Below the pieces are notes generated by a model. That model saw only the letters and a program-made list of their open reading frames with translations. It was not told where the DNA came from and ran no database searches. This document shows positions 1 through 23,943 of a DNA stretch of 23,943 bases, piece after piece. A program made the position numbers and the translations under genes. The DNA is taken from assembly GCA_001600495.1 (NCBI GenBank), contig BCKE01000068.1, positions 63,392 to 87,334 on the forward strand, read 5' to 3'. This stretch comes from Pilasporangium apinafurcum. Its lineage: Eukaryota; Oomycota; Peronosporomycetes; Pythiales; Pythiaceae. Position 1 is the first letter of the stretch. Every line of letters starts with the position of its first letter.

Positions 1-130
1 CACAAAATATATCAACTCTCTAACGAATTAAGCTCAAGTATTTTTCCCTATTTGTATCAATAGAAAAAACTTGGATAGATGGATGCTATTTTTCCTACAA
101 ATAGGAGCCGATAATAGGAGGTGGAAAGAG

Positions 131-150
131 CATCACTTTCGTTTTCTCCA
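131..150 (+). promoter_or_regulatory. Initiator-like element upstream of the pseudokinase gene
   Basis: The stretch contains TCACTTTC followed by a pyrimidine-rich GTTTTCTCCATCC. This resembles the oomycete initiator (TCA-N-T-Y-Y) with its flanking promoter region. It lies about 80 bases before the ATG at 218 and downstream of the more distal ATG at 71, which favours 218 as the real start. The assignment is by motif resemblance only. Confidence 0.4.
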
Positions 151-217
151 TCCAGCGTGCGAATCAGCTACTACACAATCGAGCCCACAGCTACTCAGCA
201 TATCAACGTATGCAGTC

Positions 218-1726
218 ATGACAGGCGACCTCGTTGTCAATGGAATCGTGAAGCTCAGCAAGCTCGTCTCCAAGTTGCACAGCAGCCGAGAAATGTTTCA
301 GGATCTCATCGATCGCCTAGAGCGCATCCATAAGCAGCTCAACATAATGAGAAGCGAAGGAAATCGTGAAAACACAAACGCACTCGACAAATACTTCGCG
401 TTGGTGGACGATCTGATCCATTTTTTGAATATGTATCTAGACTACAACCTTTTCATGCGCATGACACGCCACTGGAAGGTCAAGGAAAAGATCACTCGCT
501 ACCACAAAGAGGTCGACACGATCATGGACTTGCTTCACCTCGAATTCCGGTACAAATTAATCAATCGAGACGAACGAATCGAACAGATGCACCGCAAGGA
601 CGTTTCCGAGTTGAACGACACATTGGAACACAACCAAAGCGAGGTCGTCAGGGATCTGGAGAAAGGAGGAACACCAAGTGTCACACTCGTAGATATGAAG
701 TACGAGCTCATATACAATAAAAACCACTACTCATCCGCAGAACGGAATATGATGCGAAAGGCGTACAAGACCGTCAAGTTGTATTCGAATGTTGAGGTGC
801 CATCCATCCCCAAATGGTACATTTCGCGGTCCGACATTTGCTTTGAAGAAAATCCATTTGCTACTGGGCCATTTCACAATCTGCATTATGGAATCCTCTA
901 CCCTGGTAACAAAGTGATAATCAAGCTAATTCTCGCTGATGAAAATGATAGACAAGCCCGAGACAGGTTTATTCGGGAAATAACGACCTGGTATGAACTT
1001 CGAAACCCGCACATTCTGACGCTCTATGGTGCTTGTCATATTGGCTTCCCATTATTTTCTATCTCTGAGACGGCAGAGAATGGCAACTTCAATCAATACT
1101 TGCCAAACAATATGGATTACTTCTGGAAGGTGTTTTTGGATGTTGCGCGTGGCCTCGCGTTTCTCCACTCTAGGAATCATGTGCATAGCAACCTCAAGTG
1201 CAATAACCTACTGGTCAAAGCTGATGGCACAGCGGTGATTTCGGACTTTCGGTACACATTTGTTCATGCCAGTTCCGCGCTAAGTGCCAAGGAACAATCA
1301 CCGACCTGCTATTGGCAAGCTNCGGAGATGTTAGAAGCCAATGGTGCACAAAGTAATGCANGCTTTCAATCAGATGTGTATGCTCTCGGAATGTGCATGT
1401 ATGAAGGCATGTCTGGAGCACTACCTTACCAAGCAGACGATGAAGATACGATCGTGAAGAAAGTTCTTAACGGTGAACTACCTCCACGCATGGACAAGAT
1501 CACGGATGATGCCTGGGAAATGATCCAACTGATGTGCGCTCGTGATTATCATGACAGAATAACCCTCGACGAGGCGATAGAGCGAATGACCAGATTGGTC
1601 GGACAGGAAAAACCTGAAGATATGCTGAAATGCCAAGAATGTAAAATCGAGCTTTTGCCCGAATGTAAATTCTGTATCGGCTGTGGGTTACGTGCTGGCA
1701 TGGAGAAGATCACCGTGGCTACATGA
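218..1726 (+). CDS. TKL-type pseudokinase with N-terminal helical bundle and C-terminal zinc ribbon
   Basis: The protein has 502 residues from the ATG at 218. The frame is open back to 71, but the extra 49 residues cover an initiator-like motif and look like leader. Residues 1-130 are predicted helical and Leu/Arg-rich, like the adaptor bundle of oomycete TKL kinases and, in architecture, the bundle of MLKL. The kinase-like domain spans roughly 205-455. The VIIK lysine (about 235) is present, but the glycine loop is eroded, the HRD motif reads HSN (about 323-325) and DFG reads DFR (about 343-345). The proton-acceptor Asp is therefore missing and catalysis is unlikely. A C-x2-C-x10-C-x2-C zinc ribbon (Cys472, 475, 486, 489) closes the protein. 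Two ambiguous bases, at 1322 and 1361, affect one codon each; the first falls in the APE motif. The kinase part resembles the last kinase of the gene at 3173-6526 (shared LYGACH and LKCNN motifs), suggesting local duplication. A signalling or scaffold role is inference. Confidence 0.85.
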   Translation: MTGDLVVNGIVKLSKLVSKLHSSREMFQDLIDRLERIHKQLNIMRSEGNRENTNALDKYFALVDDLIHFLNMYLDYNLFMRMTRHWKVKEKITRYHKEVDTIMDLLHLEFRYKLINRDERIEQMHRKDVSELNDTLEHNQSEVVRDLEKGGTPSVTLVDMKYELIYNKNHYSSAERNMMRKAYKTVKLYSNVEVPSIPKWYISRSDICFEENPFATGPFHNLHYGILYPGNKVIIKLILADENDRQARDRFIREITTWYELRNPHILTLYGACHIGFPLFSISETAENGNFNQYLPNNMDYFWKVFLDVARGLAFLHSRNHVHSNLKCNNLLVKADGTAVISDFRYTFVHASSALSAKEQSPTCYWQAXEMLEANGAQSNAXFQSDVYALGMCMYEGMSGALPYQADDEDTIVKKVLNGELPPRMDKITDDAWEMIQLMCARDYHDRITLDEAIERMTRLVGQEKPEDMLKCQECKIELLPECKFCIGCGLRAGMEKITVAT

Positions 1727-1852
1727 CTGCTTCGATCATATATGTATTTAGCAACATCATCAATGCTGTTATAGGCAATTAGCGTCAATCGATTAACGAT
1801 TCAATATCCTGATTTGCTTTGAGTGACGACTATTGTGAGTACAAGCTTCTAA

Positions 1853-2856
1853 ATGATGTTTGTCACGGAGTTGGCTGCACAGATCTCATGCAGTGGCAGC
1901 ATCGAAGGTACCGTGCCCTTCCCAATGCGTGTTAATGTCCCCACCCTGACTAACGGCTATAGCGCGTCTTTACTTCAGCAGTGTCCTGTGAAAGAGGAAA
2001 AGAAAGACATGACGGTACCTCCTGACAATTACGTTCCCGATACTGTCGTTGGGGTCGACCCTGGCGCGCGGTCACTCTACACTGCCGTTCGTGTGCGAGA
2101 AGTTGATGTGGAAGAGAAAAAAGCGAAATGCAACGGAAGGAAAGACAAGTAGAATCAAGCGAAGGAGTCGAAGCAGCAACGGCGAAAGAAACAGAAGAAG
2201 AAAAGGAAGAGGAGACGCAGGCACAACGTTCAACGCAAGTGAGCGAGCCACCAGCAGTACGATATTCAACAGATATCTATGCGAATGTACAGGTAGCTTA
2301 CCAGGATGAGGAACCACATGTTCTGGTATGAGAAGTTGAAGCAGAGGGAACACGAGTACGCCAGGATCATCCGGGTGATGCCTTCGTTCAAGACAGCGTC
2401 GTACGACCAGTATATGACAAGCGTCAAGTATGTGTGGAGGTATCTCGACTTCTTGGTGAGCTTTTGTGCATCGCATCCATTTCGTAAATGGGATTTTCTT
2501 CAGTCCAGATTTTGTCGGAAGACGTTGGTACATCTGGCAAAGTGGTTGGTACCCACACTGAGTCCTCAGGTCCAAATTGCCGTCGGTAACTGGAGTCGAC
2601 AGGACTTCATCAAAGGTAACGCACGAGCTAGCAGCGCACGAGTACTACCAGTAGCTTGAGAAGAAGCCATTTCCAACGAAAAAGAGCTGGTGGAATCGCG
2701 GGCGTCAAGTTCTCCCTCTAGGTTATCCGCTGCGACAACAGTGAGTGCAGAATCACTTTGGAATGAGACGTAAATGTGTCAAAAAATACTCTTACACTCG
2801 CCATGTGTCTCCTACGTAGACTCCCAAGACCATTAGAGTTACGAAGAGGAGGATAG
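1853..2856 (+). pseudogene. Degraded Fanzor (eukaryotic TnpB-like RuvC nuclease), relic 1
   Basis: Fanzors are transposon-encoded relatives of TnpB and Cas12. The first frame (1853-2149) carries NGYSASLLQ and then VVGVDPGARSLYTAV, a RuvC-I motif with its Asp in DPG. The same frame continues through TAG 2150, TGA 2240 and TAG 2294. It passes a Lys/Arg-rich segment and then PSFKTASYDQYM, HPFRKW and the Gly-Asn-Trp-Ser-Arg-Gln-Asp block before ending at 2659. In another frame, after TAG 2719, VIRCDNSECRITLE is followed by TGA 2764 and then DVNVSKN. This is the C-terminal zinc half plus RuvC-III, with the stop where an Arg is expected before Asp. The RuvC-II block and the first zinc Cys pair are missing between about 2640 and 2720. 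The N-terminal part before 1853 is also absent. With several stops, a frameshift and an internal deletion, it cannot make a nuclease. It lies just upstream of the ankyrin-kinase promoter. Confidence 0.75.
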
Positions 2857-3104
2857 AGTATGTGTGGGTAGCAGAAGAGTCTAATAATCTCTCAAACGCG
2901 TCCACACGGTTTAGTCCGTATGCTGGTAGTTGCCGTGATAGGGTGATCCAATTGAAAAATCTGACGATAGACGAGACTGCACATGGTGCTGTGGGAATAA
3001 AAACAGTGGTACATGGTTGTATCAGAAGGCGGGACAAGGTCTTCCCTCTCAAGTACTTGGAGAAGACCGAGAAAGACTACGCACATCCCTCCGTCAGCGT
3101 TTTA
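2857..3104. other. Intergenic, no gene recognised
   Basis: This lies between the Fanzor relic and the ankyrin-kinase gene. An open frame runs through it from 2862, but it crosses the likely transcription start and overlaps the next gene in another frame. It shows no recognisable motif, so I do not call it a gene. The stretch most likely holds upstream control sequence. Confidence 0.4.
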
Positions 3105-3122
3105 TCTTCACTCATTCGTGTC
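3105..3122 (+). promoter_or_regulatory. Initiator-like element of the ankyrin-kinase gene
   Basis: CTTCACTCATTCGTGTC contains overlapping TCACT and TCATTC initiator matches in a pyrimidine-rich setting. It lies about 60 bases before the ATG at 3173, a spacing that fits compact oomycete leaders. Motif resemblance only. Confidence 0.35.
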
Positions 3123-3172
3123 TGTGCCTCCACCAGCGACAGTGACGGAGATACTAACCGATCCCATCGACT

Positions 3173-6100
3173 ATGGAGGAGAACGACATGGCGGGTGCAT
3201 CGATCAGCAGCAAGCCACCGCGTGGACAGGAAACACCAATGACTTCCGCTGCCGCTGAACCTGCCAGCAACGACCTCGACGATCAAGGTAAGCCAACTAC
3301 AGACTCGTATGTTGATGAAGAAGACTCGCTGGACGAACAGGATGCGATGGGTGACACGCCATATGAGCGTTTCGTGAAAGCTGATGAACGTAAAGACATG
3401 GAAGGGGCGATAAGTGCGCTGAAGGAATGCGCTACCGCCAATGACCAGGATCGTTTCGGCCGAACAGTGCTGCACGAGTATGCAGAGCAAGGACAAACTG
3501 ATCTGATCAACTTCTTACTCAAACATGGCCACAAAGTGGACTTGGAGGATCTAGAGGACAGCTGGACCGCACTGCATGTTGCAGCGATGTGTGGGCACAC
3601 CAAAGTGGTCAAGACGTTGCTGCGTCATGATGCTAAGATTGACCGTCAAGATAAACCAGATGGCACGGCACTGCATTATGCTGCGCGCGAGGGTCATCTA
3701 TCCACAGTCAAAGCACTGGTGAATGCCAAGGCCGGATGGTTTTGGGATAATCAAGGGCTGACACCGCTACTCTTAGCCGCCATCCATGGTCATATCGACA
3801 TCGTCAAATATTTGCTGAATACTGTGGCAAGCGTTGACGATAGCGACCACAATGGGGAAACCGTGCTCAGTGTTGCGGCTTCAGCTGGGCACATGGACAT
3901 CGTGCAGCTTCTGGTCGATAACGGCGCCGATGTGAATTGCACGGACAATTCGCAAAGGACGGCATTACATGCTGCTGCTTCGTCTGGACACGAAGCTGTT
4001 GTACAGTACTTAATGCAGACCGGCGCCGATGTATATGTCAAAAACCTGAAAGGACAGACACCACTGCAGGAAGCAGCTGCCAACGGCCACACTACGGTCG
4101 TAACGTTTCTGGTGAAAAAGGGAGCGAACATCAATAATGTAGACCAGTTTGGTAGGACGGCATTGGAACTTGCTGTCTCGAATGGACACAACGCCACGGC
4201 AACGTACCTAGTCAGCGTAGGTGCTGTGATAGATCATGAGCAACTCATCACTACAGCTGCAGTTGAAGAGCTTGCGAGTGCCTCGTCTCAAGGAGTGGAG
4301 TGGCTGATTCATCGATCTCAAATCCAGCTCGATGGAGAAGTGGACGGGAATGACGGTAGGCTCTTTGTGTCAACTCACTTTGGGAAATGGATGGGTGCCA
4401 GTGTGGAGATAAAGGAAATGGTCTCTAGTGGCGCAAACCTTCGGTCATTCTTCTATCGTCAAGTTAACATGTGGTATCCACTTAATCATCCTCATGTCGT
4501 GAAATTGTATGGGGTCTGGGATAATGATACGCTGGCGTTTGTGTCCGAGCATCCATTGAATAGGTCCATCAAGAGATTTGTACATGATGAAAACCACAAG
4601 CAGCAAGTTTGGCAAAAGCTGTACGAGGCTGCTCTGGGGTTGCAGTATCTACATGAGCGTGGAATCATTCACGGCAATATCCAATGTAGCAGCATTTTAA
4701 TTGGAGCGAATGGCGTAGCAAAGCTCGCAGAGTTTGGATTGAGCCTCAATGTCAATCGTATCACTGCCAACGAAACGACGGGAACCACATTACGCGCGCG
4801 TCGACGGAAAGCACCTGAAAGCGATCTGTCGTTTGCAGCGGATGTCTATTCATTTGGGCTGTGCATAGTGGAAGCCGTGAGCGGAGATGTGCCGTATGTT
4901 GGTGCGCACACTTTATTGCTCAAATGGAAGGAGAGGAAATATTGGCACTTACCAAATCGGCCACCTGGAATGTCCACCATCAAACAACGGGAGTTAGTGG
5001 AGCGTATGTGCTTCACTAGTCCGCAGGAACGACCGACAATATCAGTGGTGGTGCGTGAGCTGCAAAGCTTTGCCAGCCAAGAAGCAGATGATGGAACGAA
5101 CGAAGTCCATGACTCAACATCGAAGAGCTGTGTAAATGTGAAAGAATATCGCATCCATGATCTTAACAATATCCCAATTGCGCTTGCGCTTGAAAGGATC
5201 GAGTCATTCATCGAAAAAACTAGTACAACAAACCGCATGAATCAGCATGTGCACGCTCGGCTTGCAGATATCTACAAGCAAATGCAAAAGTTGGACCAAA
5301 TCCCGCATTCACCGTTTAAGAGCTATGTCAAAATCCTTGTTTGCTTCTACAATGAAGTCCAAGCAAGCACTACGAAAACTCAGATGTTCAACTTTGCGGC
5401 AAGTCGAGTGCGAGCAGACGATACATTCACGATCCACGGTGAGCTGGATCGACTGATGCAGCTCCTGGGTATATCCACACTCGATGATATCCACCAGTGG
5501 AATGACAAGTGGATGGCAGATCTGCAGCAGCAAATGAAGCGTTTTTCGAAGCAACTGAATGGGTTCCAGGCCTTACTGCTTGACGTGAGTGAAAACCAGC
5601 AAGAGCAAGCTGAAGCTTTGACTTGTTTGCGGTTTGAACTGAGCAAACATCGCACCAACTACGATGCGATTGATTCGACTATCATTGAAGAAGCATGTAC
5701 AGAGATTGAGACTGTGCATGGTGTGTCCATGAAAGACTGGTTTATTCCTCCATACGAAGTGAGTTTTGACGAGCTTGACATGTTTAGTAAAGGGTCATAC
5801 GGGTCTGTGCATCGCGGAACGTGGCTGAGCTCGGATGTGGTCATCAAGAAAGTGCTTCGTCAACCAGATAAAGACTATCGCAAGATTTTTGAGCGAGAAG
5901 TGGCAATCTGGTTTGGTCTTTTCCATCCACACGTTGTGCAACTATATGGTGCATGTCATGTCGGTGACCAGCCATTTTTTGTATGTGAATTCGCTGGTAA
6001 CGGACAGTTGGATAAGTATTTGGAGGAGCACCCGAAACAAACATGGGCCAAGTTATATGAAGCAGCGCTGGGATTGCAGTACTTGCACTACCGTAAGATC

Positions 6101-6526
6101 GTGCATAGTGATCTCAAGTGCAACAATATTTTGATTGGGAGCGATGGTCTGGCGAAACTGACGGATTTTGGGTTAAGTTTGGATAGCAACAGTGATAAAG
6201 AACAGAGTCATGGCCCTGTGGGCGCAGTGCGATGGAAAGCTCCAGAGTGCTTGAAGGGTGAGAAGCCAACATTTGCATCCGACATTTATTCGTTTGCCAT
6301 GTGTATCGTGGAAGCTGTGAGTGGAGAGTTTCCGTGGGGAAAGACACTTGCTGATCCTGTTGTAAAGTTTCACGTCAAGAAAGGGAAGCTACCTATGCGG
6401 TCTTCAAAATTTGAAGATGATCAGTGGCAGTTGGTGACACAGATGTGCAAGTTTGATTCGAGTGATCGACCACAGATTGACAAAGTGGTCCAGGAACTTA
6501 GAAAATTCGCTGGAGTTGGTGCTTAA
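3173..6526 (+). CDS. Ankyrin-repeat protein with tandem pseudokinase and TKL kinase
   Basis: The protein has 1117 residues and no intron. After an acidic N-terminus, eight ankyrin repeats occupy about 94-357 (recurring TALH.AA..GH and VV..L...GA). A first kinase-like domain follows (about 385-640). It has Lys414, but HRD is HGN (500-502) and DFG is EFG (520-522), so it is a probable pseudokinase. A helical segment (about 660-855) resembles the N-terminal bundle of the gene at 218-1726. The second kinase (about 865-1112) keeps the glycine loop (G874..G877), Lys892, HSD with Asp980 and Asn985, DFG at 998-1000 and APE, so it should be active. HSD in place of HRD loses the Arg of the regulated-kinase motif. 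The pseudokinase-then-kinase order recalls JAK JH2-JH1 and plant tandem kinases, where the first domain restrains or senses for the second; that role here is inference. The ankyrin array likely binds a protein partner. No signal peptide or membrane segment is visible, so it is probably cytoplasmic. An alternative start is the Met codon at 3188. Confidence 0.92.
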   Translation: MEENDMAGASISSKPPRGQETPMTSAAAEPASNDLDDQGKPTTDSYVDEEDSLDEQDAMGDTPYERFVKADERKDMEGAISALKECATANDQDRFGRTVLHEYAEQGQTDLINFLLKHGHKVDLEDLEDSWTALHVAAMCGHTKVVKTLLRHDAKIDRQDKPDGTALHYAAREGHLSTVKALVNAKAGWFWDNQGLTPLLLAAIHGHIDIVKYLLNTVASVDDSDHNGETVLSVAASAGHMDIVQLLVDNGADVNCTDNSQRTALHAAASSGHEAVVQYLMQTGADVYVKNLKGQTPLQEAAANGHTTVVTFLVKKGANINNVDQFGRTALELAVSNGHNATATYLVSVGAVIDHEQLITTAAVEELASASSQGVEWLIHRSQIQLDGEVDGNDGRLFVSTHFGKWMGASVEIKEMVSSGANLRSFFYRQVNMWYPLNHPHVVKLYGVWDNDTLAFVSEHPLNRSIKRFVHDENHKQQVWQKLYEAALGLQYLHERGIIHGNIQCSSILIGANGVAKLAEFGLSLNVNRITANETTGTTLRARRRKAPESDLSFAADVYSFGLCIVEAVSGDVPYVGAHTLLLKWKERKYWHLPNRPPGMSTIKQRELVERMCFTSPQERPTISVVVRELQSFASQEADDGTNEVHDSTSKSCVNVKEYRIHDLNNIPIALALERIESFIEKTSTTNRMNQHVHARLADIYKQMQKLDQIPHSPFKSYVKILVCFYNEVQASTTKTQMFNFAASRVRADDTFTIHGELDRLMQLLGISTLDDIHQWNDKWMADLQQQMKRFSKQLNGFQALLLDVSENQQEQAEALTCLRFELSKHRTNYDAIDSTIIEEACTEIETVHGVSMKDWFIPPYEVSFDELDMFSKGSYGSVHRGTWLSSDVVIKKVLRQPDKDYRKIFEREVAIWFGLFHPHVVQLYGACHVGDQPFFVCEFAGNGQLDKYLEEHPKQTWAKLYEAALGLQYLHYRKIVHSDLKCNNILIGSDGLAKLTDFGLSLDSNSDKEQSHGPVGAVRWKAPECLKGEKPTFASDIYSFAMCIVEAVSGEFPWGKTLADPVVKFHVKKGKLPMRSSKFEDDQWQLVTQMCKFDSSDRPQIDKVVQELRKFAGVGA

Positions 6527-6842
6527 CTAAGTGTGATATTTCTTAAAATCGGTCGAATTCAATCGTAATGTTTCGAGTGGATAGCCAAGTGACAGATAGC
6601 CACTCTGAAAGAAAAATATCCCAATAATAACGGTTAAGAATAATGGATACCATTGATTAAGAGAAGAACAAGAAGAGAGAGCCGAAATGATTGTGTTCGC
6701 ATTTAGCTATGCATCATATTGCTGGGAAGCAAGGCGTACATGCATTCGTGTTGGTAGCTCTTTATGATGCACATTTATATGAGCTTGTAACCAAAAAAGC
6801 GAGCTCGACAATTTCGAATTGGCAGCGATAGTATCGATGTAA
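6527..6842. other. Intergenic, possible transposon-derived sequence
   Basis: This is AT-rich sequence after the ankyrin-kinase gene. No gene is seen. Short open stretches immediately before 6843 may be further eroded parts of the TnpB-like relic, but they carry no motif I can defend. Confidence 0.35.
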
Positions 6843-7046
6843 AAGGAAGGCAAAGATCACACATATGATTGTAAGGAACAGTATACGACAAAGAGTTGTT
6901 CTCAGTGTGGGAGAATCAAGCACTCGATGAAGTACCAAAAGGTTTTGGTGTGTCCTCACTGCAGCTTCGTCCTTGATAGAGATGTCAATGGTGCTAGAAT
7001 CATCTTTTTCAAGAATGAATACTTACTCATCGAGTTTAGGTGTTGA
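6843..7046 (+). pseudogene. C-terminal fragment of a TnpB/Fanzor2-like protein, relic 2
   Basis: An open stretch of 67 codons reads KEQYTTKSCSQCG, then about 14 residues, then VLVCPHCSFVLDRDVNGAR, ending at TGA 7044. This is the OrfB zinc ribbon of TnpB-like proteins: a Glu for RuvC-II, a CxxC pair, a second CxxC pair, and DRDVNGA for RuvC-III. A stop (TAA 6840) precedes it in frame and no upstream domain can be traced. The close CxxC...CPHC spacing and DRD.NGA wording differ from relics 1 and 3 and resemble IS607-type TnpB and Fanzor2 proteins, so it is a separate lineage. It is far too short to be functional. Confidence 0.7.
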
Positions 7047-7485
7047 AGCCAATCGCGCAAGTCGAAGCCAAACAACAAAATAGGAGAGTTACTGGTACTT
7101 TCGTAACGCATGTGGTCTCTTGAGGTGATGATTTTGTGAAAATCCTTTGACGTTGTCAACGTCTTTCTAAAGAACAGAATGAAATCAAAAATTTCCCCTA
7201 CGCCTGTGTGTGGCTGAACTTCTTTCAGTTATCACCTCTTTTTAGCATTATAAAAAATAATGACAATGTAAGCTATTGTATCATGTTGTAATTTGAAACA
7301 GCAAATTAAAGATTATAAAATTTCTTCAAGTCAGGTAGAATCTCTCCCTCCTAGTACTATGAATTATCAGAGGCAAATTATTTGGATCTTTCAATACAAC
7401 CCACAAATTCGCCTATCATATCTGATCGTGTTTTAAAGGTTTCCTCTGTTGTTCAATTGAAAAATATTGTGAAATTTTCAGATTG
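7047..7485. other. Intergenic, nothing recognised
   Basis: This is AT-rich sequence with several runs of A and T between the TnpB-like scrap and the receptor-kinase promoter. Frames on both strands are short and motif-free. Confidence 0.4.
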
Positions 7486-7503
7486 GGTTCATTTTTTTCT
7501 CAA
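7486..7503 (+). promoter_or_regulatory. Initiator-like element of the LRR receptor kinase gene
   Basis: GGTTCATTTTTTTCTCAAG has the TTCATT plus pyrimidine tract expected of an oomycete initiator and flanking region, about 95 bases before the ATG at 7585. An ATG at 7508 lies in a different frame and overlaps the main start. If transcription begins here it would be an upstream reading frame; if transcription begins further down it is irrelevant. Confidence 0.35.
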
Positions 7504-7584
7504 GTGTATGACCAATGAGGTTCATAGGTCAAATTTCCATCAAGAGAAAGGGAGCCAGACGATCGCTCTTAATACCTTTCCATC

Positions 7585-10056
7585 ATGCGGTGGTCGGCTA
7601 CGCTTAACGCTGCACGTGCTGTGGGCATCGTATACGCTTTTTGCGGCGCATTCGTATCTGCCCAGGAGTGCACTTCACTGACAGAAAACATTCTCACAAG
7701 CGAGGGTTGTCCGTCTGATTGTGGGACGGACCCATGCGTGTTGTACTCGCCTTCGCAAGAGTATTCCTGTACGGAATTGGGTGCCAGTGGTCCATGCTAC
7801 AACGAAAGCTCCTACACTGTGCCAGGGACATCGTCCGAGTGTGACTTGACGTATCAATGTCTCAGTTCGCTCGTGTGGGATGGCGCACAGTGGCTGTTGG
7901 TGCTTGAGGGCAATCTACAAACAAACAAATATACCATGGCATATGTTACAGAGATCACGGCGTTGGAATACGATAGCAGTGCGCTTTCTGTGTAAGTAGT
8001 AGATGGATGAGCTTATCTATTTATTGAGTTTGTAGTGCTTTGTACTCATTGTTCATTTGTGTATGAGCAGACAATTGTCTGGAGGAACCTCGTTAACTAA
8101 CAAGGGCGATGTCAAGAACGTGGTTTTGGACCAGACGTTTTTCGCCACTCCCTCAAGTGCTGGCAGCGTGTAAGAACTGATTTGCCGTTCAGAGTACAAT
8201 CTCGATATTAACCGAAACATTTGTTTTTGCTATTAGATTCATCACGGACGTCAATCTTCGTTCGATTTTGTCCAAGGTGTACATCCCATCGACATGGAAG
8301 ATTGTCTCGCTCCGCAATACGAATCTCGATCAAGTACCAGAAGCGCTCAGCAATTGCACGCTATCAACTCTGTACGCTATTGGAATCATAGACTTGACAT
8401 GCATGGATGTTCCTTTCGTCTTATGACGATGTCCTTGTTATTTATGTACTTTTATTTGTAGGGATCTCTCCAAAAATTACATCACGACTATGCCTGAAAA
8501 CTCTAGTGCAGCCTACAATGGCTTACTGTCGCTGACTGAATTGTATGTGGTTGAGCCAAAGTGTCATAGTATGTGATTGCATTTCATTGGCTCACGACCA
8601 CTTGTGTTGTAGGAATTTGGCACAGAACGAAATGACTAATTTCTCGGCCTACCTTCCAGATCTTCAATCCCTGTAAGCATATTGGATGTACTATCTAGAG
8701 ATACTTTTGGTCATTTGAACCTAATATTCTTGTTTATGTAGTAATTTGACTGGAAATGCCTTCACTGAAATTCCTTCCGTCATTTTCAAAATGTCCAATC
8801 TCAAAAGCCTCTACATGAAGAGCTGCAACTTGTCAAACCTCGAACTGTCCGCCTCTCAGATCACAGTTTTGGAGCAAATGACCAACTTCGACGCTGATAT
8901 TGCGATCACTGGGTGCGCTGAAGGGTATGAAACCAAGACCATCCGAGATGGTGCGCTGACGGTATGCTTCGCTTCTACCACCTCAAGCAGCGACAACAGC
9001 AGTAGCAGCAGTACTGTGGGGATCGCCATTGGAGTGGCGGCAGGTGTGTTAGTGATTTGTTTGATCGCGTTCCTCGTCTACCGTAGACGCCAGAAATCCA
9101 AATATACGCAAGGTACAAAAGGAGGGTCCTCTGTCTACGACACAGAGCTTACGGAAGGAATGCTTCAAGGATCGGATACTTATGGTTCATCAATTTGGGA
9201 TGATCCAGATCTTTTGGCTGTGCGTATTGAACATCGTGATGTCGAACCAATCAAGCTCCTCTCTCGTGGTGGTTTCGGCGAAGTGTGGTTGGGTCTCTAC
9301 ATGAATGAGAATGTGGCGATTAAGCGCTTACTCAACGAAAAGAAGACGATGACGGAGGCGTTGGCATTCGCCGTTGAAATCAAGACAATGGCAAGATTGG
9401 AGCATCCAAAGATTGTCCGTTTCATTGGTGTGTCCTGGACGAATGCATTGACCATTCAGGCTGTGACAGAGTTCATGGATTGCGGTGATTTGAAATCGCT
9501 TTTAGACTCGAATCGCTCATCGTCTCTCACATGGGCGAATCTCAAGTGCCAGATCGCCATTGATGTCGCCGATGCACTTGTGTATTTGCACACGCTGAAT
9601 CCAAAATTGATTCATCGCGATCTCAAGTCCCGTAACGTCTTAATCGACGCACAAACCGGTGCTAAGTTGAGTGATTTCGGTATCTCTCGCAACCGATCGA
9701 TGGAGGAAACCATGACTGCTGGAGTTGGTACGGCTCGTTGGATTGCGCCGGAAGTGATTCTTGGTGGCAATTACACGGAATTTGCAGATATTTACTCATT
9801 CGGCGTGGTACTGTCAGAATTGGATACATGCAAAGCTCCATTCCATGATGCAACCAACACGAATGGTACCAAGCTACAGGACGTGACAATCTTGCAGCTG
9901 GTGTCTGCTGGGAAATTGCAGCCGAGCTTTAGCGATTCTTGCCCAGAGTCGATTCTCCGATTGGCACGTGCATGTCTGGAGTTCGACCCAGCACAACGTC
10001 CAAATGCGATCCATATTTCCTATGAACTGCGCAAGATTTTAAAAGAGGAACTATAA
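7585..10056 (+). CDS. Leucine-rich-repeat receptor-like kinase (TKL group), six exons
   Basis: Exons read 7585-7991, 8071-8169, 8237-8371, 8462-8542, 8613-8672 and 8742-10056, giving 698 residues. Donors are GTAAGT, GTAAGA, GTACGC, GTATGT and GTAAGC, and each acceptor ends in AG. A signal peptide (1-27, ending VSAQ) leads into a Cys-containing ectodomain. Leucine-rich repeats follow (LDLSKNYITTMPE, LNLAQNEMTNF, LNLTGNAFTEIPS), each starting at an exon boundary. A Ser-rich juxtamembrane stretch precedes one membrane helix (about 353-374) with RRRQK as stop-transfer. The kinase domain (about 430-697) is complete: glycine loop from G437, Lys455, HRD 552-554, DFG 572-574 and GTARWIAPE. It should therefore be a catalytically competent surface receptor; the ligand is unknown. 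All introns are phase 2, so exons 2-5 are symmetric. The exon model is from splice-site reading and frame continuity, without transcript evidence. Confidence 0.9.
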
Positions 10057-10424
10057 GGTAGTTTATAGGACTTTTTCGCGAAGAAGGAAGAGGATGTTAT
10101 GAAAAGTATGCTGGCATTCACTTGAATCATCAAAGCGTGTGTATATAGTTTGTTTTTTTTCTTATCACATTAACAAAATGGGCAAATCCATTGGATGCGT
10201 ACATGTGACATTGTGATGTGTGATTATTGAACATCAGAGCAAAGTCACCATGTTCACTGTCGGATAGCGGTATGTTGCATTCGAATTGAGAGAGTCATCT
10301 GACGAGCAGAAAATAAATCCATTAACGGAGCGCAATACAACAAAAAGCGTAGCAGCATCAAAGTGTTTACAGCCATCAAAACAGCATCTTGCTCCTCACT
10401 ATGCTATAGGAACAAATGCATCAA
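10057..10424. other. Convergent intergenic, no gene seen
   Basis: This separates the 3' ends of the receptor kinase and the first pepsin-fold gene. It contains T-rich tracts, probably within the 3' untranslated regions, and no recognisable coding motif. Confidence 0.45.
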
Positions 10425-11564
10425 CTATGCAGCAGCTGTCCGCGCAAAACCAATCCGTGGCGCACGTTCCTTCGTCCCAAAGTCGAAGACGGTGTAGTAT
10501 CGACGCATGAACGCCCCTCCTAAGACCCAGACGGGGTCTCCTGGTAAACGGATGTCGATTCCTGCAATCCCAAACAGACAGATGTTATGTCGCTCAGGAT
10601 AGAGATAGTCATCCTTCGTGAGGGTGTATGCAGTTCCATCAATCGTAAAAGTGATGTTCGGAAGCGAAACTGCATCACAATTGATCCTACCCGTGTACGG
10701 ATGCACTCCGACGATAGCTGCCAGTTGGTCCACTTGATCTTTGGGACCAATAATATAGGGACTGAACGGGGAGATCACAACTTTGGTGACGGGCGCAGTG
10801 ATGTTCAGTTCATATGCTTGTATGGAGTTCAAATGTAGTGCCCACGGATTGCCCAAGACAACATTGTGATATTCTATCTCGCCCTGGTAGTATCGCTCCT
10901 CCACTCCACCTAAAGTCAGCTCCCCCTGTCTTGAACGGCCGAGATAAATACCATAAACCGGTTCGTCCAGTGTCTTGCTATCCTGCACAACTTTAGCAAA
11001 TGGCGAATCAACAGCACTGGTATCTGGATTTTGGAATCCGAGCCCAATGACTCCATCCACTGGCAGATATTCCTCGATAGGAGTATGCCGCGTATAATTT
11101 ACTTCGCAGAAAACTAACCCCAGGAACCCAGTTTGTCCGTTAATAATGATATCGTCCTGGGAAAGAAAGCCTGATACTCCTAGGTATTCTTGCTCGAACG
11201 CTGTTCCATTGGCAACGTACGTGGACGACTTGCTGTGATTGTAAAAATGGTGGATAGGACTCAAATGGAAATTAATAACCCAAGTGACCGAAGATAATGT
11301 GTCAACGATTAGCGAGACATTCTGTGATGGAGTTCCAAATCCCATATCTGCTACCCAGAAGTTGAAATCTGACGGTTGGCGGAGAGGAATCTTGACACGA
11401 CCAATTTCGGAAGACTTGGGAAAGGATTCCACAGGAAATCGAGACCCCCAGACATGTGAATGAGCAAATACTGAACTTTTCGTCTCAGCTTCCGTGCTAA
11501 TGGGTGTACTTGGAGACGCTATAACAAGACATACGACAGCACTCAACCACAGCAGAATTGACAT
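10425..11564 (-). CDS. Secreted pepsin-fold protein, predicted non-catalytic (copy A)
   Basis: The protein has 379 residues from the ATG at 11564. The frame extends to 11624, but the paralogue at 13429-14568 starts with the equivalent MSMFLWL, which supports the internal Met. A signal peptide (about 1-17) precedes an A1 aspartic-protease fold recognised by VADMGFGTPSQNV, FYNHSKSSTY, DGVIGLGF, FTIDGTAYTLTKDDY, VLGGAFMRRYYTVFD and PRIGFA. The first active-site motif is DTL (88-90) instead of DTG or DSG. The second, normally D[TS]G, aligns with SPF (265-267), so the second catalytic Asp is absent. Several N-glycosylation sequons are present (for example NHS and NGT). Family knowledge says both Asp residues are required, so it is probably a binding or inhibitory protein. 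The upstream region has a TTCATCCTC initiator-like site at about 11601-11614. It is divergently paired with 12056-13192. Confidence 0.88.
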   Translation of the reverse strand: MSILLWLSAVVCLVIASPSTPISTEAETKSSVFAHSHVWGSRFPVESFPKSSEIGRVKIPLRQPSDFNFWVADMGFGTPSQNVSLIVDTLSSVTWVINFHLSPIHHFYNHSKSSTYVANGTAFEQEYLGVSGFLSQDDIIINGQTGFLGLVFCEVNYTRHTPIEEYLPVDGVIGLGFQNPDTSAVDSPFAKVVQDSKTLDEPVYGIYLGRSRQGELTLGGVEERYYQGEIEYHNVVLGNPWALHLNSIQAYELNITAPVTKVVISPFSPYIIGPKDQVDQLAAIVGVHPYTGRINCDAVSLPNITFTIDGTAYTLTKDDYLYPERHNICLFGIAGIDIRLPGDPVWVLGGAFMRRYYTVFDFGTKERAPRIGFARTAAA

Positions 11565-12055
11565 CTTGCTATGCTGCATCAAGCCAATTGACAAGTGAAG
11601 AAAAGAGGATGAAGCATTCGCCAACAGTAGTACCCCCTGAGACGGAGGTACTCAATAGCGTTTGGAGATAGTGCGTCTGCATCCATCAATTGTCTCGCTT
11701 GAAGGCGAATTGATACCTTGTGTCAGCTGCCAATGTCTTCTATTGGATCTGACTATGGCTTGAAAAATGGGTTCACCTGATAATTGAATAATTCATACAG
11801 AAAAACCTCGCAAATTCGCTAACAACCACTACTACATATCATCTTATATGTAAGGGTATAAAATATAATAGTAAGTTATATTAAAGAAGCAATCTGTAAC
11901 CCTCTCGGTTTCACTTGATATATTAAATTTCAAGAGATTTGGATAAGAGTCCCAGAATGGTGGTCATTGTGAAGATACTGACGAAAGTTGACAATTGCGC
12001 TCACCCACTTTGCAATTCAACCTGAGCAACAAAACATACAAAACAACATTCACCA
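11565..12055. promoter_or_regulatory. Shared upstream region of divergent pepsin-fold genes A and B
   Basis: This is 491 bases between two divergent starts. Its left part (about 11621-11770) aligns by eye with the upstream flank of copy C (about 14638-14785), including AACAGTAGTAC and CAATG-CTT-ATTGGA-CTATGG. The promoter was therefore copied with the gene. Near B, GCTCACCCACTTTGCAATTC (about 11999-12018) is initiator-like. No reading frame of note is present. Confidence 0.5.
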
Positions 12056-13192
12056 ATGAAGACGCTCGCAGCATTGGGTTTACTCGGTACATGCGCTGCT
12101 GCATTGGTGGTTGCAACTTTCGATCAACGGACGGGCGAGAATGCCGGTACTTTCATTCAAGAACAACATCACGCTTCCGTTTGGAATCCCGAGTTTCGTG
12201 TAAAGCACAGCACTTTCAATACTGAGCACACTCGTGTTCTAAAGATTCCCCTTCACCAACTTCCGACTAGTCATGAATGGTTTGGAGATTTGATGGTCGG
12301 AACACCTCCCCAGAAACTCACCGTCATGTTTGACTCAATGTCAAGCGATGTCTGGGTTCCCAATCGGAACTTCGGTGATTTACATCATTTCTACAACCAT
12401 CACGCGTCATCTACCTACAAAGCAAATGGTACAGCATTTGAATATGCCCAGGGTATATCTGGTTTTCTATCCCAGGACACTCTGGCAATTGGAGAAGTTA
12501 CTTTGAAGAACCAGCTTTTTGGTGAAGTGAATGATGCGGACGGTTGGGGATTTGGATATTGGTTCTCATCTATTGATGGAGTATTTGGACTTGGTTTTGA
12601 AGATCATAGTGCAGATGGTATAGAAACACCATTCCATCGTCTCTATCGTAATGGTCTGCTGGAAGAACCAGTATTCGCGTTTTATCTGCCAGATGGTAAA
12701 CCTGGAGAATTGGTGTTTGGTGCTCCAAACAAAAAGCACTACACCGGTGAGATAACATATGCCAATACTATATCTGCTGATCAGTGGGTGTTGCGGTTGG
12801 ACTCTGTCGAGATGAATGGTCACAAGTTTACCTTTGTTAAGCAAGTCTTCATCTCTCCGATGGACCAACTAATCGTTGGACCGGAGGCGGATGTGGATAT
12901 ATTGTCAGCACTCATTGGTGCAGACGAGAACGGACAGGTTGATTGTGACGTTGTAACGCCCGATATCTCATTCACCATCGATGGTGTCGTCTACGTTTTG
13001 ACTTATGACGACTACACCATTAAAATTGGTGATACTTTGTGTATATTTGGGATTGTCGGATTCGATTTCGTGTCGGCAGTAGGACCAGCGTGGATTTTGG
13101 GCGGACAATTTATACAGAAATACTACACAGTCTTTGATTTCGGCACAACTGAGCGTTCCACACGCATCGGCTTCGCTCATGCAGCCACTTAA
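12056..13192 (+). CDS. Secreted pepsin-fold protein, predicted non-catalytic (copy B)
   Basis: The protein has 378 residues. A signal peptide (about 1-20) leads into an A1 fold with FGDLMVGTPPQKLTV, FYNHHASSTYKANGT, a flap region ending GISGFLSQD, DGVFGLGFED, PDISFTIDG, WILGGQFIQKYYTVFDFG and RIGFA. The first motif is DSM (93-95) in FDSMSSDVWVPN, so the Gly is lost. The second site reads ISPMDQ with Ser267 where the catalytic Asp should be. It is thus a predicted pseudo-protease. It is very close to copy D (15643-16788): long blocks of DNA are almost identical, while the N-terminal 60 residues and a loop at 160-173 are strongly diverged. The start is chosen because the signal peptide begins directly at this Met. 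Confidence 0.9.
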   Translation: MKTLAALGLLGTCAAALVVATFDQRTGENAGTFIQEQHHASVWNPEFRVKHSTFNTEHTRVLKIPLHQLPTSHEWFGDLMVGTPPQKLTVMFDSMSSDVWVPNRNFGDLHHFYNHHASSTYKANGTAFEYAQGISGFLSQDTLAIGEVTLKNQLFGEVNDADGWGFGYWFSSIDGVFGLGFEDHSADGIETPFHRLYRNGLLEEPVFAFYLPDGKPGELVFGAPNKKHYTGEITYANTISADQWVLRLDSVEMNGHKFTFVKQVFISPMDQLIVGPEADVDILSALIGADENGQVDCDVVTPDISFTIDGVVYVLTYDDYTIKIGDTLCIFGIVGFDFVSAVGPAWILGGQFIQKYYTVFDFGTTERSTRIGFAHAAT

Positions 13193-13428
13193 GGGATCAA
13201 ACACTTATCGTATCTTTTTCTCGTTTGCACTAAGATATAACTTTTGATTAAATGCATCTTACGAATTTTCACATCATTTCTAATGAAAGAACTTTTTTCT
13301 CCGCCTCATATAGAATGCGACATATGGGCACAATCCACCTTGCACGAGATCGATGAATAGACCATCAAGCCATATTTTATCTTGTAGTCACTCATTTGCA
13401 ACAACACCAGCAAAACAAAAGATCTCCA

Positions 13429-14568
13429 CTATGCATCTACTGCCAGTGCAAAGCCAATCCGCGGCATGCGTTCATTTGTTCCAAAGTCGAAGACGGAATA
13501 ATATCGATGCATGAATACTCCACCTAACCACCATACTGGATCCCCTGGCAACCGAGTATTGACTCCTATAAAGCCAAACATGCACTCGTTGTCTATGATC
13601 GGAAGGAGATAATCATCCTTGGTAACAGTGTACGTGGTCCCGTCAATTGTGAACGAAATGTCGGGAGGAGACGCATCACAATTGATCGAACCCCCATCCG
13701 CTCCTACCAGTTTTGCCAATTGATCCACTTGATCTTTAGGGCCAATCACGTAGGGACTGAACAGCGAGACCACGGCTTTGTTGACCGGGGAGGTGAATTT
13801 CAGATCGCCTGCCTGTACGGATTCCAAATGCAACGCCCATGGGTTTCCTAGAATCACGTTGTGATACGATACGTCACCTTGATAATACTTCTTCTCCACT
13901 CCTCCAATTGTTAGCTCCCCCTGTCCTGAACGACCGAGATAAAAGGCATAGACTGGTTCGTCCAACACGCGCTTGTCACGTACAATTTGAGCAAAGGGCG
14001 AGGACAGAGAACTGATATTTGAGTTTTGGAACCCGAGCCCGACGACGCCATCAAATGGACATTCCTCGTCCATACCCATATGCTGGGTATTATCCACTTC
14101 AGCAAATTCCATCCCCATGAAGACATTGTCGTCAGTAATGATTAAGTTGTCCAACGATAGGAAACCAGACACGCCTGGGTAATCTTGATCAAAGGCTGTT
14201 CCATTGGCGATGTAGGTATGCGATTGGCTGTGATTGTAGAAATGGTGGCCAGAACCGAAATCAAAATTGATGACCCACGTCGTGAAAGATAACGTATCGA
14301 TGAGCATCGAGACATCCTGCGGTGGAAATCCAAACGCCATATCCGCCACCCATCCATCAAAGTGAGGCGGTTGACGGAGAGGAATCTTAATTCGACCAAA
14401 TTCTGTAGATTTGCGGCGGGGCTCGTTAGGAAACCGAGGCTCCCAGACAAGTTGGTGGCGACGTGCGGAATCCAAAGGTCCATCTTCACTATTGGTAAAT
14501 GCTGTGGTGGACTCTGCAATTGCTGCTAGAAAGCATGCGGCTGCAGTCAACCACAAAAACATTGACAT
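13429..14568 (-). CDS. Secreted pepsin-fold protein, predicted non-catalytic (copy C)
   Basis: The protein has 379 residues, exactly the length of copy A and its closest relative in the window. It has a signal peptide (about 1-19) and A1 landmarks VADMAFGFPPQDV, FYNHSQSHTY, DGVVGLGF, ISFTIDGTTYTVTKDDY, WLGGVFMHRYYSVFDFG and PRIGFA. The first active-site motif is DTL (91-93). The second is SLF (268-270), lacking Asp. Predicted non-catalytic and extracellular, with N-x-S/T sequons. Upstream, TCTCACATTTCC (minus strand of about 14611-14630) resembles an initiator. Confidence 0.88.
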   Translation of the reverse strand: MSMFLWLTAAACFLAAIAESTTAFTNSEDGPLDSARRHQLVWEPRFPNEPRRKSTEFGRIKIPLRQPPHFDGWVADMAFGFPPQDVSMLIDTLSFTTWVINFDFGSGHHFYNHSQSHTYIANGTAFDQDYPGVSGFLSLDNLIITDDNVFMGMEFAEVDNTQHMGMDEECPFDGVVGLGFQNSNISSLSSPFAQIVRDKRVLDEPVYAFYLGRSGQGELTIGGVEKKYYQGDVSYHNVILGNPWALHLESVQAGDLKFTSPVNKAVVSLFSPYVIGPKDQVDQLAKLVGADGGSINCDASPPDISFTIDGTTYTVTKDDYLLPIIDNECMFGFIGVNTRLPGDPVWWLGGVFMHRYYSVFDFGTNERMPRIGFALAVDA

Positions 14569-15040
14569 CTTGCTTTTCGCTTATAAGTTGATAACTGGAG
14601 CTCTAGACTTCTGCAGGGAAATGTGAGAGAATTCCCACGAACAGTAGTACAGACTGAGTTAGAGGTTCTTTGATATCGCATTGTGGGTGGAATTTGTACC
14701 TATCAAAGACATCGGTTGGAGTTGGGAATTGGACCTTTTGTTAGTTGGCAATGACTTTATTTGGACTTGTCTATGGTGCAATGAAGTATGCCCATCTGAT
14801 CATCGAACAGAAAAACCAGATAATCATTAACAATATTGCGGGTAGTAAATATGCCAAGTTTTGTAAGAATTTCGAAACAAAGCAAACTCTACCAGCTGTT
14901 TACAGTTATTTGAATTTTGAAGACATTGGTTATGGATAATGATGGTTCGGATTGTTTGCGAATGGATGAAGAATAAAGATACGAACAATAAATGGTTATA
15001 ATTCCTGCATCTGCTTTGCATTCAACAATGAAGAAACGAG
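14569..15040. other. Intergenic, promoter of copy C duplicated from copy A
   Basis: The right-hand flank of copy C, about 14638-14815, matches the flank of copy A over roughly 170 bases with scattered differences. Beyond about 14820 the similarity is lost. No gene is seen up to the broken copy E. Confidence 0.45.
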
Positions 15041-15433
15041 CTCAATGCGTGGGCCGCGCTATGCAGTGCCAAAATCAAAAACCAAGTAGTATTTCTGCAT
15101 AAACACCCCACCCAAAAGCCATGCCTGCTCATCCTCTGTTATCATGTCGAGTCCAACCATCACGAACACACATAAGCCTCCTCTGATTTGTAGATGTAAT
15201 CGTCGCGAGCCAAAAATACACACAACATCGTTGATGATGAACGAGATGCCAAGAGATGGAACTTTACCACCTTTCACACCAATAAGTGTGGACAACGCAT
15301 CTACGTTCGCCGCCGATCCCAAAATTGGTTGGATAATAGGTGTGATGAAGACTTGGTTGCCAGTGGCGAATTTTTAATCTCCTGCCTGGACAGCGTCCAA
15401 CTGCAACACCCTGCGTAAAGCTACTTTCGTGCT
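15041..15433 (-). pseudogene. Broken fifth pepsin-fold gene (copy E), C-terminal third only
   Basis: On the minus strand the frame reads VLQLDAVQAGD, a TAA stop (at the position of a Phe or Leu codon in the paralogues), then KFATGNQVFITPIIQPILG, ISFIINDV, WLLGGVFMQKYYLVFDFGTA, a TAG at 15059-15061, and RGPRIE. It is clearly homologous to copies A-D. The N-terminal two thirds is missing and two in-frame stops disrupt the rest. Even this relic has ITPII at the second catalytic position, so loss of that Asp predates the local duplications. Confidence 0.85.
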
Positions 15434-15642
15434 CTTCATAACTTCAGTTCTGACCCAAATTCTATACCCAACACTCACATTATCTAACAATCAGAAAATT
15501 GTATGTTCCTCTGGAATGTTTGCGAATGATAACGGAATGATGGTACTACCATGACAAAGATATGATCATAAAATACAGTGAGGCATCCTGTTCACATTCC
15601 AATTCACTCACCAATATCAACACGAAACGCGAGCAATTCGCA

Positions 15643-16788
15643 ATGTGGAGACTCACATTCTTGACGCTGTTGGGCACGTGGGCTGTGACAGCGGTGAAGG
15701 TAACGCTAGATGAACAGAAGAACGTGGAAGTAACTCATTACACTAAAAAAAATCAAGACTCCGTTGTGTGGAAACCTGACTTTCCTGTAATCGATGTCGC
15801 GGATGACAACAAGATCTCCGAACATGCGCGTATTATGAAGATTCCGCTTCACCAACTTCCGGCGAGTCACGACTGGTTTGGAGATTTGATGGTCGGAACA
15901 CCTCCCCAGAAACTCACCGTCATATTTGACTCAATGTCAAGCGATGTCTGGGTTCCCAATCGGAACTTCGGTGATTTACATCATTTCTATAATCACAACG
16001 CGTCATCTACCTACAAAGCAAATGGTACAGCAGTTGAATATGCCCGGAATGTATCTGGCTTCCTATCCCAGGACATCCTGACAATTGGAGAGGTTACTTT
16101 GAAGAACCAGCTTTTTGGTGAAGTGAATGAGACGAGCGGCTTGGGACCAGCTTATCCAATGGTATCCTTCGATGGAGTATTTGGACTTGGCTTTGAAGAT
16201 CATAGTGCAGATGGTATAGAAACACCATTCCATCGTCTCTATCGTAATGGTCTGCTGGAAGAACCAGTATTCGCGTTTTATCTGCCAGATGGTAAACCTG
16301 GAGAATTGATGTTTGGTGCTTCAGACAAACAACACTACACCGGTGAGATAACATATGCCAATACTATATCTGCTGATCAGTGGGTGTTGCGGTTGGACTC
16401 TGTCGAAGTGAGTAGTCACAAGTTTACCTTTGTTAAGCAAGTCTTCATCTCCCCGCTTGGTCAATCAATTATTGGCCCAAAAGCGGACGTGGATGCATTG
16501 GCAGACTTTCTTGGTGTGGATGAGTACGCAGTGATCGATTGTGATGTTGCAACGGCCGATATTTCGTTCATCATCGACAGCGTTACGTACGTTTTAACTC
16601 GTGACGACTATATCATCAAAGTCCGCGAAGATTTGTGTGTGTTTGGAATTATCGGATTCGATTTCGTGTCGCCAGTAGGACCAGCGTGGATTTTGGGCGG
16701 ACAGTTCATGCAGAAATACTACACAGTCTTTGATTCCGGCACAACTGAGCATTCTCCGCGCATCGGCTTCGCATCTGCTGCTATCTAG
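15643..16788 (+). CDS. Secreted pepsin-fold protein, predicted non-catalytic (copy D)
   Basis: The protein has 381 residues from the ATG at 15643. The frame opens at 15562, but a signal peptide (MWRLTFLTLLGTWAVTAV) begins at this internal Met, and an initiator-like TTCACATTCCAATTCACTC lies at 15591-15609 inside the longer frame. The A1 fold is as in copy B: DSM (96-98) replaces the first DTG and SPL (270-272) the second. FDFG near the C-terminus has become FDSG. It is divergently oriented to copy C and broken copy E, mirroring the A-B pair. Extracellular and predicted to be a pseudo-protease; the target is unknown. Confidence 0.9.
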   Translation: MWRLTFLTLLGTWAVTAVKVTLDEQKNVEVTHYTKKNQDSVVWKPDFPVIDVADDNKISEHARIMKIPLHQLPASHDWFGDLMVGTPPQKLTVIFDSMSSDVWVPNRNFGDLHHFYNHNASSTYKANGTAVEYARNVSGFLSQDILTIGEVTLKNQLFGEVNETSGLGPAYPMVSFDGVFGLGFEDHSADGIETPFHRLYRNGLLEEPVFAFYLPDGKPGELMFGASDKQHYTGEITYANTISADQWVLRLDSVEVSSHKFTFVKQVFISPLGQSIIGPKADVDALADFLGVDEYAVIDCDVATADISFIIDSVTYVLTRDDYIIKVREDLCVFGIIGFDFVSPVGPAWILGGQFMQKYYTVFDSGTTEHSPRIGFASAAI

Positions 16789-16920
16789 TTTTAACAGCTT
16801 CGATATTTCTGCTTATTCGTTCTGTATTAATATTCAAATATGATGCTGTGAATGTCTATTGCAGACGTATCCAAATAAAATTAAATTGATGGAGAGTATT
16901 CCACCACATACTTTATACTT
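16789..16920. other. Short convergent spacer
   Basis: AT-rich spacer between the 3' ends of copy D and the small membrane-protein gene. It contains AATAAA at about 16874-16879, a possible polyadenylation signal on the plus strand. Confidence 0.3.
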
Positions 16921-17304
16921 CTACTTGCCATTTTCATTGCTCTGCAGCTGTTGATAGTGCACGTATTCACTTTGTCGAGCTTCAGGACTGGTGTGAATAG
17001 TGTTTCGCTCCAGTGCTTGCCGTCGCCGGTGCGCAATGTACACGAGCACTGCTGCTGCTATTAACAGGATCATCACCACTGCCGCCGCAATACCAATGAG
17101 AGCTTCGTGTCCCTCAAACAGTGAGTCTTCGTCAATTGAGTTTTGTGGCGCAATCGATGCATCGCTCTCTTTAGACGATGATGAACTAGCACTTGTAGAG
17201 GAAGAAAACTCGACGCGAACCGAGGTTGTATTCACCACAGATATTAAACAGGTGAACCATACAAGTTGACTGGACATTCTTGAGACTGAGATTGAACGCG
17301 TCAT
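16921..17304 (-). CDS. Small single-pass membrane protein with Ser-rich ectodomain
   Basis: This gives 127 residues from the ATG at 17304; the Met codon at 17277 is an alternative. The frame is open to 17457, but the extra residues are polar and would bury the signal peptide. A hydrophobic N-terminus (SQLVWFTCLISVV) is followed by a Ser-rich, acidic ectodomain. One strong membrane helix lies at about 68-91 (ALIGIAAAVVMILL...), followed by HRRRQ as stop-transfer. The cytoplasmic tail of about 31 residues contains tyrosines (EYVHYQQLQ). The layout resembles the juxtamembrane region of receptor kinases such as 7585-10056, but without repeats or kinase. It could be a truncated receptor derivative or an independent small surface protein. 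No family recognised. Confidence 0.65.
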   Translation of the reverse strand: MTRSISVSRMSSQLVWFTCLISVVNTTSVRVEFSSSTSASSSSSKESDASIAPQNSIDEDSLFEGHEALIGIAAAVVMILLIAAAVLVYIAHRRRQALERNTIHTSPEARQSEYVHYQQLQSNENGK

Positions 17305-17716
17305 TTCAATCTTGCGCGTCTTCCTGCTGTCTTGCCGTATGCTCGTGTCTGCGCGATGAATAGTAAATGGGCATCGTGTGACCGACATGTGTTGTGACAG
17401 ACAATATTTCACTGGCTTTTGAACCGTTGGAGAGCGATGATGGCTGAATGGGTACATATCAACCCAACGACATTCCCCACTCTACGCCAGTTATTAGTGG
17501 ATTCTCTGCCTTCACTCACTCTATCAGCAGGTCGTCAATGATAATTGCTGAACAGTGACTTGACAGGTGGATATTGTGCTGCTGGATCTCAACCATCTGA
17601 CCACAACAAGCACGCAGGTTTTTTGTATTGAAAAAATTACCGGGTGATGCAAAAATTGGATTGAAAGCAATAATCAGGAGTCACAAAATACACATTCTCA
17701 CCACAGCCATTGTCGG
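17305..17716. other. Intergenic, nothing recognised
   Basis: This is upstream of the small membrane-protein gene. Apart from the N-terminal extension of that frame up to 17457, there is no convincing coding sequence, repeat or motif. Confidence 0.4.
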
Positions 17717-18660
17717 ATGGAGAATAAAGACACGCGCTTCTTGATGTCTACTATGCAGGAGCAAGAGCAACAGGATAAGCGCTTGGTTTGCCAGGTATCT
17801 TGCTACGGATCCATGAATCACTGGATTTTCAGTGCCCAGAGAATCCAAGCAGACCGCACAAGAAATGTAAATAGCCGTAGTGATATTAGAGGATGTCACT
17901 GCGGAGCTGCGAGCTTTCTCAAGAAAGCGAAAGAAGAAGATATAGCAATGAAGGACACAGTAGCAACACTAGAAACATAAATGATAGGCATGAAGACACA
18001 ATTGCAGAACACGGTGAACAGAGATAAAGCTGCTAGTGAAGCAGCGCTAAGAGAATTGGCAACACGTGGAGATGGTGAAATTATTGAAAGCCGACTACCA
18101 GCAGATGCTAGTGAAGAAAGAGTGGGAGATGGAGAAGTAGTTGCTACAATTGCAATATGAATATCATGGAATAGCTCAGTTTACGAATAATACGCAGCGA
18201 GACGAGAAACTATGCAAGATGTGATTGCAAGAGCTCAGAATGAAAGTCAAACACCTTCATCCAATAACTGTCAGTGAAAAGGTGGATGAGCTGAGCTCAA
18301 ATATAGAAGATATAAAATGAGAGATCCAGCTCATCCTCGCCCATTTGAAGACACTGGCACCACAAAGTGGACCATCTCAACCGTATATACCATTAACATC
18401 CGGCAGTAATGGCCCTTCGGCTGAGCAATTGGCTCAGCTGAAGACAATGATGAGCGTCCACATCATCTCCATTTCGCTCGTACTGTGTGTTATTCGACGA
18501 GACCAGCGATGGAAGATGACGCGACCATAAGGATGTATGTGAACTGTTGCACGAGAAATAGTCGAAAACCTCATCATGACCATGAAGTTCCTGGAGCTGA
18601 AGTAGAATCTGGTAGAAACACTGCCATTTACGCTTATGCTTCACATGCACCCATTCGTGG
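17717..18660 (+). pseudogene. Decayed coiled-coil protein gene
   Basis: One frame (to about 18070) reads FLKKAKEEDIAMKDTVATLE, a TAA stop, then MKTQLQNTVNRDKAASEAALRE, which is heptad-like. Another frame takes over at about 18070 with VKLLKADYQQMLVKKEWEMEK, a TAG stop, QLQYEYHG, more stops, then EKVDELSSNIEDIK, a stop, EIQLILAHLKTLAPQSGPSQ and PSAEQLAQLKTMM. Consecutive charged, coiled-coil-like segments separated by single stops and one frameshift are the pattern of a dead gene, not of random frames. The parent family is not recognised. The last part after 18530 is uncertain. It lies next to Fanzor relic 3, so it may have belonged to the same mobile element or been broken by it. Confidence 0.5.
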
Positions 18661-18851
18661 TGTGTAGCAGGGTGCATTCCCTGGATCCTTCCCCTTCATC
18701 GCTCACCTTCCCCACATGAGAAGAGAATGGGAGAGAAGACACGCACTCATTTACACAAAAGTTATGCGATGAATCAAATGATATCTCATCGTGTTTACAA
18801 CGTCCTAAAAAAACAACGTTCGAGCATCTCAGTCCAGTGTAAGTTATGCTT

Positions 18852-20033
18852 CTATGTTATCGACGTAACAGCACTGTCTGCCGGTGGCAGTCGTGTCTGG
18901 AGACTCAGATACTCTGGTCGCCCTCTTCCCTTCAGAATCTGCCTTGCGAGGCGAGTTATGTTGATTGAAGAGTTGACATCTCGGTTCTACAGCCTATCAC
19001 ACTGTTGGCACAGTAATAGACCATGTACAAGTTGGAGTTGTCTGTTTTCGTCACGCTTTTTGGTGTTAGGGTCCAACCTGACACGAAATTTCACGCACTT
19101 GACACCCTCGGCTTGGCAGTAAGAGCATTGACAGCTGGTCTTGAACTCGTCCACAAAGTACACTGAGTAGCCGACATTCCTCAACAGAGTCCTGAATCCC
19201 TTTCCCTTTGTGGGCTTCTTGAACTTGCGATGCTTTTTCTGCTCCCAGTCACCGATGCCCACCACTATCTTGTCTAGGTGCCGAAGGTCTCCTTGAAGCG
19301 TTGCACCAGCCGCTGTTCGAACTTGTGTATGCTGTAAAAGCTGTTTAGTCGGATCTTGCGGTACAACCTACCCTTGTAGAACTCAGTCACCATGCTTTCC
19401 ACCAGCAGCTTAGCCTTGATGAAAGCCTTGAACTTGTCGCTATCGACAGTCCTGCGGTCATACGCCGACAGGTCCGATTCTCACTCCACGATCGTACGAT
19501 CCTCGACTGAAGAGTGCCTCTTGTTGTTCAGTATGCTCTGAGCATACTTCTTGGCCTTGATCTCCTGCCTGGGGTGGTTTTGAGTCCCGCAGGGCTTTGA
19601 CGGTGGCCGAAGGTCGAAGGTGGTCTACCTGTAGCCTTGTGCTAACAAACCGTCTTGAGCACCGTGTCTACCAGCTTGGTATTCATAACCGGCGGTGTAT
19701 CCTTATGGTGCATCAAGCATAATCTGAGGAACAGGAGCGAACGAATGACGATGCAGTTGACCGTCGCCGCTGCCTGACTGATCACTGGCTGCTTCTCCGG
19801 AGTCTTGAGGACAGGGGCAAGGCCGGTTTTGACCGTTTTGTAGTATGGTAGGGGAAGCCTGTCCTCGAACTCCATCAAACTATATCCCTGTGTTAGATTT
19901 TTATTTTGGACAGATTGCTGATACCTGTCAATCCACTGAGTCAGAGGTCTCTGCAGGTGGCTTCACGTGAATGAGACACCTCCAGGAAGTGTTTGACAGC
20001 AGCTAGCTTATGATCTTCGGCTTTGCACTTCAT
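18852..20033 (-). pseudogene. Degraded Fanzor with N-terminal DNA-binding segment, relic 3
   Basis: The frame starts at an ATG (20033) with MKCKAEDHKLAAVKHFLEV and TCRDL, shifting to LTQWIDRYQQS, a helix-turn-helix-like opening seen in some transposases. The frame 19878-19642 carries VNCIVIRSLLFLRL and KLVDTVLKTVC, typical of the region before RuvC. A later segment holds IKAKKYAQSILNNKRHSS, then a TGA, and FKETFG, ending at a TAG. A frameshift leads to VVGIGDWEQKK, PTKGKGFRTLLR, VDEFKTS (RuvC-II Glu), CQCSYC, LVHGLLLCQQC, a TAG at 18987-18989 where Trp is expected, then NRDVNSSINI (RuvC-III Asp). The frame closes at 18852. The RuvC-I block is missing, apparently deleted near 19600. At about 1.18 kb it is shorter than an intact Fanzor. 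It cannot encode an active nuclease. Confidence 0.78.
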
Positions 20034-20070
20034 GGTCTTGGTACTATATGACAATATAAGGGTCAAGATC

Positions 20071-20099
20071 AACAACCAGGGGGCTGACCCCTGGTTGTT
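20071..20099. repeat. Perfect hairpin palindrome upstream of Fanzor relic 3
   Basis: The arms AACAACCAGGGG (20071-20082) and CCCCTGGTTGTT (20088-20099) are perfect reverse complements of 12 bases around a 5-base loop GCTGA. It lies 37 bases before the relic's ATG, which reads on the minus strand. It may be a terminal or subterminal structure of the element that carried the Fanzor, or a transcription-stopping hairpin. No matching copy was found on the other side of the relic. Confidence 0.6.
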
Positions 20100-21251
20100 T
20101 TAAATCTAACGGTTTATATTGAAATCTATACTTATATCAAGTGTATCATATCTCCTACGAAGTGGACATGGGTGCTTTTGTTTTCTTCGGGTTGACACAG
20201 AAATCTAGAAAATCACAATCTGCATCTTGGATGGCTGTCCTATTTACGAAGCGCTGGGTTAATATAGTCGCTGTATGATAAGTTTCAGTGTTGAAGTGAC
20301 TGGACGTGACAGGAGCGGTCGTTTAGATGGTTGGAGGTGGGGAGAAAGACTGAAGGACTGCAGTGAACAGTAGAAAAAAAGAAATAAAACTGCGGAGATC
20401 CTTTCGAATTCATGAGAGAAAGAGCCAATGGCACGCGAGGGAAGAAGAGGGAGAGACGAGCTTTCTCCAGCTCTCTGTCGTTTGAATCTCATACTGAAAA
20501 ACTTTAACACTTGGTTTCAGTATGGTGTGGTTCTTAAAAAACATTGGATTGGCCGCCTTTATTGACGTTGAAGGAAGGGAAAAGTGTCATCAAGTGATGA
20601 CTAACCGTACAGTGACGGTCCAGTCGCTCTGTAGAATCCTTAGACATGGGTGCTAGCTGCTCACAATCTTGCTCATTTGCTCTTCTACGGCGTGAGATTA
20701 ACACACGAGTGCTCTCGCATACTTGACTGCGTCTTGTCTGTGGGCGATGGCTCTTCGCTGCGAGAAGTAATGACAAGTGACGATTGATTGGCTTTTCCAT
20801 ACTGCTACAGCGATGCTGTGAGTTCTATGATGGCTTGGAAACATTTGTCTCGTTCAAGATGATAGTGAACAGTCTCCATGACTGCTCATTCTGATCATTG
20901 CAAGACGCACCCCAGATTACAGCAATTGTGCTGAAGACTTTGAAGATAATCAATCACTTCCAGATTGAGTTGACGACAACCATATTCATCGTTCGCGCTC
21001 AATTAAACAAGCCTTCAGATCCAAACAAAGGAGAATCAAGTGTGCAGTTTACTTCAAACATCTACAAGCGCTCTAAGTACGTATGTGAGTTGCATAAAAT
21101 TCAAATACATGTGCGCTATCATACCTTCCTATTATCATTTTCATTCTTCATGCCTTCAGCAGCTTATGTCGTATATCGGGTGCAGGAGTTCCAATCGAAT
21201 TGATGCTCAAGAGCGCGTTATGCAGCTTCTTCAGCAGCGATTACCATTGCT
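20100..21251. other. Gene-poor stretch of 1.15 kb
   Basis: The longest frame is an Arg/Ser-rich 88-codon frame on the minus strand (20800-20534) containing ISRRRRANEQ. A 101-codon frame on the plus strand (from a TTG at 20898) runs toward a possible donor GTACGTATG near 21076 and an acceptor CTTCAG near 21162. Neither shows a recognisable domain and I do not call them genes. Parts may be remains of the same transposon as relic 3. Confidence 0.35.
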
Positions 21252-22001
21252 CTATAGTGACAAGCCTGCCAGTTTCGAGCGACGACGCAGCTCGTCTCGA
21301 TGTCGAGCGCATAGTTCCATGCTTCGCTGAATATTTGTGCAGCCCTTTTGGCGACAGATTTTACTCTTAACGTGACGCGCACAAAAACCATTTACATAAA
21401 CTGGATGCGTACATCGATTACGCCTACAATGTGGGGTGGAGTTGTTGAGACGATTGGTAGTAGGCCTTGGAGATATCATACTGGCTCGAAATTTCTGTTG
21501 CGTTGTCTTCTTCGTGAGCGGAGAAACTGAGTTGGTGGCGGCATTCACGTAGGAGGAATTGATGGATTGTGTGCTTGAAGTGTTAATATCAAAGCCAAGC
21601 TGTACCAAAGCAGTACGACTAGAAGCTTGCGAAGAAGTTGGCGTCTTAAAACCCCGTTTTTTATTGGGAGTCGGTGGTGGAGTTTGAAATGTGTCAACAT
21701 TCGATGAGGTATCAAAATCGAGTGTATCCTCTGGCAGGATGGCATTTAAAATGGCATTGACTTCTTCCGCATCGTATTCACATAAAGTGGAGTTACCAAT
21801 CAAGACGAGTTCTTCAGCCGAATTAGCTGCCATTGGTGACTCAATAGGAATTGCCTGTGCCGGTACAAGGGAACCAGGGACTGTGTTTGCTTCCGTCATT
21901 AGACGCGCATACAGATCCTCAAACGACAATGTCCCCCATTCATCAACAGAGCTTAGATCAAGTCCATCCAAGTCTCCAAAAGCACCATGTTCCTCTGTCA
22001 T
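21252..22001 (-). CDS. Protein with two WRKY19-like C-x4-C-x9-C-x2-H zinc fingers
   Basis: The protein has 249 residues. The N-terminal half is acidic with Leu/Asp clusters (GDLDGLDLSSVDEW, TLSFEDLYARL), reminiscent of an activation domain. The middle is Ser/Thr/Pro-rich with TPPPTPNKKRGFKTP, possible phosphosites and basic patches. The C-terminus carries two identical-spacing fingers: Cys192-x4-Cys197-x9-Cys207-x2-His210 and Cys216-x4-Cys221-x9-Cys231-x2-His234. It ends with a basic RDELRRRSK. This finger is the type annotated as WRKY19-like in oomycetes, which expand it widely; it lacks the WRKY signature itself. A nuclear, nucleic-acid or protein-binding role is inference. No intron is needed. 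An antisense frame of 113 codons over its 5' end is a shadow. Confidence 0.82.
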   Translation of the reverse strand: MTEEHGAFGDLDGLDLSSVDEWGTLSFEDLYARLMTEANTVPGSLVPAQAIPIESPMAANSAEELVLIGNSTLCEYDAEEVNAILNAILPEDTLDFDTSSNVDTFQTPPPTPNKKRGFKTPTSSQASSRTALVQLGFDINTSSTQSINSSYVNAATNSVSPLTKKTTQQKFRASMISPRPTTNRLNNSTPHCRRNRCTHPVYVNGFCARHVKSKICRQKGCTNIQRSMELCARHRDELRRRSKLAGLSL

Positions 22002-22438
22002 GCTTTCTTGCTTGCGCTTTACGCTACGCTAATCACTTGAGCAGACACATAATGCCAAGGAAAAATTGCGTGAACAGGATGTGGTACACACGACTCAGCA
22101 TGGCATGACATCTCTTCGTTTGGGTAACAATTTCCGATACATTTGGTCCAAAACTGTGGACGGGGTGTCATCACTCGCTCAGCTTTTCAGCAAGACAGAC
22201 GTAATTTTCAGCAATTAATACTCTCCAAAAATTTATTAAAAATAATTTGAGTAATGTTGCCAGCGCTGAATTGTGGTCTTTATGCCCAATAACATCGCTG
22301 AACTACAGCTTATGCGCGTCCAGTGGCAGACTTTCGTGAACAACCAACAACTTCAACTTACTGTGAAAATTAATAAATGCAGCTGAGTGTATCCATTCAG
22401 CGGAAATTTAAACTTCATAAAATACACCGCACGTGAAC
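22002..22438. other. Intergenic between zinc-finger gene and microprotein frame
   Basis: This is the presumed divergent control region for the zinc-finger gene (minus) and the 22439 frame (plus). It contains an AT-rich tract near 22225-22250 and TTTAAACTTCATAAAATAC just before 22439, which could include a TATA-like or initiator site. No other gene seen. Confidence 0.35.
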
Positions 22439-22576
22439 ATGTCCGCCGGTGGAATGGGAGCACTACCAGGTGCACATATCTTCTTGGTCCTTAGCTGCTT
22501 TTCAAGAGTGTCGGATGTAGTAGAATACATCCATTTCAAATACAATGCAGTGGTACACGATCAGTGGAGGCTCTAG
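22439..22576 (+). CDS. Possible 45-residue microprotein
   Basis: A complete ATG-to-TAG frame reads MSAGGMGALPGAHIFLVLSC, continuing with a hydrophobic then amphipathic segment (SDVVEYIHFKYN) and ending DQWRL. The composition looks protein-like: a Gly-rich start, a hydrophobic stretch at 12-21, and an aromatic, charged tail. It is preceded by TTCATAAAATAC. I do not recognise the family. A small mitochondrial or membrane subunit would fit the size and layout, but that is a guess. It could also be an exon of a longer gene or chance. Confidence 0.35.
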   Translation: MSAGGMGALPGAHIFLVLSCFSRVSDVVEYIHFKYNAVVHDQWRL

Positions 22577-22638
22577 TTTGTGTCTATGTGATAAATGTGG
22601 TGGTCATTTTTGCAGATATGTTGGGCTTCCCTATCTTC

Positions 22639-23406
22639 TTACATCATAGTGGCCGCCACTGCGACCACAACTGTCGTGGCTGTGAACAACAGTGACGCAG
22701 ATACACTCGACACACCAGCGGAAGAACCATCCGAGTCTGAGTTCGCAGTCGTAGTCGACGAAGACGCAGGCGTCGTTGTGGTGGAACCCACATCCCCAGC
22801 ACCACTCCCAGAGGACGCAGAAGTCGTAGTCGATCCGGTGGTGCTAGACGTCGTGTTGACAGATCCTGTACCAGTGGTCACCTTGTGAATATCACCGTCA
22901 CTGCAGATGTCCAATTGTGCGCTCGTGTACGTGTTCACATCGTCACTCGTGCCAGAGCAGTCTCCCGTGTCGTATTCAGTGACTGTCACAGTGCCACTCG
23001 CATCCACAGCCACTGTCTGTGAGTCACCATCGGAACCCACAACGCACGTACCATCTGCGAGATATGCGTCAATCGATTCGAGTTTGTTGCACGTATCGGT
23101 GTCATCGCCATCATCGTAATCTTCCTTCACAAAGTACTGCGCACTGCCGAATGCTGTAGCCACAAACGTCGATGGGTCCGTTGTGCAGCTGGTCGTGGTG
23201 TAAACCGACTGACCACCAAGCGTGGTGGCTATACAAGCAGTTCCAGTGGTGCAAGAAGCAGCTGCATCCACTTCTACCACGAGTGGTGTGCCATCACAGG
23301 AAGAGGATGTATAAATGGAACGAGCGGAGTAGCTGGTCTGTGCAAAGACTGAAGACGAAGCAAGTGTGAGGAGGGCGATGGTGGGGAGAGTGTAAGCAAG
23401 TTGCAT
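22639..23406 (-). CDS. Secreted Cys/Thr-rich protein with probable GPI anchor
   Basis: This gives 255 residues from the ATG at 23406. The frame opens at 23499, but a clean signal peptide (MQLAYTLPTIALLTLASSSV, cleaved near FAQ) starts here, and the presumed transcription start lies inside the longer frame. The mature ectodomain has eight cysteines with repeated SSCDG, TACI, TTSC and DCSG settings and an acidic segment DYDDGDDTDTC. A Ser/Thr/Gly linker rich in potential O-glycosylation follows. The C-terminus is a hydrophobic tail (SASLLFTATTVVVAVAATMM) after small residues with no cytoplasmic charge, the classic GPI-attachment signal. Such proteins coat oomycete cell walls; the specific function is unknown. 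No intron needed. Confidence 0.85.
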   Translation of the reverse strand: MQLAYTLPTIALLTLASSSVFAQTSYSARSIYTSSSCDGTPLVVEVDAAASCTTGTACIATTLGGQSVYTTTSCTTDPSTFVATAFGSAQYFVKEDYDDGDDTDTCNKLESIDAYLADGTCVVGSDGDSQTVAVDASGTVTVTEYDTGDCSGTSDDVNTYTSAQLDICSDGDIHKVTTGTGSVNTTSSTTGSTTTSASSGSGAGDVGSTTTTPASSSTTTANSDSDGSSAGVSSVSASLLFTATTVVVAVAATMM

Positions 23407-23454
23407 CTTGTTGTCTAGTGGCTGGTCACTTGTTGTTTGAAGCTGTAGAAGGTA

Positions 23455-23472
23455 AAAGAGATAATGAGAAGC
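23455..23472 (-). promoter_or_regulatory. Initiator-like element of the GPI-type gene
   Basis: On the minus strand GCTTCTCATTATCTCTTTTACC has TCATTATC and a pyrimidine-rich flank, about 60 bases before the ATG at 23406. This fits the oomycete initiator and supports the internal start. Motif resemblance only. Confidence 0.4.
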
Positions 23473-23702
23473 TGGTTGAAGGTTTGATGCGATCTGCAAT
23501 CGATTTCCTTTTTTTATTATTATAGAGTGTGGCTATAGAAATCCAAGAGAAGATGTATGGCACGTCATAATAGTGGATGCCTTCTTTGTGCAAATCTCTT
23601 CTATCCGGATGTCAGAGATTGACATGGAAGATCCGGCTGCTAGTTGTGAGACAAATCCCACAGTCGTAGGACACCAACCGCTGATTAATTTTTTTTAGGG
23701 TA

Positions 23703-23749
23703 GTAGCCAATAAAAGGTATACCTTCTTTGTTGTAGCCAAAAAAAGGTA
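23703..23749 (+). repeat. Two-copy 30-bp-period direct repeat with inner palindrome
   Basis: GTAGCCAATAAAAGGTA (23703-23719) recurs as GTAGCCAAAAAAAGGTA (23733-23749), with one mismatch and a 30-base period. The 12-base perfect palindrome AAGGTATACCTT (23714-23725) overlaps the first copy. It sits far upstream of the GPI-type gene; it could be a mobile-element edge or a short tandem duplication. Confidence 0.6.
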
Positions 23750-23943
23750 CAATAGACTGCGCAGTTCATAAAACCGGGATAATACTGATAATACTGTTGG
23801 CGTTGCAAAAAATCGTTGGGATCACATTTTACTTCGAAAAGGACCCAACCCAAGCTATCCGTCCCCGCCATGGGGGTACTTAATCATTGATCTGAACCTC
23901 ATGCTGGTTACCATTAACACATTCTTCAACGAAGCGATGGCAT
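23750..23943. other. Window edge, unresolved reading frames
   Basis: Both strands are fairly open here. On plus, a stop-free frame without ATG runs from about 23770 to the end and includes KNRWDHILLRKGPNPSYP. On minus, MAGTDSLGWVLFEVKCDPND starts near 23871. I recognise neither. One may be the end of a gene or transposon continuing outside the window. Confidence 0.3.

Follow-up and report, generated by a model that had tools for sequence, protein, structure and literature searches.

The window, by which we mean the whole analysed stretch of 23,943 nucleotides of Pilasporangium apinafurcum DNA, contains four intact genes (A to D) and one relic (E), all homologous to pepsin (Table 1). The initial annotation had placed A to D in the pepsin-fold family, and this is borne out by the Pfam Asp profile (PF00026), which is almost fully covered with E-values of 1.1e-51 (A), 2e-62 (B), 2e-47 (C), and 3.2e-64 (D). 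The best solved relative is cathepsin D, with E-values of 1e-49 (B) and 2e-45 (A). AlphaFold models built on four-sequence alignments were poor (mean pLDDT 32.3 and 38.5), and we give no weight to the Foldseek search made with one of them, which listed cathepsin D first at a TM-score of about 0.3 to the query. The annotated start of gene D probably lies 27 codons too early, the ATG at 15643 being the homologous one. Relic E is 44% identical to the B-type and 36% to the A/C-type. Secretion and glycosylation, as proposed earlier, are predicted here as well, from the hydrophobic N-termini of the family proteins and from N-glycosylation sequons (six in A, one in B, three in C, and four in D). The TAXI_N domain of the TAXI-type xylanase inhibitors and glucanase inhibitors (A1B) is matched by three of the four window proteins at 20.6-25.6 bits, under the cut-off of 30, with C absent from the matches.

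Table 1. Pepsin homologs and related features in the window. Motif pairs are the residues that align with D32-T-G (N-lobe) and D215-T-G (C-lobe) of pepsin.
Feature	Position	Strand	Description
Gene A, intact inactive A1 homolog	10425..11579	-	384 aa, A/C-type, motifs DTL + SPF
A/B intergenic region	11580..12055	.	476 bases, divergent starts of A and B (gene layout)
Gene B, intact inactive A1 homolog	12056..13192	+	378 aa, B/D-type, motifs DSM + SPM
B Asp93 codon	12332..12334	+	aligned with pepsin Asp32
B Ser267 codon	12854..12856	+	aligned with pepsin Asp215; second catalytic Asp lost
Gene C, intact inactive A1 homolog	13429..14568	-	379 aa, A/C-type, motifs DTL + SLF
Relic E, C-terminal-third remnant	15029..15409	-	two in-frame stops; TPI at second site
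Gene D, intact inactive A1 homolog	15562..16788	+	B/D-type, motifs DSM + SPL; homologous start 15643 (381 aa)

Alignment to pepsin confirms that the N-lobe motif of A to D has no Gly and that the C-lobe D[TS]G is missing from all four as well as from the relic, and in a HMMER alignment to cathepsin D the Ser of B falls in the Asp column too. D does carry a DSG close to its C-terminal end (FDSGTTEHS, residue 391 of 408), but this aligns with the VFDRANN strand of pepsin rather than with the active site.

The genes had been regarded as a local cluster, but they are part of a dispersed family with at least 12 intact members. In this one genome, 15 full-length and stop-free PF00026 matches were found, three with canonical motifs (L001, L002, and L010) and 12 non-canonical, the latter comprising nine B/D-type and three A/C-type (or A-type) genes, next to relics. 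All 12 form one clade whose nearest relative is the canonical, cathepsin-D-like L001 (UFBoot 100, or 98 with the cleft columns removed), and pig pepsin lies outside this clade in the same tree (UFBoot 100). The head-to-head arrangement of A and B recurs on C41 (L034, with 490 bases in between) and at C31, C39, C91, and C2, where the A-type copies are decayed. Among the neighbouring genes in the duplicated segments are PAN and Kazal genes of secreted type. Sequence has been exchanged between B and D.

Homology over both lobes places the family in peptidase family A1, and the psi loops (hydrophobic-hydrophobic-Gly after the motifs) are present in the alignment of the 12: the N-lobe has DG-x-x-GLGF, and the C-lobe has hydrophobic-LG close to its end. 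The active-site D-T/S-G motifs, on the other hand, are missing from both lobes in every member. Gly34 is replaced throughout (by M, W, T, L, or F), and position 32 is Asp in ten genes, Gly in one, and Tyr in one. Position 215 is occupied by S, D, K, N, or A, directly followed by Pro in 11 of the 12. The statement that all copies had lost the second Asp thus holds for the window and not for the family, since L005 (DPS) and L012 (DPF) carry Asp at that site and only the other ten lack it. The flap is shortened in all 12 genes, by three residues in nine and by two in three. The MAFFT alignment shows no Tyr in the Tyr75 column of any gene, yet gap placement is uncertain in so short a flap, and another placement puts a Tyr at about position 75 in 11 of the 12 (directly in all three A/C-type genes and shifted by two in eight of the nine B/D-type genes). 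Together with the two B/D-type genes that have Asp at both catalytic positions, this possible Tyr75 leaves room for weak activity.

As had been proposed, selection keeps the genes intact. Pairwise NG86 dN/dS ratios of 0.31-0.57 (36 B/D-type pairs) and 0.21-0.37 (three A-type pairs) show purifying selection on the reading frames and on most of the sequence. The M0 model likewise yields an omega of 0.58 for the B/D-type genes. Models with a positively selected site class fit far better (2dlnL 51.3 for M1a vs M2a and 63.4 for M7 vs M8), and in the comparison of M8a with M8 the nine B/D-type genes give a 2dlnL of 50.5 (p 1e-12). This value becomes 49.6 without the two window genes and 49.2 without gap-adjacent columns; the signal thus survives controls for alignment error near gaps and for gene conversion, the latter concerning the window pair B/D only. 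All codon models were run with our own code, and sites were called by naive empirical Bayes. Calibration by simulation covered the partition test, and tree shape was checked with three random trees for the partition test on the published cleft set.

The B/D-type genes carry an excess of sites with dN/dS above 1 in the former substrate cleft. We used a published cleft set of 18 sites, taken from the contacts in PMC12730222, and a larger list that draws in part on general background and was drawn up after the first site list had been seen. A posterior P(w>1) above 0.5 is reached by 8 of the 18 published cleft sites vs 21 of the 291 others, and by 16 of 36 sites in the larger list vs 13 of 273 elsewhere, and none of 20000 permutations attained the cleft set's mean omega. 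As a partition, the published set evolves with an omega of 1.95 vs 0.53 for the rest, at nearly equal synonymous rates; a cleft omega of 1 is rejected at p 0.017, and at p 0.0008 for the larger set. Without the flap, whose alignment is uncertain, the published set is borderline (omega 1.80, p 0.061), and the larger set gives an omega of 1.99 (p 0.0013). Tree-free NG86 ratios are 1.11-1.44 in the cleft, just mildly above 1, vs 0.35-0.41 in the rest. The 13 of 29 high-scoring sites (P > 0.5) outside the larger list are 26, 90, 108, 113, 114, 233, 238, 246, 278, 279, 283, 303, and 304. No comparable signal in the cleft emerges from the three A-type genes (omega 0.45-0.59), where power is low.

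We consider it rather probable, at roughly two chances in three, that these genes encode a secreted family of pseudo-aspartic peptidases in which the B/D-type clefts diversify by selection to bind different ligands. The positive selection in the old groove, in one branch, suggests a grip on different targets instead of digestion. Decoy, inhibitor, and adhesin, the roles suggested earlier, are all still candidates, and a signal centred on the pockets speaks for a ligand held in the cleft. We would place the degradation of the motifs in the common ancestor of the 12; Asp215 itself may have been lost once or several times, as L005 and L012 carry Asp there. The proteins would have no cutting activity, each B/D-type paralog would hold a different peptide or protein in its cleft, and pocket specificity would be the selected trait. 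With less assurance, we would take the ligands to be external to the organism. Proteins of the host (plant apoplast) or of competitors are the likeliest, for instance proteases, inhibitors, or peptides, and these might be sequestered or decoyed by the family in an arms race. The fuller version of this reading falls somewhat short of even odds: a repertoire of secreted dead proteases would use the peptide groove as a fast-evolving specificity surface, each copy with its own host ligand, and so give the pathogen a set of binding grooves. Head-to-head pairs would have been duplicated, and gene conversion as well as positive selection directed at the pockets would have shaped the copies.

It is also conceivable, though unlikely, that constraint was merely relaxed, the active site drifting neutrally after catalysis was lost in proteins for which the fold suffices, be they scaffolds, storage proteins, or cell-wall proteins. 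Neutrality does fit the catalytic-motif positions alone, whose omega of 1.32 does not differ from 1 (p 0.5), and it is not rejected by the published set once the flap is left out; the A-type genes display nothing but ordinary constraint. The pocket positions without these motif positions, however, evolve above the neutral rate (omega 2.20, p 0.0006; 2.21 without the flap, p 0.001), M8 is preferred over M8a even though the latter allows a neutral class, and in null simulations with a cleft omega of 1 the observed value was reached once in 40 runs for the published set and never in 40 for the larger one. Variation that conceals the proteins from host receptors, with a cleft that is no ligand site, seems distinctly unlikely. 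Such escape would account for the high-scoring sites outside the cleft list and has been considered for the pop proteases of Talaromyces marneffei, which vary on their surface (PMC6527018), but the excess here sits in the cleft sets.

We regard an internal role, in self/non-self or mating recognition or as a chaperone of the active cathepsin-D-like paralog, as very unlikely: head-to-head A-B pairs and gene birth and death would suit recognition genes too, but nothing speaks for such a role directly, and the PAN and Kazal neighbours are of secreted type. The histo-aspartic protease has His instead of Asp32. Continued cutting by an unusual mechanism of that kind is highly improbable in the present family, where position 32 is never His, Asp32 is lost from two genes, position 215 varies, and the loss of Gly34 and the shortening of the flap are universal; still, Asp32 is retained in most members, two have Asp at 215, and nearly all may have a Tyr near 75. 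Precedents for cleavage with odd active sites, namely the histo-aspartic protease and tick BYC, are cited in PMC6345952.

Inactive A1 homologs are known from some parasites as well as from placenta, ticks, and cockroach, and the role of their empty clefts is a standing question. Here, pocket residues seem to evolve faster than neutral and dead catalytic residues do not. The family offers a single scaffold with nine natural versions of the pocket, which makes it testable, through their ligands, whether pseudo-proteases bind with their old cleft. Our search of the literature, covering titles and the starts of abstracts, returned no description of such a family in an oomycete.

The pregnancy-associated glycoproteins (PAGs, MEROPS A01.971) are likewise A1 homologs in multiple copies, many of which have altered active-site motifs and are thought to be inactive (PMC2682831, PMC3116508), but they belong to the mammalian placenta, and the ancient PAGs keep active motifs. 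The present family shares the multiple copies and the motif loss, and may also share inactivity and, going by its hydrophobic N-termini, secretion; it differs in having lost the motifs in all members, in its shortened flap, and in the diversifying signal at pocket positions. It does not descend from within the mammalian pepsins as PAGs do, its nearest relative in the tree being the genome's own L001. The pop proteases are described as a repeat-linked A1 expansion with positive selection and copy-number change, yet 15 of 23 keep both motifs (PMC6527018), compared with none of our 12, and their variation is placed on the surface, against the enrichment in the cleft seen here. Expanded inactive A1 homologs (nonproteinases) are also reported from the parasite Theileria annulata, an apicomplexan (PMC9965338). 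The tick pseudo-aspartic peptidase RmPAP has no second Asp, and its report found no proteolysis and a bound protein with a KD of 3.35e-8 M; it is presented there as a single animal protein and not as a diversifying family (PMC6345952). Among oomycetes, Phytophthora sojae Ps_129567 and Phytophthora PxAP9 are A1 homologs thought to be inactive (PMC3116508). PxAP9 is BACE-like and membrane-bound, the change described being Tyr75 to Phe, whereas Ps_129567 (motifs DVM and FTM) resembles our genes but was set aside in that survey as a single pseudogene with no orthologs in two other species (PMC3116508), an example of how motif filters can discard such genes. A functional parallel is PsXLP1, a paralog that is secreted but inactive and binds a host inhibitor, which in decoys of this kind frees an active paralog; it belongs to glycoside hydrolase family 12 and not to A1, and its decoy role was tested (PMC8960721), while that of the present family is conjectural.

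The oomycete origin of the genome is supported by elicitin matches and by L002, which is an AP-GPCR fusion gene (cf. PMC3116508). The genome also contains two molybdopterin oxidoreductase matches (PF00174), which speaks against Albugo, since enzymes of this kind are reported as lost from A. laibachii (PMC3130010).

In the window (G000:C68:63392-87334), four intact pepsin-family (A1) ORFs (A to D) are accompanied by one C-terminal relic (E). Aligned with pepsin and with L001, a canonical cathepsin-D-like gene of the same genome (contig C6, 394 aa, motifs DTG and DSG), these proteins read DTL (A and C) or DSM (B and D) at the first active-site motif and SPF (A), SLF (C), SPM (B), or SPL (D) at the second. 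Relic E, which contains two in-frame stops, reads TPI at the second motif. The motifs claimed in the initial annotation are all borne out. In B, the replacement of Asp by Ser is also found in a HMMER alignment with rat cathepsin D. D does contain one DSG tripeptide; it falls near the end of the protein, in the stretch aligned with the VFD strand of pepsin, and does not belong to the active site.

A six-frame PF00026 profile search of the genome gave at least 35 matches. Among the matches listed, 15 are full-length and stop-free; only three (L001, L002, and L010) have canonical motifs, and the remaining 12 form the inactive family. This family has two branches, namely a B/D-type (n = 9: window B and D and copies on C31, C100, C35, C39, C41, C91, and C2) and an A/C-type (n = 3: window A and C and a copy on C41). 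Each of the 12 consists of one ORF, 378-384 aa long when D is measured from the homologous start. Identity is 63-79% inside the B/D-type, 60-77% inside the A/C-type, 38-43% across types, and 36-43% to L001. In a tree of the 12 members, L001, pepsin, L002, and L010, the inactive proteins form a single clade (UFBoot 100; 98 with the cleft columns removed) adjoined by L001 (UFBoot 100 and 99, respectively).

All 12 members have lost Gly34, and 11 carry a Pro directly after position 215. The second Asp is missing in 10 of the 12 (the exceptions, L005 and L012, read DPS and DPF) and the first in two (L008 and L011). Compared with L001, the flap is three residues shorter in nine members and two residues shorter in three. 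The MAFFT column of flap Tyr75 holds no Tyr in any member, whereas alternative gap placements put one there in 11 of the 12.

Pairwise NG86 dN/dS is 0.31-0.57 for the 36 B/D-type pairs and 0.21-0.37 for the three A-type pairs. Codon models (our own implementations, with naive empirical Bayes) were fitted to the nine B/D-type genes (380 codons), giving an M0 omega (dN/dS) of 0.58 and 2dlnL values of 51.3 (M1a vs M2a), 63.4 (M7 vs M8), and 50.5 (M8a vs M8). The last is 49.6 without the two window genes and 49.2 without gap-near columns (350 columns remaining).

To locate the diversifying sites, numbered as in pepsin, two definitions of the cleft (the former substrate groove) were tested. Set 1 comprises the positions that PMC12730222 names as contacts of pepstatin or as part of the S1' pocket, along with Tyr75 from the same paper. 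Of its 19 positions 18 were mapped, some being turned into pepsin numbers by offset, which was our own step. Set 2, compiled after the first site list had been seen, enlarges set 1 with residues that we take to line the subsites (36 of 38 mapped). P(omega > 1) exceeds 0.5 at 8/18 cleft vs 21/291 other sites in set 1. In set 2 this holds for 16/36 cleft sites (12, 13, 30, 34, 74, 75, 111, 115, 117, 189, 215, 219, 220, 222, 245, and 293) vs 13/273 others (26, 90, 108, 113, 114, 233, 238, 246, 278, 279, 283, 303, and 304). The observed mean cleft omega was reached by none of 20000 permutations and by no circular shift.

When separate omegas were fitted, the estimate for the B/D-type cleft was 1.95 with either set, against 0.53 (set 1) or 0.48 (set 2) elsewhere, and the synonymous rate ratio was 0.97 and 0.96, respectively; a cleft omega of 1 was tested with p = 0.017 and p = 0.0008, respectively. 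Null simulations reached the observed statistic in 1/40 (set 1) and 0/40 (set 2) cases, and at a true omega of 1 they returned mean cleft values of 0.98 and 1.01 (40 each), a calibration made for the partition test. The cleft-vs-rest contrast of set 1 persists on three random trees. Owing to the uncertain flap alignment, the test was repeated without pepsin 73-77, giving 1.80 (p = 0.061) for set 1, 1.99 (p = 0.0013) for set 2, and 2.21 (p = 0.001) for the pockets. Tree-free NG86, which ignores transition bias (kappa 4.1), puts the cleft at 1.11-1.44 and all other positions at 0.35-0.41. A-type genes show a cleft omega of 0.45-0.59 (rest 0.33-0.35), so that the pattern is demonstrated for the B/D-type alone.

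Pocket positions without the catalytic motif have an omega of 2.20 (p = 0.0006), against 1.32 (p = 0.5) for catalytic-motif positions. The catalytic positions behave as freed from constraint; the pockets seem to evolve at a rate above the neutral one. Because the flap is shortened, the cleft may be more open. Ligand binding without catalysis, with pocket specificity under selection, is the most economical account. That an A1 homolog lacking the second Asp can bind protein is illustrated by tick RmPAP (KD 3.35e-8 M; cutting not detected, according to PMC6345952). The pop family of T. marneffei differs, as both motifs are kept in 15/23 members and variation lies on the surface (PMC6527018). Other papers report an expansion of inactive A1 homologs in Theileria annulata (PMC9965338), one Phytophthora DVM/FTM gene put aside as a pseudogene (PMC3116508), and 10 aspartyl proteases, one of them secreted, in A. 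laibachii (PMC3130010). Our search of open-licence papers found no description of a comparable oomycete family.

Hydrophobic N-termini, 1-6 sequons per protein, ORFs ending with the domain, and two cysteines at the places of the last disulfide of pepsin are consistent with secreted glycoproteins. A membrane segment is unlikely, as the top 19-residue hydropathy past residue 60 is 1.06-1.78 across the 12 members. Matches in the genome to elicitin (50), NPP1 (6), and GH28 (3), together with PAN-domain and Kazal genes on segments that carry the family, point by association only to the cell exterior and plant interaction. AlphaFold models had mean pLDDT values of 32.3 and 38.5.

Copies were compared by single-protein searches and a regional comparison of 15 regions. 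The repeated unit is a head-to-head A-B pair spaced by ~480-490 bases (476 in the window, 490 on C41). At C31, C35, C39, C91, and C2, the B/D-type genes have flanking A-type copies that are decayed and run in the opposite direction, and the compared regions at C14 (two), C18, C33, C86, and C125 hold A-type fragments without a B/D-type gene. Across these regions, A-type copies often decay, whereas the B/D-type has nine open genes vs one relic (E). The largest segment common to two loci includes the family; shorter ones are shared at C14, C18, C33, C86, and C125. Between B and D, blocks of 87-100% nucleotide identity alternate with divergent ones, a sign of gene conversion that has spared the loop at pepsin 108-115, near which one 60-base block at 65% interrupts the shared blocks.

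Coordinates of the family and of neighboring or related features
Feature	Location	Position (strand)	Remark
Four A1 ORFs and relic E	window	10425-16788	
B/D shared blocks	window	~12240-12830; 15840-16430	
Tyr/Ser-Thr kinase ORF	window	8791-10056	adjoins cluster; PF07714, E 7.6e-50
Ankyrin-and-kinase-like ORF	window	3173-6526	judged by eye
NPP1 (necrosis-inducing-like) match	G000:C68	92669-93289	5.3 kb past window end
Largest shared segment	L031 (C31) / L036 (C2)	902-8790 / 241-8097	segmental duplication, 7.9 kb at 92%
Aspartic protease with long multi-pass C-terminus	L002	1186-3438	resembles Phytophthora AP-GPCR fusion (PMC3116508)
Second group of A1-type matches	G000:C24	374119-380521	stops within matched stretch (L021, L022, L030)
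DDE-type transposase-like ORF	L037	110-1252 (+)	PF13358; near C100 copy
Two-domain Kazal protease-inhibitor gene	L032	122-529 (-)	near a B/D-type copy
PAN-domain gene, hydrophobic N-terminus	L032	4057-4884 (-)	PF14295, E 2e-17

ORFs resembling this PAN gene (Pfam scan for L032 only) sit beside ankyrin-repeat ORFs in other duplicated segments (L031, L040, and L041).
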